Of a DNA stretch of 64,000 nucleotides, positions 1-64,000 are shown in pieces. The DNA is from Methanoculleus formosensis. GTDB taxonomy: Archaea; Halobacteriota; Methanomicrobia; Methanomicrobiales; Methanoculleaceae. Location: the NCBI RefSeq assembly GCF_025384765.1, contig NZ_VHLL01000002.1:496001-560000 (forward strand), written 5' to 3'. Positions within the stretch are counted from its first letter, which is position 1. Every line of letters starts with the position of its first letter. The position numbers and the translations under genes are program-made. The notes beneath the pieces were generated by a model, which saw nothing but the letters and a program-made list of their open reading frames with translations, was not told the origin of the DNA and ran no database searches.

Positions 1-1
1 A

Positions 2-313
2 GTTCTCAGGACAGACGTTGCCATATTCGATTTTGAGTTCGCGAATAATCCCCAAAACCTCGAAGTGCTCTCGGCAAAAGACCTGCGTGGCCGGATGATC
101 GGTTACGGCTGCGTGGACTCGGCCGATCCCGCCGTCGAGAGTGTCGAGGTTATCGAGAAACGTATCGAGGCCGGGATCGACGTCTTCTCCCCCGAGCTCA
201 TGCTCATCGACCCCGACTGCGGTCTCCGGATGCAGACGCGCGATGCGGCGCTCGGAAAACTGAAAAATATGGTTATTGCGGCGGGGCGTGTCCGGGCCGA
301 GTATACCGGCTAG
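2..313 (+). CDS. Cobalamin-independent methionine synthase (MetE-like), C-terminal end, 5' truncated by the window
   Basis: The frame is open from the first bases of the window and ends in TAG at 311-313, so only the last 103 residues are visible. They contain IDPDCGLR and a following KLKNMV helix. These match the C-terminal part of the MetE barrel, where the Cys of the PDCG motif is one of the zinc ligands that activates homocysteine thiol. In methanogens the short MetE homologues are thought to use a methyl corrinoid protein rather than methyl-folate; that is family knowledge, not seen here. The stop overlaps the stop of the convergent gene by four bases. Family assignment is fairly sure; the methyl donor cannot be judged from this fragment. 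Confidence 0.8.
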   Translation, partial: VLRTDVAIFDFEFANNPQNLEVLSAKDLRGRMIGYGCVDSADPAVESVEVIEKRIEAGIDVFSPELMLIDPDCGLRMQTRDAALGKLKNMVIAAGRVRAEYTG

Positions 314-894
314 ACCACCCTGCTCGTCGTCGAGAGTTCGAGGCCTTCTGCGACGATATGGTAGGGGACGACACGCTGCGGCACGTCTGAGCCTTTGAGT
401 TTCTCGATGGCGAGCGTCCGCTCGAACTCGTTGCCGTGAACCTGCTGCCGGAGGGTGATGAAGACGTCGGCCGCCCGCATGATCCGCGCCTCTTCAGAGG
501 GGCTGTGGACTCCCGCATAGAGGAGATAGACGATGTTTGCGCCCCCTTCGACGATCGGGCGCGTATCCTCAAGGACGAACCTGACGGCCGTATCGATCCC
601 CCAGGCGGCGACCAGCGTGGAGAGCGAGTCCACGACGACCTTATCGCCCGTCATCGCCGCTGCCATCGCCGCGGGGTCCATACCCCGTGCGTCGATCATA
701 CCCTCTCCCGGCACGGTATCGAGCATCAGGTAGGCTCCCGCCCCTTCCCCTTCCTGCCAGAACTGCTGTGCCAGGAGTTCAAGACCGCTCAGCGGGGATC
801 CGGAGATGACGATACGGGTGCCCGGTGAGAATCCCCCGTCAAGCGCCAGGTCCAGGCCTGCGATTCCTGTCGAACGTCTGGTGGTGTGTGCCAC
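310..894 (-). CDS. KaiC/RadA-superfamily ATPase-like protein with degenerate Walker A
   Basis: A 194-residue RecA-fold protein that begins with the RSTGIAGLDLALDGGF signature typical of KaiC and RAD55-like archaeal ATPases. The P-loop position, residues 32-39, reads GSPLSGLE and lacks the Lys and Ser/Thr of GxxxxGK(S/T). The Walker B strand KVVVDS (85-90) is kept. It is therefore probably a regulatory or pseudo-ATPase member, perhaps working with a partner; this is inference. The start is GTG at 894, with GAGGT six bases upstream and a TATA-like element near 940. It is convergent with the methionine synthase fragment. Substrate and role are unknown. Confidence 0.75.
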   Translation of the reverse strand: MAHTTRRSTGIAGLDLALDGGFSPGTRIVISGSPLSGLELLAQQFWQEGEGAGAYLMLDTVPGEGMIDARGMDPAAMAAAMTGDKVVVDSLSTLVAAWGIDTAVRFVLEDTRPIVEGGANIVYLLYAGVHSPSEEARIMRAADVFITLRQQVHGNEFERTLAIEKLKGSDVPQRVVPYHIVAEGLELSTTSRVV

Positions 895-946
895 GTCTCT
901 ACCTCGGGTATCTTTCGCAGGATCTTCGCCGCCCGCTCCTAAATAA

Positions 947-2497
947 CTACCCGGTCGGTTCTGCTCCGGCGGTGCAGTACTCTTCCCGGAGCCGCTTCCT
1001 GAGAAGTTTCCACCCGTTCACCCGGGGGATCTCGCCGGCGATGATGACCCGACGGGGGACTTTGTAGCCTGCGAGGCGTTCGCGGGCGAAGGCGACGATC
1101 TCGTCGGGCGAGACGTCGTCTCCGGCAGGAACCACCACGGCCACCGGGACCTCGCCCCGGCGTTCGTCAATGCACCCGAAGACCGCCGCGTCGCGAACGC
1201 CCGGGTGCTGGACGAGGACGTCCTCGACCTCGGTCGGGTAGACCTTCCAGCCCGACATCACGATCATGTCCTTCTTCCTGTCGGTGATATACAGCATCCC
1301 GTCCTCGTCCAGGTGGCCGACGTCGCCGGTCAGGAACCAGCCGTCGGGGAGGAAGACGGCGGCGGTCTCTTCGGGCATCTGCCAGTAGCCGAGCGCCACC
1401 CCCGGCCCCCGGAGGGCGATCTCGCCGTCGTCGCCGGGCGGGAGTTCCCGTGCGGGATCGTTCGCATCGACGATCTTCACCTCCGAGAACCCGACCGGGG
1501 TGCCGACGCTGCTGAACTCGTCGGCGGTCGCGTAGTGCTCGGGCCGGATGGCGGTCCCGGTCCCGACGACGACCGTCTCGGAGAGGCCGTAGGCGTTGAC
1601 GATGGGGATGCCGAACCGCTCGTGGAAGGGTTTCCAGACGCCGGGCGTCAGGGGGCCGCCGCCGCTGATCATCGCCCGGGCGGTGGCAAGCGCCGTCTCG
1701 GTCCCCGGCGGGGTCTGGATGAGGGAGTGGATCACCGGAGGCATCCCGGCGACGATCGTCGCCCGGTATTCACGGGCAAGGTCGAGGTAGCGGTCGAGAT
1801 CGAACCGCTCCATGACGACGTAGGTTCCCCCGGCCCGGAGGGTGGCGATCCCCCAGCTCACCCCGACGTGCCCCATGGGGTAGATCCCGAGGTAGACGTC
1901 GGCGTCGGTTATTCGGAGGACGTCGCGCTCGGCGTCCATCGCCGCGATCCAGTTCCCGTGGGTGAGCATGGCGCCCTTCGGCTTTCCGGTGGTACCGCTC
2001 GTGTACTGGATCTGGCAGAGGTCGTCGAACCGGCAGTGGGCGGCACGGCGGCACGGGTCTCCCCGGAGGAGATCGGCCCACGGTATGGCCCCGGCGGCCC
2101 CCTCGCCGACGGCGACGACGTGCCGGAGCGCCGGCGCCCTGTCGCGGATGCGGTCGATGAGGGCCGCACCCTCGACGTCGGTGACGACGGCGACGGCCTG
2201 TGCGTCACGGACGGCGTAGAGGACCTCGCTCTCCGTGTAGACCCGGTTTGTCGGGACGGCGACGGCCCCGATCCGCCAGAGGGCGAGGTAGGTGATGAGG
2301 TATTCCGGCGAACTGTCGAGGTAGATGCAGACCTGCTCCCCGCGTCCGATGCCGAGTCCGAGGAGACCGCCTGCAGCCCGGGCGACCCGGTCCCTGAGTT
2401 CGGCGCGGGTATAGACCTCGCGGCGGGAAGGGACGACGAGAGCGATCTTATCGGGGTTACAGGCGTTGGCATCGAGGAAAGTGGTACAGTTCGGCAT
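947..2497 (-). CDS. AMP-forming acyl-CoA synthetase (class I adenylate-forming enzyme)
   Basis: A 516-residue ANL-superfamily ligase that activates a carboxylic acid to an acyl-adenylate and then to acyl-CoA. The P-loop motif YTSGTTGKPKG is at 165-175, the adenine-binding YGLSET at 303-308, the TGD motif with the domain hinge near 390-405, and a Lys-bearing WKLLRK near 497 stands at the catalytic-lysine position of the C-terminal domain. Length is normal for medium/long-chain acyl-CoA synthetases. The start is taken at ATG 2497 because GGAG lies seven bases ahead; an upstream in-frame GTG at 2539 has no ribosome site. The substrate cannot be deduced. It is divergent from the feo operon. Confidence 0.88.
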   Translation of the reverse strand: MPNCTTFLDANACNPDKIALVVPSRREVYTRAELRDRVARAAGGLLGLGIGRGEQVCIYLDSSPEYLITYLALWRIGAVAVPTNRVYTESEVLYAVRDAQAVAVVTDVEGAALIDRIRDRAPALRHVVAVGEGAAGAIPWADLLRGDPCRRAAHCRFDDLCQIQYTSGTTGKPKGAMLTHGNWIAAMDAERDVLRITDADVYLGIYPMGHVGVSWGIATLRAGGTYVVMERFDLDRYLDLAREYRATIVAGMPPVIHSLIQTPPGTETALATARAMISGGGPLTPGVWKPFHERFGIPIVNAYGLSETVVVGTGTAIRPEHYATADEFSSVGTPVGFSEVKIVDANDPARELPPGDDGEIALRGPGVALGYWQMPEETAAVFLPDGWFLTGDVGHLDEDGMLYITDRKKDMIVMSGWKVYPTEVEDVLVQHPGVRDAAVFGCIDERRGEVPVAVVVPAGDDVSPDEIVAFARERLAGYKVPRRVIIAGEIPRVNGWKLLRKRLREEYCTAGAEPTG

Positions 2498-2617
2498 GGG
2501 TGGGCTCCGCGTTGCAGGGTTGCACTTCGATGTATACACTTGTCCATAGAGCGGTAAATAGGTTGCCCCGGGATACCGGGTGTGAGCGTGAAACCCCGCC
2601 GGGCACCCCTATCAAAA

Positions 2618-2643
2618 CTTCGGATCGCACGCACGATCCGAAG
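2618..2643. promoter_or_regulatory. Perfect 10-bp inverted repeat upstream of the feo operon
   Basis: CTTCGGATCG at 2618-2627 and CGATCCGAAG at 2634-2643 are exact inverted copies around a 6-base centre. A second dyad, CGAAGA-A-TCTTCG, overlaps at 2639-2651. A weak TATA-like CTATCAAAAC lies near 2610-2618, so the dyad would sit about at the transcription start of feoA. The position fits an operator for an iron-dependent DtxR/MntR-type repressor; the regulator is inferred. It could also act as a leader hairpin. Confidence 0.5.
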
Positions 2644-2720
2644 AATCTTCGTCTTCGACGATGAAATCCGGAATTTTTTCGGAGCCGGATCATATCGACC
2701 GAACAAGAGAGAAAGACGGC

Positions 2721-2987
2721 ATGGAATCACCTGATTCAGAAGAACATACGACACCGACCACGCTCGATCGCATCGGCCACGGCTGCCGGTGCCGCGTCGT
2801 CGGAGTCCGCGCTGCCGGGGCGCTCAGAAAGCGCATGCTCGCCATGGGCATGGTGCCGGGGGCGGAGGTGGAGGTCGTCAGGGCCGCCCCCCTCGGCGAC
2901 CCCACAGAATACCGGGTGAAGGGCTACTGCCTTTCGCTCCGGCGTGCCGAAGCATCTCTCATCGAGGTCACAGAGGAGGGGAGATAG
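2721..2987 (+). CDS. feoA: FeoA domain protein (first copy)
   Basis: An 88-residue SH3-like FeoA protein of ferrous iron transport. The core has the family pattern GALRKRMLAMGMVPGAEVEV followed by YRVKGYCLSLRRAEA. FeoA proteins are small cytosolic partners that are thought to modulate the GTPase activity of FeoB. The frame is open upstream to 2661, but that ATG has no ribosome site and the extra residues are not family-like, so ATG 2721 is preferred. It is the first gene of a tight operon; its stop TAG shares a base with the GTG start of the next gene. Confidence 0.85.
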   Translation: MESPDSEEHTTPTTLDRIGHGCRCRVVGVRAAGALRKRMLAMGMVPGAEVEVVRAAPLGDPTEYRVKGYCLSLRRAEASLIEVTEEGR

Positions 2988-3223
2988 TGGCCGGCACCTG
3001 CCCGCTCGCTCTCCTCGCCCCCGGCACCGGGGGGACGGTCGCCGAACTCCGCGCCGGCAAAGGGATGCAGACCCGTCTCTTCGGGATGGGTTTCTGCCCC
3101 GACGCCCGGGTGAAGGTCCAGTGCGCTGACCGGGGCTCGATCATCGTCTCGGTCGGGGACGCCCGGTATGCCCTCTCCCGGGGTATGGCGATGAAGATCC
3201 TGGTGAGGGAGGGTATCCCGTGA
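2987..3223 (+). CDS. feoA: FeoA domain protein (second copy)
   Basis: A 78-residue second FeoA-type protein with TVAELRAGKGMQTRLFGMGF and a C-terminal LSRGMAMKILV strand. It starts with GTG at 2987, which shares its G with the TAG stop of the first feoA; GGAGGGG lies just upstream. Its own stop overlaps the GTG of feoB by four bases. Two different FeoA proteins before one FeoB suggest that they bind FeoB as a pair or have separate roles, which is inference. Confidence 0.85.
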   Translation: MAGTCPLALLAPGTGGTVAELRAGKGMQTRLFGMGFCPDARVKVQCADRGSIIVSVGDARYALSRGMAMKILVREGIP

Positions 3224-5211
3224 GAGAGATCCGCATAGCGCTCACCGGCAACCCCAACGTCGGCAAGACGACGCTTTTTAACGCCCTCACCGGCTCAAGG
3301 CAGCACGTCGGGAACTGGCCCGGCGTGACGGTCGAGAAGAAGACCGGGCGGGTCAGCCACAACGGCTACGAGATCGAGGTCGTCGACCTGCCGGGAACCT
3401 ACAGCCTGACCGCCTACTCCGCAGACGAGGTCGTCGCGCGGGACTATATCCTCGAGGAGCGGCCGGACGTCGTCGTCCAGGTCGTGGATGCGACGAACCT
3501 GGAGCGGAACCTCTACCTGACGACGCAGGTCGCCGAACTCGGGGTCCCGATGGTCATCGCCCTGAATATGGCCGATATGGCCGAAGCGCAGGGCGACACG
3601 ATCGACCTGGCGAGGCTCTCGGAGTTCCTCGAGATCCCGGTCGTGCGCACGGTCGGAACCCGGGGCGAGGGACTTGACACCCTCCTCGAAGCCGCGATCA
3701 AGGAGGCGGCGACCTCACCTCACCACGAGCATACCATCGGCTACGGCGACGATGTGGAGGCAACCATCGCGATGCTCGCCGATGCTCTCAGCACCGATAT
3801 CGATCTTGCAAGGCGCTATCCCCTCCGCTGGCTCGCGGTCAAACTCCTCGAAGGGGATGAGAACGTCCTCGATAAGGTCCGGGGCGGCCCGGCCCTTGCT
3901 CGCGTAGAGAGCATCCTCTCCTCGATCGACTCCGATGAATACGAGGCCATGATGGCGGATAAGCGCTACGAGGCGATCTCCGCCATCCTGCCGCAGGTCC
4001 GCAAGGCCAATGTCAGGAACATGAGCCCCTCGGATATGCTCGACCGCGTCGTCACCGACCGCTACCTCGGCATCCCGATCTTCCTTGCCCTGATGTGGGG
4101 GACGTTTCAGCTGACCTTCACGGTCGCCGCCCCCTTCATGACCATGATCGAGGCGGCCGTCGGGTGGCTCGCCGAGTTCGTGGCCGGTTCAATCGAACCC
4201 GCATGGCTTGCCTCGTTCCTCGGAGACGGCATCATCGGCGGCGTCGGTGCCGTCGTCGTCTTCCTCCCGAACATCTTCATACTCTTCCTGATCCTCGCGT
4301 TCCTCGAAGACTCAGGATATCTGGCGCGTGCCGCGTTCATCATGGATCGGCCCCTATATGCTCTCGGGTTGCCGGGAAAAGCCTTTATCCCGATGCTCGT
4401 CGGGTTCGGGTGCAACGTCCCCGCGATCATGGCCACGCGGTCGATCGAGGGAGAGAAAGATCGGTTGCTCACGATTCTGGTCAATCCGTTCATGTCATGC
4501 AGCGCGAGGCTGCCCGTGTATATCCTCCTTGCCGGGACCTTCTTCCCGGAGCAGGCGGGGAGCGTGGTATTCTTCCTCTACGTGCTCGGGATAGCCGTTG
4601 CGATCGCCTCGGCAAAACTCTTCAGGAGCACCATCCTCCCCGGCGAGGTCTCGCCGTTCGTCATGGAGATGCCGCCCTACCGGATCCCGACCGCGATAAC
4701 GAGTCTCCGCCACATGTGGAGCCGGGGATCGATGTATATCCGGAAAGCGGGGTCGATCATCCTGATCGGCGTCCTGGTCGTCTGGGCTCTCGCCTCGTTC
4801 CCGCTCGGTGTCGAGTACGGGAGCGCGGAGAGCTTCGCCGGGATGATCGGGCACCTGCTGGAACCGCTGGTGGCGCCGCTCGGGTTCGACTGGAAGGTCG
4901 CGGTCGCACTGATCTTCGGGTTCATCGCGAAGGAGATCGTCGTCGGGTCGCTCGGGGTGCTCTACGGTACCGGGGAAGAGACGCTCTCTTCGGCACTCCT
5001 CGCCGACCCGGGACTCTCCGCGGCGGCAGCCCTTGCCCTGATGGTCTTCGTGCTGCTCTACACCCCATGCGTCGCGGCGATCGGCGTCATCCGGCAGGAG
5101 ACGGGCTCATGGAAATGGGCGGGATTCTCGGTCGCCTACGGTCTCGTCGTCGCATGGCTGCTCGCGTTCGTCGTCGGGCACTCTGCCGGGCTCTTCCTGG
5201 GGGGTATCTGA
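3220..5211 (+). CDS. feoB: Ferrous iron transporter FeoB
   Basis: A 663-residue membrane transporter for Fe(II). The N-terminal GTPase domain has G1 GNPNVGKTT (10-18), the switch I region GNWPGVTV (31-38), G3 DLPG (56-59) and G4 NMAD near 118. A helical spacer domain follows, then from about residue 280 a polytopic membrane part with the paired Gate/nucleoside-recognition segments, including GFGCNVPAIMATR and LLYTPCVAAIG, whose Cys residues are typical of FeoB. Length matches archaeal FeoB. It starts with GTG inside the end of the second feoA. Iron-dependent repression through the upstream dyad is plausible. Confidence 0.95.
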   Translation: MREIRIALTGNPNVGKTTLFNALTGSRQHVGNWPGVTVEKKTGRVSHNGYEIEVVDLPGTYSLTAYSADEVVARDYILEERPDVVVQVVDATNLERNLYLTTQVAELGVPMVIALNMADMAEAQGDTIDLARLSEFLEIPVVRTVGTRGEGLDTLLEAAIKEAATSPHHEHTIGYGDDVEATIAMLADALSTDIDLARRYPLRWLAVKLLEGDENVLDKVRGGPALARVESILSSIDSDEYEAMMADKRYEAISAILPQVRKANVRNMSPSDMLDRVVTDRYLGIPIFLALMWGTFQLTFTVAAPFMTMIEAAVGWLAEFVAGSIEPAWLASFLGDGIIGGVGAVVVFLPNIFILFLILAFLEDSGYLARAAFIMDRPLYALGLPGKAFIPMLVGFGCNVPAIMATRSIEGEKDRLLTILVNPFMSCSARLPVYILLAGTFFPEQAGSVVFFLYVLGIAVAIASAKLFRSTILPGEVSPFVMEMPPYRIPTAITSLRHMWSRGSMYIRKAGSIILIGVLVVWALASFPLGVEYGSAESFAGMIGHLLEPLVAPLGFDWKVAVALIFGFIAKEIVVGSLGVLYGTGEETLSSALLADPGLSAAAALALMVFVLLYTPCVAAIGVIRQETGSWKWAGFSVAYGLVVAWLLAFVVGHSAGLFLGGI

Positions 5212-5212
5212 T

Positions 5213-5647
5213 ATGAGTGATACAGCAAAGTTGGTCTATGGAGCGGCGCTCGGTGCGCTCTACCTCGTCGCCGGCGCTCTCCACATTCTTGTGGCCGTCG
5301 TCGGCCCCATACCCGGCCTCGATGCCCTCCCCCTCACCGGCGACCCCCTGGCCGGGTTCGTCATGCTGGTGGTCGGGGCGGTCTTTGCGGCAGGTGCCCG
5401 GAACCTCGCCCGGGACGCCGGAGAGGATGCGATCTTCGTCTCCGTCGGGGTCCTCCTCTCGGTCGGGTTCGGGCTCGTGGAACTCCTCGCCCTCTCTGCG
5501 GCGGGGCTCGACGCCTACCTCCTCGGAGGGGGGGCCGGGTGGTCGGTTGCAGGCCTGGTAAGCCCCCTCCTGTACCTGGCGGTCTTCGGGGCCGCCGGGT
5601 ACCTCGCGTGGGGCAGGAAGTTTCTCCGGGGGCTCTCGGCGGCATGA
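5213..5647 (+). CDS. Small integral membrane protein of the feo operon
   Basis: A 144-residue hydrophobic protein with about four predicted membrane helices (roughly residues 8-30, 44-62, 76-96 and 108-130) and no recognised catalytic motif. The ATG follows the feoB stop by one base and its own stop overlaps the next start, so it is translationally tied to the iron uptake genes. It may assist FeoB in the membrane; this rests only on position. I do not recognise the family. Confidence 0.7.
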   Translation: MSDTAKLVYGAALGALYLVAGALHILVAVVGPIPGLDALPLTGDPLAGFVMLVVGAVFAAGARNLARDAGEDAIFVSVGVLLSVGFGLVELLALSAAGLDAYLLGGGAGWSVAGLVSPLLYLAVFGAAGYLAWGRKFLRGLSAA

Positions 5648-5919
5648 TCCGGACGATTGCACGGAGGCTCTCCGTTGGGGGATTCACGCTCCCGGCGCTT
5701 GCAGCCGAACTGAACCTCTCGCAGGACGCCCTCGCCGGGCGGCTCTTCATGATGGAGCGGCTCGGTTTTGTCGAGCGGAGCGGCGGGTGCGCTGAGAGGT
5801 CTCGCATCGAGACCTCCTCCTGCCGCTGTTGTGCGGGGTGCTCCTGCTCCGGCGGGGGGACTACCCGGTATACCCTGACGGAGAAGGGGAGGCGGCTTGC
5901 CGGCAGAACCGAAGAGTGA
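5644..5919 (+). CDS. feoC: FeoC-like winged-helix protein with Cys cluster
   Basis: A 91-residue protein that starts at ATG 5644 in an ATGA overlap with the preceding stop. The N-terminal half has a winged-helix pattern (ALAAELNLSQDALAGRLFMM) like FeoC and other small transcription factors. A Cys-rich segment, CRCCAGCSC, follows in the wing region, where FeoC proteins can carry Cys residues that bind an Fe-S cluster or iron. It ends with YTLTEKGRRL, a typical winged-helix close. It probably senses iron or redox state and regulates FeoB or the operon, by analogy with bacterial FeoC. Sequence similarity to true FeoC has not been tested. Confidence 0.65.
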   Translation: MIRTIARRLSVGGFTLPALAAELNLSQDALAGRLFMMERLGFVERSGGCAERSRIETSSCRCCAGCSCSGGGTTRYTLTEKGRRLAGRTEE

Positions 5920-5944
5920 TTACCGAAGAGGTAGATTGGGGTAC

Positions 5945-6415
5945 ATGCAGAGCGAGACGGCGGTCGTGCGCGAGGCCGCCCGGGAGGACCTCGCCGCAGT
6001 TCTCTCCCTCTATGCTCATATGCACGACGTCGACGAGATAGCCGACGAATGTGCACTGGAGCAAGCCTGGGAAGATATCCTCGCCGACCCCAGGACCCGC
6101 CTCTTCATCCTCGAGTATAGGGGTGTGCCCGTCTCTACCTGTGTCCTCCATATCCTCCCTAACCTCACGCGGGGCGCACGGTCCTACGGGCTCATCGAGA
6201 ACGTCGTGACCGACCGTGAGCACCGGAACCGGGGGTTCGGCACGGCCCTCCTCACCCATGCGCTCGAGTGCGCGTGGGAAGAGAACTGCTACAAGGTGAT
6301 GCTTCTCACCGGCCGGAGCGAGCCGAACGTCTTTCGGCTCTACGAGAAGGCGGGATTCGTCCGGGGCGCGAAGGAAGGGCTGATCGTATATCCGCCGACA
6401 CCGGGGGATCCATAG
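5945..6415 (+). CDS. GNAT family N-acetyltransferase
   Basis: A 156-residue GCN5-related acetyltransferase. The acetyl-CoA pyrophosphate loop is VTDREHRNRGFGTALL, which matches the R/Q-x-x-G-x-G/A signature of motif A, followed by a LLTGRSEPNVFRLYEKAGF segment typical of motif B. The acceptor (protein, antibiotic or metabolite) cannot be told. ATG 5945 is chosen over an in-frame TTG at 5897 that would overlap the FeoC-like gene. It lies 25 bases after the feo operon and may be read through from it. Confidence 0.85.
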   Translation: MQSETAVVREAAREDLAAVLSLYAHMHDVDEIADECALEQAWEDILADPRTRLFILEYRGVPVSTCVLHILPNLTRGARSYGLIENVVTDREHRNRGFGTALLTHALECAWEENCYKVMLLTGRSEPNVFRLYEKAGFVRGAKEGLIVYPPTPGDP

Positions 6416-6528
6416 CCCCGGCCTTCGTGCTCCCCTCCGGCAATCCCCGGCCGCCGACCACGGAGTCCCGGAAGGAATCACAAAAGCCAAATCCCGCCGC
6501 ACGAAAGAGTGACTTAAGGGAGAGCATC

Positions 6529-8184
6529 GTGCCTTCAAGGATTTCACGCGGAGTGAGAGCCGGATTGATCGTGCTACTCCTGCTCTTCTCCGCAATGCCG
6601 CCGGCATCCGCCGGCCTCTATACCGACGCGTGTGGGATGATATGGGCGGACGCCTCCGTCCCGTTCGAGCGAGACAACGAGACAGCCTACAACGAGGAAC
6701 TGATGACATCCTACGCACCCATCATGGCGAACCTGACGGAGGCCCCCGATCTCAGCAATATGACCTGGAACGATGCCTTCCGCGAGACGTGCGCCTATAT
6801 GAAAGAGCGCTACGCCTTCACGGAGTGGCGCGGCGTCGACTGGGACGCGCTGTATGCGACCTATGCGCCGAAGATCGCACAAGCCGAGGAGAACCGGGAC
6901 AGCGCCGCCTACTACCGGACGCTCCGCGAGTTCGTCTACGCCATCCCCGACGGGCACGTCCTGGTCCTTTCTCCCGACGACTTCGGGGCGAAGCATGCCG
7001 ATATCGGCGGGGGCTACGGGCTCGCCGTCGCACGGCTTGATTCGGGAGAGGTGATCGTGACCTACGTCGCGAACGGAAGCGATGCGGAGCGGGCGGGGAT
7101 CCGTTTCGGTGACGAGGTGATCTCCTGGAACGGCCGGCCGATCGAGGATGCGATCGACGCGACAGAGATCATCTGGACGCCGGTCAAGCCCTCGACGGCC
7201 GAAGGCATCTTCCTCCACAAACTACGGTTCCTGGCCCGGGCGCCGGTCGGCACCCCGGCCGATATCGGGATCGCCGGTCCGGAGGATTCCATCCCCCGCA
7301 CAATCAACCTGACCGCAACGGACGACGGCTACGAGACCCTCGCCCGGACGAGCATCTTCCTCGGCCGCGAGGTGAACGACGGGGCGGCCGGGTCGTCGGC
7401 GGAACTCAGGGCGATGCTCACGAACGAGACCGTGACTACCCGGACCCTCCCGGAAGGGATCGCCTACATCGCGGTCTACGAAGAGTCCTATGACGTCTAC
7501 CAGCCCTTCAAGGCGGCGGTGAAGGACGCGATCGCAGACGGGGCGCCCGGCATCGTCGTCGATCTCCGGTTCAACCGGGGCGGGGACGACAACCTGGCCG
7601 CCGCCTACGGCGGGTGGTTCGTGGACCGGCCGGTCTTCTACGAGTACGGCACCACCTACGACCCCGGGACAGGAAAACCCGCGGTCCTCTGGGAGTCCTG
7701 GACACAGCCCCGGCCCGACCGCTACGAGGGCCCGGTCGCCCTCCTCGTCAGCCCCTACACCATCAGTTCGGGCGAGGGGCTCCCGAAGGTCTTTGCGGAG
7801 TCCGGGACAGGCGCGATCGTCTCGTGGTACGGGACGAACGGGGCGTTCGGGATGGAGTCTCTCGGGCCGGTCCTCCCCCTCGGGGTCATGACAGCCTTCC
7901 CGACGGGCGCCTCGCTCGACGAGAACGGCAGGATCCAGGTCGACAGCAACGCATCGATGGTCGGCGGAGTCGCCCCGACGGTGCGGGTGCCGCTCGACCG
8001 GGATACCCTGGCCCGGGCGATGGCCGGGGAGGACGTCCAGCTCTCGTATGCAGTCGACTGGATCCGGGCGCAGGCGGAGAGCACGACCGCGAAGCCTTCG
8101 GCGGTGCCGACACAGGCGGCGGCCGGGTGGGTGGTCGTGCTCGGGGCGCTTGCGGTTGTTGCGGTCTGGTACGGCCGGCGGTGA
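6529..8184 (+). CDS. Secreted, membrane-anchored S41 (C-terminal processing) peptidase with PDZ domain
   Basis: A 551-residue exported protein. A signal peptide with a hydrophobic core (IVLLLLFSA) ends near ASAG at about residue 25, and a C-terminal helix (VVVLGALAVVAVW) anchors it to the membrane. A PDZ-like domain spans about 160-230 (GGGYGLAVARL, AGIRFGDEVISWNG). The S41 core includes VVDLRFNRGGDDN and SPYTISSGEGL, where the Ser of ISSGE is the likely nucleophile. It probably cleaves proteins outside the membrane. The GTG start at 6529 has AGGGAG upstream and places the signal peptide at the N-terminus; earlier in-frame codons overlap the acetyltransferase. Confidence 0.85.
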   Translation: MPSRISRGVRAGLIVLLLLFSAMPPASAGLYTDACGMIWADASVPFERDNETAYNEELMTSYAPIMANLTEAPDLSNMTWNDAFRETCAYMKERYAFTEWRGVDWDALYATYAPKIAQAEENRDSAAYYRTLREFVYAIPDGHVLVLSPDDFGAKHADIGGGYGLAVARLDSGEVIVTYVANGSDAERAGIRFGDEVISWNGRPIEDAIDATEIIWTPVKPSTAEGIFLHKLRFLARAPVGTPADIGIAGPEDSIPRTINLTATDDGYETLARTSIFLGREVNDGAAGSSAELRAMLTNETVTTRTLPEGIAYIAVYEESYDVYQPFKAAVKDAIADGAPGIVVDLRFNRGGDDNLAAAYGGWFVDRPVFYEYGTTYDPGTGKPAVLWESWTQPRPDRYEGPVALLVSPYTISSGEGLPKVFAESGTGAIVSWYGTNGAFGMESLGPVLPLGVMTAFPTGASLDENGRIQVDSNASMVGGVAPTVRVPLDRDTLARAMAGEDVQLSYAVDWIRAQAESTTAKPSAVPTQAAAGWVVVLGALAVVAVWYGRR

Positions 8185-8200
8185 GGGATTAGGAGAGATC

Positions 8201-8316
8201 CTCACGCGAAGTGCGACTGTCCGCAGGACAGGAGCTTAAGCACCGCAGGTGCGAGCCGCGAAGGGCGCGAAGTTCGGTTTATCCGGGAGGAACGCCCTTT
8301 CGCGCCTTCGCGTGAG
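8201..8316. repeat. Intergenic palindromic repeat, copy A
   Basis: CTCACGCGAAG at 8201-8211 is mirrored exactly by CTTCGCGTGAG at 8306-8316. Inside, GCGAAGGGCGCGAAG near 8258-8272 pairs imperfectly with CTTTCGCGCCTTCGC near 8298-8313. The 235-base gap between the S41 peptidase and cdc48 has no reading frame of note. The same CTCACGCGAAG word and GCCGCGAAG/CTTCGCGGC pairing occur in the gap at 23690-23815. This looks like a REP-type intergenic element. Confidence 0.6.
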
Positions 8317-8419
8317 CTTTTGCGTGAGATTACCCCAGGCCGAAGAGACGAGGATTTTCCCGGACGGGGACGGACGGTTGTAAAAAAGAGTTCTCCGGGG
8401 GGTCTCCCGGGATAACCGC

Positions 8420-10837
8420 TCACTGATATTCCGGGGGCTGGATATCTTTCGGCAGGCCGCCCTTGAAGTGCTGCTGCACCTTCCCGTAGTACTGCCGCAG
8501 CCGCTCGTTCATCGTCGCGTGCACCTTCTCCCGGGCGTTCTCGAAGTGCGACGGCTTCACGGCGACGGCACCCTCCCGCATCGCGAGCATCCCCGCCTCA
8601 CGGCCGAGCGCCTCAAGGTCGGAGCCGACGAACCCCTCGGTGTCAGTCGCGATCTTCTTGAGGAGCCGGTCTCTCGCCGGGTCGTCGAGGGTCACCTTCT
8701 GCTGCGCGAAGAGTTCGACGAGTTTCTTCCGCCGGACGTGGCTCGCGAGCCCCTCATCCTCATTCGGCGCAATCGCGGCGCGGTGCTCCTTCACGTCCTC
8801 GACGCTCACCTGACGGTTCGCACCCACGGCGAGAACCAGGTCTTCAAGATCGTTCTCGGAGAACCCCTCTGTCATCGCCACGAGGTCTTCCATCGTCGAG
8901 CCCTCGAGCGGCATGTAACGGGTGTGGATCGCGAGGATCCTCTCCCGGTCCTCCCGTCCAGGCTCGCCGATGTAGACGAGACGGTCGAACCGGCCGGGGC
9001 GGAGAAGCGCCGGGTCGACCATGTCCGGCCGGTTCGTCGCGCCCATCACGACCACGCCCCGGAGTTCCTCCAGGCCGTCGATCTCGGTCAGGATCTGGTT
9101 TAAGACGCTCTCGATCACGTGCGACTCGGATCCGCCGCCCCGGGCAGTGGCGAGCGCGTCGAGTTCATCGAAGAAGATGATCGACGGGGCCACCTGCCGG
9201 GCTTTCTTGAAGATCTCGCGGACCGCCCGCTCGCTCTCCCCGACCCACTTCGAGAGGAGCTGGGGGCCCTTGACCGGGACGAAGTTCGCGCCGCTCTCGC
9301 TTGCGATCGCCTTTGCGATCAGGGTCTTCCCCGTCCCCGGCGGGCCGTAGAGGAGGACACCCTTCGGCGGCTCGATACCGAGGTTCTCGAACTGCTCCCG
9401 TCGGGTGAGCGGATACTCCACCGCCTCGCGGATGTCCTGCTTCGCCTCTTCAAGTCCTCCGACATCTCCCCAGGCGGTGTGGGGCACTTCGAGGAGGATC
9501 TCCCGCATGGCGCTCGGCCCCACGTCGCGGAGAGCGTCGCGGAAGTCCCTGGCCTGCACCTCCATCTTCTCCAGGGTTTCCGGCGGGATCTCGTCGGCCT
9601 CGAGGTCGATCTCGGGGAGGTAGCGGCGCAGCGCCTTGATCGCCGCCTCACGGGCGAGGGCGGCAAGGTCCGCTCCGACAAATCCGTGGGTCTGCTGGGC
9701 GATGGAGGAGATCGCCACATCATCCGCAAGCGGCATCCCCCGGGTGTGGATCTGGAGCACCTGGATCCGGTCGTCCTCAGACGGAACCCCGATCTCGATC
9801 TCCCGGTCGAACCGTCCGGGGCGGCGGAGCGCAGGGTCGATGGCGTCGAGCCGGTTCGTGGCCCCGATCACCACGACCTGACCCCGTTCCTCCAGTCCGT
9901 CCATCATCGTCAGGAGCTGGGCGACCACCCGCCGCTCGACCTCCCCGGTCACCTCTTCGCGCCGGGGTGCGATCGAGTCGAGTTCGTCGATGAATATGAT
10001 CGCGGGAGCGTGCTGCCGTGCATCCTCAAAGACCTCACGGAGCCGCTGCTCGGATTCACCGTAGTATTTCGAGATCACCTCCGGCCCCGCGATGGATATG
10101 AAGTGTGCCCCGCTCTCGCTCGCGACCGCCTTTGCTATCAGAGTCTTCCCCGTCCCCGGTGGCCCGTAGAGGAGGACACCCTTCGGCGGCTCGATACCGA
10201 GTTTTCTAAAGATCTCCGGGTGGCGCATGGGGAGCTCGATCGTCTCGCGGACACGCTGCAGTTCGCCCTTCAGGCCGCCGACATCCTCGTAGCTGATCCT
10301 TTTGACGCCCTCAAACCCGGCGGCCGGCTTCTCCGAGAACTCGATCTTCGTGTTCTTGGTGATGATCACGGCGTTCTCCGGCTCGACCACCACGGCCTTG
10401 AACGCGACGAGCTGGGGCTGCATGAACGGGAGTCCGGCCTGGATGGGGACAGAGTCGTTCTTCACGACCGGAAAGTCGATCAGCTTGTTGACGACGCTGC
10501 CGTAGTTGATGGGGAGCTGTTTCGGAAGGTCTTCGGGCGGCGCAAGCACGACCCGTTTCGCCTCGGCCTCCTCGTCGAGCGTTCGTATCTTGACCCGGTC
10601 GCCGATGCTCGCACCGGTATTGAGCCGGGTAAAATTGTCGATCCGAACTTTGCCCTGGTGCCAGTCGTTCACCATGGCGCGCCAGACCTTGGCTACGGTG
10701 CGACGCTTCCCTTCGATAGCCACAAGGTCTCCGGGGTTGAGCCGAAGCTGCAGCATGGTGTCAGGGTCAAGCCGTGCCTTGCCTGCCCCCTGATCCTCCG
10801 GATAAGCGCTATCTACCTTCAAGTATATCTCGGGCAT
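8420..10837 (-). CDS. Cdc48/VCP-type AAA+ ATPase (VAT)
   Basis: An 805-residue hexameric unfoldase. The N-domain (about 1-180) has the double-psi barrel start [20 protein letters not shown]1 has Walker A GPPGTGKT at 225-232 and Walker B IFIDE at 281-285; D2 has a second GPPGTGKT near 500 with IIFFDELD and the arginine-finger region [17 protein letters not shown]. It extracts and unfolds proteins, probably feeding the proteasome. The ATG at 10837 has GAGGT two bases ahead, and TATA elements at about 10855 and 10866 (read on the minus strand) give a short leader. It diverges from larC with a shared AT-rich promoter. Confidence 0.96.
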
Positions 10838-10845
10838 TACCTCTA

Positions 10846-10872
10846 GTTCTTATATTTCGGGGATTTATAAGT
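10846..10872. promoter_or_regulatory. Divergent cdc48/larC promoter region
   Basis: The only AT-rich patch here carries TTATATTT (about 10850-10857) and TTTATAAGT (about 10863-10871). Read rightward, the first lies about 30 bases before the larC ATG. Read leftward, the second lies about 29 bases before the cdc48 ATG. Both genes would then have very short leaders. Confidence 0.5.
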
Positions 10873-10883
10873 ACTGGAGACGC

Positions 10884-12074
10884 ATGAACATACTTCTCTT
10901 CGACCCGTTCAACGGAGCCGCAGGCGACATGATCATCGGAACCCTCCTCGATCTGGGGGCCGATGAAGGGCTCGTCCGGGCAGCCATGCGCTCCGTCGTC
11001 GGGGAACCGACGATAGAACGGGTTGACCGCTCCGGCATCAGGGCCGTCCGGGTGAGAGCGCATGCCCCGGTGCACCACCGCACCCTCGAGGAGGTGCTCG
11101 ACCGGGTGGCCGAAAGCGACGCTCCCGCACCTGCCCGGGAGACGGCACGGCGGGTCTTTCTCCGGATACACCAGGCCGAGGAGAGTATCCACGGGACAGG
11201 AGCGCACTTCCACGAGGTAGGTGCGGACGACGCCATCGCCGACGTGGTGGGGGCCTGCACAGCCCTTCACTCCCTCGGCGTCGATGCGGTCGGCGTCCGC
11301 CCGGTTGCCCTCGGGAGTGGGTGTATGGTCGGTGCGCACGGAACCTTCCCCGTCCCCGCCCCCGCGACCGTCGCGATCCTCGCAGACTCGGAACTTGCGA
11401 CCGTCTCCGGAGACGAGGAGCGGGAACTCTGCACCCCAACGGGGGCCGCCCTCCTCGCCGAGTTCTCAACCGTCCGGCCCGACGACCTCGGCCCCGCCTG
11501 GATCAGGGCCGTCGGCTACGGGGCGGGGAGCAGGAACCCCCCGGGGAGGCCGAACGTCCTCCGTTCGATGCTCCTTGTGACGGAGGAGGTGTCCGGCGGC
11601 GACCGGATCGACATCCTGGAGACGAACATCGACGACGTCACCGGGGAGACCCTCGCCTACACGATCGCACGCCTGATGGAGGAGGGGGCACGGGATGCGA
11701 GCGCCACCCCCGTCGTGATGAAGAAGGGGAGGAGCGGCCACCTCGTCAGGGTTATCTGCCGCCCCGACGCAACTGACCACCTCATCGGGGTGATGGCCGC
11801 CGAACTCGGGACGCTCGGGATACGGTGCATCCCGATGGTTCACCGTTCCGTCGCGAAGCGGACGATCGAGCCGGTCACAGTGACCATCCAGGGCAAGGAG
11901 CGGACGATCGACGTCAAGTGCGGCTGGTCGGGAGGGAAGATCGTCTCGTTCAAGGCGGAGTACGAACAGGCGGCGGCGTGCGCACGGGAGACCGGACTCC
12001 CGTTCCGGGAGGTCGCCGGGACGGTTGAGGCGGCCGCACGCAGCCTCTTCGCCGGGCGGGGTCTGCTCCCATGA
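10884..12074 (+). CDS. larC: LarC-like nickel pincer cofactor biosynthesis protein (DUF111)
   Basis: A 396-residue protein that starts with the family signature LLFDPFNGAAGDMI (4-17) and has the conserved HFHEVGADDAIADVVG and TPTGAALLAEF segments. In lactobacilli LarC is a CTP-dependent cyclometallase that inserts nickel into the pyridinium dithiocarboxylate cofactor. Methanogens carry homologues whose substrate is not settled, but they need much nickel for F430 and hydrogenases. GGAG lies ahead of the ATG. Its stop overlaps the start of radB (ATGA), so the two are co-translated. Confidence 0.88.
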   Translation: MNILLFDPFNGAAGDMIIGTLLDLGADEGLVRAAMRSVVGEPTIERVDRSGIRAVRVRAHAPVHHRTLEEVLDRVAESDAPAPARETARRVFLRIHQAEESIHGTGAHFHEVGADDAIADVVGACTALHSLGVDAVGVRPVALGSGCMVGAHGTFPVPAPATVAILADSELATVSGDEERELCTPTGAALLAEFSTVRPDDLGPAWIRAVGYGAGSRNPPGRPNVLRSMLLVTEEVSGGDRIDILETNIDDVTGETLAYTIARLMEEGARDASATPVVMKKGRSGHLVRVICRPDATDHLIGVMAAELGTLGIRCIPMVHRSVAKRTIEPVTVTIQGKERTIDVKCGWSGGKIVSFKAEYEQAAACARETGLPFREVAGTVEAAARSLFAGRGLLP

Positions 12075-12748
12075 AGACTGACCGGGTCAGCACGGGAACC
12101 CCGGCGCTCGACGAGATGCTCGGCGGCGGGCTCGAGCGGCGAGCGATAACCCAGATCTACGGCGAGCCCGCGAGCGGGAAGAGCACCCTCTGCCTGATGG
12201 CGGCGGTGGCCTCCCTCCGGGCGGGGAACTCGGTCGTCTACATCGACACCGAAGGGTTCTCGGTCGAGCGATTCAGCCAGGTGGCCGGGGAGAGCGCCGG
12301 GACGCTTGCCGACCGGCTCTACCTCTTCGAGCCGCTCGACTTCGCCCAGCAGGGGACGATGATCGCCGATTCCGAAGGGTTGCTCAGGAAGAACGGCCAC
12401 GCTCCCGTGGGGCTGCTGGTGATGGACTCGGCCACCGCCCTCTACCGGACGGAACTCGATCTCGGGCGGGAGGCGATACGGAAACTCTCGCACCACATGA
12501 TAAAACTCCTCGGCCTCGCAAAGAAGTACGATATCCCCGTCCTGATCACGAACCAGATCTACATGGACATCGAGCGTGACCGTGCGGAGGGACTCGGGGG
12601 GACGGGGCTCGAACACCTCTCGAAGGCCATCATACGGCTTGAAAAGAAGGATGGCGTCCGGCGGGCGATCCTCCGGAAGCACCGGTCCCGGCCGGAAGGG
12701 CTCACCTTCGATTTTGTGCTGACCGAAGACGGGATCAGAACGGTATAA
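12071..12748 (+). CDS. radB: DNA repair and recombination protein RadB
   Basis: A 225-residue RecA/RadA-family protein without the N-terminal helix-hairpin-helix domain of RadA, as expected for the euryarchaeal paralogue RadB. Walker A GEPASGKST is at 31-39 and Walker B LLVMDSAT near 117-124. The C-terminal part holds SKAIIRLEKKDGVRRAIL, which fits the core ATPase. RadB modulates RadA-mediated strand exchange in archaeal homologous recombination. It overlaps larC by four bases at the start, and its end overlaps the convergent dapF by 14 bases. Confidence 0.92.
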   Translation: MKTDRVSTGTPALDEMLGGGLERRAITQIYGEPASGKSTLCLMAAVASLRAGNSVVYIDTEGFSVERFSQVAGESAGTLADRLYLFEPLDFAQQGTMIADSEGLLRKNGHAPVGLLVMDSATALYRTELDLGREAIRKLSHHMIKLLGLAKKYDIPVLITNQIYMDIERDRAEGLGGTGLEHLSKAIIRLEKKDGVRRAILRKHRSRPEGLTFDFVLTEDGIRTV

Positions 12749-13553
12749 CGCCGGAAAAGACCGTCTCGGCGGGGCCTTCCATCGTGACGGTCTCGCCGAA
12801 GCGTATCACGAGCGGGCCGCCTCTCGTCTCGACCCTGACCATCTCGCCGACCTTGCCGAGATGCCGGGCGACCGCGGCCGACGCCGTCGCGCCGGTCCCG
12901 CAGCTCTCGGTCTCGCCCTCGACGCCGCGCTCGAACGTCCGGATTCGGATCGTGTCGTTGCCGGCCTCTTCGACGAAGTTGACGTTCGCGCCTTCCGGGA
13001 AGGTGGGGTGGTTCCGGATCGCCGGGCCGACAATGCCAATCTCGACGGTGCCGATCTCTTTTACGAAGACGACCGCGTGGGGAACCCCGGTGTTTGCGGC
13101 GTAGACGGTGAAACCCCGGATCTCCTCTCTGTATTCACCGTTCCCGGTGGCCGGGAGAGAGCTCCGCTCGAACGCGGGCGTCGGCATCGTGATCGCCGCG
13201 GTGAACTCGTCGTCCGTATAGCCTGCCGAGACCCGGACGATCCCGGCCCCGGTCTCAACCGAGCAGGACTCTTTGACGTATCCGGCGTCGTAGGCGTACT
13301 TCGCGAGGCACCGGATGCCGTTCCCGCACATCGCGGCCTCACTCTCATCGGGCTGAAAGAGTCGCATCCGGACGTCGGCGCTATCCGACGCCTGGAGGAA
13401 GAGGATGCCGTCGGCGCCGATGCCGAACCTGCGGTCGCAGAAGAGCGCCGCAAACCCTCCCTTCATATCCTCGGGGATGATCTCTCCTTTGAGTTCGTCG
13501 ATCAGGACGAAGTCGTTGCCGTTTCCGTGCAGTTTGGTGAACGCGATCTCCAT
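12735..13553 (-). CDS. dapF: Diaminopimelate epimerase
   Basis: A 272-residue enzyme that interconverts LL- and meso-diaminopimelate in lysine synthesis. The two catalytic cysteines are visible as Cys76 in MCGNGIRC and Cys218 in ESCGTGATA, with the N-terminal LHGNGNDFVLID signature. Length is normal. ATG 13553 is preferred over more distant in-frame starts because AAAGGAGAGG lies just upstream and the protein then begins like other DapF enzymes. It converges on radB. Confidence 0.95.
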   Translation of the reverse strand: MEIAFTKLHGNGNDFVLIDELKGEIIPEDMKGGFAALFCDRRFGIGADGILFLQASDSADVRMRLFQPDESEAAMCGNGIRCLAKYAYDAGYVKESCSVETGAGIVRVSAGYTDDEFTAAITMPTPAFERSSLPATGNGEYREEIRGFTVYAANTGVPHAVVFVKEIGTVEIGIVGPAIRNHPTFPEGANVNFVEEAGNDTIRIRTFERGVEGETESCGTGATASAAVARHLGKVGEMVRVETRGGPLVIRFGETVTMEGPAETVFSGVIPF

Positions 13554-13697
13554 GGATAGTAGCCTCTCCTTTAGATATGGGAGCGGCGGGTGATAAACCG
13601 TGAGGATTGAGGGGGGACTCATGCGGGCGCGAGGATGGAGCGGAACCGCACCATACAATACTTATATACCCCTCCCGAAACCAGAATATAGGTGCGT

Positions 13698-13982
13698 ATG
13701 GCCATGAAACTCAAACTCCTGGATCTGACCGATGAAAGGGCCCGGATCCTCTTTGAAGGCGAAGGCAACACCTATATCGACGCGCTCGCCGCCGAACTCC
13801 TCCGCGACCCGCAGGTGGATGTGGCGCAGCGCAAGCAGGCATTCCGGTTCACGGACCCCGAACTGCTCGTCACCACGGTCGGCGGTCGCCCACCTCTTCT
13901 TGCAATCACCGATGCGGCAAAGCGGCTCTCCGGCTACGCCGGTGAACTCCTCCAGCAGATGGAGACCCTCGATACTGCTTAA
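13698..13982 (+). CDS. rpoL: DNA-directed RNA polymerase subunit L (Rpo11)
   Basis: A roughly 94-residue protein of the Rpo11/Rpb11 family with KLKLLDLTDERARILFEGEG and an FRFTDPELLVTTVGG core. It dimerises with subunit D at the base of the polymerase assembly platform. A clear TATA box, CTTATATACC at about 13660-13669, puts the transcript start near 13690, so the mRNA is close to leaderless. Candidate starts are GTG 13692, ATG 13698 and ATG 13704; 13698 is a compromise. Confidence 0.9.
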   Translation: MAMKLKLLDLTDERARILFEGEGNTYIDALAAELLRDPQVDVAQRKQAFRFTDPELLVTTVGGRPPLLAITDAAKRLSGYAGELLQQMETLDTA

Positions 13983-14232
13983 TTACCCTGAATAAGAGCA
14001 TCGAAGGCTTCGCCCGGGTTGCCCGGGAAGTCTTTCCGTCATCGCAGAGCAGGCGCTTTGCGTGGACGGATGATCCCGGTCAGGGACGATATCCTGTCGT
14101 CGGCCGGGGCTCGAACTCCTTTCGAGAGGATCGACTCCGGCTCCGCTCCATCGGGAGCCTGCAACGGTCTCGCCCACGCCCGTCTCCGGGAAGAAGAGGA
14201 GGGGATGTGGGTGGAGATCAGAAAAGACGCGA

Positions 14233-14850
14233 TCAGTCCACGCGCTCGGTGAAGATGATCGTTCCGGCGATCCGGGTGATCTTGATCTTCACCGTCTGGC
14301 CCGGTTTTGCATTCGCAACATACATCGTGTAGCGATCCAGTTTTACCACGCCGTCGCCGCGCTTCGAGAGGAACTGCGGGGTGACGTCCATGATTGCGCC
14401 CTCGGTCGGTTTCGACGCTGCGGAGGGGTCAACGAGCGCCTTCCGCTTCCGCACCGGCCGATGGCCGCCGCAGGCGTCGCACCGGAGCGTCAGGACACGC
14501 TCGGTCTTGACCAGGCGGGTGTCGGGCTTCCCGCACTCCGAACAGATGACGTAGTCGTCGACATAGCTCTTGATGATCGTGGCGATCTGCTCCTGCTCGA
14601 ACTTCCCGGAGAAGACCGCCCGCGTCCCCTCAACCTTGCCGGCGGTGCCGAGCTCGCCGAGGAGGTGCTTCATCAGGTGTTCCTGGTCGCGCCGGAGGGT
14701 ACTCGCGATCTCGGCAAAGTTCTCAAGAACCGTGGTCTTCCCCTCGATAAAGACACGGGCGGGCGGAACCGTGAACCGGTCCTCGAACTCCGTCGGCTCC
14801 GTGATATTGGTATACGCCTTCTTCAGAAGGTCTTCGTATGACGGGCTCAT
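14233..14850 (-). CDS. eif2b: Translation initiation factor aIF2 subunit beta with C-terminal TRAM domain
   Basis: A 205-residue protein. Residues 1-95 form the aIF2-beta alpha/beta domain. A zinc ribbon uses Cys103, Cys106, Cys124 and Cys127 (VICSECG and LRCDACG). Residues 146-205 form a TRAM-type RNA-binding barrel ([22 protein letters not shown]). aIF2 delivers initiator tRNA to the small subunit. The TRAM tail is absent from eukaryotic eIF2-beta; it is known in several methanogens and adds an RNA-binding module. ATG 14850 is chosen because it begins the conserved [12 protein letters not shown] segment. Confidence 0.92.
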
Positions 14851-14952
14851 ACTCAGGTATTGGTCGTACCACGTCAAAAAGTGAGTACCTCAAGAGGGCC
14901 TGCACCACGTTCATGCGAGTAGGCGACCCCCTCGCCGGGATGAAACATCAGG

Positions 14953-15171
14953 TCATCGCTCTAAAACGACCATCCCGCCCTCCGCCCGACGAACGAGATC
15001 GGCGTTCTTCCCCTGAACTGCCCGGGGGATGCCTTTGAGGTACATGCCGACCTTCGAGTAGCCGGCGAGATCCTTCACCTCAACAAGATCGCCGCCGACC
15101 AGGGAGGAGAGACGCTCGGCGACTGCCCGGGTGTTGCCGGTCTCGGAGTGGCATATGATGCAAACGGACAT
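14953..15171 (-). CDS. Truncated flavodoxin-like protein
   Basis: A 72-residue product that begins exactly like a flavodoxin: strand IICHSETGNTRAVAERL with the phosphate-binding SETGNT loop at residues 9-14, then VEVKDLAGYSKVGMYLKG. It stops (TGA) after the second strand, where a flavodoxin of 140-200 residues should continue. The 100 bases downstream contain no continuation in any frame before the aIF2-beta start. It is either a decayed gene that lost its 3' half or a very small FMN-loop protein. The first is more likely. Confidence 0.6.
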   Translation of the reverse strand: MSVCIICHSETGNTRAVAERLSSLVGGDLVEVKDLAGYSKVGMYLKGIPRAVQGKNADLVRRAEGGMVVLER

Positions 15172-15228
15172 ACCGGAGGGTGGCGGTGGCGACCATATAC
15201 GGATATCGGCGGGAAAAAAAGAAGGGGG

Positions 15229-16218
15229 TTACTTCTTGAACTGCGGCATGAACGAACGGATCTCCGCACCCACCTCTTCGATCAGGTGCTCCTCGTCCGC
15301 CCTCGTCAGCGCGGTAAAGACCGGGCGGTTCACCATGTTCTCAAGCATCCACTCCTTCGCGAACTCGCCGCTCTGGATCTCCTCAAGGATCTCCTGCATC
15401 GCCGCGTAGGTCTCCGGCCCGATGACGCGGGGGCCGCGGGTCAGGTCGCCATACTGAGCGGTGTTGCTGATCGAGTCGCGCATCTTCGTGAACCCGCCCT
15501 CGTAGATCAGGTCGACGATGAGCTTCGTCTCGTGCAGGACCTCGAGGTAGGCCATCTCCGGCGCGTACCCGGCATCCACCAGGGTCTCGAACCCGGCCTT
15601 GATGAGAGAGGTGATCCCACCGCAGAGAACCGCCTGCTCCCCGAAGAGGTCGGTCTCGGTCTCCTCTGCAAACGTCGTCTCGAAGACGACCGCGCGGGTC
15701 GCCCCGATCCCGCGGGCGTAGGCGAGCGCGATGGCCCGTGCCGCCCCCGTGGCGTCCTGGTGGACGGCAATGAGGGCAGGGACACCCTTGCCTTCTTCGT
15801 AGGTCCGGCGGACCATGTGGCCGGGGCCCTTCGGGGCAACCATCACCACATCGATGGTGGGCGGAGGGACGATCTGGCCGTAGTGGATATTGAAGCCGTG
15901 GGAGAACATCAGGCAGGCGTTCTCCCGGATATTGGGGCTGATCTCGGCGCGGTAGATTGCTCCCTGGTTCTCGTCCGGGAGGAGGATCTGGATGACGTCG
16001 GCGCGCTTGACCGCTTCGGCCACGGAGTAGACCTCAAAACCGTCTTCGGATGCTCTCTGCCAGCTGCCGCCGGGCCGCAGGCCGATGACGACCCGGCACC
16101 CGGAATCACGCAGGTTCAGCGCCTGTCCGCGTCCCTGGGAGCCATAGCCGATGACGGCGATGGTCTTGCCCTCCAGGGTGCGAGGGTCCGCATCGGACTC
16201 ATAGAATTTCTGCACCAT
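15229..16218 (-). CDS. ilvC: Ketol-acid reductoisomerase (class I)
   Basis: A 329-residue NADPH enzyme that converts acetolactate and acetohydroxybutyrate in valine, isoleucine and leucine synthesis. The Rossmann loop is [10 protein letters not shown] near 24-33. The metal-binding helical domain has [14 protein letters not shown] and [14 protein letters not shown], which carry the conserved acidic ligands. Length is typical of the short class I enzymes. A TATA-like AATATTTATC lies at about 16246-16255 on the minus strand, 30-35 bases ahead of the ATG. The gene diverges from mptA. Confidence 0.96.
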
Positions 16219-16347
16219 AGATACTCACACCCCGTTGGACAGCAGACTTGATAAATATTATATCAGAGAATCTCTCTGGTGCACAGAGGGTCACTTTAAG
16301 GTTGATGACGAGAAACCTTACTCTCAACACGCTATTGAGGATTTGTA

Positions 16348-17289
16348 ATGGAACTGCCAGATGTCCAGTCCAGCCTGCCGGAGGTCCGTATCAACCTGAC
16401 CAGGGTGGGCGTGAAGAACGTCCAGAAACTCGTTGAAGTCGCACGGTCAGGTAAGCGGCCGGTTGTCTTCATCTCCAAATTCGACGTCTTCGTCGATCTC
16501 CCCGGAAGCCTCAAAGGGGCGAATCTCTCCCGGAACTTCGAGGTGATTGACGACGTACTGCAGCAGGCCATCGACGGCGACGTGAATGAGATCGAGGAGC
16601 TCTGCAGCGCAGTAGCGAGGAAACTCCTCGACCGGCACGAATACGCGGAACGAACCGAGGTCAGGATGCGGAGCCAGTTCATGGTCCGGCGGGAGACCCC
16701 GGTCAGCGAGACGAGTTGCCACGAGGTCGTGAACGTCCACGCACGCGCAGTAGCCCAGAGGAACGACGGAAACCCGATCATCCGAAAGAGCATCGGCGCC
16801 GAAGTGACCGGGATGACCGCCTGCCCCTGCGCCCAGAACATCATGAAGGATCATGCCCTGCATGTCCTCGAAAACCTCGGGGTGGAGGAAGACAAGATCG
16901 AGGCGTTCCTCGAAGAGGTGCCGATGGCCACGCACAACCAGCGTGGGCGGGGTTTCCTCTGCATCGAGATCGACGACGACCAGCACATCAGTCTCGAGAA
17001 GATCATCAAGATCCTGAAGGATTCCATGAGTGCACGTATCTACGAGCTCCTCAAGCGGGGCGACGAGAGTTACGTGGTGATGGAAGCTCATAAGAATCCC
17101 CGGTTCGTAGAAGACTGCGTACGCGAGATGGCCCGCAAGGTGATCGCGCAGTTCCACGATCTGCCCGGAGACTCCGTAGTCACTATCAAGCAGACGAACG
17201 AGGAGAGCATCCACCAGCACAATGCATACGCAGAACGAAAAGCAACGATAGCGGAACTCGTCTCAGAGATGGACGAGGGCACTCTCTAG
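16348..17289 (+). CDS. mptA: GTP cyclohydrolase MptA
   Basis: A 313-residue Fe(II)-dependent GTP cyclohydrolase of the FolE2/MptA family. It makes 7,8-dihydroneopterin 2',3'-cyclic phosphate, the first step to tetrahydromethanopterin (and archaeosine) in methanogens. Family motifs include GMTACPCAQ, with the metal-ligand Cys, and MATHNQRGRG. Length fits. It is followed by a T-rich stretch (CACATTTTTATAC near 17306) that can act as terminator before the frh promoter. Confidence 0.95.
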   Translation: MELPDVQSSLPEVRINLTRVGVKNVQKLVEVARSGKRPVVFISKFDVFVDLPGSLKGANLSRNFEVIDDVLQQAIDGDVNEIEELCSAVARKLLDRHEYAERTEVRMRSQFMVRRETPVSETSCHEVVNVHARAVAQRNDGNPIIRKSIGAEVTGMTACPCAQNIMKDHALHVLENLGVEEDKIEAFLEEVPMATHNQRGRGFLCIEIDDDQHISLEKIIKILKDSMSARIYELLKRGDESYVVMEAHKNPRFVEDCVREMARKVIAQFHDLPGDSVVTIKQTNEESIHQHNAYAERKATIAELVSEMDEGTL

Positions 17290-17384
17290 ATTCAATAAAA
17301 TTTCACATTTTTATACTGCATAGAACTATTCTGCTACTGCGTATTACCAATTCTCGCCACCGTAACACTATCGAATGTCCTAAA

Positions 17385-17487
17385 GCGAAAGATATAAACT
17401 CTGTTTTCTTCATAATCCTTGTTGACGTACTCGAGTACGTTTTCAGTACAGAATTGTGTGGTAACACCAGTATAGTGTTCAGAACAC
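17385..17487 (+). promoter_or_regulatory. frh operon promoter with 16-bp palindrome and second dyad in the leader
   Basis: A BRE/TATA pair (GCGAAA at 17385-17390, GATATAAAC at 17391-17399) predicts transcription from about 17420. ACGTACTCGAGTACGT at 17425-17440 is a perfect palindrome just downstream of that point. A second dyad, GTGTTC-A-GAACAC, spans 17475-17487, shortly before the ribosome site of frhA. Both are placed where a repressor or leader structure could control hydrogenase expression. No regulator is identified. Confidence 0.5.
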
Positions 17488-17513
17488 CAAAATATCGGAA
17501 TGAGGCGATATAT

Positions 17514-18881
17514 TTGTCGAAAGTTGTAGAGATTTCCCCAACTACGAGACATGAAGGCCATTCAAAGCTCGTTCTGAAGGTCAACGATGAAGGCATCGTC
17601 GAGCGTGGAGACTGGCTTAGCATCACCCCGGTGAGGGGTGTCGAGAAACTCGCCATCGGGAAGACGATGGAGCAGGTTCCAAAGATCGCATCGCGCGTCT
17701 GCGGTATCTGCCCTATCGCGCACACCCTGGCGGGTGTCGAGGCGATGGAAGCATCCATCGGGTGCGAGATTCCCGAGGATGCAAAACTGCTGCGATACAT
17801 CCTGCAGTGTGCCAACAGGATGCACAGTCACGCCATCCACAACATCCTGTCCCTGCCGGACATGTACATCCCCGGAACCGACGTGAAGATCAACCCCTTC
17901 ACGAAGGAAGAACCGGTCAGGAGCGTTGCACTCCGGATCCAGCGGCTCCGTGAGATCGGACAGACCATCGGTGAAATCGTCGGCGGAGAGGCCATCCACC
18001 CGAGCAACCCCCGCGTCGGCGGTATGTACAAGAACATCACCCCGCGGGCAAAGGCGAAGATCTACGATCTCGCGAAGGAAGCCCGTGTCCTCACTCAGGA
18101 GCACATGGAGTTCATGGTCGCGGTCTTCAAGAACTTCCAGAACCGCGACTGGTCTGAGGTCGGCGGCGTCAAGGTCCCGATCCCGGACGATCTTGGCTAC
18201 CACAACCAGGGCTACATGGCGACAGCACCGGTCTACGGCAGCTCGAGCCTCGATGATATCCCCACCTGGTTCCCCGAGCGGTTCACCGAAGTTCGCCCCT
18301 GGGACTGGTACATGGGCGAGGTCGAGGTCAGCGAGGCCGATCCGAACTACCCGATCGGCGGCACCTCCCCTGTAGGCACCAAGGCCTGGCCCCAGATGGA
18401 GGCCTGCACCGGCGTCCCGCTCTATGACGGCCAGCCCGTCGAGGTCGGACCCCGCGCGCGTATGGTCCAGTTCAGGAACTACGATGGAAGGGGCGCCATG
18501 GGCCTGCAGATCGCACGCCAGATGGAGTTCCCCGAGACTGCCTACGGCATCATCGACGCACTCGACGCGCTCGACACCTCGGGCTCGGTCCTCGCAGACG
18601 AGATCCCGCAGGGCGACGGCTCCCTTGGATGGGCCGCGAATGAGGCTCCGCGTGGAACCGACGTCCACCTTGCAAAGGTCAAGGACGGCCGGGTCCAGTA
18701 CTTCGGGATGCTCGTCCCGACCACCTGGAACTTCCCGACCTGCAGCCGTGCACTGACCGGTGCACCCTGGCGGCTTGCGGAAGTCATCATGCGTGCATAC
18801 GACCCCTGCGTCTCCTGTGCGACGCACATGCTGGTGATTGACGAAGACAAGAGACTGGTGGCCCAGAAACTCATTCAGTGA
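17514..18881 (+). CDS. frhA: Coenzyme F420-reducing [NiFe] hydrogenase, alpha (large) subunit
   Basis: A 455-residue large subunit that binds the NiFe centre and takes electrons from H2 for F420 reduction. The Ni ligands are Cys63 and Cys66 (RVCGICPIAH) and Cys432 and Cys435 (DPCVSCATH). All four are Cys, with no selenocysteine codon. The 17 residues after His438 form the C-terminal peptide removed on maturation. The start is TTG 17514: GAGG lies eight bases ahead and the protein then begins SKVVEISPTTRHEGH, as FrhA does. Upstream in-frame codons from 17454 look non-coding. It is the first gene of frhADGB. Confidence 0.95.
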   Translation: MSKVVEISPTTRHEGHSKLVLKVNDEGIVERGDWLSITPVRGVEKLAIGKTMEQVPKIASRVCGICPIAHTLAGVEAMEASIGCEIPEDAKLLRYILQCANRMHSHAIHNILSLPDMYIPGTDVKINPFTKEEPVRSVALRIQRLREIGQTIGEIVGGEAIHPSNPRVGGMYKNITPRAKAKIYDLAKEARVLTQEHMEFMVAVFKNFQNRDWSEVGGVKVPIPDDLGYHNQGYMATAPVYGSSSLDDIPTWFPERFTEVRPWDWYMGEVEVSEADPNYPIGGTSPVGTKAWPQMEACTGVPLYDGQPVEVGPRARMVQFRNYDGRGAMGLQIARQMEFPETAYGIIDALDALDTSGSVLADEIPQGDGSLGWAANEAPRGTDVHLAKVKDGRVQYFGMLVPTTWNFPTCSRALTGAPWRLAEVIMRAYDPCVSCATHMLVIDEDKRLVAQKLIQ

Positions 18882-18891
18882 GCGTACACGC

Positions 18892-19452
18892 ATGTTATTT
18901 CGTGAGATCGTGATCGCAGGGTGCGGCAACCCCCTCTACGGAGACGATGGGTTCGGCCCTGCAGTCGTCGAAGAACTCCAGAGACTACAACTGCCCGATA
19001 ACGTCAAGGTAATCGATGCCGGCCTTGGCGCCCCTCACTTCCTCTTTACATTGATGGAAGATGCAGAGGTGCCGGTAAAGAAACTGATCATCATCGATAT
19101 CGCCGACTTCGGCGCGAACCCCGGTGATGTGACGAAACTCCGGCCCGAAGACCTGCCGCCGGGCACCTACCGGGATGCCCATTCGTGGGATCTCTCAGAA
19201 CCGCTACAGCGATTGAAGGACGTCGTCGATATCACGATCATCGGGTGCCAACCCAAGCGTGTCGCGAGCCATGAGTTTGAACTGGGGCTCACTGAGGAGG
19301 TTGAGGGTGCCATTCCCAAAACAGTGCGTGTCGTACTGGAAGAGATTGGGGTAGAATATGGGGCTACTATCAACCATCAAAGAACGCATCTTTGGGCGTC
19401 GCCGGGAGAAACCACCGGAGATTCCGGGGACAACCCCGGGGAAAAAGCCTGA
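18892..19452 (+). CDS. frhD: Hydrogenase maturation endopeptidase FrhD
   Basis: A 186-residue HybD/HyaD-type protease that trims the FrhA C-terminus after nickel insertion. GCGNPLYGDDGFGPAV (9-24) carries the conserved Asp that senses nickel, and HSWDLS contains the conserved His. The enzyme domain seems to end near residue 155 (LEEIGVEYG); the remaining 31 residues are low in family character and overlap the N-terminal codons of frhG by 95 bases. ATG 18892 is 11 bases after the frhA stop. Confidence 0.9.
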   Translation: MLFREIVIAGCGNPLYGDDGFGPAVVEELQRLQLPDNVKVIDAGLGAPHFLFTLMEDAEVPVKKLIIIDIADFGANPGDVTKLRPEDLPPGTYRDAHSWDLSEPLQRLKDVVDITIIGCQPKRVASHEFELGLTEEVEGAIPKTVRVVLEEIGVEYGATINHQRTHLWASPGETTGDSGDNPGEKA

Positions 19453-20317
19453 GGCGAAGCCGGCGGCAACCCAGCCGCACGCGAAGCCGGCGGTGAAGCC
19501 CTCTGATGTGATTGCGAAAGAAAAGGTGGAAGTTGTACAAAAGGAGGAAAAGCCTGTGGCAGAAAAGATTACGATAGGTGAATTACACCTGAGCGGATGT
19601 ACGGGATGCCTCGTGACGCTTGCGGATACTTACGAGGGTCTCTTCAAGCTGCTCGATGATTACGCAGATCTCGTCTACGCGTTGACCCTGGTCGACGTGC
19701 GCCATGTCCCCGAGATGGACGTGTGCCTGGTCGAGGGATCGTGCTGTCTTGATGACAAGATCTCAGTAGAGGAACTGAAAGAGGCAAGGGCGAAGTCGAA
19801 GGTGCTCGTCGCCTACGGCGGCTGCGCGGCCTACGGCAACATCACCCGGTTCTGCCGTGGCGGTCAGTGGAACCAGCCCGGCCAGGAGGCATTCGTACCG
19901 ATCAGCGAGGTCGTCGATGTCGATCTCTACATCCCGTCCTGTCCCCCGTGTCCCCAGGAAGTCAGGAACGTCGCCGTCATGGCCTACCTGCTGCTCCGGG
20001 GTAACGACGAACAGAAGAAACTCGCAACCGCCTACCTGACTCCGCTGATGCAGCTCGCACAGCGCGGCAACGAGGCCTGCGGCTGCGACCTGATGTATGA
20101 TGTCATCAATCAGGGCCTCTGCATGGGATGCGGGACCTGCGCCGGCACCTGCCCGGTCCGTGCCGTCACCATGGAGTACGGCAAGCCGAACGTGAACCGC
20201 GACCTCTGTATCAAGTGCGGCGCCTGCTACGCGCAGTGCCCCAGGAGCTGGTTCAACTTCGACGTCATGAACAACTACGAGGGCATCATGGATGCCATCA
20301 AGGGTGCCATGCAGTGA
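19358..20317 (+). CDS. frhG: F420-reducing hydrogenase, gamma (small, Fe-S) subunit, with N-terminal extension
   Basis: A 319-residue subunit that passes electrons from the NiFe site. The small-subunit core has LSGCTGCLV, GSCC, GGCAAYGN and SCPPCPQE for the proximal cluster. The C-terminus has two 4Fe-4S motifs, CMGCGTCAGTCP and CIKCGACYAQCP. From ATG 19358 the first 66 residues are a Lys/Pro/Ala-rich tail unusual for FrhG and overlap frhD. An in-frame GTG at 19556 has a strong AAAGGAGG eight bases ahead and would give a 253-residue protein that starts right at the core. Which start is used is open; the longer form is listed. Confidence 0.88.
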   Translation: MGLLSTIKERIFGRRREKPPEIPGTTPGKKPEAKPAATQPHAKPAVKPSDVIAKEKVEVVQKEEKPVAEKITIGELHLSGCTGCLVTLADTYEGLFKLLDDYADLVYALTLVDVRHVPEMDVCLVEGSCCLDDKISVEELKEARAKSKVLVAYGGCAAYGNITRFCRGGQWNQPGQEAFVPISEVVDVDLYIPSCPPCPQEVRNVAVMAYLLLRGNDEQKKLATAYLTPLMQLAQRGNEACGCDLMYDVINQGLCMGCGTCAGTCPVRAVTMEYGKPNVNRDLCIKCGACYAQCPRSWFNFDVMNNYEGIMDAIKGAMQ

Positions 20318-20327
20318 GGTGAGAAAG

Positions 20328-21215
20328 ATGGACGTACTCGGTAACTACAAGTCCGCGATATCGGCACGCTCGACCGACAAGGACATCCTGAAGAAGGCTC
20401 AGGACGGCGGTATCATCACGACACTCTTCGCGTATGCACTCGAAGAGGGCATCATCGACGGTGCCATCGTCGCAGGCCCGGGCAACGAGCCCTGGAAGCC
20501 GGAGCCCATGGTCGTGACGACGAAGGCCGAACTTCTGGCCGCCGCCGGAACGCGCTATACCATCAGCCCGAACGTCTCCCTGATCAAGGAGGCGACCCGG
20601 AGCTACGGCCTCGACCGCGTCGGTATCGTCGGCACCCCGTGCCAGATCCAGGCAATCCGGAAGGCTCAGCTCTACCCGATCGGCATGCGCGACGTCGACG
20701 ACAAGATCGCCCTCGCGCTCGGTATCTTCTGCATGGAGAACCTCTCCTACCAGGCGCTCGAGGCGATGGTCGAGGACCACTGCAACCAGAAGATGGAGTC
20801 CGTCGTGAAGATGGACATCGGCAAGGGCAAGTTCACGGTCTACACCGAACGCGGTGCAGTCAGCCAGATGCCGCTCAAGCTGATCCACAAGTACGTGCAG
20901 CCCGGCTGCAACGTCTGCCTGGACTACGTGGCAAACCTCGCTGATATCTCCAGCGGTTCCGTGGGCAGCCCCGACGGCTGGAGCACGGTCTTCGCGCGGA
21001 GCACCAAGGGCAACGCCGTCTGGGACGGCGCTATCGCTGCAGGCTGCTTCGAGACGAAGCCGATCGACCAGGTCAAGCCCGGTCTCGACCTCGTGACGAA
21101 ACTCGCAACCGAGAAGATCACGAAGAACCAGAAGAACGTGGATGCTCGTAAGACGATCGGTCTTAAGGCGGATGGAACCCCCAAGGGTCTCCGGAACCCC
21201 TACGAGTCTCCCTGA
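20328..21215 (+). CDS. frhB: F420-reducing hydrogenase, beta subunit (FAD, F420-binding)
   Basis: A 295-residue FrhB, the subunit that carries FAD and one 4Fe-4S cluster and reduces F420 to F420H2. Visible motifs are KKAQDGGIITTLFAYALEEG, GTPCQIQAIRK and the Cys-bearing PGCNVCLDYVANLADIS. Length is normal. ATG 20328 follows the frhG stop by ten bases with GGTGAG between. It ends the operon; a run of seven T follows the stop. FrhB supplies reduced F420 for the CO2 reduction pathway and other F420 enzymes. Confidence 0.95.
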   Translation: MDVLGNYKSAISARSTDKDILKKAQDGGIITTLFAYALEEGIIDGAIVAGPGNEPWKPEPMVVTTKAELLAAAGTRYTISPNVSLIKEATRSYGLDRVGIVGTPCQIQAIRKAQLYPIGMRDVDDKIALALGIFCMENLSYQALEAMVEDHCNQKMESVVKMDIGKGKFTVYTERGAVSQMPLKLIHKYVQPGCNVCLDYVANLADISSGSVGSPDGWSTVFARSTKGNAVWDGAIAAGCFETKPIDQVKPGLDLVTKLATEKITKNQKNVDARKTIGLKADGTPKGLRNPYESP

Positions 21216-21241
21216 AACACTTTTTTTCGGCCGGTTCGGCC
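21216..21241 (+). terminator. Terminator of the frh operon
   Basis: Seven consecutive T (21221-21227) begin five bases after the frhB stop, followed by a GGCCG-GTT-CGGCC hairpin (21229-21241). An oligo-T stretch is the usual archaeal termination signal. Confidence 0.55.
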
Positions 21242-21835
21242 TTCCCTCAATCGGATCTCTCCGTGGACTGAGTTTTATCAGGTTTACGCGAGAAATCAGT
21301 CGTCCAATATTGGTCAAGGTGCCCGGGTCGTCACAGATCGGGCATATCGCCATGCAGTGGGTCGTGGGGATTGCACACCACGCACCTAAACCTGTTGCAC
21401 GGATTCCGTGGGGGTATCGCCACTGGGGGCGGCGGCTCGCGGGGAAGGGGGAGCATCCCCCCTGTCCCCAGTTCGCATCTCTGGTGCTCAAGTTCCAAAT
21501 TTAAGATCTGTTGCCCCCATCCCACCCGCGCTTCGCGCTCCTCCCCCGCCCCCGGGTGGGGGTAGTGCGTGGCGATAGGCGATGCCCCACGGGGTATCGC
21601 TGGAGAAAACTGGCGATCCTGGACTGGTACCTGGCCGAAGGGAGGAGGTTGAGGCCGCTATACAAAATAGACTCATCTGGACAGCCAGGTAGACCCGGAG
21701 GTAGAGGCAATCATCTCTAAAAAAAATAGGGGAAGGCGCTCCCCGTCGCGGGTTCTCTTTAGATCGACGAGAGATGGCAGGTGCTCTCTGCCGTCATGGA
21801 TTACCGCTGAAGTGATATTTCCGGGTGTGTTCTAT
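21242..21835. other. Non-coding stretch after frhB
   Basis: About 590 bases without a credible gene. Short frames exist on both strands but have no family features and no ribosome sites. The stretch contains the inverted-repeat element at 21406-21600 and, after it, an A-run (21719-21727) and GTATCGCTGG-type repeats. No tRNA or protein gene was seen. Confidence 0.6.
21406..21600. repeat. Imperfect long inverted-repeat element, MITE-like or structured RNA
   Basis: CCGTGGGGGTATCGCCAC at 21406-21423 is matched in inverse orientation by GTGGCGATA...GCCCCACGG at 21569-21592, with an insert of about six bases in the right arm. Inner G-rich (21424-21450) and C-rich (about 21510-21553) segments also pair imperfectly. 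GGGGTATCGC occurs as a direct repeat at 21411-21420 and 21591-21600, exactly 180 bases apart. There is no open frame inside. Confidence 0.5.
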
Positions 21836-22282
21836 TCAGTCCCTGAACAGTACCTGGTAGGTTGCCGATTCCGCTCCAAAAAAGCTCTTGCAGAACTCCG
21901 CTGCCTTCGAGGGTTCGTACTCCTTGCAGCTGAAGATGTCGAGGTAGGCGGCGTCGGTCTCGTTTGCGAAGTGGCCGGAGACGAGCGATGTCTCGATGAG
22001 CTGGGTCATGGAGAACCCTGCGACCCTCTCACACGGGCCGAAGTGGATGATCTGTGGTTCGCCGAATCTCTTCATCTCGATGAGGTCGCACAGTTCGATG
22101 ATGAACCGGTGAATCTTTTCCGCGTCCCGTATCGATGCCGGGTCGCACCCCTTCAGGTCAACGCTCGTGTACAGTCCCCAACACCCACGCTGTTTGAACT
22201 GCGCAACGATCTCTGCGTCGCTTAACGTTTCTGCCATAACGTTGCTTGCTACAACGTTGTTTGTCATTATCTTGCTAACCAT
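21836..22282 (-). CDS. S-adenosylmethionine decarboxylase-related protein
   Basis: A 148-residue protein related to the SpeD/SpeH fold. Its C-terminal half, AAYLDIFSCKEYEPSKAAEF (111-130), matches the AAVDVFTCG strand of prokaryotic AdoMet decarboxylase. The processing-site region reads ETSLVSGHFANE (97-108) where active enzymes have ESHLSIHTWPE, so the usual Ser-Ile-His pyruvoyl site is altered. It may be a non-decarboxylating relative found in methanogens. ATG 22282 is chosen because GGTGAG lies just upstream and a TATA-like TTTAAAATC at about 22341-22349 gives a short leader; the frame is open back to 22357. Confidence 0.65.
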   Translation of the reverse strand: MVSKIMTNNVVASNVMAETLSDAEIVAQFKQRGCWGLYTSVDLKGCDPASIRDAEKIHRFIIELCDLIEMKRFGEPQIIHFGPCERVAGFSMTQLIETSLVSGHFANETDAAYLDIFSCKEYEPSKAAEFCKSFFGAESATYQVLFRD

Positions 22283-22834
22283 GATCTCACCTTCGAGACA
22301 AACTCTGATCGATTGATCACTGTAGTTTTTGATAGTTCTGATTTTAAACTTATCCATGACGCTGATGAAGGATAGCCGTTATTTTTCAGTTAGGCGTGAG
22401 CAATCCCGAGGTATCCAAAATTCTGTGGCATATTTTTGCCCGATTTTTAAATCTACGACTTTGCGCAGGCTATTCGCCATTTAGTAATTAAAAAATACTA
22501 AGAAATCACACTAAATGCGAACAATTCCATACATCAAATTTTTTCCGCGGACTTTACTCCAGGGGTTTCCAGGCAGAAGGGGCCTTAAAAGACAGGTCTT
22601 TTTTCGGTACGGTTTCCCGGTATCATTTCGGGGGTGAAACGTCAACATGTTGGAGATAAAGGGTATCCGACCCTGCACCGGCCCGCATCCCGACCGAAGA
22701 CCTGCCGGACGATGACTACGAAACCCCTCTCCCGGACTCCGAGATCAGGGCATCTTTGCCGGGCAGCGCGCACCCACCCCCCCTCCTTCATGCACCCCGG
22801 CAGGGTCTTTTGGCATGACCTGCCGCAGGCATCT
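22283..22834. other. AT-rich non-coding stretch
   Basis: About 550 bases without a convincing gene. From about 22380 to 22560 the sequence is distinctly AT-rich against the GC-rich surroundings and includes TTAGTA and TACTAA as inverted 6-mers (22481-22486, 22496-22501). From 22600 to 22834 it is GC-rich with only low-complexity frames (a 111-residue minus frame was judged spurious). Confidence 0.5.
22587..22604. terminator. Terminator-like hairpin with T run
   Basis: AAAAGAC-AG-GTCTTTT, a 7-bp stem, is followed by further T (to 22604). It reads as a terminator on the plus strand and, by symmetry, could also end the minus-strand ligD/zinc-finger transcript. Confidence 0.35.
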
Positions 22835-22939
22835 TCACCTGACACCCGGGGGGCTCCGGTGTGTGCGCTCGACGTGGGCGTGAAGGGCTTTTTCGGTGGA
22901 GTAAAGCCTCGCGCAGAACGGGCAGATGAACTCGCCCAT
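22835..22939 (-). CDS. Small C2H2 zinc-finger protein
   Basis: A 34-residue frame that is almost entirely one classical zinc finger: MGEFICPFCARLYSTEKALH, then AHVERTH and a short tail. The spacing is Cys6-x2-Cys9-x12-His22-x4-His27, with the hydrophobic Tyr and Leu at usual finger positions. It starts at ATG 22939, 41 bases after the LigD-domain gene on the same strand; a GGAGGAG site lies at about 22955-22962, slightly far from the ATG. Single C2H2 fingers of this size occur in archaea and usually bind DNA or RNA. Function is unknown. It is below the length normally annotated. Confidence 0.6.
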   Translation of the reverse strand: MGEFICPFCARLYSTEKALHAHVERTHRSPPGVR

Positions 22940-22980
22940 CTCCGCCGGGATATCGCTCCTCCTTTGCGGCGGCTCAACCG

Positions 22981-23577
22981 TCACGCATCCCCCCCTGCGC
23001 CGATCTCCTCGAGCGTTCGCCCGGAGACGACCGATCGGGGCTCCGTCGCGACCGGGTCTTTACCGGGGTCGGCCTCGGCGTCGTCCATCTTCACAAGCAG
23101 CCAGGCTTCGCCCTTCCCGGTCCTGAAACGGGTGAGGGCGTACCCGCCCCGGAGTTTCTCCCCCTCGAGCCGGAACGATACGTGGCCCCGCCGGAGGGCC
23201 TCGGCGACCCCGACCCTCTCCCCCTTCATCTCCGTGAGGTTCCGGTAGGTTCCCCGGTCCCAGACGAGAACCGTCCCGGCCCCGTAACTCCCTTCCGGGA
23301 TGACGCCCTCGAAACCGGCGTAGTCGAGCGGGTGGTCTTCCGTCGGCACGGCGAGGCGCTTCTCCTTCGGGTTCATCGACGGCCCTTTCGGAACCGCCCA
23401 GGACTTCAGCACCCCGTCGACCTCCAGACGGAAGTCGTAGTGGAGCGTGGTCGCCCTGTGCTTCTGGATGATGAAACGTGGGTGGGGGCCTGCTGCGTCC
23501 TGTTCCCCTCGCGGCTCCGGCGTCCGGGAAAAGTCCCTTCTCTCGCGATACTTCTCAAGCGTATCAGGGTCGACCAT
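22981..23577 (-). CDS. Stand-alone LigD 3'-phosphoesterase domain protein
   Basis: A 198-residue protein equal to the phosphoesterase module of bacterial LigD. The catalytic/metal residues of the family can be placed: His40 (QKH), His46, Asp48 and Arg50 (LHYDFR) and His82 (EDHPLDYAGFEG). Such enzymes remove 3'-terminal ribonucleotides and phosphates at DNA ends before joining. Free-standing forms are known from Methanosarcina and other archaea. No ligase or polymerase domain is fused. The neighbours on the same strand are a HerA-like ATPase upstream and a small zinc finger downstream, which suggests work on DNA ends; that is inference. Confidence 0.88.
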   Translation of the reverse strand: MVDPDTLEKYRERRDFSRTPEPRGEQDAAGPHPRFIIQKHRATTLHYDFRLEVDGVLKSWAVPKGPSMNPKEKRLAVPTEDHPLDYAGFEGVIPEGSYGAGTVLVWDRGTYRNLTEMKGERVGVAEALRRGHVSFRLEGEKLRGGYALTRFRTGKGEAWLLVKMDDAEADPGKDPVATEPRSVVSGRTLEEIGAGGDA

Positions 23578-23689
23578 ACCAGAACTCCGGCGCGGCCCGG
23601 GATAAGGATTTTCCTATCTGGAGAACCGCCGGGTGTCAAACCAGCGACCCCTCACACGAAGGGAAACAACTCGTAGCCAAACAAGTCTT

Positions 23690-23815
23690 CGCGTTCTCAC
23701 GCGTGCTTCCGCGTGAGACAGTCGGGTCGAGCACTGATGCGGCCTCACGCGAAGAACGCGAAGCCGCGAAGAGAGTTTCCGGTAACCCTCTACCGTCCTT
23801 CGCGGCTCGCACTCC
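23690..23815. repeat. Intergenic palindromic repeat, copy B
   Basis: The 286-base gap before the HerA-like gene contains CTCACGCGAAG at 23744-23754, the same 11-mer as copy A at 8201, then AGCCGCGAAG (23762-23771) mirrored exactly by CTTCGCGGCT (23798-23807). A further CTTCGCGTTCTCACGCG...CGCGTGAG set lies at about 23696-23718. No gene is seen in the gap. Confidence 0.55.
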
Positions 23816-23863
23816 GCGAGAGATGGCAATCTCCCTGCATCGGGATCAGCGTGCACCGCTCCA

Positions 23864-26200
23864 CTAATGGTTCCGCCCGGACGACGGCACGATCCGGACG
23901 TTCATCTTCTCCGAGCCGATGATCAGGATTCCCTCCCCCGGCTGGAAGTTGAGGAGATCCTTCTCGCTCACCTCGAAGAACTTGGCGTTCTCCTGGGCCT
24001 GCTTCTTGTTCTCGGAGCGCATGCAGAACTTCACGGCGATGTTTGCCAGGATCTCCTCGTTGAAGTGCGCGATCAGCTGCGACGCGAGGATCAGCGAGAC
24101 CCCGAACTTCCGCATCTCGGTCGCGTACTTGTTCAAGACCGCCTTGATCGAGGTCTTCGAACCGCTCTTCTGGCTCACCAGGAGTTTTGCCTCGTCGACG
24201 ATGACAAAGAGCCGGAACTTCGCCCGCTCATCCCCCGTTCCCCGCGGTATCTCGCCCGTCGCCTGGAGGGTGTAGTAGATCCGCCGGAGGAAGAGGTCCG
24301 CAAAGAGGTAGCGCAGGTTCTCCGGGAGGGCGTTTAAGTTGATATGGGTGATCCCGCCGGAGAGGATCGTCGGGATAGAGATCTTCTCCTCCCCCGAGAA
24401 GAGCTTGTAGTCAAAGATGTCCTCGAGATAGGCCGGGATCGCCTCGTCCTCGCAGTTCATGATCTCGCCCTCGATGTCGTCGAAGTCGAGCACCCGCGTC
24501 CAGGTCTCGGTCTTCCCCGTGATCCCGGACATCCGGTAGCAGTCCTTGATGATGTTCTTGATCTTCCTCCTCTGCTGGATGCCGAGCGTGGGGAAGTTGA
24601 TCGAGATGGCGTCGACGAAGTCCGAGGTCGCCCGGAGCGGGGTGATCTCGTCGATATCGGGGTCGAGTTCCAGCGGGTTGAAGTAGTACTCCCCGCCCTC
24701 GCGGATCTTATACGACCGGATATCCCCACCGGTCGCGGCCATGTCCCCGTGGAAGTCGATCAGGACGACCGGCATCGCCTGCGCCGCGAGTTCAGAGGCG
24801 ATGCACCGGATCGTCTCGGTCTTGCCGGCACCCGAACCGCCGAGGATGATCATGTGGCCGTTGTTGAGCTGCCCCGGAGACCAGTTGACCCGCTGCCCGT
24901 CCTGCGCATGCCCGAGGAAGATGTCGAGCCCCCCGGACCGGGGAGCCACGGCCGGGACGGGAGAGCGGCGTTTTTCAGCGGCGGGGCCCGGGGAGGACGG
25001 GGCGGCACGCCGGGGTGCGGGCGGCGGCGCGATCGGCTCCTCCATCTCCTCCTCGTCTTCTTCGTCGTCTTCCCCCTCCTCGTCGGGGAAGTCGAGTTCC
25101 TCCCACTCCTCTTCGGCAGGAGGAACGGGAGCCGGGATCTCCTCCTCTTCGGCCGGGGGTTTACAGACCGGGATCTCCTCCGTGACGGGAGAGAGATCCT
25201 CTGCCGGGGCGGAACGGTCGATGACGATCTTCTCGGCAACCTCGACCATCAGCACCCGCCCGAGATCGCGCAGGCGTGCATCGTAGAGGTTCCGGTCCCT
25301 GACGATGAACCGGGCGAGGTCGACCCCGTCCTCTTCGTGCACCCCTTCAAGGATGTAGATCGCGTCGCCGAGTTCCAGGAGCACCCTCGCGAGTTCGCGG
25401 CGGTGGGCCGGCAATGCGCGGATACGGTCGTAGTCCTCGCCGCAGGCAAGGTAACGGAGAACGGTGAACGTCGAGTAGAACGACTCGAGGAGCATGTCGT
25501 AATGCTCCCTGACCGCCGGATCGGTCCGCTCGAGCATCCCTTTGAGGATGTACGCGAACTCCGGCGGGAAGGTGTAGACGACGCCGTCGGCCCTTGCGCC
25601 GTCGAGGTCGTAGGCGTAGGCAAGAACCGCGCACCCGGAGGCCCTGAGGCAAGAGGCGAACCGTTCACACTCGAGAAAGAGGCCCGGACAGTTGTTGAGG
25701 AGGAAACTGATGAACATCTCTTCGGTGCGAGGGAGCGCGGACGGAAAGGTCTTGTTGACGAACGACCCCTTCACCGTCCCTGCGAGAAGGGCCGGGACGA
25801 CCTCATGGATCTCGCGGGCGAGGCCCTCGATATCCAACGCCCGGAGCCGTGCCTCCATCAGCGGCCGGGCTATCGCTTCGCCGGTAGCGTTCGCCGTCAG
25901 CACCGTCGTGCCGTTCCAGGAGGCGGACTCGATGAGGCCGACCTGCCTGAGCGCAAAGAGCGGTCCTGACGTGTAGGCATAGCAACTCTGTTCGACCACG
26001 CCTGCCCCTTCTCCCCGGGACGACGCGCTGTTCTGGGCGATGTAGATGTAGAGGAGCGTCTCGATGATGTCGCGAACCTCCTGCAGCCGGAAATCCCGCA
26101 GGTACCCGGCGACGGCGGGAGGAAATGACTCCATCAGGGCCGGAATCTCGGCATCCGCATAGCCCATGGCTTTGAGTGCTCTGGTAAGGTCTGTTGACAC
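23864..26200 (-). CDS. HerA/VirB4-like ATPase (DUF87-type) with N-terminal helical domain
   Basis: A 778-residue protein. Residues 1 to about 330 form a helical region that I do not recognise. An acidic Glu/Asp/Pro-rich linker follows (about 345-420). The C-terminal FtsK/HerA-type ATPase has Walker A GGSGAGKT near 455, Walker B LFVIVDEAK near 667, and a late SLILASQLIAHF sensor segment. HerA-class motors translocate DNA, often with a nuclease. GTG 26200 is preferred because GGTGA lies four bases ahead; ATG 26248 is in frame but has no ribosome site. A perfect hairpin precedes that ATG. No NurA gene is nearby, but a LigD end-processing domain follows. Confidence 0.8.
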   Translation of the reverse strand: MSTDLTRALKAMGYADAEIPALMESFPPAVAGYLRDFRLQEVRDIIETLLYIYIAQNSASSRGEGAGVVEQSCYAYTSGPLFALRQVGLIESASWNGTTVLTANATGEAIARPLMEARLRALDIEGLAREIHEVVPALLAGTVKGSFVNKTFPSALPRTEEMFISFLLNNCPGLFLECERFASCLRASGCAVLAYAYDLDGARADGVVYTFPPEFAYILKGMLERTDPAVREHYDMLLESFYSTFTVLRYLACGEDYDRIRALPAHRRELARVLLELGDAIYILEGVHEEDGVDLARFIVRDRNLYDARLRDLGRVLMVEVAEKIVIDRSAPAEDLSPVTEEIPVCKPPAEEEEIPAPVPPAEEEWEELDFPDEEGEDDEEDEEEMEEPIAPPPAPRRAAPSSPGPAAEKRRSPVPAVAPRSGGLDIFLGHAQDGQRVNWSPGQLNNGHMIILGGSGAGKTETIRCIASELAAQAMPVVLIDFHGDMAATGGDIRSYKIREGGEYYFNPLELDPDIDEITPLRATSDFVDAISINFPTLGIQQRRKIKNIIKDCYRMSGITGKTETWTRVLDFDDIEGEIMNCEDEAIPAYLEDIFDYKLFSGEEKISIPTILSGGITHINLNALPENLRYLFADLFLRRIYYTLQATGEIPRGTGDERAKFRLFVIVDEAKLLVSQKSGSKTSIKAVLNKYATEMRKFGVSLILASQLIAHFNEEILANIAVKFCMRSENKKQAQENAKFFEVSEKDLLNFQPGEGILIIGSEKMNVRIVPSSGRNH

Positions 26201-26545
26201 GGATTCACCAGCAGGTGGGTTCTTATCGTGGTGCACGGTACGCTGCATGATGCCGCTTCAGGCGAAGCGGCTGGTTGGTATAGTTTCGTTCTGCGACCTA
26301 TTAAATATAGGCAGTTTGGAGAAAATCGGCCGCATCCGGCAGAATGCTCCGGTACCGAGGAGGCACTCTTCATCATCATCCCGGGAGAGACGACTCTCGG
26401 TATCTGCCGGATCTCCCATCACCGATATCGGCTGGAGTCGCCCAGTCGACCCCGATACCCCACAACCAGCCGTAATCCTGGGTGAATTATACACGCATAA
26501 TTTTATATTATTAACTAGATATATTCCTGCCGAGGTGGGCACCCC
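26201..26545. other. Divergent promoter gap between HerA-like ATPase and histidine kinase
   Basis: Holds a TATA box for the leftward gene (CTATATTTAATAGG read on the minus strand, about 26299-26312), a leader hairpin at 26252-26271, and a TATA box for the rightward kinase (TTTTATATTATT, about 26500-26512). No gene is seen between. Confidence 0.55.
26252..26271 (-). promoter_or_regulatory. Leader hairpin of the HerA-like gene
   Basis: GCCGCTTC (26252-26259) and GAAGCGGC (26264-26271) form an 8-bp perfect stem with a 4-base loop. It lies between the predicted transcript start (about 26281) and the GTG start at 26200, directly before the in-frame ATG at 26248. Confidence 0.4.
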
Positions 26546-27982
26546 GTGACTACCCTTACCGAACACCAGCGAGTTGCCATCGTCATGGCGCTTCTCGCAA
26601 TATCGGTCTTCCTGGCCTACTACTTCCACGCCGTCCTGATGCTCGGGACCGTCTTTTCGCACTTCTTCTACATCCCGATCATCCTGACCGCGCTCTGGTG
26701 GGAGAAGCGGAGCATATTGGTCGCCGCCTTCCTCGGCGGGCTCATCGTCGTCAGCACTCTCCTCTACATGCCGGACCTCCTGACGCTGAACGATTACGGG
26801 CGCGCCCTGATGTTCATCGTCATCGCCTTCGTCGTCTCCTCCCTCTCCGAGCAGATCAAAGGGCGGGAGCGGGAGGTGAAGAGACAGAGAGACCTCATGC
26901 AACGCTACCTGGACGTGGCGGGCGTCCTCTTTGTCGTCATCGGCACCGACCGCACCATCCGGCTCATCAACCGTCACGGCTGCGAACTGCTCGGCTACCG
27001 GGAAGAGGAACTGCTCGGGAAGGACTGGTTCGATACGGTCGTTCCCGAAGCGCTCCGGGAGGCGCGGAGGCGGGTTTTCGACGAGGCGATAGCCCGGAAG
27101 GCCGCTCTCCCGGAACAGCGGGAGAAACCCGTCGTTACCCGGAGCGGCGACGAGCTGATCCTCGCATGGCAGGACACCGTGTTCACCGGCGACGACGGCC
27201 GGCCGGTCGGGCTGATAGGCTCGGGGGCCGATATCACCGACCGTATCCAGGCCGAAGAGGCGTTGCGGGAGTCCCACGACGAGGCGAACCTCTACCTCGA
27301 CATCATGACGCACGATATCAACAACGCGAACGCCGTCGCTCTCGGGTATGCCGACCTGCTCGCCGAGACACTCTCCGGGAGGGAGCGGGAGATGGTCCAG
27401 AGACTCAGGGCAGGCGTCGACCGGAGCATCGAGATCATCCAGAACGTCACGACGATCCGGCGGCTTCACTCCGAGGAGACGGCGGTGAAGCCCGTCGACC
27501 TCGATGCGATCGTCAGGGCCGAGATCGCCCACCATCCCGGCGCCCGAATCACCTACGAGGAGAGACCGATCCGGGTCATGGCCGACGACCTTCTCTCCGA
27601 AGTCTTTGCCAATCTCATCGGGAACGCGGAGAAGTTCGGGGACCCGGAGGTCGAGATCGCCGTCAGGGTCGAGGAACGCAACGATCTGGTCGAGGTCGAG
27701 GTCGAGGATACCGGGCCGGGGGTGGACGACGCGGTCAAGCCGGGCCTTTTCACCCGGTTTTCGCGGGGGACGAGCAGCAGGAGCGGCAAAGGGCTCGGCC
27801 TCTACATCACCCGGATGCTGGTGGAGAGGTACGGCGGCCAGGTATGGGTCGACGACCGGGTGCCGGGCCGCCCCGAATGCGGCGCGGCGTTCCGGTTCAC
27901 CCTTCTCCGGTGCGACCGACCGTGGGAGTCATCCCGCCCCCCTGCACCGGCAACCGGCCGGGTGGTCACCGCCAGACCCTGA
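26546..27982 (+). CDS. Membrane sensor histidine kinase with PAS domain
   Basis: A 478-residue kinase. Three to four membrane helices occupy about 10-100, a PAS domain about 118-235 (with LLGYREEELLGKDWF), then the H-box LDIMTHDINN with His256. The N-box FANLIGNAEKF (354-364), G1 EDTGPGV (387-393) and G2 GKGLGLYITRML form the ATP-binding domain. The H-box HDINN is the type common in methanogen kinases. No response regulator is adjacent, so its partner is elsewhere. The GTG start has GAGGTG ahead and a TATA box at about 26505. The last 17 bases overlap the convergent DUF2124 gene. Confidence 0.92.
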   Translation: MTTLTEHQRVAIVMALLAISVFLAYYFHAVLMLGTVFSHFFYIPIILTALWWEKRSILVAAFLGGLIVVSTLLYMPDLLTLNDYGRALMFIVIAFVVSSLSEQIKGREREVKRQRDLMQRYLDVAGVLFVVIGTDRTIRLINRHGCELLGYREEELLGKDWFDTVVPEALREARRRVFDEAIARKAALPEQREKPVVTRSGDELILAWQDTVFTGDDGRPVGLIGSGADITDRIQAEEALRESHDEANLYLDIMTHDINNANAVALGYADLLAETLSGREREMVQRLRAGVDRSIEIIQNVTTIRRLHSEETAVKPVDLDAIVRAEIAHHPGARITYEERPIRVMADDLLSEVFANLIGNAEKFGDPEVEIAVRVEERNDLVEVEVEDTGPGVDDAVKPGLFTRFSRGTSSRSGKGLGLYITRMLVERYGGQVWVDDRVPGRPECGAAFRFTLLRCDRPWESSRPPAPATGRVVTARP

Positions 27983-28448
27983 CCGGGTCGAGCGTGGCGT
28001 CGATGACCATCTCGAACGCGAAGGCATCAAGCCAGCCCATCTTCTCAAACATCTGCATGAAGCAGACGCCCACGACCTTCGCCCCGGGATGGGCGCCGAC
28101 GACCGCCTGCACCGCTTCCTTCGTGACCGGGACACCCGGCATCGCAAGCCCGCCCATCAGGACGATCACCTTCGGGTCGAGGCCGACCGCGTCGCCGGAG
28201 ACCTGCATCCCGACGCCCTCGACGGGGCGGATCGCCTTCGCCGCCGTCTCGTCCACGTAGGGCACGTAGACCTGCTCGAGGGAGAGGTCCCGAACGGCGA
28301 ACCCCAGGAGTTCGATGAAGGGGGTGCAGGTGCCGGGGCAGCCGTAATAGGTGACCTGGTCGCCGGGAGCGAGACCAACTTCTTTGAGGTAGGCCTTGAA
28401 CGGCCGGAGCATCCCGGGGACGCCGGAGAGTTCTTCTTTTGGTTCCAT
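27966..28448 (-). CDS. DUF2124-type methanogen protein
   Basis: A 160-residue soluble protein with GCPGTCTPFIELLGFAVRDL and KVIVLMGGLAMPGVP segments, which I associate with the DUF2124 family of uncharacterised methanogen proteins. The pattern of alternating strands and glycine loops suggests a Rossmann-like fold, and the two Cys in GCPGTC could bind a metal or cofactor. Function is not known. Upstream is the minus-strand gene at 28500; downstream it overlaps the histidine kinase tail to tail. Confidence 0.65.
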   Translation of the reverse strand: MEPKEELSGVPGMLRPFKAYLKEVGLAPGDQVTYYGCPGTCTPFIELLGFAVRDLSLEQVYVPYVDETAAKAIRPVEGVGMQVSGDAVGLDPKVIVLMGGLAMPGVPVTKEAVQAVVGAHPGAKVVGVCFMQMFEKMGWLDAFAFEMVIDATLDPVRVWR

Positions 28449-28499
28449 ATAAGTCCGGTTGTCCCCGGAGGGTATACCGGTTCCGGATGGGGCCAGTCT

Positions 28500-28847
28500 C
28501 TAGAGCACCCCGCATCCGGAGAGGTGGTAGAGCCTCCTTACCCGTTCTGCCGTCTCCTCTGAGACCGCTTCGCTGATGTGGGCGAGAACGGTATCGATAT
28601 CTTCCTCGGGCATACAACTGAGGCTTTCCCGGCCGGTAAGGATCTGGTCGACGAGGTACTCCCAGTCCTCGTCCGAGAGCCGGGCGACGCGCTCCGCAAA
28701 ATCCTCTTCGTCCGCGGAGATGTGGTTCGAGACCGGCGGGAGGATCGAGTGAAACTCGTGGCCGGATTCCGGGCAGAGGATGCCGCTGTACTCGGGGGCC
28801 AGTTTTCGGAGGATGGCAAAATCCTTCTCGTCAAGTTCACGTGCCAT
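28500..28847 (-). CDS. Conserved-looking acidic protein, function unknown
   Basis: A 115-residue acidic, mostly helical protein (ELDEKDFAILRKLAPEYSGI, SDEDWEYLVDQILTGRESL). I do not recognise a family. ATG 28847 starts a sensible protein; the frame is open far upstream but those residues are Arg/Pro/Ser-rich and opposite the prenyl synthase gene, so they are discarded. A His-rich SGHEFH..SNHIS stretch (about 29-45) might bind metal. Confidence 0.6.
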   Translation of the reverse strand: MARELDEKDFAILRKLAPEYSGILCPESGHEFHSILPPVSNHISADEEDFAERVARLSDEDWEYLVDQILTGRESLSCMPEEDIDTVLAHISEAVSEETAERVRRLYHLSGCGVL

Positions 28848-28995
28848 GGTTCTGTCCGTGTGTGGGAGAAGCTCTGGGGTAAAAACTGTTCGGCAGCCAC
28901 GACCCTGGGCGACCGTCTTCGCGTACGAACGGTTGTTACCACATGATCTCTCAAGAGAGGGTGGGACGGGACGGTATTTATCGTTGCGCCGGCCG

Positions 28996-29874
28996 TCATC
29001 CGGCCGCCACTTCCTCCCCCAGCGTGAGTCCCACGATATCCCTGACCACCTGCCCGAACGGCTCCCACGCTTCCGGGGGCACCCGGCACCGTCCGGCATC
29101 CGCAAGCCGGGCGGCCGCATCGCCCACCTCCCGCTCGAGCATCCACCCGAGCATCTGCCCCGTTCCGTTTCCCTCAGGAACGCACCGGAGGAGGAGCGCC
29201 TCCGACCCCGGCTGGCGGCGGGCGCCGCCACCGGTTGCGCGGAGATCCGCGATGTCGTCGGCGACCTGCATCGCCTTCCCGACGGCGAGACCGAACGCAC
29301 CGAACGCGGCGACGACCGCCTCCTCCTCCCCCGTCGCCATGGCCCCCCAGGCGGCCGCAAGCGAGAAGAGGCACCCCGTCTTTCTGGCGACGATCGCATC
29401 GTAGAGTTCGGCCGCCGGGAGATCCGGCACTCCGAGCATCTCCCAGGCCACGCCCCGGGCCATCCTCCGCTGGGCCGACGCGAGCATCGTCACGTACCCG
29501 GCACCGTAGGGGGCGGCGAGCGCGTAGGGGAGGGCGAGGATGCCGACGGCGTCGAGAACCGCCCGTCCGTCTCCCCGGGTGAGGTGGAGGGACGGTGCCC
29601 CGCGCCGGATAGCATCCCCGTCCAGCATATCGTCGAGGATGAGGCTTGCGGCGTGGGCGAACTCGACGGCGCAGGCGAGATCGAGCGCCTGGCGGGTGGG
29701 CGCCGAGGCAGGGGCGAGACCGGCGTGGACGTAGAGGAGGAGCCCCGCCCGCATCCGCTTTCCCCGGAGCAGGAGCGGGAGGACGCCGGGATCGATCCCG
29801 GAGGACGCCGTCTCCGCGATCCGGCGGTTGACTGCAGGGCGTATCCCCTCAAGAAATTCACGAAACGGAATCAT
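28996..29874 (-). CDS. Polyprenyl (isoprenyl diphosphate) synthase family protein
   Basis: A 292-residue all-alpha trans-prenyltransferase. The first Asp-rich motif is DDMLD (81-85) and the second ADDIAD (205-210), both needed to bind Mg-diphosphate. Such enzymes extend allylic diphosphates to geranylgeranyl or longer chains for archaeal lipids and quinone-like carriers. The first motif is short (DDxxD without the two-residue insertion) and lies in LILDDMLDGDAIRRG, which is family-typical. Chain length cannot be called with confidence. It diverges from the phosphotransferase gene at 29985. Confidence 0.85.
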   Translation of the reverse strand: MIPFREFLEGIRPAVNRRIAETASSGIDPGVLPLLLRGKRMRAGLLLYVHAGLAPASAPTRQALDLACAVEFAHAASLILDDMLDGDAIRRGAPSLHLTRGDGRAVLDAVGILALPYALAAPYGAGYVTMLASAQRRMARGVAWEMLGVPDLPAAELYDAIVARKTGCLFSLAAAWGAMATGEEEAVVAAFGAFGLAVGKAMQVADDIADLRATGGGARRQPGSEALLLRCVPEGNGTGQMLGWMLEREVGDAAARLADAGRCRVPPEAWEPFGQVVRDIVGLTLGEEVAAG

Positions 29875-29984
29875 GGCTCGTCACCCACGCCGGTGCACCC
29901 GGTTAAGATGTCCGGACAGTATAAAGGTGTGGGGGCGGGTGCCGGGAGCACCTTCATTACCCTGCAGACCCTCCCGACCTTCCG

Positions 29985-30926
29985 GTGGTACGGCAGTTGA
30001 AGGTAGAGAGGAGGGTAGGCCGCCTGGAGGGAGGCGATCCGTTCGGGGACTGGCTCGCGAGCGTCCTCGCCGACCGGTTGACCGGGTGGCGCGGCAAGAT
30101 CCGGGTCTACCGGGTGGAACCCGCATCGCACGTCGTCTGCCGGTATGAGTTTGGGACCGGACTCAGTGTAGTCGGCAAATTCTTCGGTGCGCCGACGGGT
30201 GCGAAGACCCGCTACAACGCGGATGCGGCGATGAAGAACGAGGTCCGCCGGCTCCGTCGCGCATCCTGCTGGATCCGCGTGCCCTGTGCCATCGCCACGA
30301 ACAGCCGGTTTCACTCGGTCCTCGTGACCGAACACGTCCCCGGCCCGACACTCCGCGAGCTCCTCGATGCGGGGGTATCCCTCTACGATCCCCTGACCGG
30401 CGTCGCGCACCTGCTCCGCCGGCTCCACGACGGCACGCGGACTTCCTGCAAGCGGGAGCGCGACTTCGCCTACTTTCACGCGCTGCTCGACCAGAACGCC
30501 CTTCCGGGTTCCCGGAGGGGAAAGTTCGACCGCCTGCTTGGGGAGTGGTGGCACAGCACGCGGCTCGATCGGGCGGGGTGCATGGTTCACGGCGACGCCA
30601 CGCCCGGCAACTACCTCTTCAACGGCGCTATCTGTGCCATCGACTTCGAAGGCGCCCGGAACCATACCCACCCGGTCCGCGACCTCGGGATCCTGGCCGC
30701 GGAACTCAAGACATCGCCTGGGATCGGCTCAAGGGCCGAGGACTACATCGGTCACCTGCTCTGGCATTACAGCCGGAGCGAGGAGGAGTTCCGACGCCAC
30801 ACCGCCGTCCTTCCCTTCTTCATGGCGCTCGGCCACCTCAGAATTGCCCGGCTGCCCTGGCGGGCGGCGGAACGCGACTGGCTTTTAGCGGAGGCGGAGG
30901 CGTGTCTTTGCGCGATCCACCGGTAG
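29985..30926 (+). CDS. Aminoglycoside phosphotransferase-family kinase
   Basis: A 313-residue protein-kinase-fold small-molecule kinase. The catalytic loop is MVHGDATPGNYLFN (HGDxxxxN) and the metal loop is IDFEGA. The N-lobe holds VVGKFFG with a likely ATP Lys. The real substrate is unlikely to be an antibiotic in a methanogen; sugars, amino alcohols or lipids are options. The start is GTG 29985 (TTG 29997 is an alternative); a TATA box, AGTATAAAGG, lies at about 29909-29918. The next gene starts inside its end, so the two form an operon. Confidence 0.82.
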   Translation: MVRQLKVERRVGRLEGGDPFGDWLASVLADRLTGWRGKIRVYRVEPASHVVCRYEFGTGLSVVGKFFGAPTGAKTRYNADAAMKNEVRRLRRASCWIRVPCAIATNSRFHSVLVTEHVPGPTLRELLDAGVSLYDPLTGVAHLLRRLHDGTRTSCKRERDFAYFHALLDQNALPGSRRGKFDRLLGEWWHSTRLDRAGCMVHGDATPGNYLFNGAICAIDFEGARNHTHPVRDLGILAAELKTSPGIGSRAEDYIGHLLWHYSRSEEEFRRHTAVLPFFMALGHLRIARLPWRAAERDWLLAEAEACLCAIHR

Positions 30927-31564
30927 AAGGGGTTCTCTTCGACTGCTACGGGACGCTCATCGATATCCTGACCGACGAGCGCGATATCAGGACCTACCGG
31001 TACCTCTCGTGGTGGCTGATCTACCAGGGGGTCAGGATAGCCCCACAGGATCTGCGGGACCTCTACACCGGCCGGGTGCGGGAGGCCCTCGACCGGACCG
31101 GGGGCCCCCACCCGGAGGTCCGGGTCGAGGAGGTCTTTGCCGGCATCTGCGCTGAACACAGCATCTGGGAGATCGATACCGCACGGCTCGGTGCCGAAAC
31201 CGCCCGGGCGTTCCGGGCCGCGTCGATCCGGCGTCTCGGTGTCATCGAAGCGAGCCGGAGGCTGCTTGACCTCTTCTCGACGAAGAAGACAGGGACCGTC
31301 TCGAACGGGCAGCGGGTCTTCTCGGAGCAGGAGATGCGGGCGTTCGGGCTCTACGATCGTCTCGACTTTGTCATCTTTTCCTCAGATCTTGGCTACCAGA
31401 AGCCGGACCCGCGGATATACGCGGCGGCCCTCGACCGGATGGGGCTCCAGGCCCCTGACGTCCTCTTCATCGGGGACAACCCCGAAAACGACGTCGACGC
31501 GCCCCGGGAGATTGGGATGCAGGCGCTGCACGTCGAGGAGGCGTGGAGGCGCTACGGGGTCTGA
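30902..31564 (+). CDS. HAD-superfamily hydrolase (IA type)
   Basis: A 220-residue HAD enzyme. Motif I is FDCYGTLID with the nucleophile Asp14; the usual second Asp is Tyr16, as in haloacid-dehalogenase-like members. Motif II Ser is in TVSNGQ, motif III Lys in YQKPDP, and motif IV is IGDNPENDV. It likely hydrolyses a small phosphorylated or halogenated compound. GTG 30902 has GGAGGC just upstream and overlaps the kinase gene by 25 bases, so kinase and hydrolase are co-translated and may act on related substrates (inference). Confidence 0.88.
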   Translation: MSLRDPPVEGVLFDCYGTLIDILTDERDIRTYRYLSWWLIYQGVRIAPQDLRDLYTGRVREALDRTGGPHPEVRVEEVFAGICAEHSIWEIDTARLGAETARAFRAASIRRLGVIEASRRLLDLFSTKKTGTVSNGQRVFSEQEMRAFGLYDRLDFVIFSSDLGYQKPDPRIYAAALDRMGLQAPDVLFIGDNPENDVDAPREIGMQALHVEEAWRRYGV

Positions 31565-31647
31565 TACAGCGGGCCCGGTGGATATATGGTGCCCGGCCCA
31601 CCACTCCTCTTCACGCAAGATCATGACGATGTTTCACAGTTGGAAGG

Positions 31648-32322
31648 GTGATCCCGGTTTTTGCGGATAATACCCCGTCCGGTGACTGGATCGGGGTCGA
31701 CCTGAACACCACCGATCATCTCGCCGTCGTGGCCCACCCGGCGAGCGGGGGCGTGGTGATGCTCGGTGAGTTCCCGGGTGACGCCGATCACCGGGAGCAG
31801 TGCGGCAGCGCCGGGAAGGGCAAAAAGCGCAGGGCTGAACGGGATCGCGAAAGCCGTATCCGGGGCGACCTGAACAGGAGGGTCGCAAGCGAGATTGTAA
31901 AGATGGCCCGGCAACTCCAGTGCGGCATCAAACTTGAAGACCTCGCCGGCGCAGGTTTTACCGGGCGAGAGAAGCCGGGCACCCCCCTCCCGTTCGCCCG
32001 GCGCGACGGATCGTTTTACCACCTCCAGAACCTTATCGAGAGGCGGGCTCACGACGCCGGAGTTCCGGTCGCCCTCGTGGATCCGGCGCTCACGTCCCGG
32101 CGCTGCAGCCGGTGCGGAAAGCGGGGCGCTCGCAAGGGCAAACGGTTCCTCTGCCCGCACTGCCTGTATACCGGTCATGCCGATGCAAACGCGGCGTTCA
32201 ACATAGCAGCGGCACGGGTCTCGCCAGGTTCCCCCGAGCGGCGACCGCCCGCCATCACCCCATCTGCGCCCGGATGTGCTGCACCGTCTCGGGATACCGC
32301 TTCTCGAGACGGTTCTTCTTGA
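31648..32322 (+). CDS. TnpB/IS605 OrfB-like protein reduced to RuvC and zinc-ribbon domains
   Basis: A 224-residue protein that matches only the C-terminal half of TnpB. All three RuvC acidic residues are present: Asp18 (WIGVDLN), Glu97 (IKLEDL) and Asp179 (HADANAAFN). The zinc ribbon uses Cys153, Cys156, Cys169 and Cys172. The 79- and 82-residue spacings resemble those of full TnpB, so the nuclease domain looks complete while about 170 N-terminal residues (WED/REC, RNA- and DNA-binding) are missing. The frame opens only at 31627. There is no partner tnpA or clear element ends. The last 68 bases overlap the convergent HEAT gene. It is either a decayed transposon gene or a domesticated mini-nuclease. 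Confidence 0.75.
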   Translation: MIPVFADNTPSGDWIGVDLNTTDHLAVVAHPASGGVVMLGEFPGDADHREQCGSAGKGKKRRAERDRESRIRGDLNRRVASEIVKMARQLQCGIKLEDLAGAGFTGREKPGTPLPFARRDGSFYHLQNLIERRAHDAGVPVALVDPALTSRRCSRCGKRGARKGKRFLCPHCLYTGHADANAAFNIAAARVSPGSPERRPPAITPSAPGCAAPSRDTASRDGSS

Positions 32323-33079
32323 GGTTCTCCCTCACGATCCACCGTATATCCTGATCGTCGAGGGTCGCAAGTTGCCGCAGGTACTCAAAGCCAGGCGTGG
32401 GGAGGGCGGCGATGACCACGCTGAGCGTGTAGCCGAGCGATTTTCGGAGCGCACGGAAGGCCTCGGACCGCCGCTCCTCTGCGGTGTAGATCCGGATCAG
32501 GATCTTCCTGTGGAACCGGAGCGCCGCCGCTGCAAGATCGGGCTCGCCCAGGAGATCCGGTTCGGCGATCCCCGCGATTGCGGCCCGCATGGCAAGCCAG
32601 GAACCTCCCTCCACCCAGACCTCCAGCTCCGTTACCACCGTATCACGCTGCCGGGAGAGGAGATCCTGAAGCCCCATCGCCACCGCTTCCCTGATCCGCC
32701 ACCGCGGGTCGAGGGAGGCCTCCGCGAGGTGTTCGAGCGCCGCACCGACACATGCCGGCGATGCCGACCCGATCGCCCCGATGCCCCTGACACCGCAGAA
32801 CCCGAGAAACTCGTGTGGATCGTCTGAGGGGGCATCCTCCGGCGCAACGTGGGCAAGCTCGACGCAGAGGTTCCAGAGCAGGCGCAGGTCATCGCGATCG
32901 GCGACGGCAAACTCCCGCACGGTCCCGGCAAACGCCGCCGCAAGCTCCAGGTTCGCCCGGGGTCCGGGAAGACGGCTCTCTGCGACCAGGAAGGCAAGCA
33001 GGTCTCCGGCGTCGCCACTCGAGAGAAAACTCGTGAGCAGCCGGGCAACCTCCTTGATGTAGGTCTCTTTACGGGTCAT
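32255..33079 (-). CDS. HEAT-repeat protein
   Basis: A 274-residue all-helical protein with repeating amphipathic helix pairs (DPRWRIREAVAMGLQDLL, SLGYTLSVVIAALPTPGFEY, DDQDIRWIVRENLKKNRL). The last pair is the type found in HEAT-repeat proteins related to DNA alkylation repair (AlkD-like) families, but no active-site residues are assigned. It probably acts as a protein- or nucleic-acid-binding scaffold. It is 42 bases upstream, in the same direction, of the small GTPase gene, and converges on the TnpB-like gene. Confidence 0.75.
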   Translation of the reverse strand: MTRKETYIKEVARLLTSFLSSGDAGDLLAFLVAESRLPGPRANLELAAAFAGTVREFAVADRDDLRLLWNLCVELAHVAPEDAPSDDPHEFLGFCGVRGIGAIGSASPACVGAALEHLAEASLDPRWRIREAVAMGLQDLLSRQRDTVVTELEVWVEGGSWLAMRAAIAGIAEPDLLGEPDLAAAALRFHRKILIRIYTAEERRSEAFRALRKSLGYTLSVVIAALPTPGFEYLRQLATLDDQDIRWIVRENLKKNRLEKRYPETVQHIRAQMG

Positions 33080-33121
33080 TGTCCGTAGAGGAGAACGACC
33101 CCAGGGCAGTAAAAATGATCG

Positions 33122-33607
33122 TTACCGCGCAGTCAGGGTCGCGACAAAGGCGTCAAGCGCCGCATGAACGTTCTCGCCGTTCCGCGCGGAGATCGGGTGC
33201 ACCATCTCCCCCGGGAGAGCGTGGCTGACGGCCTCGGGTGCCGCGCCGGGGCAGTCGCATTTGTTCGCCATGAACGCGAGCGGCACGTCGAGGGGCTTTA
33301 ACTGGTCATAGAAGTACCGCGTCATCTCGTCCACGCCCGTCGTGGCGTCCACAACGATGATCGCGCCGTCCATCCCCCGCGAGATGATCTGCCGGACAAA
33401 CTCGAACCGCTCCTGCCCCGGGGTCCCGAAGAGAAAGATAGACTTGTCTCCAACCTTCAATCGGCCGAAATCGAATGCAACGGTCGTGGGGCCACCCTCC
33501 GAGGACGCTTCGATGTGGCGGCTGCGGGGGTCGAGCGCCTGGATGAAACTGGACTTTCCTGCGTTGAAGGAACCGAAAACGACGATCTTGAGCCTGCCCT
33601 CTGCCAT
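33122..33607 (-). CDS. Small Ras-like GTPase (COG2229/MglA-like)
   Basis: A 161-residue GTPase with G1 GSFNAGKSS (12-20), G3 GTPGQERF (61-68, including the catalytic-type Gln65) and G4 NKCD (115-118), ending with SARNGENV as G5. It belongs with the prokaryotic small GTPases that work with roadblock or HEAT-like partners in polarity and signalling. GAGGT precedes the ATG. It is the probable upstream partner of the HEAT-repeat gene at 32255, which may be its effector (inference). Confidence 0.88.
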   Translation of the reverse strand: MAEGRLKIVVFGSFNAGKSSFIQALDPRSRHIEASSEGGPTTVAFDFGRLKVGDKSIFLFGTPGQERFEFVRQIISRGMDGAIIVVDATTGVDEMTRYFYDQLKPLDVPLAFMANKCDCPGAAPEAVSHALPGEMVHPISARNGENVHAALDAFVATLTAR

Positions 33608-33812
33608 TATAACCTCTATCTGCGTCAGGATGATTTAGAGTTTCGCTATGGAGGCGTCATGATGCGGATGGAAGCGTATCCGGCCACCGACAAAAATTTT
33701 TATCCCGGTTCCCGATTGAAGGAAACAATCGCCCTCCCGCCCCGCCGGGGCTTCTGCGCCGCCCGGCGCAAACGCCCAACATCCATATAACCGGCGGATC
33801 CAAGGTACTGGT

Positions 33813-34166
33813 ATGGAGCCGGACGAAGTGGACGTTGTCGCGCAGGAGATCATGGTCACCCTGGACAGACTCTTCCTTGCTGAGAAGCAGGCGCGGCTCC
33901 AGGTCTCCGCACTCGAGGAACGGCAGTATCCCCTGGCCGCGACGTTCGAGATGGTCAGCGACATGGATGCGGGCACCGCCATCGAGGAGGCGCTTGCCGG
34001 GCTCGGATTTGAGTACCACGCCATCGACGAGGACGCCGAACTCTGGATCTCGGACGAGCACGGGCTGATGGTCTTCCTCTACTTCACCGACCCGGACGGG
34101 CGGTACTACAACTACCGGATCGTCGCGTTCGACGTCGTTGGCGAGGAAGAGGAGCTGCCCGCGTGA
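33813..34166 (+). CDS. Conserved-looking acidic protein, function unknown
   Basis: A 117-residue protein with an N-terminal helix (EVDVVAQEIMVTLDRLFLAE) and a beta-rich C-terminal half (EDAELWISDEHGLMVFLYFT, YYNYRIVAFDVV). The pattern resembles small alpha/beta sensor-like or YbjN-like chaperone folds, but I cannot assign a family. A TATA box, CCATATAA, ends at about 33790, 26 bases from the ATG, which suggests a leaderless transcript. Its stop overlaps a GTG of the downstream frame. Confidence 0.7.
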   Translation: MEPDEVDVVAQEIMVTLDRLFLAEKQARLQVSALEERQYPLAATFEMVSDMDAGTAIEEALAGLGFEYHAIDEDAELWISDEHGLMVFLYFTDPDGRYYNYRIVAFDVVGEEEELPA

Positions 34167-34273
34167 CCGGCGCGGGGGCGGCGAACCTTCCGCCGGCAGG
34201 GAGGAGAGATGCCGTGCCAGGTGCTATATACTGTAAACGAGATCGGGTGCAGCGAGAACCGGGAGGGATCAGG

Positions 34274-34804
34274 ATGGAGCGCTCGGTAAAACGCCTCATG
34301 GAAGATAGGGAGAAACGGCGCGAGGAGAACATCGGCAAGTACATCGAACTGCTCTCGGACGAGTGCATCCCCTACCGGCTGCGGGCGGCCGAGGCGCTCG
34401 GGTACTGCGCCGACCCCCGCGCAGTCGAGCCGCTGATCGCCGCCCTCACGGACCGCGAGAACGAGGTGCGGTGGGTTGCCGCACAGGCGCTCGGGAGGCT
34501 CTGCGATACGCGGGCGGTCGAACCGCTCCTCGTTCTCCTCGATGACCGCGAACGGTGGACGCGGCGCGGTGCCGCCTGGTCGCTCGGCGAGATCGGCGAT
34601 CAGCGCGCGGTCGAGCTCCTCCTCCCCCTCCTCGGGGACGAAAAGAAAGACGTCAGGCTGGCCGCCGCCGAAGCGCTCGGAAAACTCCGCGACGTGCGGG
34701 CGGCAGATCCCCTCTCCGCAGCGCTCGAGGCCGAGGAGGAGCCCGAGGTCCGGACGGCGATCCGCCGGGCGCTTCGCGAGATAACCGGCGAGGTGGGATT
34801 TTGA
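34274..34804 (+). CDS. HEAT/PBS-lyase repeat protein
   Basis: A 176-residue protein of four to five PBS-lyase-type HEAT repeats. Each repeat is about 31 residues with the pattern R..AAEALG......AVEPLI.AL.D, for example RLRAAEALGYCADPRAVEPL. It is a binding scaffold. ATG 34274 is chosen because GGGAGGG lies ahead and a TATA box, CTATATACTG, at about 34222-34231 gives a suitable leader; an in-frame GTG at 34163 adds unlike residues. Its TGA overlaps the TTG start of the aminopeptidase, so the two are coupled. Confidence 0.85.
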   Translation: MERSVKRLMEDREKRREENIGKYIELLSDECIPYRLRAAEALGYCADPRAVEPLIAALTDRENEVRWVAAQALGRLCDTRAVEPLLVLLDDRERWTRRGAAWSLGEIGDQRAVELLLPLLGDEKKDVRLAAAEALGKLRDVRAADPLSAALEAEEEPEVRTAIRRALREITGEVGF

Positions 34805-37653
34805 CCCCCGATAGAGAGCGGAGGCTCTTTCGCTACTACCCGGAGGACTTCGGAGCACTCCCCGTCCGGGTCGTCCACATGGACCTCGTCTTCGACGTCT
34901 ACGACGGCCACACCCGGGTCTCCTCAGCCCTCACCGCCGGGACGCTCGACGCTCCGCTCCCGTCGCTCTCCCTGAACGCCCGCGACCTGGATATCCTCCG
35001 CGTGGAGTCCGCCGGATACGCCGTCACTCATACCTACGACCGGAGCGCCGCCCTCCTCACCGTCGCCTTCGATCCCCCTGTCCCGCCCCGGACAGAGTTC
35101 ACTCTCGATACCGAGACGATCTGCCGGCCGAGCACCCACGTCCTCGAAGGCCTCTACTACGACGGGCTGTGCCCCGGCGGGCCGCCCACCCAGATCACCC
35201 AGTGCCAGCAGTGGGGGTTCCAGCGGCTGGTCCCGTGCCTCGACGACATGACCGCGAAGTGTACCTACACGACGACGATCATCGCGGATAACGGGTATAC
35301 GGCCACCATATCGAACGGCGACCCGGCAGGGGCCCGGATCCCCTGCGCCCCCGGCCGCTCCATGCAGCGATATGAGAACACGAAGACCCCGATGGCGCCC
35401 TACCTCTTCTTTCTCGGGGTGGGATGCTACGACACCCACCGGCGGGAGTTCGAGTATCCCGACGGGCGGACGTTTGCCCTCGAACTCCTCGTGAAACCCG
35501 GCTCAGATGCGGCGGCAGCGGAGCGTGCGCTCGATATCCTCGCGGACGCGGTGATGTGGGTCCACCTCTTTACCGGCCCGGCGCAGTACCGCGACCCCGG
35601 GACCCGGGAGGAAGTGTGGCGGCTCGTGCGGGTGCGCGATGAGGCGAAACGCTCCGGCGACGCCCGGGCGCTCGAAGAGACCCGCAAGTCGCTCAAAGAA
35701 CTCATCTCAACCATCACCCCGGGCTACGCCTACACCGGGGCGGTCTACCGGGAGATCGCCATGCAGAACTCCGACTTCGGCGGGATGGAGAACGTCGGGA
35801 ACACGACGATCGCCGCGAACCGGATCATGCCCGGGACCGACACCACCGACCCGGCCTTCGAGTACCTGGTCCGGGTGAAGGCCCACGAGTACTACCACAA
35901 CGAGAACGGCTCCGAGGTGACGGGATGGAGCCCGTTCGAGATCTGGCTGAACGAGGCCGTGACCGTCCACGTCGAGAACCAGCACCACGCCTTCCTCTTC
36001 GGGGAGACCTACTCGCGCATCAAGACGGTGCTCGATCTCCTCGACCCCGCTGCCGGGACGCTCACCCTCGACCGCGGCGCAGGCTCGATGCCGATCGAGC
36101 CGGACGGTTTCAACGACCCGAACGACCTCATCACGGGCGTCACCTACGTGAAAGCCCCCGAGTTCGTCAGGATGATCGAGACGTTGATAGGGAGAGAGGG
36201 GTTTGCCGAAGCGCTCGGCCGCTACCACGACCGGTTCCGGCACGCGAACGCCTCGCGGGCCGACTGGCTCCGGTGCATGGAGGAGGTCTCGGGGCAGGAC
36301 CTCACGACGATGGCGGCGGTCTGGCTGAAGGAGAAGGAGTACCCGGTGCTCACGGTATCCCCCGCGTACGACCCGGCCGCCCGGCGGTTCACCCTCTCGT
36401 ATCGCCAGAGCCGCTCGCCCGGCGGCCGGGTCTGGGAGTTCCCGTTTCGGTTCGCGCTCGTCGACACCACTGGCGGGGATATCCGGGAGGCGACCGTCCG
36501 GATAGCCGACGAGGCCGGAGAGATCGTCCTCGACGGCGTCGACCGGCCCGCGTTCCTCTCGCTCAACCGCGGCTACTCATTCTACGGAAAGACGGCGTAC
36601 CGGCCGCCGGAGGATGAACTCTACCTCCAGGTCGAGAAGGATCCCGATACCGTCGGCCGGTTCACCGCGTTCCTCGCACTCGCCGACCGGGAGATGCTCC
36701 GGCTCCTCGAAGATCCGCATGCAGTGGTCCCGGCGCGGTTTTCCGACCTCTGCGCCGCCCTTCTCGCCGACGACGCCCTCATGGAGGAGGCGGGCGGGCA
36801 GTTCCTGACCATCTTCCCCTCGGTCGAGGACAGGCGGTTCGCCCACCACTACCGGGTGCTCCACGACGCCAGAAGAGAGATCCTTGCCGCCGTCGCCGCA
36901 AGGGGCGGCGAGATCCTCCTTCGCGTCTACCGTCAGGCGGCAGGAGCGCCCTCCTCCGGGCCGGGCAGCCTGGAGGAGGAGGCCGCGGCAATCCGGCGAC
37001 GGCAGAGAAAAAACGCCTGCCTCTCGATCCTCGCGACCCTCGATACCCCGGAGGTCCATCACCTGCTCCTCCGCCAGTTCCAGGAGGCGACGGCCGCAAC
37101 CGACCGCCTCGCCGCATTCTCGCGGATCCTCGAGAGCAGCATTCCGGAACGCCTGGAGATCCTCGATGGGTTCGCGGCCGAATCAGCGAAGAGCCCCACC
37201 GCGTGGGAGTCATTCCTCGCCACGGTCGCCGCAAGCGACTGCGACGACCTCGTCCCCATCCTGCAGCGTATCGAGTCCTCGCCCACATTCTCGATCGAGC
37301 AGGCCGACCAACAGCGGGCGCTCTATGGGCGGTTCGCACTGAACAGGAAACGGTCGCTCGAGACCGAAGAGGGGCGAGGCTACCTCGCGGAGATCCTCCG
37401 GCGGCTCGCCCCCGTCAACGAGTACAGCACCGTCCGGGCGCTTGACGCCTTTGCGTTCCTCGAGAACATGGAGCCCCGCCACCGGGTCCCGGCGGTCGCG
37501 GTGCTCGCCGACCTCCTCGCCACCCTCGATCCCGGGGCGTACCCGGCCGTCTACAACAACGCCCGCCGCTTCCTCCTCGGCGCCCCGGAGGCCGTTCGCG
37601 CCTACGAAGCGGAGCACGGGGCGATCCCGGCACTCAGGAGTCCCGCCCCCTGA
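34801..37653 (+). CDS. pepN: M1-family aminopeptidase (PepN type)
   Basis: A 950-residue zinc aminopeptidase. The exopeptidase motif GGMEN is at 327-331 and the zinc site HEYYH at 362-366, with Glu385 as third ligand. A beta domain and a long helical C-terminal ARM-like region follow, as in E. coli PepN (870 residues). It trims N-terminal residues from peptides in the cytosol; there is no signal peptide. The start is TTG 34801, which shares bases with the HEAT-gene stop (TTGA) and has GAGGTG five to six bases ahead. Upstream in-frame codons to 34555 are only the shadow of the HEAT gene. It probably works downstream of proteasome or Cdc48 degradation. Confidence 0.92.
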   Translation: MTPDRERRLFRYYPEDFGALPVRVVHMDLVFDVYDGHTRVSSALTAGTLDAPLPSLSLNARDLDILRVESAGYAVTHTYDRSAALLTVAFDPPVPPRTEFTLDTETICRPSTHVLEGLYYDGLCPGGPPTQITQCQQWGFQRLVPCLDDMTAKCTYTTTIIADNGYTATISNGDPAGARIPCAPGRSMQRYENTKTPMAPYLFFLGVGCYDTHRREFEYPDGRTFALELLVKPGSDAAAAERALDILADAVMWVHLFTGPAQYRDPGTREEVWRLVRVRDEAKRSGDARALEETRKSLKELISTITPGYAYTGAVYREIAMQNSDFGGMENVGNTTIAANRIMPGTDTTDPAFEYLVRVKAHEYYHNENGSEVTGWSPFEIWLNEAVTVHVENQHHAFLFGETYSRIKTVLDLLDPAAGTLTLDRGAGSMPIEPDGFNDPNDLITGVTYVKAPEFVRMIETLIGREGFAEALGRYHDRFRHANASRADWLRCMEEVSGQDLTTMAAVWLKEKEYPVLTVSPAYDPAARRFTLSYRQSRSPGGRVWEFPFRFALVDTTGGDIREATVRIADEAGEIVLDGVDRPAFLSLNRGYSFYGKTAYRPPEDELYLQVEKDPDTVGRFTAFLALADREMLRLLEDPHAVVPARFSDLCAALLADDALMEEAGGQFLTIFPSVEDRRFAHHYRVLHDARREILAAVAARGGEILLRVYRQAAGAPSSGPGSLEEEAAAIRRRQRKNACLSILATLDTPEVHHLLLRQFQEATAATDRLAAFSRILESSIPERLEILDGFAAESAKSPTAWESFLATVAASDCDDLVPILQRIESSPTFSIEQADQQRALYGRFALNRKRSLETEEGRGYLAEILRRLAPVNEYSTVRALDAFAFLENMEPRHRVPAVAVLADLLATLDPGAYPAVYNNARRFLLGAPEAVRAYEAEHGAIPALRSPAP

Positions 37654-37677
37654 CGCCCATAGATCCCCCGGCCGCGA

Positions 37678-37878
37678 TCACCACCTCACGCCGAAGATCG
37701 GCTCCTCCTCGACGAGGTTCGTGATCCTCCGGACGCTCGCCTCCACCGGGACGTCCTCTCCGCTGCAGAGCCCGAGTTTGAGTTGTTCCAGACCTGCAGC
37801 CACCGAGTCGTCCTTCGAGCGAACGCCGCTGACCGTCACTCGAAACGTCAGCGTCACCAGCCATTGCGTCGTCTCCAT
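37678..37878 (-). CDS. Small protein, function unknown
   Basis: A 66-residue protein that starts ATG 37878 with GGAAG close ahead. It alternates a beta-type segment (TTQWLVTLTFRVTV) with a helix (DSVAAGLEQLKLGL) and a C-terminal FGVRW. I do not recognise a family. It stands alone, convergent with the aminopeptidase gene. Confidence 0.5.
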   Translation of the reverse strand: METTQWLVTLTFRVTVSGVRSKDDSVAAGLEQLKLGLCSGEDVPVEASVRRITNLVEEEPIFGVRW

Positions 37879-38264
37879 CTCTTCCCCCTCTGAGCGTGGG
37901 CGGAGTATACCGCCGGCGGGAGATAAAGACAGCTCATGACCGGGAGGCGACAGATCGGATATCTCTTTTTCCAGCAAAAAAAGAGTGGATTGATGGGCGA
38001 GACCGGAGAGCAGCACGGCATTATGAGAATGTACAGAGAGGTGCTAAAGCGTTTCATCACGAATGGAGGTATCGTTGCAGTCACGCATCCGGTCGACCAA
38101 CCCCGTACCTGCCCGCCGTATCCCGGCCACAATATAATTTTAGTACAATAAAAGGTTTCCGCGGTACCTATCGTAACACCCCACCCCGGGCAGACGGGAG
38201 CAGCTACCCACAACGTATATATACCCGCCGCGAACTCCGGGACTCCGCACAGAAGAGGTGAGGA
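37879..38264. other. Non-coding gap before the surface-protein operon
   Basis: About 390 bases. Near its right end CGTATATATACCCG (about 38213-38226) is a strong TATA box for the plus-strand operon. An AT-rich patch, ACAATATAATTTTAGTACAATAAAAGG, surrounds 38130-38155. A 71-codon plus frame at 37936 has no family features and was not accepted. Confidence 0.5.
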
Positions 38265-39536
38265 GTGATCCAGGTATTCGCGGCTGCGCCCCGGCGGGGC
38301 ACGAAATGGCTGACGATCTGTTGCTTTGCGGGCGCACTCGCTCTCGTCCTGCTGCTCGTCCCGGCGGCCGCGGCCGCCTCGTCGGTCTTCGTCTCCAACT
38401 ACACCGTCGCCCCCGCCGTCCTGATGCCCGGCGACGAGGGGACGATCACCGTGGTGCTCACGAGCACCGCCCAGCCTGCCACGGGATCGCCGCTCAACAT
38501 CCGGCTCGACCCCGGCACCGGGGAGGCGAACACCTCGACGGAGACGGAAGAAGAGAACGCCTACATCGAGAACGTGCTCCTGCACAGTACGGACGTCGAG
38601 GTCCTGACCGGGAGTTTCCAGGATATCGGCGAGATCGGCCCCGGCCAATCCTTCCCGCTCACGTTCCGGATTCGCGCCCCCGGAGAAGACGGGATCTACT
38701 TCCCGGAGGTCTGGGTCAGCGTGCGGGACGGGGAGAATGTACGGTACCCCGTGCCGGTGAACGTCAACTCCGCGCCCCTGATCAGGAGGCCCGCGCTCCG
38801 GGTGGAGAGAACCGTCCCGGCGTCCGTCAATCCGGGCGACCCCTTCAACGTCACGCTGACCATCCATAACGACGGCCAGGCCACTGCAAGCGACATCTCC
38901 ATCGGCGTCAACGCGACCTCCGGCGGGATCGCCCCGCGGAACGCGGAGAACTACTACATCCCCGAACTCGCGGCGGGAGGGGACGCCGTCCTGAACCTGA
39001 CCTTCGAGACCGATACGAGCGCGCCGCTCGGCCTTACGCCGATCGAGGTCACCGTCGACTACCGGGGCGCCGACCTCGCGCCGTCTAGAGAGGTCGCAAC
39101 GGTCGGGGTTCCCATCGTCGGCAGCGCCGAGATGGGTGTCGCCTCCATCAGGACCGAACCCGCCCGGATCGCCGCCGGGGATACGGTCGACCTGACGATC
39201 CGGCTGGAGAACACCGGGACGGCGGACGCGGAGTCGGTCAGGGCGACGATCGAGGATCTCGCCTTTTCAGGCTCAAAAGAGGCGTTCCTCGGGACGATCG
39301 AGCCGGGGAACGACGGACCCGCCGTCTTCTCCCTCGCAACCGACGAGGCGGGGGAGTTCGACTACACCCTCGTCATCCGGTACACCGACGACTACGGCGA
39401 ACATACCGTTCGGCAACCCTTGCAGATCATCGTCACCGGGCAGAACCCGGTCCCGGTGATCGCGGTAGCGGCGGTCGTTCTCATCGTCGCGGTAGCGGTC
39501 GCGATCTACTGGTACCGGCGGCGAAAGGAGGAGTGA
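38265..39536 (+). CDS. S-layer-type surface protein with CARDB-like domains (COG1361)
   Basis: A 423-residue exported protein. A signal peptide is followed by ASSVFVSNY near residue 40. At least two CARDB/NEW3-type beta domains are seen (PASVNPGDPFNVTLTIHNDG and PARIAAGDTVDLTIRLENTG), then a C-terminal membrane helix (VIAVAAVVLIVAVAVAIYW) and a positive tail. Many NxT/NxS sites could be glycosylated. It overlaps the ABC permease start (GTGA), so it is probably the extracellular part or partner of that transporter. The start is GTG 38265 with GAGGTGAGGA just ahead. Confidence 0.82.
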   Translation: MIQVFAAAPRRGTKWLTICCFAGALALVLLLVPAAAAASSVFVSNYTVAPAVLMPGDEGTITVVLTSTAQPATGSPLNIRLDPGTGEANTSTETEEENAYIENVLLHSTDVEVLTGSFQDIGEIGPGQSFPLTFRIRAPGEDGIYFPEVWVSVRDGENVRYPVPVNVNSAPLIRRPALRVERTVPASVNPGDPFNVTLTIHNDGQATASDISIGVNATSGGIAPRNAENYYIPELAAGGDAVLNLTFETDTSAPLGLTPIEVTVDYRGADLAPSREVATVGVPIVGSAEMGVASIRTEPARIAAGDTVDLTIRLENTGTADAESVRATIEDLAFSGSKEAFLGTIEPGNDGPAVFSLATDEAGEFDYTLVIRYTDDYGEHTVRQPLQIIVTGQNPVPVIAVAAVVLIVAVAVAIYWYRRRKEE

Positions 39537-40744
39537 CCGCCGTGTTCTCAGGGATCAGGGTCTCCGCGTTCCTGGCGTGGAAGTCGATCCAGCGCGGGAG
39601 CCGGGGGACGTTCGCCCTCACCATCATGATCATCGCCCTCATCTTCGTGAACCTGGTCTTCCTGCCCTCCATCATCTCCGGTGTCGTCGTGACCTTCGAG
39701 ACCCAGTCGATCGACTTCGACCTCGGGAACCTGGTCGTCGAGCCCCGGGAAGGTAGCCGCTACATCGACGGCGTGGACGGCCTCCAGAGGAGGCTCGAGC
39801 AGATTCCGGGGATCACGGGCACGTCGCCCCGGATAGCCGCAGGGGTGACGTTCTCGTACCGGGGCCGGAGCGCCGCGAGCACGCTCTACGGCATAACCCC
39901 GGAGGACGAGCGATCGGTGACGAGGATCGCCGATTACATGACCGCGGGGGAGTTCCTCTCGGGTGGCGATACCGATGCGATCGTCATCGGCGCGACCCTC
40001 GCGGGGACGGAGGGGGAGGAGGCGGGCGGCCTTCCCTCGCTCGAGGGTGTCGGGGTCGGCGATTCGATAGAAGTGGCCTATCCGAACGGCCTAGCAAGGA
40101 CTTACCGGGTGAAGGGGATCTTCGAGACCCAGTCCTTCGGCGTCGATACGGCGGCCTTCGTCACCGCCCGCGAGATGAGCGGGGTGCTCGGGCTCGACGA
40201 CCAGGCATCCATGATCCTGGTGAAGACCGCGGTCAACGGCAGGGAGGAGGAGTACAAGACGGAGATCCTCTCCTACGGCGTCCAGGAGGACGTCTGGACG
40301 TTCCGGGAGAAGTCGGGCGGGTTCGTCGACCAGGCGATCCAGAGTTTCAACATCATCAACGCCATCTCGACGCTCGTCAGCCTGATCATCGCCATCGTGG
40401 TGGTCTTCATCGTGATCTTCATCAACACCGTAAACCGGCGGCGGCAGATCGGGATCCTGAAGGCGATCGGTATCGACCAGCAGATCATCATCAACTCCTA
40501 CGTCCTCCAGGTGCTCTTCATCACCGCCGTCGGGGCGCTCGTCGGGATCGTCCTGAACGCCGGGGTATCGGCCTACCTTACCGCCTACCCGCTCGTCTTC
40601 CCCGGCGGCCCGGTCTACCCGGACGTGGAGGCGTCGGCCATCCTCCGGAGCATCGCGAGCCTCTTCGCGGTCTCCGTGGTGGCGGGCTATGTCCCGGCAT
40701 GGCGGATCGCGCGGGAGGATATCCTCACCGCGATCAGGGGGTGA
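39533..40744 (+). CDS. ABC transporter permease of the MacB/FtsX type
   Basis: A 403-residue membrane protein with the MacB/FtsX layout: helix 1 near 27-50, a large extracellular domain (about 50-275), then three helices near 280-310, 330-360 and 370-395. It carries NRRRQIGILKAIG after helix 2, the cytosolic coupling helix of the family. It starts with GTG overlapping the stop of the surface protein and is followed by its ATPase. It could export or extract lipoproteins or act as a mechanotransmitter; substrate unknown. Confidence 0.88.
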   Translation: MTAVFSGIRVSAFLAWKSIQRGSRGTFALTIMIIALIFVNLVFLPSIISGVVVTFETQSIDFDLGNLVVEPREGSRYIDGVDGLQRRLEQIPGITGTSPRIAAGVTFSYRGRSAASTLYGITPEDERSVTRIADYMTAGEFLSGGDTDAIVIGATLAGTEGEEAGGLPSLEGVGVGDSIEVAYPNGLARTYRVKGIFETQSFGVDTAAFVTAREMSGVLGLDDQASMILVKTAVNGREEEYKTEILSYGVQEDVWTFREKSGGFVDQAIQSFNIINAISTLVSLIIAIVVVFIVIFINTVNRRRQIGILKAIGIDQQIIINSYVLQVLFITAVGALVGIVLNAGVSAYLTAYPLVFPGGPVYPDVEASAILRSIASLFAVSVVAGYVPAWRIAREDILTAIRG

Positions 40745-40748
40745 AAGG

Positions 40749-41438
40749 ATGATCGTCGCGGAAAACCTCACGAGGGTCTACACGATGGGGAACGTGGAGG
40801 TCCGGGCCCTTGCGGGCGTCTCGCTCAAGGTCGCAAAAGGAGAGTTCGTCGGGATCATGGGGGCGAGCGGCAGCGGCAAGTCGACGCTCCTCCATATCCT
40901 CGGGCTCCTCGACCGCCCTACGTCCGGGAGCGTCACGATCGACGGGACGGATGTCCTTGGCCTCTCCGACCACCGGCGAACCCTCTTCCGGCTGAACCGG
41001 CTCGGCTACGTCTTCCAGGACTACGCGCTGATCGGGGAACTCACCGCGCTTGAGAACGTCTACTTAACACCGCTCGTCCGGGGCACGCCGAAGGACGAGT
41101 ACCTCGAGCGGAGCGCCGATATCCTCCGGCGGGTCGGTCTTGGCGACCGGATGGATCACCGGCAGAGCGAACTCTCCGGCGGCGAGCAGCAGCGCGTCGC
41201 GATAGCCCGGGCGCTCGTGAACAGTCCGAGCATCCTGCTCGCCGACGAACCCTGCGCGAACCTCGACAGCCAGACCTCTAAGAGCATCCTCGACCTCTTT
41301 GCACGGCTAAACGAGGAACTCGACCAGACGATCGTGATGGTCTCGCACGAGGACTGGCACAAAGAGTACTTCTGCCGGGTCGTCACCCTCCGGGACGGGT
41401 TGATCGAGGAGGTGACGGAGTGCAGGAAGGGGGCGTAA
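40749..41438 (+). CDS. ABC transporter ATP-binding protein (LolD/MacB type)
   Basis: A 229-residue ATPase. Walker A is GASGSGKST near 38-46, the signature is LSGGEQQRVAIARAL, Walker B is ILLADEP, and the switch His is in VSHE. It belongs to the FtsE/LolD/MacB clade that pairs with FtsX-type permeases. ATG 40749 follows the permease stop by four bases, so ATPase, permease and surface protein form a three-gene unit. Confidence 0.93.
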   Translation: MIVAENLTRVYTMGNVEVRALAGVSLKVAKGEFVGIMGASGSGKSTLLHILGLLDRPTSGSVTIDGTDVLGLSDHRRTLFRLNRLGYVFQDYALIGELTALENVYLTPLVRGTPKDEYLERSADILRRVGLGDRMDHRQSELSGGEQQRVAIARALVNSPSILLADEPCANLDSQTSKSILDLFARLNEELDQTIVMVSHEDWHKEYFCRVVTLRDGLIEEVTECRKGA

Positions 41439-41520
41439 CCCCGCCCGGGGACGCTCGCCGCAAAAGGGGGCACCGACGTTTTTATATCAACCCGGATATA
41501 CAACCCGGCCGGTGAGAGGC

Positions 41521-41697
41521 ATGCAGGAACAGAAGACATTCAGGTGCAAGGATCTCGGCCTTGCGTGCGAGTTCGAGGAGAAGGCCGAGAACGAGAACGA
41601 ACTGATGAAGCGGATCGAGGGGCATATCCAGACCGCCCACCAGATGAACCCGGAGCAGCCGGAAGTGCAGGAGAAACTCCGTAAGGCGATGCAGTGA
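41521..41697 (+). CDS. DUF1059-type small protein
   Basis: A 58-residue protein with FRCKDLGLACEFEEKAENEN and IEGHIQTAHQM, the pattern of DUF1059 (a Cys-x-x-x..Cys start and a C-terminal His..His pair, resembling a shrunken zinc-finger fold). Function is unknown. ATG 41521 follows GGTGAG closely; TATA elements lie at about 41481-41488 and 41495-41500. It is in its own transcription unit. Confidence 0.78.
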   Translation: MQEQKTFRCKDLGLACEFEEKAENENELMKRIEGHIQTAHQMNPEQPEVQEKLRKAMQ

Positions 41698-41760
41698 GGG
41701 CGCACGGCGCTCCCGCCTGAGACGGCAGGTTCATGTAGGGTGCACGCCCCGTGACCGGGT

Positions 41761-42351
41761 ATGGCGAAACATTCGCATTCCCGCCGACACCTCCCCGAGG
41801 ATGACGCCGCACGGCGGCGGTGGCAGCACCCCGAGTCCATCCTCGAAGGGATCGGGGTCGAACCCGGCTCGACCTTCATCGACGTCGGGTGCGGGGAGGG
41901 GTTCTTCGCGCTCCCGGCAGCGCGGATGGTCGGGCCGCACGGCCGCGTCTGCGGGATCGATATCGATGCGGAGGCCCTCGATCTCCTGCAAGAGAAGGCG
42001 TTTCGAGAGGGGCTCGACAACGTCGTCCTCCATCGCGGGATGGCCGAGGAGATCGTTCTCTGCAGCGGCTGCGCGGACGTCGTCTTCTTCGGCATCGACC
42101 TCCACGACTTCGCCGACCCGGTCAGGGTGCTTGCAAACGCGGGAAGGATGGCAGCCCCAAAAGGAGTGATCGTCGATCTCGACTGGAAGAAGGAACCGCT
42201 CCCCCTCGGCCCGCCGACCGCGAGAAAGTTCAGCACGGAGCATGCGGCGGCGTTGATGGCGGAGGCGGGGCTGGAGGTCAGGGCGGTGGCGGAGTCAGGG
42301 CCGTATCATTACATCGTCACGGCCGTGGCGGGGGATAAAAAGAAGGGATAG
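41761..42351 (+). CDS. Class I SAM-dependent methyltransferase
   Basis: A 196-residue Rossmann-type methyltransferase. Motif I is FIDVGCGEGFFALP (39-52), the acidic end of strand 2 is GIDIDAEAL, and motif IV FGIDLHDFADP follows the ADVVFF strand. It resembles the UbiE/COQ5-like small-molecule methylases. The substrate is unknown. It lies 63 bases after the DUF1059 gene and 3 bases from the convergent lipoprotein gene. Confidence 0.85.
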   Translation: MAKHSHSRRHLPEDDAARRRWQHPESILEGIGVEPGSTFIDVGCGEGFFALPAARMVGPHGRVCGIDIDAEALDLLQEKAFREGLDNVVLHRGMAEEIVLCSGCADVVFFGIDLHDFADPVRVLANAGRMAAPKGVIVDLDWKKEPLPLGPPTARKFSTEHAAALMAEAGLEVRAVAESGPYHYIVTAVAGDKKKG

Positions 42352-42354
42352 GGG

Positions 42355-42966
42355 TTACTTCAGGTTCGCGAGGCCGCCGTAGTTGACGGCGTTCACGAAC
42401 GCATCAAGATCCGATTTGGATCCGCCGTCGACGCTGATATAGACCATGAACCGGTCGTTCACGCCGACCCAGGTGCCGTAGGAGTCAGGCTTGGTGAAGT
42501 ACTCCCAGGACGGGTAGCCGCCGGCTTTCCCCTGCTTGTAGTAGCCCTCGGTCGACTCGAACGAGATCATCGAGTCCCAGGACTGCCAGTAGCCCACGTC
42601 GTAGTAGGCCGAATCCTGGATCATGATCGTCGCCCAGGCGTTGTCCTTGCCGTATTCACGGGACGCCCAGGTCCACTGGCTATCCTCAACCGTCCAAGAC
42701 GCCCCGACAGGCTCTTCTGCAGTCCAGCCTGCAGGCGCATTCGGGAGGTACGCGATCAACGCCGTATACGAGACCGCGGTCACGCTGCCCGGGACGCCCC
42801 CGGGAGCGGAGGTACCGCTGGCGGTGACGCTGGTGGTGGCCGCCGGGCCAGTTCCAGAGGAGGCGTCGCCGGTCGTATCCGTTGTACCTGTACAGCCTGC
42901 CGTCATGAGGCAGAGCGCGAGCAGCGCGAAAAGTCCCAGAACCATTCCTGGTGAGATGTTTCTCAT
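42355..42966 (-). CDS. Lipoprotein, function unknown
   Basis: A 203-residue exported protein. The signal peptide ends in a lipobox LMTAGC with Cys at about 24, followed by a Thr/Ser/Gly-rich linker and a compact beta-rich domain with many Trp and Tyr (AYYDVGYWQSWDSM, YPSWEYFTKPDSYGTW). I do not recognise the domain; it may bind a ligand at the cell surface. A TATA box, CTATAAATAT on the minus strand (about 43003-43012), gives a short leader, and AGAGG precedes the ATG. It diverges from the chagasin-like gene. Confidence 0.78.
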   Translation of the reverse strand: MRNISPGMVLGLFALLALCLMTAGCTGTTDTTGDASSGTGPAATTSVTASGTSAPGGVPGSVTAVSYTALIAYLPNAPAGWTAEEPVGASWTVEDSQWTWASREYGKDNAWATIMIQDSAYYDVGYWQSWDSMISFESTEGYYKQGKAGGYPSWEYFTKPDSYGTWVGVNDRFMVYISVDGGSKSDLDAFVNAVNYGGLANLK

Positions 42967-43186
42967 GATGATGCCCTCTGAACGACTTAAATGAGAGAAT
43001 GATATTTATAGATTGTTATTTCGCTCAGCCGACTGTTTTATTCGTCCCAAAACTGTTTTTGAGCGTGCATGAACCCCCCGCTAAAAGGTTGGTTCCGAAA
43101 TGATCGAATCGCGGTATGCCCTGAGCATGAATGTTATTTCCAGGGATTCAAGATATCTATTTAACCAATCAGGATTAACTTCCCGC

Positions 43187-43669
43187 ATGGTTCAGAGAAA
43201 GAGCATCTACAGCGTCCTGGTTGCAGGACTGCTGGTAATCTGCCTCCTCGGTGCCGGCTGCACGTCGCAGCCGGAAGAGGGAGCCCCGACCGCGACGCCC
43301 ACTGCGGCAGAGACCACGGGTGTCCCGACCGTCATGCCCACGCCCGCAGAGACCACGGAGTACGCCTTCAACGAGACGAACGACAACGAGACCGTCACCG
43401 TCCCGGCCGGAAGCGAGATCACGATCAGCCTCGATGAGAACCCGACGACCGGCTACTCGTGGAACGTCACCTCGTCTGCCGGACTCGAGTACGTGAACGA
43501 CACCTACATCGCGCCGGAGACCGAACTCGTTGGCGCCGGGGGCACGCACGAGTGGCGGTATCTCGCCGCCGAGAAGGGCGACGCAGGGTTCTCCGCGATC
43601 TACAAGCGACCCTGGGAAGAGACGACAGGAAACGAGACCACGTTCTCGATGGCCTTCACCATCGAGTAA
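43187..43669 (+). CDS. Chagasin-type (I42) cysteine protease inhibitor, lipoprotein
   Basis: A 160-residue exported protein with a lipobox LLGAGC (Cys at 24), a Thr/Pro-rich spacer with two TPAETT-like repeats, then an I42 inhibitor domain. The three inhibitory loops are visible: NPTTGYSW, GAGGTHEW and YKRPWE. Such proteins block papain-like cysteine proteases. ATG 43187 is chosen because the lipoprotein signal starts there and a TATA box, ATCTATTTAACC, lies 27 bases ahead (leaderless mRNA); the frame is open to 43100. Confidence 0.85.
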   Translation: MVQRKSIYSVLVAGLLVICLLGAGCTSQPEEGAPTATPTAAETTGVPTVMPTPAETTEYAFNETNDNETVTVPAGSEITISLDENPTTGYSWNVTSSAGLEYVNDTYIAPETELVGAGGTHEWRYLAAEKGDAGFSAIYKRPWEETTGNETTFSMAFTIE

Positions 43670-43728
43670 CCTGCGCACGTTCCCCCGCAACCGTGCGGGG
43701 GACAAAGACCCCTCTTTTGGGAGCCAGG

Positions 43729-45186
43729 TCACCCCAGGAACTTGCGCCGGTGCGCGGCCGAGAGAATGAGCGAGCTCAACCTCCCGGTCTCGTTCTCGCG
43801 GAGCGCCCGGGCGATCTCGCCCGTGATCTCCGCATGCTCCACGTCCGGTTCGACATCCACCAGGTCGGCCACCCTCTCCGCAAGTTCCCGGGGGACGAAC
43901 CCCGTCTCCGTATTGAGGAAGCGGGCGGCGGCCCTCAGGTCCTCGTCGAAGTTTATGTAGGTGTCCCTGAGAAACCCGATGTCAGCATCGTCCAGCGCAT
44001 CCAGACCGAGGACCTCGGGAGGGAGACCGATCGAGTAGAGGGCCGCGGTGAACTTGATCGCCCGCGGCAGGGTGATCCCGCTGGTGCTCCGGGCGTAGCC
44101 GAAGAGGCCGATGTGCAGTTTCCGCTTCCGCCTCTCGGGCACATACCGGGCAACCCGGTTGATCACGGGGGCAAGCGGCCCGAGCCGCCGCTCGTATGCC
44201 CGGGTATACCTCCCAATCAGGTCGAGAGCCGCCGCCTCGTCGACGGGCCGGGGGCGGCCGGGCCTTCGCTCCTCCAGCCTCCTGACCGCATCCTGGACAT
44301 CCTCAAGCGGGTGATCGTATTTGAACGCCGACTGGACGGTGAACGTGTGGACGCTCGGATACTCGGTGGTAACCCGACCGACGGTCCCCGGGGAGAGACC
44401 GCCCCGAAACGGCGCCGAACCCACCCCGATGATGGGATAGATCCGTGTCCCCGTCTCTTCCGAGACCTCCTGGAGATGCAGGAGCGCGATCTTGTTCAGA
44501 AGAACCGCGCTGACGAGCCCGTAGTTCATCGCCGGGTCGGATCGGGCAAGGAAGACACGCTGGTCGGCGATATCCTTGCCTTCGAGGTAGCGCCTGACCG
44601 TGGTATGCGCATCCAGCATATGGTCCATCTCCTCAAAGAGCGGGATCACGTTGATCCGGTCCGGCCGGAACCTCCCGATCCAGTCCGCGATGGTCAAGCC
44701 CCCTTCCCCAAGGCTTCTTTCCTGCTTCCCGACGACGATATCGGTGTAATAACGATAGATATTATCGATAGCGGCGTGAGACGCCGTCATCGGGAGGATC
44801 ACCTCGAATATCGGGGGACACTCGTCCCCGTAGAAGAGACACGCCGTATCGAACGACCGCGGGATGCTCTCAAGCGTCTCGAGGAGTATCTTCGCCTCGG
44901 CCGTCTCGACCTCGGGGTTCGGGACCCGGAGCGTCAGGAAGACGTCCCGGCCGAGCCTCTTCTCCCGGAAGTAGGTGTCGTACCGGGAGAGGAGTTTCCT
45001 GACCACGAAGTTGTCGACCTCTTTTCCCTCGCAGTCCCACATCTGCTCGGTACACCCCAGGTGAGAGTAGGCGTAGTACGCCTCCTGGACCTCGTCGTCG
45101 CCGCCGAGCTCCGGGCTCTCGGCAAAAAACGGCAGATTGACGTTGTCGGGGTGCTGGGTGCTCATGCACTGCGGTATTCGTACCAT
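43729..45186 (-). CDS. ppcA: Archaeal-type phosphoenolpyruvate carboxylase
   Basis: A 485-residue PEPC of the short archaeal family, about half the length of bacterial PEPC. It makes oxaloacetate from PEP and bicarbonate for the incomplete TCA pathway of methanogens. Family segments include PQCMSTQHPDN at the N-terminus, TASHAAIDNIYRYYTD, and GVGSAPFRGGLSPG with the conserved Arg. A TATA-like GTATACC at 45243-45249 (minus strand) is flanked by an 11-bp inverted repeat, so the gene may be under direct transcriptional control. Confidence 0.95.
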   Translation of the reverse strand: MVRIPQCMSTQHPDNVNLPFFAESPELGGDDEVQEAYYAYSHLGCTEQMWDCEGKEVDNFVVRKLLSRYDTYFREKRLGRDVFLTLRVPNPEVETAEAKILLETLESIPRSFDTACLFYGDECPPIFEVILPMTASHAAIDNIYRYYTDIVVGKQERSLGEGGLTIADWIGRFRPDRINVIPLFEEMDHMLDAHTTVRRYLEGKDIADQRVFLARSDPAMNYGLVSAVLLNKIALLHLQEVSEETGTRIYPIIGVGSAPFRGGLSPGTVGRVTTEYPSVHTFTVQSAFKYDHPLEDVQDAVRRLEERRPGRPRPVDEAAALDLIGRYTRAYERRLGPLAPVINRVARYVPERRKRKLHIGLFGYARSTSGITLPRAIKFTAALYSIGLPPEVLGLDALDDADIGFLRDTYINFDEDLRAAARFLNTETGFVPRELAERVADLVDVEPDVEHAEITGEIARALRENETGRLSSLILSAAHRRKFLG

Positions 45187-45223
45187 AGAGTTTAGCGCTC
45201 CTTCATAGCGGGAACCGGGCGTC

Positions 45224-45260
45224 TCATGTCAACCACCTCTTTGGTATACGGTTGACATGA
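45224..45260 (-). promoter_or_regulatory. 11-bp inverted repeat around the ppcA TATA box
   Basis: TCATGTCAACC at 45224-45234 is mirrored exactly by GGTTGACATGA at 45250-45260. The 15-base centre contains GTATACC on the minus strand, a TATA-like element 57-63 bases ahead of the ppcA ATG. A dimeric repressor or activator bound here would cover the core promoter. The regulator is not known. Confidence 0.6.
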
Positions 45261-45294
45261 AAAGCTCTTCGGTCGCCTCCTGTCCCACCGCGGT

Positions 45295-46026
45295 TCATTC
45301 CCGGGCCTTTCGCCCCGTCCTCCCGCTGCCGAACCGCCTCCATACTTCCGTTCCCCGCCACGGCCCCCCGTGGGCTGCATAGATCAGCTCCGGCCCGAGG
45401 GCAAGAAGATCCCGAAGGCTCCTCCTCGCCGCCGCCGGATCGTCCATCCTGAAGGGCAGTCGGGGCCTTCCGCCCGGAAAGAGAGCTGAGAGCAGATCGC
45501 CGACGATGACGGTGCCGCCGGCGAGAAGAACCGAGACCGAGCCGGGAGTATGCCCCGGCGTGGGAACGATCCTGCCCCGGAGACCAAACACCCCGAGGTC
45601 GGCGATACCTCCGATGATGATATCGGGCTCAACGCCCCCCGGACCGGAGAAGATTCTTCGCTCGCGTACAAGCCGGATCAGGCCCGGGACGACCCGGACG
45701 GGAGAGCGCGGGCCGTCAACCCCGGGGCGCACGGCAGCGGCATCGCCCTCGTGAACGGCGACCGGTGCGCCGGTCAGTTCCCGAAGTGCGTCGGCACTCC
45801 CGTAATTCTCCGGATGCCCGTGCGTGACCAGGATCAACGAGACCTCGTCGCACCCGATGCCCGCCTGCTTCATCGCGGCCAGGATGGCCGCCTCATCCCC
45901 GGGATTGCCGGTATCGACCAGGAGCACGCTCCGGTCCCTGACGATGAACGCGGAGGTCGCGCCGAGCGGCACGGCGACGACCGCCGGGAGGCGGCGGGTG
46001 GCAGGGCTCCTTGTCTTCTGCTCCAT
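45295..46026 (-). CDS. Metallo-beta-lactamase-fold hydrolase with altered metal motif
   Basis: A 243-residue MBL-fold protein. The first metal motif reads THGHPEN (68-74): His69 and His71 are kept, but the usual Asp and second His of HxHxDH are Glu73 and Asn74. Later motifs PTPGHTPGSVSVLL and VGDLL are normal, and a C-terminal AAHGG holds the last His. It may bind one metal or a different one. ATG 46026 is chosen over an upstream ATG at 46077, because a G-rich site lies ahead and the MBL strand starts soon after. It sits upstream of ppcA in the same direction. Confidence 0.8.
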   Translation of the reverse strand: MEQKTRSPATRRLPAVVAVPLGATSAFIVRDRSVLLVDTGNPGDEAAILAAMKQAGIGCDEVSLILVTHGHPENYGSADALRELTGAPVAVHEGDAAAVRPGVDGPRSPVRVVPGLIRLVRERRIFSGPGGVEPDIIIGGIADLGVFGLRGRIVPTPGHTPGSVSVLLAGGTVIVGDLLSALFPGGRPRLPFRMDDPAAARRSLRDLLALGPELIYAAHGGPWRGTEVWRRFGSGRTGRKARE

Positions 46027-46247
46027 AATCCACCCGCTCCCGACAGAACCCACCGTATTCCGACCGTCGGCCTTCATGGCATCCCCACTCCGGGGTGCCT
46101 TCTCCCTACATCAATGATTCGGTCGGGGCGAGGAGAAGACGTGAAGCACATCAGGAATGGAGCAGAGATCCGGTAGAATCATCGGACAACACCATCTCCG
46201 GCAGCGTTTCAATATGCATATATACCGTAAAAAACGAGTCTGAATTT

Positions 46248-46793
46248 ATGGCGTATGAGAAACCGACATCCCGACATCTCCTTGTAATCCTCCTAGTCCT
46301 CTCTCTCGCGCTCACCGTCCCGGCAGCCGCACAGGAGACCGGCACCCGGGTGGTGCAGCCCGGCGAGACGATCGAGGTGGGGGCCGAACCGATCGTCCTC
46401 GACCTTATCGGTCTTCGCAACGCGAGTTCGTTCAATGCGATCACGGAACTCCGGAAGTACCAGGGGGACAACCCTGCACGATCCGTCCAGCGGGTCATCG
46501 GCGTCCCGAAGGACAGTTACTTCAAGATCAACAGCCACACGTTCAAAGGGCATTACGGACGTTATTTCGCGTACAGTAAAGAAGACGGCGTGATTAACGA
46601 CAGCAGCATCGTTTTCGTCCAGGCTCCGCCGCCCACGGTCACGGTAACACCCACAGAGACGTCGACGGTCACCGAGGCGCCGACGGCGACGGCGACGACC
46701 GCCACGGAACCGACCCGGGCGCCGCTCCCGGGACTGATCGCAGTCACCGCGATCGCTCTCGCCGGACTGCTCGGGATAGCACAGAAGCGGTAG
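46248..46793 (+). CDS. DUF3821-like exported, membrane-anchored protein
   Basis: A 181-residue surface protein. A signal peptide (LLVILLVLSLALTVPAAA) is followed by one beta-rich domain (TRVVQPGETIEVGAEPIVL to SSIVFVQAPP) that resembles the DUF3821 module of methanogen surface proteins. A Thr-rich linker and a C-terminal helix (GLIAVTAIALAGLLGIA) with a basic end complete it. TATA box GCATATATACCG (46216-46227) is 27 bases from ATG 46248, so the mRNA is probably leaderless. In-frame codons upstream of that point are not transcribed on this reading. Confidence 0.75.
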   Translation: MAYEKPTSRHLLVILLVLSLALTVPAAAQETGTRVVQPGETIEVGAEPIVLDLIGLRNASSFNAITELRKYQGDNPARSVQRVIGVPKDSYFKINSHTFKGHYGRYFAYSKEDGVINDSSIVFVQAPPPTVTVTPTETSTVTEAPTATATTATEPTRAPLPGLIAVTAIALAGLLGIAQKR

Positions 46794-47132
46794 GCGGATC
46801 CCCCGGCATCGTTTGAGGAGTCACCGCGGACGTCCCCGACCGGTGAAACAGGCCACCGGTCGGCCTCGCAACTTTTCTCCGGGGTGTCTCTCTGCAAGTC
46901 GGTATTATATACAACTATATACACTTCCCCGCCCGGGGAAGGATCACCTATGCGGGACCTCCAGCGACCGGAGTCTGGAACCCGTATCAAGCCTCTGGTG
47001 GAACGGTGACTCCGCTGTTCCACCGGGAATCCCATTAGCGGGCCGCGTGAAGACCAGAACGTCGGAGATCCGCAGGATGAAGCGCATCCGCTTGCCGGGA
47101 AAAAAGAAAAAGGGAGGGTATCGAGGAGGTGA
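46794..47132. other. Gap before fusA with a candidate RNA
   Basis: About 340 bases between the DUF3821 gene and the end of fusA with no accepted protein gene. Two TATA-like elements (ATTATATACA at about 46904-46913 and CTATATACAC at about 46915-46924) precede a structured region described separately (46940-47035). Confidence 0.5.
46940..47035 (+). ncRNA. Candidate structured RNA, omega-RNA-like
   Basis: Downstream of two TATA-like boxes the sequence can fold into GACCTCC/GGAGTC (46956-46975), then a perfect 8-bp stem GGTGGAAC (46997-47004) with GTTCCACC (47017-47024), directly followed by GGGAATCCC (47025-47033). A stem followed by GGGAAxCCC is reminiscent, from memory, of the 3' end of TnpB/IS605-family RNAs and element ends in archaea. 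There is no tnpB next to it, so it would be an orphan. It might also be a plain leader or a remnant. No covariance test was done. Confidence 0.3.
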
Positions 47133-49325
47133 TTACGCCAGGTAGTCGTCCGGGCGCGGGATCTGTTCCTTCAAGCCCTTGCGCTTGCGGATATCCCGGA
47201 CCACGTCGTTCACGATACCGGTCGGAACCAGTTCGAACCCGGCGAACTCCGTGCTCCACATCGCACGGCCTTCGGTCGCGGACCGGACGTCACCGGCAAA
47301 CCCGAAGAGCTCGGCGACCGGCGCCCTGCCGACGATCGTCATCGTGTCGCCTTCGCTGAGCATATCGAAGACCTGACCGCGCCGACCCTGGATCTGCGAG
47401 GTCGCTGCACCCATCTGGTCGCTCGGGACGGTGATCTGGATCTTCTGGATCGGCTCGAGGAGCGAGTCGCCGGCCATCAACATGCCTGCCTTGACCGCAC
47501 TCCGGACCGCCGGGATGATCTGGGCGGGGCCGCGGTGGATGGCGTCCTCGTGGAGTTTCACATCCACCAGCCGGATCTTCAGGTTCTGGACCAGTTCGTC
47601 AGCGAGTGGGCCGCCGCGGAGCGCTTCGCGCCAGCCGTCGAGGACCAGTTCCATCGTCTCGTTGAGGTACTGGATACCCTTCGTCATGTCGATGAACATG
47701 TTGCTGCCCTCGATCGCCTTGATGTTCTTGGCCTCGTCCTTGTCCATACCAGCCGCAGCGAGGGCATCACGCCGCTCGACAGCCTGCTGGCTCATCGAGA
47801 TCTCGCCCTCCTGGATCAGTTTGACGATTGCCGGGTCCATCGGTTCGAGCTCGATATAGAACCGGTTGTGACGGTTCGGCGACTTCCCCTCGACCGGGCC
47901 CGCGGGGCCCGTGATCGTCTCACGGTAGACGACGATCGGCGGAGAGGTGAGGATGTCGACGCCCTTGTCGCGCTTGATACGCCCGGTGATGATCTCGAGA
48001 TGGAGCTCGCCCATGCCGCTGATCAGGTGCTCGCCGGTCTCCTCGTTGATCGAGACCTGCACCGTCGGATCTTCCTTCGCCACCTGGCGGAGAACCTCGA
48101 CGAGTTTCGGGAGATCCTTCATGCTCTTCGCTTCAACAGCGACGGTCATGACCGGCTCCGAGTAGTGCTTCAGCGACTCGAAGGGAGTCATCTCGATGAG
48201 CGACGTGACGGTCGAACCGACAATGGCATCTTTCAGGCCCGTCACCGCGGCGATGTTGCCGGCGGTCAGCCCGTCCACCTCGATCCGCTCGGCACCCATG
48301 AAGACGCCGACCTGGGCGAGACGGTTCGCGCGCTTCGCCGCACCCATGATGTAGCACTCGGTGCCCCGGCGGAGCGTCCCCGAGAAGAGACGGCCGGTGG
48401 CGACCTCGCCTGCGTGCGGGTCGAACGAGATATCGGTGACCATCATGCAGACAGGGCCGTTCGGGTCGCAGTTGATCATTGCCTTACCCTCGGGGGCGTC
48501 GTAGTCGCCGTGCCAGATGATGTGGATACGCCGGTCCTGAGCCTGGAGGGGGTTCGGGAGGTGCTTGACCACCATATCGAGGAGGACAGCGTGCAGCGGG
48601 CTGTTCTTTGAGAGCCACTTCATGTCGCCGGAGTTGCACTTCTCAAAGACATCCTTGAACGAGACGTTGCTCTTCTTCATGAAGGGGACGGAGACCGCCC
48701 AGTTGTAGAGCGCGGAACCGAAGGCGACCGTGCCCTTTGCGGCATCGAGCTTCCAGCCCTCGTTGTACATCTTCTCGTTCATGCCCTTGATCAACTTGTT
48801 GACCTTGTCGATCACCTTCGCGAGGCGGATCTGCATCTCCTGCTCGTCCACCTTCAGCTCGTTGACCAGCCGGTCGACTTTGTTGATGAAGAGAACCGGG
48901 CGGACACCCTCTTTCAGGGCCTGCCGGAGCACCGTCTCCGTCTGGGGCATGGTGCCTTCGACCGCGTCCACCACGACGACGGCGCCGTCCACCGCGCGCA
49001 TGGCGCGGGTCACGTCACCACCGAAGTCCACGTGGCCGGGGGTATCGATCATGTTGATGAGATACTCTTCCCCACCATACTCGTGGACCATCGAGACGTT
49101 GCTCGCGTCGATGGTGATACCGCGTGCCTGTTCTTCCTCGTCGGAGTCCATGAAGAGCTGCCGGCCGGCGAGCTCCTCGCTGATCATGCCTGCGCCTGCA
49201 AGCAGGTTGTCTGAGAGTGTTGTCTTACCGTGATCGATGTGGGCAACGATGCCGATGTTGCGGATCCGCTCCGGCTTATCCATCAGCTCCGTCACCCGCT
49301 CTACCATCTTCTTTCGTCGGGTCAT
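47133..49325 (-). CDS. fusA: Translation elongation factor aEF-2
   Basis: A 730-residue translocase GTPase. G1 is AHIDHGKT (28-35), G3 DTPGH and G4 NKVD are present, and domain IV contains [12 protein letters not shown] next to HEDA, which is the site region for the diphthamide-modified His. Length is normal for archaea. It follows rps7 by 24 bases and forms the usual str-type operon rps12-rps7-fusA. Confidence 0.97.
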
Positions 49326-49349
49326 GTTTCACCAAAAAAATAAAGGGTA

Positions 49350-49943
49350 TTAGCGGGCAGCCTTTGCAATCCGCTCTCTTTCTTCTTTCTTCGAGACGGC
49401 GTAGGAACGGGTGTCGCCGTTCGCGGCTGAGATCAGTTCTTCGGCAAGCGCTTCGCTCACGCTCTTCTTCTTCTTGTGGCTCGCCTGCAGGACACCAGCG
49501 GTGATGAACCGCAGAGCGACGTCGACACGCCTCTGGGGGGCAGTGTCGACCGACTTCGGGACGTTGATACCGCCGTACTTCAGCCGGACGGTCTCCTCGC
49601 GGGGCCCGGTGTTCGCGACTGCGTCCACCAGCACCTGAACCGGGTTCTTCTTGGTCTTCTTGTGGATGATCTCGAAGGCGTCCCGAACGATGCGGATGGC
49701 GAGTTCCTTCTTGCCGGTGTTCTTCTCGGTCTGCATCAGTTTGTTGATCAGCCGCTCGACGATCAGCATGTTGCTCTTGTTGAACTGCTGGCCGACGAGC
49801 TTGCCGCAGGAGTGCGGCACGATCATCGTGTGCAGGTTTACGTAACGAGCAAGGCTCGGATCCTGGATCTCTACCTCGCTCATATCCCAGCGGTTAAAGA
49901 GGAGTTGCTGTGCCCCTGCTCCCGCTTCTGCTGCCTCTACCAT
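49350..49943 (-). CDS. rps7: Small ribosomal subunit protein uS7
   Basis: A 197-residue archaeal uS7 with [10 protein letters not shown]-like ([17 protein letters not shown]), [20 protein letters not shown] and [13 protein letters not shown] segments that contact the 16S rRNA head. The short N-terminal extension is archaeal. It starts seven bases after rps12 and is followed by fusA. Confidence 0.97.
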
Positions 49944-49950
49944 TACCTAC

Positions 49951-50379
49951 TTACCTCCGCGGCTTTTCCTTGCGCCCGATGACCATCTCATGCAGGCTGA
50001 CGTTGTTCACCTTGGTCACGACGAACCGGACACCGGGGATATCACCCATCGACCGGCCCAATCTGCCGCCGATGCCTTCAACCTCGACCTCGTCGTGCTC
50101 GTCGATGAAGTTGATGGCGCCGTCGCCGACGGCGAACGCGGTTACCTGACGGCCGTTCTTGATCAACTGCACGCGGACGCACTTTCTGATCGCAGAGTTC
50201 GGCTGCTTTGCCTCGACACCCACCTTCTCGAGAACGATCCCGCGGCCCTGCGGCGCTCCCTCAAGGGGGTCGGATTTCACATCGAGCCCGAGCTGGCGAC
50301 GCACGTAGACGGTATCATGCCACCGGTTATTTTTCCCGTCGCGCTTCAGTTTTCGGGCTGCAAATTTACCATTTCCCAT
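49951..50379 (-). CDS. rps12: Small ribosomal subunit protein uS12
   Basis: A 142-residue archaeal uS12. It has the decoding-site segment [18 protein letters not shown], with PNSAxRK conserved in all life. It is the first gene of the operon with rps7 and fusA. Upstream TATA elements are AATATATAAATC (50453-50464) and TGTTTTATAG (50431-50440), both on the minus strand. Confidence 0.97.
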
Positions 50380-50430
50380 CGAATACCCTCGATTTAGTTG
50401 AATTTGTGGATAGGAGCAACTCCTGGTGTG

Positions 50431-50464
50431 CTATAAAACAACGCGCGTCGCGGATTTATATATT
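50431..50464 (-). promoter_or_regulatory. rps12 operon promoter
   Basis: On the minus strand AATATATAAATC (50453-50464) is a near-consensus TATA box and would start transcription near 50433. A second, TGTTTTATAG at 50431-50440, could start near 50410. An AGGAG-CAA-CTCCT hairpin (about 50412-50424) sits in the leader. Confidence 0.55.
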
Positions 50465-50552
50465 GTGGAACCCGCGTGCACGCCGATCTTTCGCCTTAGC
50501 TATTAGATCGGGAGCTGATATAATATTATATCCTGGCGGGCAACCTTCATTG

Positions 50553-50966
50553 ATGACAACCCGGATATACAAAGAAGTTTTTTTCGAGGCAACCCATCGC
50601 CTGATTCACTATCAAGGGAAATGTTTCCGGCTGCACGGCCACCAGTGGCGGGTAGAGATCTGGATCGAGGGTACTGCCGATGAGCGCACCGGGATCGTCC
50701 TCGACTACAACTGCATCAAGGAGGTCGTCGGGCGGTTCGACCACCAGGTGATCCTGAACCGGGACGACCCCATGGCGGCCTGCATCGAGGAGTTCCACCC
50801 GGTCGTCACCACCTCCGGCGACCCGACGAGCGAGCTCCTTGCCGCCCTCGTCGCGGAGCTGATCGACACCGAGGCCGCGCGGCAGGGGCACGACGCCCGC
50901 GTCGCAAAGATACGGGTCTGGGAGTCGACGACCTGCTACGCAGAGCGCACCTATGATCGTCAGTGA
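50553..50966 (+). CDS. queD: 6-carboxytetrahydropterin synthase QueD
   Basis: A 137-residue QueD/PTPS-family enzyme of the 7-deazaguanine pathway (in archaea, to archaeosine in tRNA). The zinc ligands are His15, His28 and His30, and Cys24 is the catalytic Cys in HYQGKCFRLHGH. TATA region GATATAATATTATATCC (50517-50533) is about 28 bases from ATG 50553, so the mRNA is near-leaderless. It overlaps queE by 14 bases and starts the operon queD-queE-queC-nudix. Confidence 0.93.
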   Translation: MTTRIYKEVFFEATHRLIHYQGKCFRLHGHQWRVEIWIEGTADERTGIVLDYNCIKEVVGRFDHQVILNRDDPMAACIEEFHPVVTTSGDPTSELLAALVAELIDTEAARQGHDARVAKIRVWESTTCYAERTYDRQ

Positions 50967-51561
50967 GATCTTCCGGAGCCTCCAGGGGGAGGGGAAGAAC
51001 CAGGGCCGGGCCTGCACGTTCATCCGGCTCGTCGGGTGCAACCTCAGGTGCGCCTGGTGCGACACCCCCTATGCCCGGGAGGGCGGAGAAGAGATGAGCG
51101 TCGGAGAGGTTCTCGACCGAGTCTGGCTGCTCCGTGGAACGCACATCTGCATCACCGGTGGGGAGCCGCTCCTGCAACGGGAAGAGGTCTTAAAACTCCT
51201 CGAGAAGTTCAGGCATCACGGGTATACCGTCGAGATCGAGACGAACGGCACCTGCGACTTCCGCGATATGCAGCCGTATGCCTCCATCTGCATGGACGTG
51301 AAATGCCCCTCCTCGGGCGAGAAGAGCGACCTCTCGCTCCTCCCCTACATCACCCCGCGCGACTGCGTCAAGTTCGTGGTGGCGGACGAGGACGACCTCC
51401 TCTACGCGCGGGCGGTGATGAGCCGGTGCGAGATCCGGGGCGAGGTCTTCATCTCGCCGGTGGAAGGGGTCGACTACCGCGCCGTCGCGGACTACATCGT
51501 CGAGGAGAACCTCCCGGCGAGGTTCCAGGTGCAACTCCACAAGATCCTGGGGATAAAATGA
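50953..51561 (+). CDS. queE: 7-carboxy-7-deazaguanine synthase QueE
   Basis: A 202-residue radical SAM enzyme that contracts 6-carboxytetrahydropterin to 7-carboxy-7-deazaguanine. The cluster Cys are 29, 33 and 36 ([14 protein letters not shown]) and the SAM-binding loop is ITGGEPLL. It starts inside the end of queD, and its stop overlaps the queC start (ATGA). Confidence 0.94.
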
Positions 51562-52226
51562 AGAGAGCGATCTGCCTCCTCTCGGGCGGGATGGACTCCA
51601 CCACGCTCGCCTACGTCGCAAAGGATATGGGATACGATATCGTCGCGCTCCACTTCACCTACGGACAGCGGACTGAGGAGAAAGAGCGCGCGTGCGCCCG
51701 AACTATCGCTCGAAACCTGGAAGCGCTCGATTTCGTCGAGATCGGCCTCGAACACTTCAAAAAGATCGGGGCATCGAGCCTGACGGACGAGAGTATCCCG
51801 GTCGTCGAGTATGCCGGCGAGGAGGAGGACATCCCGAGCACCTACGTCCCCTTCCGGAACGCAAACCTCCTCGCCATCGCGACCAGCCTCGCGGAGGTCC
51901 GCCGCGCGGAGGCGATCTTCATCGGTGTCCAGACCGGAGACTACCCCGGCTATCCCGACTGCCGGCCGGAGTTTATCGAGGCGTTCCAGCGGGCGATCGA
52001 CCTCGGCACCGCGGCCGACCCGCGGATCACCCTGATGACCCCCTTCGTCCGGATGTCGAAGGTCGATATCGTCAGGACGGGCCTCGGGCTCGGTGTCCCC
52101 TACGAAGAGACCTGGTCGTGCTACCAGAACAACGACCGGGCCTGCGGCGTCTGCTCCTCCTGCCACTACCGGCGGGAGGCGTTCCGCGAACTCGGGATGG
52201 AAGACCCGATAGACTACGAGGTGTGA
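51558..52226 (+). CDS. queC: 7-cyano-7-deazaguanine synthase QueC
   Basis: A 222-residue ATP-pyrophosphatase-fold enzyme that converts 7-carboxy-7-deazaguanine to preQ0. The PP-loop SGGMDSTT is at 9-16, and the zinc-binding Cys are in [16 protein letters not shown] near the C-terminus. ATG 51558 overlaps the queE stop. Confidence 0.95.
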
Positions 52227-52228
52227 CG

Positions 52229-52723
52229 ATGGAGATCTACCGCGGCAAGAGGCTCAGCATCGAGACGAGGGAGTTCACCCTCCCGAACGGCACGAAGAAG
52301 GAGCGGGTGATCGTCCGTCCCGGCGGCGCGGTCGCGATCCTCCCCCTCGAGGGGGACGACTGCTACCTCCTCCGGCAGTACCGGTTCGCCGTCGACGACT
52401 ACATCTACGAGGCGCCGGCAGGCACCATCGACGAGGGCGAGGAGCCGCACGAGACCGCATACCGGGAACTGATCGAGGAGACCGGGATGAAGGCGGAGAC
52501 CTTCGTCCCGAAAGGCTGGATCTACCCCTCTCCCGGCTACACCGACGAACGGATCTGGCTCTACCTCGCAGAGGGGCTCTCGCCGTGCTCGGACTACTCG
52601 ATGGACGACGACGAGGTGATCGAGGTCGTCCGTATCCCCGTCGGGGACGTCAAGGCGATGATCGCGGACGGACGGATCGTCGATGCAAAGACTATCTGCC
52701 TGGTCTGCCGGTGCCTCGGGTGA
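52229..52723 (+). CDS. NUDIX hydrolase (ADP-ribose pyrophosphatase-like)
   Basis: A 164-residue protein with a complete NUDIX box GTIDEGEEPHETAYRELIEE followed by TGM (G-x5-E-x7-REL-x-EE-x-G). The fold before it (YLLRQYRFAVDDYIYEAPAG) is typical of ADP-ribose pyrophosphatases. It follows queC by two bases, so it is part of the que operon; whether it serves the deazaguanine pathway (for instance pyrophosphate-linked intermediates) is open. Confidence 0.9.
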   Translation: MEIYRGKRLSIETREFTLPNGTKKERVIVRPGGAVAILPLEGDDCYLLRQYRFAVDDYIYEAPAGTIDEGEEPHETAYRELIEETGMKAETFVPKGWIYPSPGYTDERIWLYLAEGLSPCSDYSMDDDEVIEVVRIPVGDVKAMIADGRIVDAKTICLVCRCLG

Positions 52724-52829
52724 GGGGCCGGGAGGGATCGGCGAATGTGCGCAGATTTATGCCGTCCCCGGAGAAACGCATAACAGCTTCGATATATGAA
52801 CAACCTTTGGCTGGCCTGGTGAAACCCTC

Positions 52830-54101
52830 ATGGAAGAGACGCAAGAGATGGATACCGCGCGAAAGCGCTACGAATTTAAAAAGATGCTTGAACGGCTTGC
52901 GGAGAAGGAGGGGAGCGGCACCGAGCTGATCACACTCTATATACCCCCGGACAAGCAGATATACGACGTGACCGCCCAGCTCCGTGACGAGTTCGGACAG
53001 TGTGCGAACATCAAGAGCAAACAGACCCGTACCAACGTCCAGAGTGCCATATCCTCCATCCTCTCCCGCCTGAAATACTACAAGCGCCCGCCGGAGCACG
53101 GCATGGCGGTCTTCTGCGGCACGATCAATATCGGCGGGGACCGCACCGACCTCGAGTGCGAGATCATCGAGCCGCCCGAGCCGCTCAATACCTACCTCTA
53201 CCGGTGCAGTTCTTCGTTCGAACTCGAACCGCTGCAGCAGATGCTCGGGGAGAAGGAGGTCTACGGCCTGATCGTCCTCGACCGGCGGGAGGCCTACATC
53301 GGCTTCCTGCGGGGCAACCGGATCGAGCCGGTCCACGGGGTCACCTCGACGGTTCCCGGCAAGCAGCGGAAAGGAGGTCAGTCGAGCGTCCGGTTCCAGC
53401 GGTTGCGGCTGATCGCCATCAACGAGTTCTACAAGAAGATCGGCGACCGGGCGAGCGATATCTTCCTTGCCGAGAAGGACTTCTTCGTGCGGTTCAAGGG
53501 CGTGCTGATCGGCGGCCCGACCCCGACGAAGGAGGAGTTCGAGGCGGGCGAGTTCCTCCACCACGAGCTGCAGAAACGGATCATCGGGCTCTTCGATGTC
53601 TCCTACACGAACGAGTCGGGGCTCGCTGAACTCGTCGAGAACGCGTCGGATGCCTTGAAAGGCCTCGATATCATCAAGGAGAAGAACGTGATGAACCGGT
53701 TCCTCCAGGAACTGGTGAAGGACGATGGAGCGTCGTCCTACGGCGAGGAGAGCGTCAGGAAGAACCTGGAACTCGGCGCCGTCGACACCCTCCTCCTCTC
53801 CGACAAACTCCGGCGGGCCCGGCTGAAACTTGCCTGCCCGAACGATGACTACACCGAGGAGCAGACGGTCAGCCTCGAACCGGGCAAACACATCAAAGAC
53901 CTCGACTTCGGCACCTGCCCGAAAGACGGCGCACCGCTCTACGTGGCCGAGGAGACCGATATCATCGACGAACTGACCGCGCTCGCCGACCAGAGCAGCA
54001 CGACGGTCAAGATCATATCGGACGACTTCGAAGAAGGTTCGATGCTCTACAACGCATTCGGCGGGATCGCTGCAATCCTGCGTTACAGGACGGGATACTG
54101 A
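52830..54101 (+). CDS. prf1: Peptide chain release factor aRF1
   Basis: A 423-residue class I release factor. The stop-codon recognition motif NIKS is at 60-63 and the peptidyl-hydrolysis GGQ at 182-184 (KGGQSSVRF). The C-terminal domain has the Cys-bearing FGTCPKDG. It ends translation at all three stop codons. TATA CGATATATG lies at about 52791-52799, and GGTGA is seven bases before ATG 52830. Its stop shares a base with the argS start, so prf1, argS, taw1 and sepS form one tight operon. Confidence 0.95.
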   Translation: MEETQEMDTARKRYEFKKMLERLAEKEGSGTELITLYIPPDKQIYDVTAQLRDEFGQCANIKSKQTRTNVQSAISSILSRLKYYKRPPEHGMAVFCGTINIGGDRTDLECEIIEPPEPLNTYLYRCSSSFELEPLQQMLGEKEVYGLIVLDRREAYIGFLRGNRIEPVHGVTSTVPGKQRKGGQSSVRFQRLRLIAINEFYKKIGDRASDIFLAEKDFFVRFKGVLIGGPTPTKEEFEAGEFLHHELQKRIIGLFDVSYTNESGLAELVENASDALKGLDIIKEKNVMNRFLQELVKDDGASSYGEESVRKNLELGAVDTLLLSDKLRRARLKLACPNDDYTEEQTVSLEPGKHIKDLDFGTCPKDGAPLYVAEETDIIDELTALADQSSTTVKIISDDFEEGSMLYNAFGGIAAILRYRTGY

Positions 54102-55768
54102 TGATGTACCAGGAGAAGTATCGCCAGATCGAGCGCATGCTCCGGGCATGCACCGGCGAGGAGGATGTCCTCCTCACGACGGGGGGAGATCACGCCGATC
54201 TCGCCTCCACGATAGCGTTCAAACGTGCGAAGGTCGAGAAGCAGGCACCCCAGAAGATCGCCGCCGATATCGCGGAGAAACTCTCGGGGAACCCTGAACT
54301 CGGGGATATCCGGGTCGAGGCGACCGGGCCCTACGTCAACTTCAGGTTCGGCCCGTCACTCCTCGGAGAAGCGGTCAGGGAGGCGACTGAGCCGGGCTAC
54401 GGGGCCCTCACGCGCCGTTCCGGCAGGGTGGTCCTCGAACACACGAGCGCGAACCCGAACGGGCCGCTCCATGTCGGTCACATAAGGAACACCGTCATCG
54501 GCGACACCCTCGCCCGTGCGTTCCGCAAGGCCGGGCACCCGCTCGAGGTGCAGTATTACTTAAACGACATGGGCCGCCAGATCGCCATCGTCTCCTGGGG
54601 GTTCGAGCACCTCGGTATCGACCGGGCGGAGGGCGAGAAGGAGGATCACTACATCGCCAGGGTCTACGTCGCGGCGAACCGGGCGATCGAGAAGGATCCC
54701 GCCATCACCGAAGAGATCGACCGCCTCATGCAGAAGGTGGAGCGTGGCGACGCACAGACCGTCAAAAAGTTCCGGACGGCCGTCTCCCTCTGCGCGGAGG
54801 GGATCCGAGCGACCCTCGCCGCCCTGAACGCCCACCACGACCGGTTCGTCTGGGAGAGCGACTTCGTCCGGATCGGCGACGTCGACCGGATATTCGAGCG
54901 TGTCCGGCGGATGCCGCAGGCCCACGAGGATGAGACACTCTGGGTCGACCTCACCGAGCAGGGGTTCGAGAAGAAGTACATCCTCCGGAGGAGCGACGGC
55001 ACCTCGGTCTACAGCACCCGCGACCTCGCCTACCATACCTGGAAAGGGCGCAACTACGATCGGCTGATCGATGTCCTCGGCGCGGACCACAAACTGATCG
55101 GCGCCCAGCTCCGGGCCACCCTGGAACTCCTCGGCGAGAAGCCGCCCGAGATCGTCTTCTTCGAGTTCGTCTCCCTCCCCGAAGGCTCGATGAGCACCCG
55201 GGCAGGGAAGTTCGTCTCGGCGGACGCGCTGATCGAGGAGGTGACCGCAAAGGCGTTCGAAGAAGTGACCGTCCGCCGTCCGGAACTCCCCGAGGAGGAA
55301 CGGTGCGCGATCGCGAAGTCGGTCGCCGTCGCCGCCGTCCGCTACGACATTGTGAAGGTCTCCCCCGAGAAGAGCACCGTCTTCAACTGGAAGGAGGCGC
55401 TGGACTTCGAGCGGCAGAGCGGCCCCTACATCCAGTACGCCCATGCCCGGGCCTGCAGCATCCTCGAGAAGGCCGGCGAGTTCGAGCGGGCCTACCACTA
55501 CGAGACCGATCACGAGGTCGCCCTCGCCCGGCACCTCGCCCGGTTCCCGGCCGTCATCGAGCAGACCGTCGAGGAACTTCGGCCGCACCTCCTCGCCGCC
55601 TACGCCCGCGAACTCGCCGACCTCTTCAACGCCTTCTACCACTACGACCCGGTCCTGAAGAGCGAGGGCGAGACCCGGAGCAGCCGGCTCGCGCTCGTGG
55701 ACGCGGTCAGGAACACCCTGCAGGAGTCGCTCGGGACGCTCGGGATCGATGCACTCAGAAGCATGTAA
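54101..55768 (+). CDS. argS: Arginyl-tRNA synthetase
   Basis: A 555-residue class I synthetase. The HIGH motif is HVGH at 124-127 in NPNGPLHVGHIRNT, and the C-terminal DALR-type anticodon domain ends in SRLALVDAVRNTL. It attaches Arg to tRNA. Its end overlaps taw1 by 20 bases. Confidence 0.96.
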   Translation: MMYQEKYRQIERMLRACTGEEDVLLTTGGDHADLASTIAFKRAKVEKQAPQKIAADIAEKLSGNPELGDIRVEATGPYVNFRFGPSLLGEAVREATEPGYGALTRRSGRVVLEHTSANPNGPLHVGHIRNTVIGDTLARAFRKAGHPLEVQYYLNDMGRQIAIVSWGFEHLGIDRAEGEKEDHYIARVYVAANRAIEKDPAITEEIDRLMQKVERGDAQTVKKFRTAVSLCAEGIRATLAALNAHHDRFVWESDFVRIGDVDRIFERVRRMPQAHEDETLWVDLTEQGFEKKYILRRSDGTSVYSTRDLAYHTWKGRNYDRLIDVLGADHKLIGAQLRATLELLGEKPPEIVFFEFVSLPEGSMSTRAGKFVSADALIEEVTAKAFEEVTVRRPELPEEERCAIAKSVAVAAVRYDIVKVSPEKSTVFNWKEALDFERQSGPYIQYAHARACSILEKAGEFERAYHYETDHEVALARHLARFPAVIEQTVEELRPHLLAAYARELADLFNAFYHYDPVLKSEGETRSSRLALVDAVRNTLQESLGTLGIDALRSM

Positions 55769-56642
55769 GGCTCTGCGGAGGCAGGGCTACCAGTTCGTCA
55801 GCCCGGCCTCCTCGGCGGCCGTAAAACCCTGCATGTGGAACAAGCGGGCGCTCAGGGGCGGGGAGATGTGCTACAAAGCGCAGTTCTACGGGATCGAGAG
55901 CCATCGCTGCGTCCAGATGACCCCGACGCTCAAGTGCAACCAGCAGTGCCTCTTCTGCTGGCGGTCGTTCGAGCACGAGGTCGTGGAGGAGAAGGAGTGC
56001 CCGCCGGACGTCATCATCGCAAACCTCCGCCGCCTCCAGAAGAGAGCGCTCTCGGGCTACAAGGTCTCGCCCTACGTCGCGCCGGAACGGTTCGCGGAGG
56101 CGCTCGCCCCCACGATGGTCGCGATCTCCCTCTCGGGGGAGCCGACCTGCTACTCGCGCCTCCCGGAACTCGTCGACGGCCTCAACGCCGAGGGCTACAC
56201 GACCTTCCTCGTCTCGAACGGCACCCACCCGGACGTCCTCGCCCGGTGCCGGCCCTACCAGATCTACGTCTCTCTCGACGCTCCCGACCGCGAGACCTAC
56301 CTCGCCCTTTGCCGGCCGAGGGAGGACTGCTGGGAGCGGGTGCAGGAGAGCCTCGCCGGGCTTGGAGGGCGCCGGTCGGCCGTCCGGACCACGGTGGTCC
56401 GCGGCTACAACGACTTCGCGCCCGAGGGATACGCCGCGCTCTACCAGGACTCCGGCGCCCGGTTTATCGAGGTAAAGGGTTATATGCATCTGGGGTACAG
56501 TAGAAACCGACTGAAGAGGGAGCAGATTCCCGAACACCGCGAAATACGGGCATTTTGCGAGAAGATCACAAAGCATTGCGATTATAGTATCAGGGACGAG
56601 AGCCCGGTGAGCCGGGTCGTCTGTCTGGAGCGAGACGTATGA
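55749..56642 (+). CDS. taw1: tRNA 4-demethylwyosine synthase Taw1
   Basis: A 297-residue radical SAM enzyme (TYW1-like, without the flavodoxin domain, as usual in archaea). It makes the tricyclic base from m1G37 of tRNA-Phe. The SAM cluster Cys are 63, 67 and 70 ([13 protein letters not shown]), with further Cys near 28, 41 and 54 that can bind the second cluster. It starts inside argS and overlaps sepS by four bases. Confidence 0.93.
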
Positions 56643-58234
56643 GATTCGATGTGGAAGAGTTCAAGAAGAGGGCGAGAGAGGACTTCGAGCATGCCTGGCA
56701 CGAAGGGCCGTCGGTGCTGACCCCGCCCGGGGTCTCCGGCCGGTACCCCCGGCTGAAATACACCCGGGCGAGGCCGCACCCGATCTTCGAGATCGTGCAG
56801 CGGCTCCGCGAAACCTACCTCGCGATGGGGTTTGACGAGGCGATCAACCCCCTGATCGTCGAAGAATCGGACATCTACCGGCAGTTCGGCCCCGAGGCCA
56901 TGGCCGTCCTCGACCGGGTCTTCTATCTCGGCGGGCTGCCCCGGCCGAACGTCGGGATTGCCCGAAAGCAGATCGAGGAGATCGAGGCCATCCTCGGCCG
57001 TGCGGTCTCACCGGAGACGGAGGCGAAACTCCGCGAGACCCTCCACGGCTACAAGAAGGGGACGATCGACGGCGACGAACTGACGCACGAACTCGCGGCC
57101 GTCCTCGAGGCCGACGACGCCGCCGTGGTGCATATCCTGGACGCGGTCTTCCCCGAGTTCCGGGAACTGGCCCCCGAGTCGTCGCGCAACACCCTCCGCA
57201 GCCACATGACGAGCGGCTGGTTCCTGACGCTCTCCTCCCTATGGGAGAAGCGCCATCTCCCGATACGGCTCTTCTCGATCGATCGGTGTTTCCGGCGGGA
57301 GCAGGAAGAGGGGCCCACCCGCCTGATGACCTACCACTCGGCCTCCTGCATCGTTGCGGGGGAGGATGTCACCCTCGAAGAGGGAAAGGCCATCAGCGAA
57401 GCGCTCCTCTCGGCCTTCGGCTTTGAGGAGTTCCGGTTCCAGCCCGACGAGAAGCGGTCGAAGTATTACATGCCCGAGACCCAGACGGAGGTCTATGCCC
57501 GCCACCCGGTCCTCGGCTGGGTGGAGGTCGCCACCTTCGGGATCTACTCGCCCTCGGCGCTCGCGGAGTACGGGATCGGCGTGCCGGTGATGAACCTCGG
57601 CCTCGGGGTGGAACGGCTGGCGATGATCGCCTACCAGTCAAACGACGTCCGGCAGCTCACCTATCCGCAGTTCTTCCCTCAGGAGATCGGCGACCGCGAG
57701 ATCGCCGGCGCCGTCCACCTCCGCGAAGAACCGAGATCCGTGGCCGGAAAGCAGATGGCGGAGGCGATCCGCGCTACGGCGGCCGAACACGCGGCCGCCC
57801 CCGGACCGTGCGCCTTCACCGCATGGAAGGGCGAGATCGCGGGGAGAACGGTCGAGGTGATCGTCGAGGAGCCCGAGTCGAACACGAAACTCTGCGGGCC
57901 GGCCTGTGCAAACGAGGTCTATGTTCACGACGGCTCGGTGCTCGGCGTCCCGGATATCGAGAAGTGGGCGAAGGTCCGACAGGAAGGCATCTCCACCGGG
58001 ATAACCTACCTCGACGCGGTATCAAGCCTCGCCGCTGCCCGTATCGAGGAGGCGGCGCGGTGCGGCGAAGGGACGCATGTCCAGGTGAAGATGTCGAAAC
58101 TCCCCTCCGACGTCAACCTGCGGATCGAGGAGTACGCGATGCGGCACATAACCGACCACAACAGAAAGGTGGACCTCCGGGGCCCGGTCTTCCTGACGGT
58201 CAGGTCGGTCATCCCGGAGCCATCGACTCAATAA
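56639..58234 (+). CDS. sepS: O-phosphoseryl-tRNA(Cys) synthetase SepRS
   Basis: A 531-residue class II synthetase that charges tRNA-Cys with phosphoserine, later converted to Cys by SepCysS. Motif 2 is [20 protein letters not shown], and motif 3 is GLGVERLAM. It is specific to methanogens and a few other archaea that use this route, and may be the only route to Cys-tRNA here; no cysS is seen in the window. It overlaps the end of the convergent otsBA gene by 26 bases. Confidence 0.96.
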
Positions 58235-60458
58235 CGCCCTTCTCCTTCCCTTTTTTCCCGCCCCCGCACTCGTTCTCATGCTCGATACACTCCCTGAGCA
58301 GGGGCAGCACGTCTCGCTGGGAAACCAGGTTGAACCTGGCCCTGCTCGGGGCGAGCCCGACCTTGATCGAGTAGGCGTCCGGCGGCACCACCTCGAAGAG
58401 GTCTTCGTCCGTCCGGTCGTCTCCTATGGCGAGGATGAACTCCCAGGCACGCTCCGAAATCCAGTTCAGCGCCGTTCTTCCTTTGTTGACGACGTTGTTC
58501 TTGATCTCAATGACCTTGTTCCCATCCATGATCCCGAGGTTGAGGTTTGATGTCAGGTGCAGGAGATCGTCTTTGAGGTCTTTCGCCCGTTGCGCCCCGA
58601 GCAGCGGTTCGGTTCTCCGGTAATGCCAGACGAGGGAGTAATCCTTCTCCTCGATGAAGGCGCCGGGCGTGCGGTCCGTGTAGAGTTCGAGGAGGGGGTA
58701 GATCTCCTCTTTCCACTCGTCCAGGAGGGGTTCGGGCATCCGCCACTCCCCGGAGCGCTCTTTTATCCAGACACCGTGCTCGGCGATGATCCCGATATCC
58801 AGGTCCCCGAACCAGTCGTCCAGCGTGGACCGGTCCCTGCCACTGATCACTACCACCTCGTTTCCAGGCGTCCGGGAGAGGGACGTGAGCACCTCTCGTG
58901 TTGCATCGCCGGGAACCGCCTTCTGAGGATTTGCGGCGAACGGAACCAGGGTGCCGTCGTAGTCGAGGAGGAGGAGCCGGTCGGTCGCGGTGCTGTAAGC
59001 CGCGACCAGTTCGTCGCGGATGGCGGGGGTGACGATCTGTTCGGAGCGTTCGACCCGGACTGCCCGGGCGTCCCCGAGGCGCGTGAGGAAGTCACCGACC
59101 CAGCGCTCGATGTCGTAGCGCATCAACCGCTTCTGCATCGTCCGGTTCCGATCGATCTGCTCCTTCTCCGGCATGGCGAGCGCCGTCTCGATCGCCTCGA
59201 TCATCGCGTCCTGATCGTTCGGGTTGACGATGATCGCTTCGCCGAGCTCCTCAGCTGCTCCGGCCATCTCGGAGAGGATGAGGACACCTTTGCCGTCGGT
59301 TCTCGTGGCGATGCACTCTTTCGCCATCAGGTTCATGCCGTCGCGGAGCGGTGTCACCAGGGCGACGTCGGCGGCGCTGTAGAACGCGACGAGCGTCTCG
59401 AACGGGAGGAAGTTGTAGTAGTAATGGACGGGAACCCAGTCGGTCGTTCCGTACTTTCCATTGATCCTCCCGACAAGTTCGTCGATCCGTTTCTTGAGCG
59501 CCTGGTAACTGTGGACGCCGGTCCGGGAGGGAACAGCGACGAGGACGAGGGAGACCTTCCCCTGGTAATCCGGTTTCTTCTCGAGGAGCGTATCGAAGGC
59601 CTCAAGCCGGAGCGGGATGCCCTTCGTGTAGTCCAGGCGGTCGAAGGAGAGGATGAGCTTGCGCTTCCCGTACTTATCACGGATCCCGGCTATCTCCTTC
59701 TGGACAGGGGCGCTCTCTGCAGCGTCGGCAAACCGGTGGTAGTCGATACCCATCGGAAAGAGGTCGGTCCGTACCATCCGCGTGCCGGTCCTGACCTCCC
59801 CGAAAGAGTGTTCATAGCCGAGGACACGGCGGACGCTGGAGAGGAAATGGCGGACGTAGCCGTAGGTATGGAACCCGATGAGATCTGCTCCGAGCAGGCC
59901 GGAGAGGATCTCTCTCCTCCAGGGCAGGTTGCGGAAGACCTCGAACGACGGGAAGGGGATGTGATGGAAGTAGCCGATCTCCGCATCGGGGAGCCGCTCT
60001 CGGAGCATCTGCGGGAGGAGCATCAGGTGATAGTCATGGACCCAGATAGTGTCGCCGGGCCGGGCCACCTCCATCACGGCATCGCAGAACTTCTCGTTCA
60101 CCCGCTGGTAGACGGCCCACGTCTTCGGGTCGTACTCCACGAAGAGATTGAAGTAGTGGAGGAGCGGCCAGAGGGTGTTGTTGCAGAACCCGTCGTAGTA
60201 GTGCTTGATGTCGTATGGGGTGAGGAAGACCGGGTGGCACTGCTCTTTTCTGAGAGTCTCGATGATCCGGTTCTTCTCCTCGTCCTGCTGCTTCTGGACG
60301 TTCATGCCGGGCCAGCCGATCCAGAGGCTCTCGCAGGATTTGTAAAACGAGCCGACCCCGGTTGCGAGGCCGCCGACGCTCCGCTGCAGGCGAAGTTCGC
60401 CGTTCTCTCTGGAGATGTTGACCGGAAGCCTGTTTGAGATTATCAGTAGCCGTTTCAT
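58209..60458 (-). CDS. Bifunctional trehalose-6-phosphate synthase/phosphatase
   Basis: A 749-residue fusion. Residues 1 to about 470 form a GT20 synthase (SNRLPVN at the N-terminus, [11 protein letters not shown], and DGMNLMAKE). From about 490 a HAD-type phosphatase begins, with DYDGTLVPF near 498 as motif I and [10 protein letters not shown] as the metal motif. It makes trehalose in one protein, likely as a compatible solute. ATG 60458 has AAGGT close ahead; an earlier TTG at 60479 is not preferred. The separate OtsA and OtsB form is more usual in bacteria. Confidence 0.93.
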
Positions 60459-60994
60459 GGTTTGACCTTGTTCGTGCAAGGATGATCAGCACCCAAAGAA
60501 TCTCAATCAAAATTAAGGTTTTGGAGAAATCTCGAAAAATTACGGAGATCAAAGATCAGGGGGCCAACCCTTCTGCCCTGCCTGCCCGGCACCGGGAGAC
60601 TCTTCAGACCCCGCGCATGGGCAGATGGGCAGGTTCTGCCGGGGCATTTGCGGTAGCGGTTGGCGGGGGGGGAAGGTGGATTGGTGTGGAGGCAGTCAGA
60701 CCAACCGGACTGCGGTTACCGCATGTCAGAGGCCGGAGGCCTTGTTCAAGGAGAACCATGCACAATGCGAAACGGTTAAGCAAACGAATCATTAAGTCAT
60801 TCTTTATCACCGCAAGGCTGCTCCACCGAGGCTCGCCGGCCCTGCAAGGAGCGCGGGAATCGAGGATCTTCCGGTCAGGTTCACCGTGCGGACCTCCCCG
60901 CCGATGACGATCCTTAATTGAACAATAGATTCCTGACACACGCGGGCATCATCTCCCCGAGCACGGTCGCCTGCTACCGCAAACGTTATATTTT
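60459..60994. other. Non-coding stretch before the DUF2178 operon
   Basis: About 540 bases without an accepted gene. The otsBA promoter must lie near 60480-60560, where AT content is raised. Further right are GGCCGGAGGCC and a TGCGGT-T-ACCGCA dyad near 60710-60722. A 111-codon minus frame (60604-60939) contains a hydrophobic helix but has no recognisable family, no ribosome site and Pro/Ala-rich ends. Confidence 0.5.
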
Positions 60995-61011
60995 TCTAAC
61001 ACAATGTTAGA
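60995..61011. promoter_or_regulatory. Perfect 7-bp dyad between TATA box and start of the DUF2178-HTH operon
   Basis: TCTAACA-CAA-TGTTAGA is a perfect inverted repeat. A TATA box, CGTTATATTTTT, ends at about 60995, so the dyad covers the transcription start region. The second gene of the operon is a small HTH regulator, which makes this a likely autorepressor site. Confidence 0.6.
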
Positions 61012-61031
61012 TATACATAACAGGTGCAACG

Positions 61032-61418
61032 ATGAAGCGACGATACGCAGTACAGATCGCGGCGGGAGCGGTTCTCGGCGCTGCAGGCATCCTCCTGCCG
61101 TTCCTCACGGACGGGACGGAGGCGATCTCCTCGCTTATGGTGACGATAGGCCTCGTGATCCTCGCGGTGGCCGTGGTTCGGCACTGGAGGTTCCGGGACG
61201 AGCCGGAGAAAGACGAACGGACGCAGAAGATCGGGGCATACGGTATCTCCTACTCCTGGCTCCTCACCATCGTCTTCCTCGCGGTCCTCTTCTGGGTGGA
61301 CTACCTCGGCCTCTTCGCCCTCACCGTCGAGAGCGTGATGCTCTCCGCCATCCTGCTGATGGGGCTCTCCGCACGGCTCTTCCAGTGGTATCTCTTCCGG
61401 CAGGGGGACGTGGCGTGA
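61032..61418 (+). CDS. DUF2178-like membrane protein
   Basis: A 128-residue protein with about four membrane helices (roughly 8-25, 33-49, 75-92 and 97-115) and a conserved-looking cytosolic segment [20 protein letters not shown], which I associate with DUF2178. Function is unknown. CAGGTG precedes the ATG. It is paired with the HTH regulator 13 bases downstream, an arrangement common in archaea and Gram-positive bacteria. Confidence 0.78.
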
Positions 61419-61431
61419 AGGGGGACGGCGG

Positions 61432-61638
61432 GTGAAGACGCGGATCCGGGAACTCCGGGCGAAGACGGGGATCACCCAGGAGGAGCTGGCGCAGCAGGTC
61501 GGGGTCAGGAGGGAGACGATCGTCTTCCTCGAGAAGGGGAAGTACAATCCCTCCCTGAAACTCGCCTACAGGGTGGCCCGAACGCTCGGTTCCACCATCG
61601 AGGAGGTCTTCATCTTCGAGGAGGAGGAACTGGCATGA
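61432..61638 (+). CDS. YozG-type HTH transcriptional regulator
   Basis: A 68-residue protein that is essentially one XRE-family helix-turn-helix: [20 protein letters not shown] then [20 protein letters not shown], ending in an acidic FEEEELA tail. Such regulators control the adjacent membrane-protein gene. GTG 61432 is the start. The 7-bp dyad at 60995-61011 is its probable operator (inference). Confidence 0.9.
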
Positions 61639-61893
61639 ACAGGTCGGAGATCCACAAAAACAGACTCTAAAAAGATATTGGGGGCAATTCTTAATGTCGG
61701 AACCGCGAGTTAAAAACATTTCGCTCCAAATCCCCCGCCGGAAAACCCCCAATTGTTAAATATATCATTAAATGCGCGCCAGATCGAGCATCCAGATTTT
61801 TATTCACATGTGAACATACAATCCAGAAAGACACATATTCTCCGGGCCGGACGCGGCACGAAGGAACGATTCTTTCGATCTCCCGCGGATTCG

Positions 61894-62904
61894 TCACGAT
61901 AGTTTCTGTACTCCGCCGTCCCCCCGGAGGACCGCGAAGAGACGGGCGAGCGAGACGATATCCTGCCGGTTATGCTCCACGACCGGGACAAGCGGGCCGG
62001 GGTTCCTGGTCCTGCGGTAGGTCTCGTAGAACTCCGGCACCATCCGGCTCGGGACGTCATCCTCCCGGGCGAGGCCGAGAACCCCCTCTTCAAGCGCACC
62101 GAGCCGGCAGGAGCCGAGCGAGTTCCTCCAGCGCCCGCGTGCGAAGTGGAGGACATCGAAGTGAGGGAGGGCAAGGTCTGCCCGGATGCCGTGGCGGGCG
62201 AGCCGGTCACGGATGTACGGGACGTCGAACGCCCGGCCGTTGAAGGTGACGAGGGCCGCCCCCTCCGCCTCCAGGTCGGGCAGGACGGCGGCGAGCGTCG
62301 CCGCCTCTTCCCCGACCGACCGCGAGAGGTACTGGCGGACGCTGATCGTCCCGCCGCTCACCCGGCCGAGGCCGATGAGGAAGACCGGTCGTGAGGAGAG
62401 CCCCAGCGTCTCGATATCGAGGAAGACAAACTCTTCGGGCGCGTGGAACCGGCTGGCCTCGAGGAGGAGTGGGTCGCTCCTTTTCCGCCGCCGCTCGATC
62501 TCCGCCGTGATATCGCGGGTATCCCCTCCCGCCACCGAGTCGAGGAGCCGTGCGGCGTCCCGGCGGTAGCGGGGATCCCCCATCAGATCGGTGATCGTCC
62601 GGCATCCCCGCTCCGCGAGGCGGCGGCGGGTCGCCTCCCCGATCCCGCGAACCAGGGTGAGGTCGCCAAGGAGGGCTGCTGCCGCCCGATCGGGGTCCCG
62701 GGCATCGAGAGAGAGGGGACTCCGGAACTCGACGACGTAGCACGTCCCGGAAGGGCAGGCCACCTCGCGGCCGAAGAAGACGTCCTCGAGCGTACGGTCG
62801 CGGTATCCGGCGAGAAGGTCGTCCCGGAGCCTCCGTGCCTCCTCATCCGCGAAGCGGCAGATGAAGGGCGACCGGGCAGACCGCCAGTTCTGATCGAATC
62901 CCAT
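61894..62904 (-). CDS. RNase H-like (YprB/COG3359) exonuclease with HhH motif
   Basis: A 336-residue protein. A helix-hairpin-helix lies at about 84-108 (LVRGIGEATRRRLAERGCRT). The C-terminal half is a DEDD-type ribonuclease H-like fold: FLDIETLGL, TFNGRAFDVPYI with FDVLHFAR, and HNRQDIVSLARL give the acidic and His residues. It likely degrades or proofreads nucleic acid. A 255-base gap downstream holds ATTGGGGG/CCCCCAAT inverted copies (about 61678 and 61767) and no gene. Confidence 0.85.
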   Translation of the reverse strand: MGFDQNWRSARSPFICRFADEEARRLRDDLLAGYRDRTLEDVFFGREVACPSGTCYVVEFRSPLSLDARDPDRAAAALLGDLTLVRGIGEATRRRLAERGCRTITDLMGDPRYRRDAARLLDSVAGGDTRDITAEIERRRKRSDPLLLEASRFHAPEEFVFLDIETLGLSSRPVFLIGLGRVSGGTISVRQYLSRSVGEEAATLAAVLPDLEAEGAALVTFNGRAFDVPYIRDRLARHGIRADLALPHFDVLHFARGRWRNSLGSCRLGALEEGVLGLAREDDVPSRMVPEFYETYRRTRNPGPLVPVVEHNRQDIVSLARLFAVLRGDGGVQKLS

Positions 62905-63066
62905 ATTCCCGGCCAGAGTTGGACTCTCCCGACCTTCAACCTACCCGCCGCGCAGCGAAAGTGAACGCGCTGCATAAATACTCCCGGGGCGGACCACGGA
63001 AGGTAAGAAGACCGGAGCGGTCCCGATCGACTCGCCCGGAGACCTATCTGACGATACCTGATAACC

Positions 63067-64000
63067 ATGTGGCGACGAATCCTCCCCGCACTCGCTCTCG
63101 CCGCCGCGATCCTCGCGGCCGGGTGCCCGGACAGCCTCCCGGCGCTTGGAGAGCCCCGGGGAGAAGTGGTCCCGCCGGCGATCGTGCCGGTCGGGGAAGC
63201 GGCCCCGATAGAGGCGTCGGTCCACACCTTCCCCTTCGGGGACGGCGAGGAGACGATCCGGACTGAGCCCGACCCGGGGATCTACGCCGGCGCAAAGGCG
63301 GCCGACCGGCAGCTCTACCTCTACGAAGACCTCGCGAGAGAGGAGTGGATCCCGATCTACTACCTCGCGTTCGTGAACGACTCCTACCAGGAGCCGTTCT
63401 ATACCGACCTGCTCGCGGCGCTCCGTGAGATCCGGGACAGGGAAGAACTCGACGACGACCGTTACCTCGAACTGATCGCCGCGTTCGTCCAGTCGATCCC
63501 GTATGAGACCGATGCCTCGACGACAGAACCAAAGTTCCCGATCGTGACCTACGTCGACGCCGCGGGCGACTGCGATGACAAAAGCCTCCTCCTTGCCGGG
63601 CTCCTCGCGCGGGAAGGCTACGGGGTAGCGCTCTTCTACTTCGAGGAGGAGAAGCACATGGCCGTGGGGGCGAAGAGCGCCGGATGCTGCTACCGCAACA
63701 CCTCTTACGCCTACATCGAGACCACGAACAGGAGCTATGTGGGTATCCCACCGGCGGCGCTCGCGGATGGGACGGTTCTCTCCTCCGATCCGCTCGTAAT
63801 ACCGGTCGGGGACGCGGATCGGTTCTACGGGGCGTGCGGCGAGGTCGAGATGATCGAACGTGCCCTCACCGCATCCCGCAGCCGGGTCGGAGAACTCGAA
63901 GAGGAACTCGCGGCGCTCACCCGTGAACTTGAAGATGGCCGGGAGGCTCTCGCGGCCCTCGACGCGGAGATGGCAGGACTCCTCCAGTCGGGGAGGACTC
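63067..64000 (+). CDS. Transglutaminase-like lipoprotein with C-terminal coiled coil, 3' truncated by the window
   Basis: An open frame of at least 311 residues. A signal peptide ends in lipobox LAAGC (Cys20). A transglutaminase-like domain holds the catalytic Cys169 in AAGDCDDKSLLLAGLL and His197 in EEKHMAV. The ETTNRSY region that follows can supply the last acidic residue. A heptad-type coiled coil (VGELEEELAALTRELEDG) runs to the window end. It may cross-link or cleave proteins outside the cell. TATA TGCATAAATACT is at about 62968-62979. No stop is reached. Confidence 0.82.
   Translation, partial: MWRRILPALALAAAILAAGCPDSLPALGEPRGEVVPPAIVPVGEAAPIEASVHTFPFGDGEETIRTEPDPGIYAGAKAADRQLYLYEDLAREEWIPIYYLAFVNDSYQEPFYTDLLAALREIRDREELDDDRYLELIAAFVQSIPYETDASTTEPKFPIVTYVDAAGDCDDKSLLLAGLLAREGYGVALFYFEEEKHMAVGAKSAGCCYRNTSYAYIETTNRSYVGIPPAALADGTVLSSDPLVIPVGDADRFYGACGEVEMIERALTASRSRVGELEEELAALTRELEDGREALAALDAEMAGLLQSGRT

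What the first reader, a model, noticed from the sequence alone, without database searches (positions are those of the whole stretch)
31648..32322. TnpB-like protein with complete RuvC site and zinc ribbon but no N-terminal half
Asp18, Glu97 and Asp179 and the CxxC pairs are intact, with spacings close to those of ISDra2 TnpB (D191, E278, D361). The WED/REC part needed for guide RNA and target DNA is absent, and upstream codons are closed by a stop at 31624-31626. Decayed TnpB genes normally lose the active site as well; keeping it suggests selection for a minimal nuclease or a recent truncation.
Basis: partly seen in the sequence, partly recalled or inferred. Interest (0 to 1): 0.62.

Follow-up and report, generated by a model that had tools for sequence, protein, structure and literature searches.

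The report
Nuclease half of TnpB, domesticated
A group of methane-making archaea has kept, across several families, a gene for only the DNA-cutting half of a transposon enzyme that is normally steered by a guide RNA; the cutting site is intact and under selection, so the cells probably use it as an unguided nuclease of their own.

Summary
The window gene (31648-32322, +) encodes only the nuclease lobe of TnpB (RuvC plus zinc ribbon); the WED/REC half is absent. It is neither decay nor a fresh truncation. Short forms occur in four families of Methanomicrobiales. All 41 in the tree form one clade (100/99) whose sister is a full-length Methanoliparum TnpB, so the half was most simply lost once. 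In all 46 aligned copies D18, E97, D179 and the four zinc cysteines are invariant. dN/dS is about 0.16. The gene is nearly always single-copy, at a conserved locus (APH-HAD-[gene]-HEAT-GTPase in Methanoculleus; PfkB-Dph6-DUF2070-[gene] in Methanoregula), with its own TATA-like box. Viral relatives with a matching N-terminal profile are all full length. The missing half is nowhere in 18 genomes checked, and in several closed genomes the short gene is the only TnpB-family gene, so it needs no full-length TnpB in trans. Patchy loss in Methanoculleus, and two copies lacking the Glu segment, show it is dispensable.

Best reading: a domesticated, guide-independent RuvC nuclease aimed by substrate structure or a partner protein. 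Activity and substrate are inferred. The most novel reading not excluded is an RNA replacing the lost lobe. I found no description in the papers searched.

The parts
31648..32239 (+). Short TnpB-derived gene, conserved part (residues 1 to ~197): NUC lobe only (RuvC-I, helices, RuvC-II, TNB zinc ribbon, RuvC-III)
   Evidence: Orthologues aligned; Pfam; NCBIfam; AlphaFold2 model pLDDT 81.7, pTM 0.75; Foldseek best hits Cas12f/TnpB
31699..31701 (+). RuvC-I catalytic Asp (D18) in WIGVDLNTT
   Evidence: Invariant in 46 sequences; codon GAC
31936..31938 (+). RuvC-II catalytic Glu (E97)
   Evidence: Invariant in 46 sequences; codon GAA; segment deleted in the G016 and G158 copies, which are not in that alignment
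32104..32163 (+). TNB zinc ribbon, CxxC...CxxC (C153, C156, C169, C172)
   Evidence: Invariant in 46 sequences
32182..32184 (+). RuvC-III catalytic Asp (D179) in ADANAAFNIA
   Evidence: Invariant in 46 sequences
31583..31589 (+). TATA-like box TATATGG between the HAD stop codon and the gene (probable own promoter)
   Evidence: Conserved at the corresponding place in 11 of 12 copies of the genus; function inferred
32240..32322 (+). ORF extension, probably not part of the conserved protein; its end overlaps the HEAT gene antisense
   Evidence: Sister species stops at codon 198; the 32255-32322 match persists in genomes without the gene only because of the HEAT gene
30899..31564 (+). Upstream neighbour, HAD-family hydrolase (synteny anchor)
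   Evidence: Pfam PF00702; conserved next to the short gene
32255..33079 (-). Downstream convergent neighbour, repeat (HEAT-like) protein (synteny anchor; no Pfam match)
   Evidence: no Pfam family
29985..30926 (+). APH-type phosphotransferase (synteny anchor)
   Evidence: Pfam PF01636
33122..33607 (-). Small GTPase-like protein (synteny anchor)
   Evidence: Pfam

Best explanation
A TnpB of an archaeal transposon lost its whole N-terminal recognition lobe (WED/REC), most simply once, in an ancestor of several Methanomicrobiales families; the remaining nuclease lobe became an immobile chromosomal gene with its own promoter. The product most likely works as a stand-alone, guide-RNA-independent, metal-dependent RuvC nuclease. 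It would use the D-E-D triad to cut DNA or RNA bound by its basic RuvC/TNB surface, with the target chosen by substrate structure or by a protein partner (in the Methanoregula branch perhaps through the conserved C-terminal tail, often ...ENLLAVLE). Shown by sequence: single clade, missing lobe, purifying selection, invariant active site, conserved loci, no full-length TnpB needed. Inferred: nuclease activity, guide independence, substrate, role of the tail. The role must be accessory, since the gene has been lost cleanly many times in Methanoculleus.
For: Orthologues of the short form in 12 genomes of the window's genus (one with a deletion) and 2 of a second genus, all at the same kinase-HAD-X-HEAT locus where the contig allows a check; further short forms in at least three other families. 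Tree: 41 short forms one clade, 100/99, sister to full-length Methanoliparum L050 at 97/93. N-terminal profile present only in the 9 full-length relatives and near no short form; absent from all 18 short-form genomes while it finds 4 copies in the positive control G120. Catalytic and Zn residues invariant in 46 sequences of 32-91% identity to the window copy. dN/dS: closest pairs 0.07-0.12 (YN00); ML omega 0.159 and 0.166. In closed genomes G111, G139, G157, G192, G193, G194 the short form is the only TNB gene above cut-off. All 31 viral-contig relatives that match the N-terminal profile carry it in the same frame as the nuclease part. The cut falls at the REC-NUC linker of ISDra2 TnpB (RuvC from residue 185; PMC10097598). 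The RuvC site of AmaTnpB is needed for its RNA processing (PMC10278001). Complete RuvC fold predicted; basic core, pI 9.0-10.3.
Against: No biochemical or expression data. RuvC domains of TnpB/Cas12 are normally opened only by a guide-target duplex, so a lone NUC lobe may be inactive without an activator. The gene is missing from 23 of 35 genomes of the window's genus and about 17 of 39 in the Methanoregula genus (including incomplete assemblies). In three copies of the window's genus the basic hairpin after RuvC-I is deleted, and the genus lacks the C-terminal tail, so selection there may be partly relaxed. The locus differs between families, so context gives no functional hint.
Confidence: 0.55

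Rival explanations
1. Still RNA-guided: the NUC lobe pairs with a bulky RNA (from its own leader or elsewhere in the genome) that replaces the lost WED/REC lobe, as IscB/IsrB use large omegaRNAs in place of a REC domain.
For: The triad and TNB are kept intact; the Methanoregula branch keeps a basic helix hairpin that, by profile register, falls where ISDra2 TnpB contacts its omegaRNA (PMC10097598); a conserved ~110-nt leader lies between a TATA box and the start codon in Methanoregula.
Against: No consensus structure in the leader; no Rfam match at the window locus; no well-conserved stretch downstream of the gene in Methanoregula; three copies of the window's genus have deleted the hairpin; the lost WED domain normally holds the pseudoknot and, with REC, the TAM (PMC10097598).
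Confidence: 0.13
2. Catalysis is not used: the protein is a nucleic-acid-binding or structural factor that happens to keep the triad.
For: A lone RuvC lobe may be autoinhibited; the G016 copy keeps an open frame without the Glu segment.
Against: D, E, D are invariant across 46 divergent sequences in which most columns vary; a binding role alone does not need all three carboxylates.
Confidence: 0.13
3. It acts in trans on resident full-length TnpBs, as an omegaRNA processor or dominant-negative regulator.
For: The window genome has seven other TNB-domain genes; the TnpB RuvC site processes omegaRNA (PMC10278001).
Against: Several closed genomes keep the short form and have no other TNB gene above cut-off; some genomes of the genus with several full-length TnpBs lack it.
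Confidence: 0.06
4. Split enzyme: the missing WED/REC half is supplied by a separate gene.
For: Would explain an intact NUC lobe.
Against: The clade's N-terminal profile finds nothing in 18 short-form genomes although it finds all four copies in the control G120, and nothing near any short form.
Confidence: 0.03
5. Decaying transposon remnant or fresh truncation without function.
For: Patchy presence in Methanoculleus; in-frame loss of the Glu segment in G016 and a broken copy in G158; lost tail and hairpin in parts of the genus.
Against: dN/dS about 0.16; invariant active site; one clade across several families; conserved start region and TATA box; single copy at conserved loci.
Confidence: 0.05

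Closest known systems
TnpB of IS200/IS605-type elements (ISDra2 TnpB, PDB 8h1j/8bf8)
   Same: NUC lobe: RuvC D-E-D triad, zinc-ribbon TNB, order and spacing; NCBIfam guided_TnpB matches its second half
   Different: No WED/REC lobe, no recognisable omegaRNA, immobile, nearly always single copy, vertically kept
Full-length TnpBs of the same clade (Methanoliparum L050; G120 four copies; viral contigs such as L154-L182)
   Same: About 34-45% identical to the window copy over the NUC lobe; (W/F)(I/V)GVDxNTTGH-type signature
   Different: They carry the ~130-aa N-terminal half (MILTYK...) and G120 has four near-identical copies; the short clade has neither trait
Cas12f (AsCas12f, PDB 8dzj/7wju)
   Same: Best PDB sequence and fold matches
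   Different: Cas12f is a guided full-length dimeric effector with a CRISPR array; no CRISPR-like repeat array in this window and no REC/WED here
TldR (TnpB-derived, RNA-guided transcription factors; PMC13418256)
   Same: A TnpB exapted for a host or phage function
   Different: Opposite loss: from general knowledge TldR drops the nuclease and keeps guidance; here the nuclease site is kept and the guidance lobe is lost
IscB/IsrB (no REC domain; PMC10097598)
   Same: RuvC-family OMEGA nuclease lacking REC
   Different: They use a bulky omegaRNA; none was found here
RuvC resolvase (Thermus RuvC, PDB 4ep5)
   Same: RNase H-like fold of similar size, possible functional analogue as an unguided nuclease (weak Foldseek match, E=0.013)
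   Different: No sequence relation detected; the zinc ribbon and DED arrangement are TnpB type

Membership tests
TnpB (RNA-guided endonuclease of IS200/IS605) | RuvC D-E-D catalytic triad | tested here: met
   Invariant in 46 aligned short forms
TnpB (RNA-guided endonuclease of IS200/IS605) | CCCC zinc-ribbon TNB domain | tested here: met
   PF07282 E=1.9e-18; four Cys invariant
TnpB (RNA-guided endonuclease of IS200/IS605) | N-terminal WED/REC lobe | tested here: not met
   Stop upstream; N-terminal profile absent near short forms and from 18 genomes
TnpB (RNA-guided endonuclease of IS200/IS605) | Curated guided_TnpB model above cut-off | tested here: not met
   Window 81.4 and L051 97.6 bits against 100; of the short forms tried only the g3 copy L018 passes, at 111.9
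TnpB (RNA-guided endonuclease of IS200/IS605) | omegaRNA overlapping the 3' end | tested here: inconclusive
   No Rfam hit at the window locus, downstream region not conserved in Methanoregula; bound RNA not testable here
TnpB (RNA-guided endonuclease of IS200/IS605) | Resides in a mobile element | tested here: not met
   Nearly always single copy at conserved loci
Cas12f / type V CRISPR effector | Adjacent CRISPR array | tested here: not met
   No CRISPR-like repeat array in the 64-kb window
Cas12f / type V CRISPR effector | Full-length guided effector with REC lobe | tested here: not met
   As for TnpB; NCBIfam Cas12f2 82.9 bits against a cut-off of 450
TldR | Inactivated RuvC site with retained guide-binding lobe | tested here: not met
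   Triad intact, lobe absent
Guide-independent RuvC/RNase H-type nuclease (functional claim) | Cuts nucleic acid without a guide RNA | not testable with these tools
   Needs biochemistry

The most novel reading that the evidence does not exclude
A nuclease-lobe-only TnpB derivative that is still RNA-guided, using a host-encoded RNA (for example from its conserved leader) in place of the whole WED/REC lobe: at about 190-260 aa it would be among the smallest RNA-guided nucleases and a new way of building one.
Probability: 0.1. Interest if true: 0.92.

Novelty: new variant of a known kind. Interest (0 to 1): 0.64.

Why it matters
TnpB is known to have given rise to Cas12 and Fanzor (guidance and cutting kept) and to TldR (cutting lost, guidance kept). 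This family is the reverse case: the guidance lobe is gone and the cutting lobe is kept under selection. If the protein is active without a guide, it shows that the RuvC lobe can be released from RNA control and reused by a host, and it gives a small natural model for asking what gates RuvC in TnpB and Cas12. If it turns out to use an RNA, it would be a new minimal architecture. Proteins for a direct test are at hand in sequenced Methanoculleus and Methanoregula genomes.

Tried and rejected
Fresh truncation: rejected by the clade structure and dN/dS. Split gene: N-terminal profile absent from 18 genomes. Trans role on resident TnpBs as the general function: rejected by genomes with no other TNB gene above cut-off. 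Virus-borne short form: the viral contigs carry full-length relatives only, apart from a few with frame breaks or no N-terminal match. Plasmid copies: only two distant bacterial TnpBs. CRISPR association: no array in the window. Rfam at the window locus: nothing. Structured RNA leader in Methanoregula: RNAalifold predicts no pairs, although the leader has conserved sequence blocks. Upstream small ORF read by eye in the Methanoregula leader: not consistent between copies. Functional hint from neighbours: the neighbours differ between families, none obviously related to nucleic acids. Long upstream open frames in some copies (for example 412 codons in L016) are GC-rich spurious frames over the HAD gene. 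Literature: seven text searches gave no report of a nuclease-lobe-only TnpB family; most subscription papers are not in that library, so an existing report is possible.

Full report
OBSERVATION. The ORF at 31648-32322 (+) exists as described, with an in-frame TGA at 31624-31626. It has the TNB zinc-ribbon domain (PF07282, E=1.9e-18), and the NCBIfam guided_TnpB profile aligns only from position 194 to 388 of 389. In ISDra2 TnpB the WED/REC lobe occupies residues 1-176 and RuvC starts at 185 (PMC10097598, read), so the gene begins at the hinge between the recognition and nuclease lobes. D18, E97 and D179 sit at 31699, 31936 and 32182. The 3' end needs correcting: conservation stops near residue 190, the sister species stops at codon 198, and 32255-32322 overlaps the convergent HEAT gene in antisense. 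Matches to this tail in genomes that lack the gene come from the HEAT gene.

DISTRIBUTION AND LOCUS. A search of the 40 genomes of the family found 14 short forms: the window copy, 11 more in its genus (G016 with a deletion) and two in another genus. Where the contig allows a check they lie at the same locus, APH kinase - HAD - short gene - HEAT - GTPase. None has an N-terminal half; most start with ATG or GTG 11-20 codons before WIGVDLN. A named-genome scan assigns relatives to Methanoculleus, Methanoregula and other Methanomicrobiales, plus full-length relatives in Methanoliparum, a Micrarchaeota bin and a Hodarchaeota bin. An order-wide search of 232 genomes found short forms in families f1, f4, f5 and f6. 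In Methanoregula the locus is a different one, PfkB - Dph6 - DUF2070 - short gene, conserved across 14-16 loci. About 22 of 39 genomes of that genus have the gene, one copy each except G167 with two. Genomes of the window's genus without it show HAD and HEAT with only a short interval, for example G004, G005, G007 and G013, best read as clean loss.

ORIGIN. A tree of 57 nuclease lobes puts all 41 short forms in one clade (100/99), sister to the full-length TnpB of Methanoliparum (97/93). Some branches inside and outside are long, so finer placement is unsure. The clade's N-terminal profile hits only the nine full-length relatives. In whole genomes it is absent from all 18 short-form genomes tested, while it finds four copies in the control G120. 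In viral contigs all 31 relatives with an N-terminal match are full length, one with a frame break (L186); the remaining few have no match to this profile, and some of those are fragments. One truncation followed mainly by vertical descent is the simplest account; how the gene came to lie at different loci in different families is unknown.

SELECTION. D18, E97, D179 and the four cysteines are invariant in 46 short forms that are 32-91% identical to the window copy. Pairwise dN/dS (YN00) is 0.119 for the window copy against its sister, 0.096 for L017/L020 and 0.067 for L011/L012. Maximum-likelihood omega is 0.159 for the window's genus and 0.166 for Methanoregula-type copies (computed, read from the log). 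Columns were filtered for filling, so variable regions weigh less, and omega is an average over sites. A TATA-like box is conserved before the gene: TATATGG in 11 of 12 copies of the genus and a GATATAT-type box in most Methanoregula copies.

INDEPENDENCE FROM TNPB. In closed genomes G139, G157, G111, G192, G193 and G194 the short form is the only TNB-family gene above cut-off; the remaining weak hits at 22-25 bits lie mostly in ~335-aa frames that I take to be a different zinc-ribbon protein. So the general function does not need a full-length TnpB or its omegaRNA.

STRUCTURE AND MECHANISM. AlphaFold2 gives a complete RuvC fold with the inserted zinc ribbon (window: pLDDT 81.7, pTM 0.75; L051: 77.1, 0.70). 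Closest solved folds are Cas12f and TnpB, closest sequences likewise. The core is basic (pI 9.0-10.3). The RuvC site of AmaTnpB is required for its RNA processing (PMC10278001), so RNA is a possible substrate besides DNA. Three copies of the window's genus lack the basic hairpin after RuvC-I; by profile register this is near the ISDra2 residues that touch omegaRNA, which argues against omegaRNA use there, though this register was not checked residue by residue. Most copies outside the window's genus have a C-terminal tail, in Methanoregula commonly ending ENLLAVLE, possibly for a partner. From this I infer an unguided nuclease aimed by substrate shape or partner; none of that is shown.

LIMITS. 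No expression or activity data. Many relatives are MAGs. Absence in incomplete genomes is not proof of loss. G016 and G158 lack the Glu segment, so single copies decay. The window's genus may be under partly relaxed selection.

NOVELTY. Text searches found no description of a nuclease-lobe-only TnpB family, but that library lacks most subscription papers. It fails tested defining features of TnpB (WED/REC lobe, mobility, model cut-off), Cas12f and TldR, while its descent from TnpB is clear: a new variant of a known kind.

Noticed in passing
L048-L062 (Methanoregula loci), last ~10 residues of the short protein: Conserved C-terminal motif, often ENLLAVLE or GNLLYVLE, absent from the full-length relatives and from the window's genus; may be a partner-binding tail.
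   Followed up: partly
Methanoregula loci, about 110 nt upstream of the start (for example L051:5845-5967): Leader between a TATA box and the start with conserved blocks (GGAGGA, GTACAGCGG, AGGTGATC); no consensus RNA structure predicted. Role unknown.
   Followed up: partly
L022/L063 (G016) and L119 (G158): Two independent copies have deleted the segment with the catalytic Glu; G016 stays open, G158 looks broken.
   Followed up: partly
G034: 55 TNB-domain matches in one genome of the window's genus, many of them short fragments: a burst of TnpB elements or assembly fragments.
   Followed up: no
L016:2097-2843 (+), also L041 and L047: A ~240-aa membrane protein gene sits between the short gene and the HEAT gene in some copies; related sequences occur downstream in several Methanoregula loci.
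   Followed up: no
BFVD UPI000018F643: A 246-aa viral protein of similar size is the best viral fold match (E=1.6e-9, 29% identity); whether it is an independent nuclease-lobe-only form was not checked.
   Followed up: no
L064 (Micrarchaeota bin): A full-length relative of the clade split by a frame break between its N-terminal parts.
   Followed up: no
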